Below are positions 1 through 5,733 of a stretch of 5,733 nt of DNA, one piece after another. The position numbers were made by a program, and so were the translations under genes. The first letter of the stretch is position 1. Each line of letters starts with the position of its first letter. Below the pieces are notes generated by a model. It had not been told where the DNA came from. It did no database searches and saw nothing but the letters and a program-made list of their open reading frames with translations. Origin of the DNA: Bacteroidales bacterium (lineage in GTDB: Bacteria > Bacteroidota > Bacteroidia > Bacteroidales > F082). The DNA is taken from NCBI GenBank assembly GCA_016281295.1, contig JAEEII010000082.1:1-5733 (forward strand), given 5' to 3'.

Positions 1-89
1 AATAGATTTAAAAACTGTTATAAAAGATGGTCACAAAAGTACGAGAAGAGAATCAATAATACCTACCCATAAACTATTTGGAAGGGCGT

Positions 90-360
90 TTAAAGTATAT
101 CCATTCCATGTGTCCGTTGCCTGCTGTTCATGGTCTACAGTACATGGACCTAAGCGTCCAACGTAATGCGTATGCTGCTATGACCAAGCCGTTCAGAAAC
201 GACCTTGATATTTACTCCGGCTTCCAGCAGTCATGTCGGCGGAGTATGGCGCATATCGTGGACGCGGAACTTCCAGTCGATACCGCGGCAATATCCAGAA
301 GCTGTTTAAAGTCAAGCCCTGAGAAGGAACTGAGGGCGCGGGCTTGCCGTTCAAGGTTTG
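90..360 (-). pseudogene. Degenerate tyrosine recombinase/integrase, C-terminal catalytic domain
   Basis: Reading the minus strand gives an unmistakable phage-type integrase C-terminus in pieces. FKQLLDIA (310-287) is followed, after a 2-base frame slip, by GIDWKFRVHDMRHT, then LLEAG, then NIKVVSERLGHSSIRITLD. HDMRH (246-260) is the HxxRH box and LGHSS (174-188) the second His box of phage integrase family catalytic domains. An in-frame TGA (231-233) breaks the HT..T.LLEAG segment. A TAG (150-152) stands where the catalytic Tyr of the usual T-Y-x-H-V motif belongs, with VHVL right after it. A second TAG (135-137) follows, and the frame ends with TAA at 90-92. A weakly recognisable LNGKP (354-340), the turn before this domain in relatives, lies in yet another frame. 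Nothing of the N-terminal arm-binding domain or the first catalytic Arg is present, so the gene is truncated as well as broken. It reads away from the RTX gene. Confidence 0.88.
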
Positions 361-440
361 TGATACAAATCGTAGTTTGCTTTGTAAATATGACTTAACT
401 TGTATAGGCGGATTTATTCCGCAAGTGATTTACGAATAAA

Positions 441-469
441 TTGCACAGGGAAAAAACCTATGGTAAAAT
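441..469 (+). promoter_or_regulatory. Sigma-70 type promoter of the RTX gene
   Basis: A -35 box TTGCAC (441-446) and a -10 box TAAAAT (464-469) are separated by 17 bases. TG at 461-462 makes it an extended -10. The predicted start is near 476, giving a leader of about 50 bases before the ATG at 526. An 8-base inverted repeat (412-419 with 434-441) abuts the -35 box and could be an operator. Confidence 0.7.
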
Positions 470-525
470 TATGATACAAGCAGCGGTAAAACAACATACT
501 TACAGTTTACATTGGAGGTATCGTT

Positions 526-2937
526 ATGGCCATAGTAAAAGGAACCGCAAAGGTTGACAAATTTACCTTAAACACAAGCAACGTCATCGTTGTGACCGGC
601 AAGAATAGTTCGACAACGAAATTATCGAATAAAGGAAAAAACAGAATATACGGCGCTGCCGGAAAAGATACCTTTAACATCAAAGGCGGCAAGCACAATT
701 ACATATACGGCGATAAAGGTAACGATACCATCACCGTAACCAGTAAAATCGGATTCGGCAATAAAATTTACGGCGACGATGCCAGGAACAAGGTATCCGG
801 CAACGACACTTTTAATATCAACGGCGGAAAGAAAAACTACTTCTACGGCGGTAAGGGAACTGACACTTTTAATATCAATGGCGGTACTTCCAATTACCTT
901 TACGGCGGCGCAGGAAAGGATATATATATTTTTGGCAAGAAGAAAGCTACTGCTATTATCAAAGATTATGCTGCCGGTCAGGATACGCTGAAAGTAAACA
1001 GCGGGACCATCACTTCAACAACGCTTAAGGGCAAAGATGTAACATTCAAAGCCGGTAAAGCCAGCGTAACACTGACCGGCGCCGCAACAAAGACTATCAG
1101 CCTGAAAGACAGCCGCGGCAGTTATACGGCTTCCAAGACACAAATCAAACTGGGCACTAATTTTACCGGCACGATGGATGCCACCAAGTATTTATCCACC
1201 GTGAAGACCGTCGACGGGCGCAGTGCGGCAAAGACAGTAAACATTACAGGAAATAAACAGAATAATACTATTTACGCGGGTAAAGCCGGCGGTACGCTCA
1301 ACGGCGGAGCAGGCAACGACACGATTACCATCAACGACGGTACACAAACCAAAGGGAACAGTTACACCCTGCGCGGCGGTACCGGCACAGATAATTATGT
1401 AATCAGTTCCGCAATTATCGCAGGCACGAAAATTTTGATAAATCAAAGCGATTTCAATTCCGGGGACATGGATGTTTTAACACTGGCAAAAGTCAATAAA
1501 AATGATGTAACGTACCGCCTTGACAGCGGAACCCTGGTTATTACACACAAAAGCGGGGGAACTGTGTCCGTAGCAGGCTGGGGGACGAATCCGTTGTCGA
1601 AAATACAGTTTGCGGACGCAGACCCAATTACCAGCGGAGATATTAACGGGTCCCTGGATCCGTCGCCTTCCTACAAGGTAATAGAAATCAATACGACCGG
1701 GACCTATCAGGGCAGCAACAGTCAGGAAATCTTCCGGTTCGGCGGCAACGGCTGGAATGCGACCGTCCAGGGCGCCGACAGTAAGGATATCCTTGACTTC
1801 AGCAATTATAAAGACGGCACTTACGATTTTGACAACGTCCTTCGGTCCGGAGACGACTTGACCCTGTCTTTTGTTCGGAAAACAGGTTCCCAGGAAGATG
1901 AAGTCGTAGGAACCGTCACAATTAAAGATTATTTTGTAACGGATAACAAAATCGCAAGCGTACAATGGTACAATGCCAGTGAAAACAAAACAGAAACCGT
2001 GACAATCGTAACGGAATGCAACGGCACCAACAATTATGGCGGGGTTATCAACGGGACACCTCAAAGAGACTGGATCATTCCGGGAACTTCTGCCAATACT
2101 GTTAACGGGTTGGCAAGCAACGACCGGATCAATATAGTCGGAGGGGCATTCCGGTCCGTTAACGCCGGTGACGGCGATGATTTCATTACGGTAACAGGCG
2201 GAAACCACGAAAGCGGTTCTATTTCAGGCAGAGAAGGTAATGATACCATTATTATCAGTAACGGAGCCTTCGTAGATATAATTTACGGTCATGAAGGGAC
2301 GAATACGATTACAGTTAAAGGGGGCGCAAGCGTAAGATCAATACGGGCCGATTATGATAACGAGGATAACCCGGACACTACTAATGCAGACATGATTACT
2401 ATCGAAAAAGACGCGGGCGCCGTTTCAAGCATTTATTTAAATACGGGCAACAACACGGTTAACATTGCAGGTGGAACCCAGGGAGAAAACGGGCTTTCCG
2501 TCATTTCGGAAGACGATGAAAAATACTACTCCGGAACAAACGTTATAAATGTTTCCGTCGGAAACGTCACAATCAAACAGAGTAAAAAAGGGGAAAGCCA
2601 TGTAAACGTACAGTGGTCAGACAACTTCGGAGTACTGACGATTCAGCGGAACAACAAAGCATCCCAGGATCTCTTTGAAAAAACTTTAACCATCAACGGC
2701 GCGGATTTAAGTGACTTTACCATCACAAGACTGGATAACCAGGATATGGGTATTTGCCTGACTGATAAGACAAGATCCAACGCTGTAATTAATTTGTATT
2801 GGGGAAATTCAATCACTTATAACGGAACAACTATTTTAGGACTCGAAGCCTTAAAATACGAAGGAATTACATTCAATAATACATTAGTACCTGTTACTGA
2901 ACTATACGCTTATATGACAAACCAGACAAATCCGTAA
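526..2937 (+). CDS. RTX-type (haemolysin-like) calcium-binding repeat protein, orphan
   Basis: Predicted secreted or surface protein of 803 residues; no enzymatic function is recognisable. GGAGG at 514-518 lies 7 bases before the ATG, fixing the start. Residues 41-136 are about five tandem units of the form (I/F/L)YGxxGxDTFNIxGGxxNY, resembling RTX nonapeptide repeats (GGxGxDxUx), which in known proteins bind Ca2+ and form beta-rolls. A single canonical GGAGNDTI lies at 260-267. Residues 332-364 (LVI..SGGTVSVAGW...IQFADA) and about 442-481 (SGDDLTLSF...VTIKDYF...IASVQW) resemble the haemolysin-type calcium-binding related domain. Residues 546-670 form a second block (AGDGDDFITVTGG, GREGNDTIIISNG, GHEGTNTITVKGG) that looks like a beta-solenoid. 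No Sec signal or membrane segment is visible; known RTX proteins leave by type I secretion using a C-terminal signal, but no such transporter gene is in the window. There is no N-terminal toxin, protease or lipase domain. It could be an adhesin, matrix or S-layer-like protein. Confidence 0.85.
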   Translation: MAIVKGTAKVDKFTLNTSNVIVVTGKNSSTTKLSNKGKNRIYGAAGKDTFNIKGGKHNYIYGDKGNDTITVTSKIGFGNKIYGDDARNKVSGNDTFNINGGKKNYFYGGKGTDTFNINGGTSNYLYGGAGKDIYIFGKKKATAIIKDYAAGQDTLKVNSGTITSTTLKGKDVTFKAGKASVTLTGAATKTISLKDSRGSYTASKTQIKLGTNFTGTMDATKYLSTVKTVDGRSAAKTVNITGNKQNNTIYAGKAGGTLNGGAGNDTITINDGTQTKGNSYTLRGGTGTDNYVISSAIIAGTKILINQSDFNSGDMDVLTLAKVNKNDVTYRLDSGTLVITHKSGGTVSVAGWGTNPLSKIQFADADPITSGDINGSLDPSPSYKVIEINTTGTYQGSNSQEIFRFGGNGWNATVQGADSKDILDFSNYKDGTYDFDNVLRSGDDLTLSFVRKTGSQEDEVVGTVTIKDYFVTDNKIASVQWYNASENKTETVTIVTECNGTNNYGGVINGTPQRDWIIPGTSANTVNGLASNDRINIVGGAFRSVNAGDGDDFITVTGGNHESGSISGREGNDTIIISNGAFVDIIYGHEGTNTITVKGGASVRSIRADYDNEDNPDTTNADMITIEKDAGAVSSIYLNTGNNTVNIAGGTQGENGLSVISEDDEKYYSGTNVINVSVGNVTIKQSKKGESHVNVQWSDNFGVLTIQRNNKASQDLFEKTLTINGADLSDFTITRLDNQDMGICLTDKTRSNAVINLYWGNSITYNGTTILGLEALKYEGITFNNTLVPVTELYAYMTNQTNP
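646..933 (+). repeat. Tandem coding repeat of the RTX gene, about 19 codons per unit
   Basis: This encodes residues 41-136. Units begin at residues 41, 60, 81, 106 and 125. Two units are nearly identical at DNA level: the 23-base segments at 805-827 and 862-884, both encoding DTFNINGG, differ at one base and lie exactly 57 bases (19 codons) apart. This points to fairly recent duplication or gene conversion within the gene. Confidence 0.8.
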
Positions 2938-3014
2938 TTTCTTTTTATGAGGAAGCGGGGAATATGTTAATTTTTAGCTGACAAGCCCCAACTTATCATG
3001 GTAATTATTCAACA

Positions 3015-3049
3015 GCCGTGGAAATTCAACTTCCGCGGCGGTCTTGTTT
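3015..3049 (+). terminator. Probable terminator after the RTX gene
   Basis: GCCGTGGAA (3015-3023) pairs with TTCCGCGGC (3031-3039) with one G-U pair and a 7-base loop. The stem is strong, but the following GGTCTTGTTTA is a poor T-run, so termination may be incomplete. It lies 78 bases after the stop codon. Confidence 0.5.
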
Positions 3050-3245
3050 ATAGTATGGGAAATTACAATTTGTCGGCATAGTCACTGGCTGATACATAAC
3101 TATAATATGTAAAAAAGTATATTCAACTTCTTGCTTTTGTTTGTTAAAGTGAACATGACGTTGTGTAGCCAAAAAGGTAGCCAATAGCCAAAAAAACATT
3201 AAAAATGGACGGAAAATGTTTACAATATGATGATGAAATGGACAT
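3050..3245. other. Gene-free island end with TAGCCA direct repeats
   Basis: No credible gene is seen in this stretch, part of a gene-free interval from 2938 to 3573. TAGCCA occurs three times (3166-3171, 3178-3183, 3185-3190), with the longer form TAGCCAAAAA at 3166-3175 and 3185-3194. Short direct repeats 100-150 bases from a crossover resemble arm-type binding sites of tyrosine integrases; that role is inference. A TATAAT at 3101-3106 has no adequate -35 partner. Confidence 0.35.
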
Positions 3246-3309
3246 AAAAAACGCCGAATTTGGCAGAATTGTTACAGTAAAAATGGTTGTAACAGCCAGT
3301 TCGGCTTTT
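3246..3309. repeat. Long imperfect inverted repeat abutting the integration site, terminator-like
   Basis: TGTTACA (3270-3276) pairs perfectly with TGTAACA (3288-3294) around an 11-base loop. TGGC (3261-3264) pairs with GCCA (3295-3298) across a 5-base left bulge. GCCGAA (3253-3258) pairs with TTCGGC (3300-3305). That gives 17 pairs in all. An A-run precedes the stem and TTTT (3306-3309) follows it, so it has the form of a Rho-independent terminator in both directions. Its right foot coincides with the start of the tRNA-derived sequence. It may terminate transcription at the element end, bind recombination proteins, or both. Confidence 0.5.
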
Positions 3310-3366
3310 GCTAAATCGTTAGGGGTCGCAAGGCTCGCCCGAGTTCGAATCTCGGCCACTCCGCCA
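3307..3366 (+). other. attR-like site: 3' fragment of tRNA-Ser(GCU)
   Basis: From the anticodon loop onward this is a class II serine tRNA. The loop TTGCTAA (3308-3314) carries anticodon GCT at 3310-3312. A long variable arm (about 3320-3338) is followed by T-arm CCGAG-TTCGAAT-CTCGG (3339-3355), acceptor strand CCACTCC (3356-3362), discriminator G and encoded CCA (3364-3366). The 5' half is missing: no GGAGTGG acceptor strand or D-arm lies upstream, and the bases left of the loop (GGCTT) cannot pair with the 3' anticodon strand ATCGT. It therefore cannot be a working tRNA. A break at the anticodon loop is a known crossover position for tyrosine integrases using tRNA genes. The intact tRNA-Ser copy is expected to the left, outside the window. 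Confidence 0.85.
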
Positions 3367-3380
3367 TATTTCTGGCATAC

Positions 3381-3417
3381 AAGCATCTGGTGAAAATACC
3401 GGATGCTTATTTTTTTT
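3381..3417 (+). terminator. Rho-independent terminator, originally of the tRNA-Ser gene
   Basis: AAGCATCTGGT (3381-3391) pairs with ACCGGATGCTT (3398-3408) with one G-U pair and a 6-base loop, followed by ATTTTTTTT. It starts 15 bases after the tRNA CCA. It is the expected terminator of the original tRNA gene, now separated from that gene's promoter. It would also insulate the downstream gene from island transcription. Confidence 0.88.
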
Positions 3418-3446
3418 GCCAAATAAAGAACAATTACAGCAAGCTG

Positions 3447-3455
3447 TGATATAAT
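3447..3455 (+). promoter_or_regulatory. Extended -10 promoter of the gamma-glutamyltransferase-family gene
   Basis: A perfect TATAAT (3450-3455) is preceded by TGA, an extended -10 motif. No good -35 is visible; the best candidate at 17 bases matches only at its ACA end. It lies just after the tRNA terminator. The leader would be about 110 bases and contains a small open frame (3467-3559). Confidence 0.6.
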
Positions 3456-3573
3456 AATGTTTAATAATGTTAATGATGCAGATAATCTATGTTGTTATGG
3501 AGCTGAATTACCCGGAACCCTGGGAGAAAGGAAAAATCCAATCACGTTTTGCTGATTGAATTAATGGAACGCC

Positions 3574-5250
3574 ATGAGTACATATCTTTCTTTTAACAGC
3601 GATGCTAACAAATATTCCTCTCGTCGCAGCGTAGTGTACGGAAAAAACGGCATGGTCTGTACGTCTCAGACGCTGGCGGCCCAGGCCGGCCTTGACATCT
3701 TGAAAAACGGCGGCAATGCCATTGACGCAGCCATTGCCACGGCTATCAGCCTGACAGTACTGGAACCGCCAAGCAACGGCATTGGCAGTGATTTGTTTGC
3801 GCTGGTCTGGTACAAAGGAAAGCTGTACGGATTGAACGGAAGCGGGCCGGCGCCGGCTTCCCTCACCAGAGAAAAGGTGCTGGCGAAGCTTGGCATGGAG
3901 GCGAGAGAAACGGGGCATTATTCAGACGGCGGCCAAATCCTTGATCTGTCTGTCTCTGACATGCCGGATCATGGTTGGGAGACGGTGACCGTCCCCGGAG
4001 CGCCTGCATCCTGGAAAGCACTCTACGAACGGTTTGGCGTTGCCGATTTTGCTTCGTTGTTTAATGCGGCAATCCGCTACGCGGAAGATGGCTTTCCCCT
4101 GCAGCCGATCTGCAGCAGGATATGGAAGAAGAATGTGCCCAAGGTTGCCGGACTGAAAGACGAAACGATGTATCAACCGATGTTGGATACGTTTTTCAAT
4201 CACAAAAAACTGGAAGCCGGAGAGTTGGTAAGGCTTCCGGAAATGGGAGCGACGCTGCGCAAACTTGCGGAAAGCAAATGTGACAGTTTTTATAAAGGAG
4301 ATATTGCCCGGGAGATACTCCGCTTTGCCGATGAAACAGGCGGTTATCTTACCGAAGCAGATTTACAAAACTACAAACCGGAGTGGGTAGAACCGATCCG
4401 GCTGCATTACCGAGGCTATGAGGTGTGTGAGATTCCGCCTAACGGACACGGCCTGGTGGTTCTGATGACACTGAATATTCTGCGGCAGTTATCTCTTGGG
4501 AAGAAGGAAGATCCGGAAACCGTCCATAAACAGCTGGAAGCCATGAAGATCGGATTCACTGACGGTAAGATGTACATTGCGGATCCCCGTTACATGAAGG
4601 CCAGTGTGGAATATTTCCTCAGTGAGGAATACGGTAAAAAACGGGCGGCGGAAATTGGCCATAAAGCACAGCTTCCCAGACCGGTAGATCTGAACTGTGG
4701 CGGCACGGTCTATCTCTGTACGGCTGACCGGGACGGTAACATGGTGTCGCTGATCCAGAGTCATTTTAATAACTTTGGCTCCAAATTAGCCGTGCCGGGG
4801 ACAGGCATCCTGCTGAATAACAGAGGAAAGAATTTCAGCCTGAACCCGGAACAGGATAACTGTCTGGCCCCGGGGAAAAAACCATACCATACTATTATTC
4901 CCGGCTTTTTGCTGAAGGACGGAGAGGCCGCGGGCCCCTTTGGCGTCATGGGCGCGTTCATGCAGCCCCAGGGACAGGTCCAGGTGGTCAATAACCTGAT
5001 CGATTTCGGGTTAAATCCCCAGGAAGCGCTGGATGCGCCCCGGTGGCAGTGGACCGGCGGGAAAACCGTGGAAGTGGAAGCAAATTATGACAGGAAGATA
5101 GTAGAAGACCTGAAACAGCGGGGACATGATATTAAGGTTATGGAAGATTTCACCTCCTTTGGCAGGGGGCAGATGATTTTACGCCAGCCCGACGGCGTTT
5201 ACGCAGCCGCAACCGAGCCGCGCACCGACGGCGTTGTTGCCGCATGGTAG
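3574..5250 (+). CDS. Gamma-glutamyltransferase-family Ntn hydrolase, YwrD-like
   Basis: This 558-residue protein covers the full family length. NGGNAIDAAIA (45-55) is the family signature. GGYLTEADLQNY (256-267), PPNGHG (288-293), GTGILLNN (409-416) and DAPRW (487-491) follow in the usual order. CGGTVYL places the catalytic Thr at 378: in this family the precursor cleaves itself before this Thr, which becomes the nucleophile, giving here subunits of about 377 and 181 residues. No signal peptide is seen, so it is probably cytoplasmic, unlike periplasmic Ggt of E. coli. The segment where classical enzymes carry RExAP, whose Arg holds the gamma-glutamyl carboxylate, reads GSGPAP (89-94). PPNGHG and MGAFMQPQG (459-467) also follow the YwrD/acylase-like subgroup. 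True gamma-glutamyl substrate is thus uncertain; glutathione or another amide may be cleaved. An in-frame TAA at 3562-3564 fixes ATG 3574 as the first possible ATG; its ribosome binding site is weak. Confidence 0.9.
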   Translation: MSTYLSFNSDANKYSSRRSVVYGKNGMVCTSQTLAAQAGLDILKNGGNAIDAAIATAISLTVLEPPSNGIGSDLFALVWYKGKLYGLNGSGPAPASLTREKVLAKLGMEARETGHYSDGGQILDLSVSDMPDHGWETVTVPGAPASWKALYERFGVADFASLFNAAIRYAEDGFPLQPICSRIWKKNVPKVAGLKDETMYQPMLDTFFNHKKLEAGELVRLPEMGATLRKLAESKCDSFYKGDIAREILRFADETGGYLTEADLQNYKPEWVEPIRLHYRGYEVCEIPPNGHGLVVLMTLNILRQLSLGKKEDPETVHKQLEAMKIGFTDGKMYIADPRYMKASVEYFLSEEYGKKRAAEIGHKAQLPRPVDLNCGGTVYLCTADRDGNMVSLIQSHFNNFGSKLAVPGTGILLNNRGKNFSLNPEQDNCLAPGKKPYHTIIPGFLLKDGEAAGPFGVMGAFMQPQGQVQVVNNLIDFGLNPQEALDAPRWQWTGGKTVEVEANYDRKIVEDLKQRGHDIKVMEDFTSFGRGQMILRQPDGVYAAATEPRTDGVVAAW

Positions 5251-5266
5251 GGTGCTGTGGTATAAT
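5237..5266 (+). promoter_or_regulatory. Promoter of obgE overlapping the end of the preceding gene
   Basis: TATAAT (5261-5266) is preceded by TGG, an extended -10. TTGCCG (5237-5242), 18 bases upstream, is a half-matching -35 inside the last codons of the previous gene. No terminator is visible between the genes, so obgE may also receive read-through transcription. Confidence 0.6.
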
Positions 5267-5301
5267 ATAAGATAATATGTAATTCAAAACAGGAGATTCG
5301 C

Positions 5302-5733
5302 ATGTTTATTGATAAAGCAAGGATTTATGTGGAAGCAGGCAACGGCGGCGACGGCATGAGCAGCTTCCGCCGGGAAAAGTTTGTGGAAAAAGGGGGCCCC
5401 AATGGCGGCAACGGCGGCCGGGGGGGCAACGTGATCTTACGGGCCGATAACAGCCTGAACACCCTGATTGATTTCAGGTACAAGCGGAAATTCATCGCAA
5501 AACGTGGCGATAAAGGCGGCATTTCCAACATGACCGGGCACCGGGGAGAAGATGTGATTATCAAGGTCCCCCTGGGTATGGTTGTGCGGGATGAAGAAAC
5601 GACTATCATGATTGCGGACCTGACGGAAGACGGCCAGGAGTTTGTGGCTGCAAAAGGCGGCCGGGGCGGTAAGGGAAACGCCTGCTACGCCACCAGTACC
5701 AAACGGGCTCCGACCTTTGCGGAAAAAGGAGAA
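5302..5733 (+). CDS. obgE: Obg-family GTPase, N-terminal part (cut by window edge)
   Basis: Essential ribosome-associated GTPase of the Obg/CgtA family, acting in the cytoplasm in large-subunit assembly and stress signalling (family knowledge). AGGAG at 5291-5295 lies 6 bases before the ATG. The 144 visible residues are nearly the whole Obg fold. MFIDKARIYVEAGNGGDG opens it, and FRREKFVEKGGPNGGNGG, DFRYKRKF, VPLGMVV and AKGGRGGKGN follow in the order typical of the family. The glycine-rich runs form the polyproline-II-like helices of this domain. The GTPase domain with its P-loop lies beyond the window. In many Firmicutes obg follows rplU and rpmA. Here the gene before it is a gamma-glutamyltransferase-family gene 51 bases away, and obgE has its own promoter. 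Confidence 0.96.
   Translation, partial: MFIDKARIYVEAGNGGDGMSSFRREKFVEKGGPNGGNGGRGGNVILRADNSLNTLIDFRYKRKFIAKRGDKGGISNMTGHRGEDVIIKVPLGMVVRDEETTIMIADLTEDGQEFVAAKGGRGGKGNACYATSTKRAPTFAEKGE

Follow-up and report, generated by a model that had tools for sequence, protein, structure and literature searches.

The right-hand part of the window, by which we mean the whole 5733-base stretch of DNA that was analysed, carries a gamma-glutamyltranspeptidase-family (GGT) gene (PF01019; 3574..5250, forward strand) followed by the start of an obgE-like gene (PF01018; 5302..5733, forward strand) that is cut by the end of the record, both identified as open reading frames with Pfam matches. An earlier note, made from the sequence alone, had named these two genes as the chromosomal side of an island border, and the assignment stands, with the GGT gene also found downstream of the same tRNA gene in relatives. 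The GGT protein is 95% identical to that of the rumen MAG RUG140 (locus L001), 82% identical to that of S. ruminis DSM 9236 (L004), and 76–86% identical to those of the other eight of the ten closest loci; the host is a Succiniclasticum relative from the rumen.

Upstream of the GGT gene, and displaced at the right border of the proposed island, lies the 3' half of a tRNA-Ser(GCU) gene (3307..3366, forward strand; ARAGORN, BLAST and alignment with relatives). It comprises the last base of the 5' anticodon-stem strand, the anticodon loop (GCT), the variable arm, the T-arm, the acceptor strand and CCA, and both base reading and identity to relatives bear out the earlier description of a fragment intact from anticodon loop to CCA. 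ARAGORN detected no tRNA in the window, indicating that the 5' half is absent. The intact locus of S. ruminis DSM 9236 is 100% identical over 110 nt to window positions 3307–3416, terminator included (BLAST, E about 1e-52), and this identity breaks off sharply at 3307, as expected if unrelated sequence had replaced the 5' half, which the earlier note had claimed. The original chromosomal terminator of the tRNA gene (3381..3408, forward strand), reported there as still in place, was recovered by a terminator scan and is the same in all nine aligned relatives.

We searched for the junction in two sets of sequences. Positions 3307–3420 matched nine of 80 GGT loci by BLAST, at 90–100% identity, and positions 3230–3420 matched 43 of 59 genomes of the family. 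In all 12 of the strongest-matching genomes the best match began exactly at 3307, a few of the weaker matches began at 3306 or within the tRNA half, and none of the 59 had a match running from that half into the 76 bases upstream of 3306. The shared block therefore runs from the anticodon loop to the 3' end of the tRNA; its start at 3307 agrees with the crossover that had been placed at about 3306–3310, the exact points of strand exchange inside the block not being readable from the sequence. Viral contigs yielded nothing useful when searched for a 24-nt stretch of the tRNA half (exact match) or for the 22-nt junction, and an Rfam search of the window returned two matches, both far below gathering scores. 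Abutting the tRNA half on its left is a terminator-like hairpin (3253..3305, forward strand; arms GCCGAA.. and ..TTCGGC, then TTTT) recognised by eye and by folding (z −3.89 for 3235–3420). We considered it as a common border feature and did not use it as one because, of the comparator elements described below, one (G033) has such a hairpin by eye and two (G035 and G045) have none by eye.

The tRNA segment was found upstream of the GGT gene in nine of the ten closest loci (L001–L006 and L008–L010); the exception, L007, a MAG labelled Desulfovibrio, has a tmRNA there. Aligned with the window, the nine show identity to it from 3307 onward and none before that base, and the order of tRNA-Ser(GCU), terminator and, 0.2 to 2.7 kb on, GGT gene is close to what the earlier note had predicted for island-free relatives. 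None of the relatives examined carries the same half tRNA at this locus. ARAGORN reported a tRNA-Ser gene at the match in 29 of 31 fetched loci, the exceptions being L001 (genome G001) and the end of one G002 contig, and 11 of the 12 strongest-matching genomes have an intact gene. A 23-nt extra match in G002, a candidate second border, was rejected: it is a contig end that overlaps the intact copy through its 5' half. Because identity to relatives begins at 3307, where they have an intact tRNA followed by the same terminator and GGT gene, the sequence from that base rightward is chromosomal and everything to its left is inserted DNA. The left part has a G+C content of 35–51%, the chromosomal genes mostly one of 50–57%. 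The locus thus has a displaced 3' tRNA fragment at one border and an empty site in relatives, which together characterise a tRNA island.

The relatives also vary around the tRNA. As named by reading the sequences, L003 and L004 have a transporter and a LysR-type gene between the tRNA and the GGT gene, and the tRNA is preceded by a transporter gene in L001, L003 and L004. In L001 the tRNA-Ser(GCU) (1399–1476), the sole match in that genome, retains both halves and has a 14-nt deletion in the D-arm. The upstream transporter gene on the same contig also lacks an internal stretch that L003 and L004 have, and the D-arm deletion is therefore likely to be an assembly error, though the gene may be a real D-arm-less tRNA.

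At the left end of the window, on the reverse strand, lies a remnant of the C-terminus of a tyrosine integrase (90..305, ends approximate; tblastn and DNA matches), with tblastn similarity and three in-frame stops between 120 and 284. The integrase of G045 aligns with it at 62% identity over 55 residues (tblastn, E 9e-16); a 26-residue piece of the remnant hits PF00589 below the curated cut-off (E 7e-4), and one of 24 residues has no match. The N-terminal part was not found by tblastn and its expected place is occupied by another gene, described below, indicating that the integrase gene is truncated. The visible 3.3 kb of the island hold no complete integrase; a working copy may lie further left.

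At the DNA level, G045 and G033 are the only two of the 59 family genomes matched by the integrase region, and each has an element with tRNA-Ser(GCU) at one end and an orphan 3' half at the other. The best three matches of the remnant among 35 integrase loci were G045, G033 and G035, all with elements at tRNA-Ser(GCU), a ranking that is only suggestive because most of the set had been chosen for likeness to the G045 integrase; the 59-genome DNA search is the less biased test. At class level, the first 330 bases matched 10 of 380 genomes, eight of them in the integrase region, and none of five fetched matches outside the family had a tRNA in its flanks. Within the family, 13 of 30 integrase loci had a tRNA in the fetched flanks: two (G045 and G035) lay near tRNA-Ser(GCU) and the other 11 beside different tRNAs.

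The pairing of an intact tRNA-Ser(GCU) with an orphan 3' half was found in three family genomes. In G033 the two bracket about 17 kb with an integrase inside (contig C27), and in G045 (contig C23) the tRNA and the integrase are 116 bp apart and the orphan half lies about 23 kb on. In G035 one contig carries the tRNA–integrase pair, with the integrase stop 173 bp from the regenerated tRNA, and another the orphan half (C46/C44); because the variable arm of the tRNA differs from that of the orphan half, the element appears to have brought a 3' half of its own. The orphan half begins at the same base in G033 and G035 as in the window, and one base earlier in G045. Directly beyond the G045 orphan half is a second, different integrase (L177, 6313–7790), which suggests two elements in a row at that tRNA. 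Elsewhere in the family, a diverged orphan half lies about 0.8 kb from an intact tRNA in G024 (contig C9; L139, 2312–3277), separated from it by two small genes that by eye resemble a toxin–antitoxin pair, and a 27-nt piece from T-arm to CCA, 93% identical, lies at 1027–1053 of L200 (G014, contig C30), where no tRNA was found.

Inside the border of the window, 142 nt from the orphan half, lies a tandem repeat (3165..3191, forward strand) in which GTAGCCAA occurs twice at a period of 12, followed by a third TAGCCAA. We presume, from general knowledge of this enzyme class, that these repeats are arm-type sites of the integrase. Tandem repeats of period 11–12 also lie inside the borders of the comparator elements, at both ends in G045, G035 and G033 and at the right end in the window, with distances to the orphan half of 132, 133 and 130 nt, respectively. 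In shuffle tests an equally long run occurred in 13 of 500 shuffles for the window, 0 and 3 for G035, and 5 and 2 for G045; the two repeats of G033, taken alone, are within chance (51 and 75 of 500 shuffles as long). In the first 200 bases of the window the best arm-like repeat was not significant, 276 of 500 shuffles doing as well. A longer AT-rich run (10, period 10), equalled in 0 of 500 shuffles, lies past the tRNA half on the chromosomal side, so an arm site is not identified by run length alone. When shuffles also had to reproduce the distance and period seen in the comparators, 16 of 5000 qualified, under criteria set after the comparators had been viewed.

In the nine relatives, the stretch after the tRNA was matched by 0 of 500 shuffles in L002 and by 40 to 479 of 500 in the other eight. 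Repeats of GGTGGACAA type, resembling the arm-like repeats of G045, lie just past the tRNA terminator beside the intact tRNA in L002, L006 and L010; among the three, only that of L002 is significant by run length, and integrase similarity was not found between tRNA and GGT gene in any of them. These repeats are possibly scars of past elements.

Between the integrase remnant and the repeats, an open reading frame of 803 aa encodes an RTX-type repeat protein, the apparent cargo of the island (526..2937, forward strand; identified from protein-database relatives). It has 360 relatives at E 0.001 or better, with PF00353 annotated on most of the 120 listed, and no Pfam family at E 0.001 in its own sequence. 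The gene is unmatched in 58 of the 59 family genomes, with a distant match in the remaining one (G006), and the protein gave nothing useful in viral contigs. No useful match to the left 3306 bases was found in phage and plasmid records, and no phage structural or lysis genes were recognised in the visible 3.3 kb, which may be a small part of the island. A terminator-type sequence at about 3003–3071 recurs in seven of the 59 family genomes, in several copies in some, and in two loci (L112 and L113) it sits after small genes that we take, from their appearance, to encode Nif11-type peptide precursors.

We propose that an integrative element entered tRNA-Ser(GCU) by means of a tyrosine integrase and left its right attachment-site border at 3307, and we hold this to be likely. 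The half tRNA, the empty sites in relatives, the integrase remnant, the repeats and the same architecture in three comparator genomes were each observed directly, and they agree with the earlier note in placing the right border of an island at the half tRNA. Weighing against the proposal are a record that shows neither a left border with an intact tRNA nor a complete integrase, the modest repeat statistics, the repeat beside an intact tRNA in L002, and the class-level integrase matches outside the family, five of which had no tRNA in their flanks. The element would have carried its own copy of the tRNA-Ser(GCU) 3' half, and the integrase, presumably bound to the tandem repeats at 3165–3191 about 140 nt inside the border, would have recombined it with the chromosomal gene at the anticodon loop. 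The 3' half of the element would then have completed the host 5' half at a predicted left end outside the record, pushing the original 3' half and terminator of the host to the right end, now 3307–3408. Later truncation and stop codons in the integrase would probably have fixed the insertion in place, barring the action of another integrase.

The protein database places the RTX-type protein of the window on a contig no longer than 5733 bases, and the window is therefore taken to be the entire record, which stops at base 1 and includes only the right border. A minimal relic of only about 3.4 kb, with one RTX-type gene and a dead integrase between its attachment sites, that persists or moves only by means of an integrase from elsewhere, seems unlikely; as the remnant ends near base 90 and the integrase stops lie 116 bp (G045) and 173 bp (G035) from the tRNA, so short an island would put the intact tRNA just off the left edge.

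About 3 kb separate the remnant from the border, and the second integrase of G045 indicates that more than one element can occupy tRNA-Ser(GCU), so the remnant at 90–305 and the border at 3307 could stem from different insertions at the same tRNA. We regard such a nested array as quite improbable: no second tRNA fragment is apparent between 305 and 3307, ARAGORN having found no tRNA and none of the 20 repeat families listed of 31 overlapping 3307–3366, and one element is the simpler reading. That the junction is a chimera, with unrelated DNA joined to a tRNA in assembly, might be suspected of a record of 5733 bases whose closest MAG (G001) itself seems to contain assembly errors at this locus. 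It is nevertheless very improbable: complete elements predict a junction at just this base, the insert contains an integrase remnant akin to the integrases found at this same tRNA, and the terminator-type sequence of the insert recurs in the family. Scarcely credible is a rearrangement that dispensed with an integrase, a deletion or homologous recombination that removed the 5' half and brought other DNA beside the 3' half. Orphan tRNA pieces can arise by other routes and the visible 3.3 kb lack a working integrase, but the break lies at the anticodon loop, as in the comparator elements, and losing the 5' half with no second copy would mean loss of the tRNA-Ser(GCU) gene, the sole one matched in most of the strong genomes. 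Integrase-mediated insertion of a single element remains our preferred reading.

Insertion into tRNA genes is a common route by which mobile DNA enters bacterial chromosomes, and the finding leaves knowledge of the mechanism unchanged. It does add tRNA-Ser(GCU) as an integration site in Succiniclasticum-like rumen bacteria and elsewhere in their family, and links that site to one integrase group. The border coordinates help to map islands in fragmented rumen metagenomes, and an orphan tRNA half on a short contig can be tied to an integrase even when the latter is decayed. A literature search on Succiniclasticum islands, prophages and tRNA-Ser returned no paper naming Succiniclasticum, which is no proof of absence in print.

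The island shares with the elements of G033, G035 and G045 its target tRNA, the start of the shared block (one base earlier in G045), a related integrase and tandem repeats of period 11–12 inside the border. The elements of G033 and G045 differ in their lengths of about 17 and 23 kb, their intact integrases and their many more genes, the visible 3.3 kb of the window amounting to one RTX-type gene and an integrase remnant. More broadly, the Islander paper describes the signature of a tRNA gene plus a displaced fragment, with anticodon-centred sites common: of its 3919 candidate islands, 3760 have a 3' fragment and 2083 an anticodon-centred site (PMC4383910). Integrating elements are likewise described as leaving tRNA fragments (PMC9897764). 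Against these accounts the border in the window is of the ordinary kind; its host is Succiniclasticum-like and its integrase decayed, and the island is apparently a decayed example of a well-known kind. It departs from the Islander islands in that its regenerated tRNA lies outside the record and the sole integrase seen is a remnant; it resembles the anticodon-centred islands described there in its tyrosine integrase, its tRNA split at the anticodon loop and the displaced 3' fragment at one border (PMC4383910).
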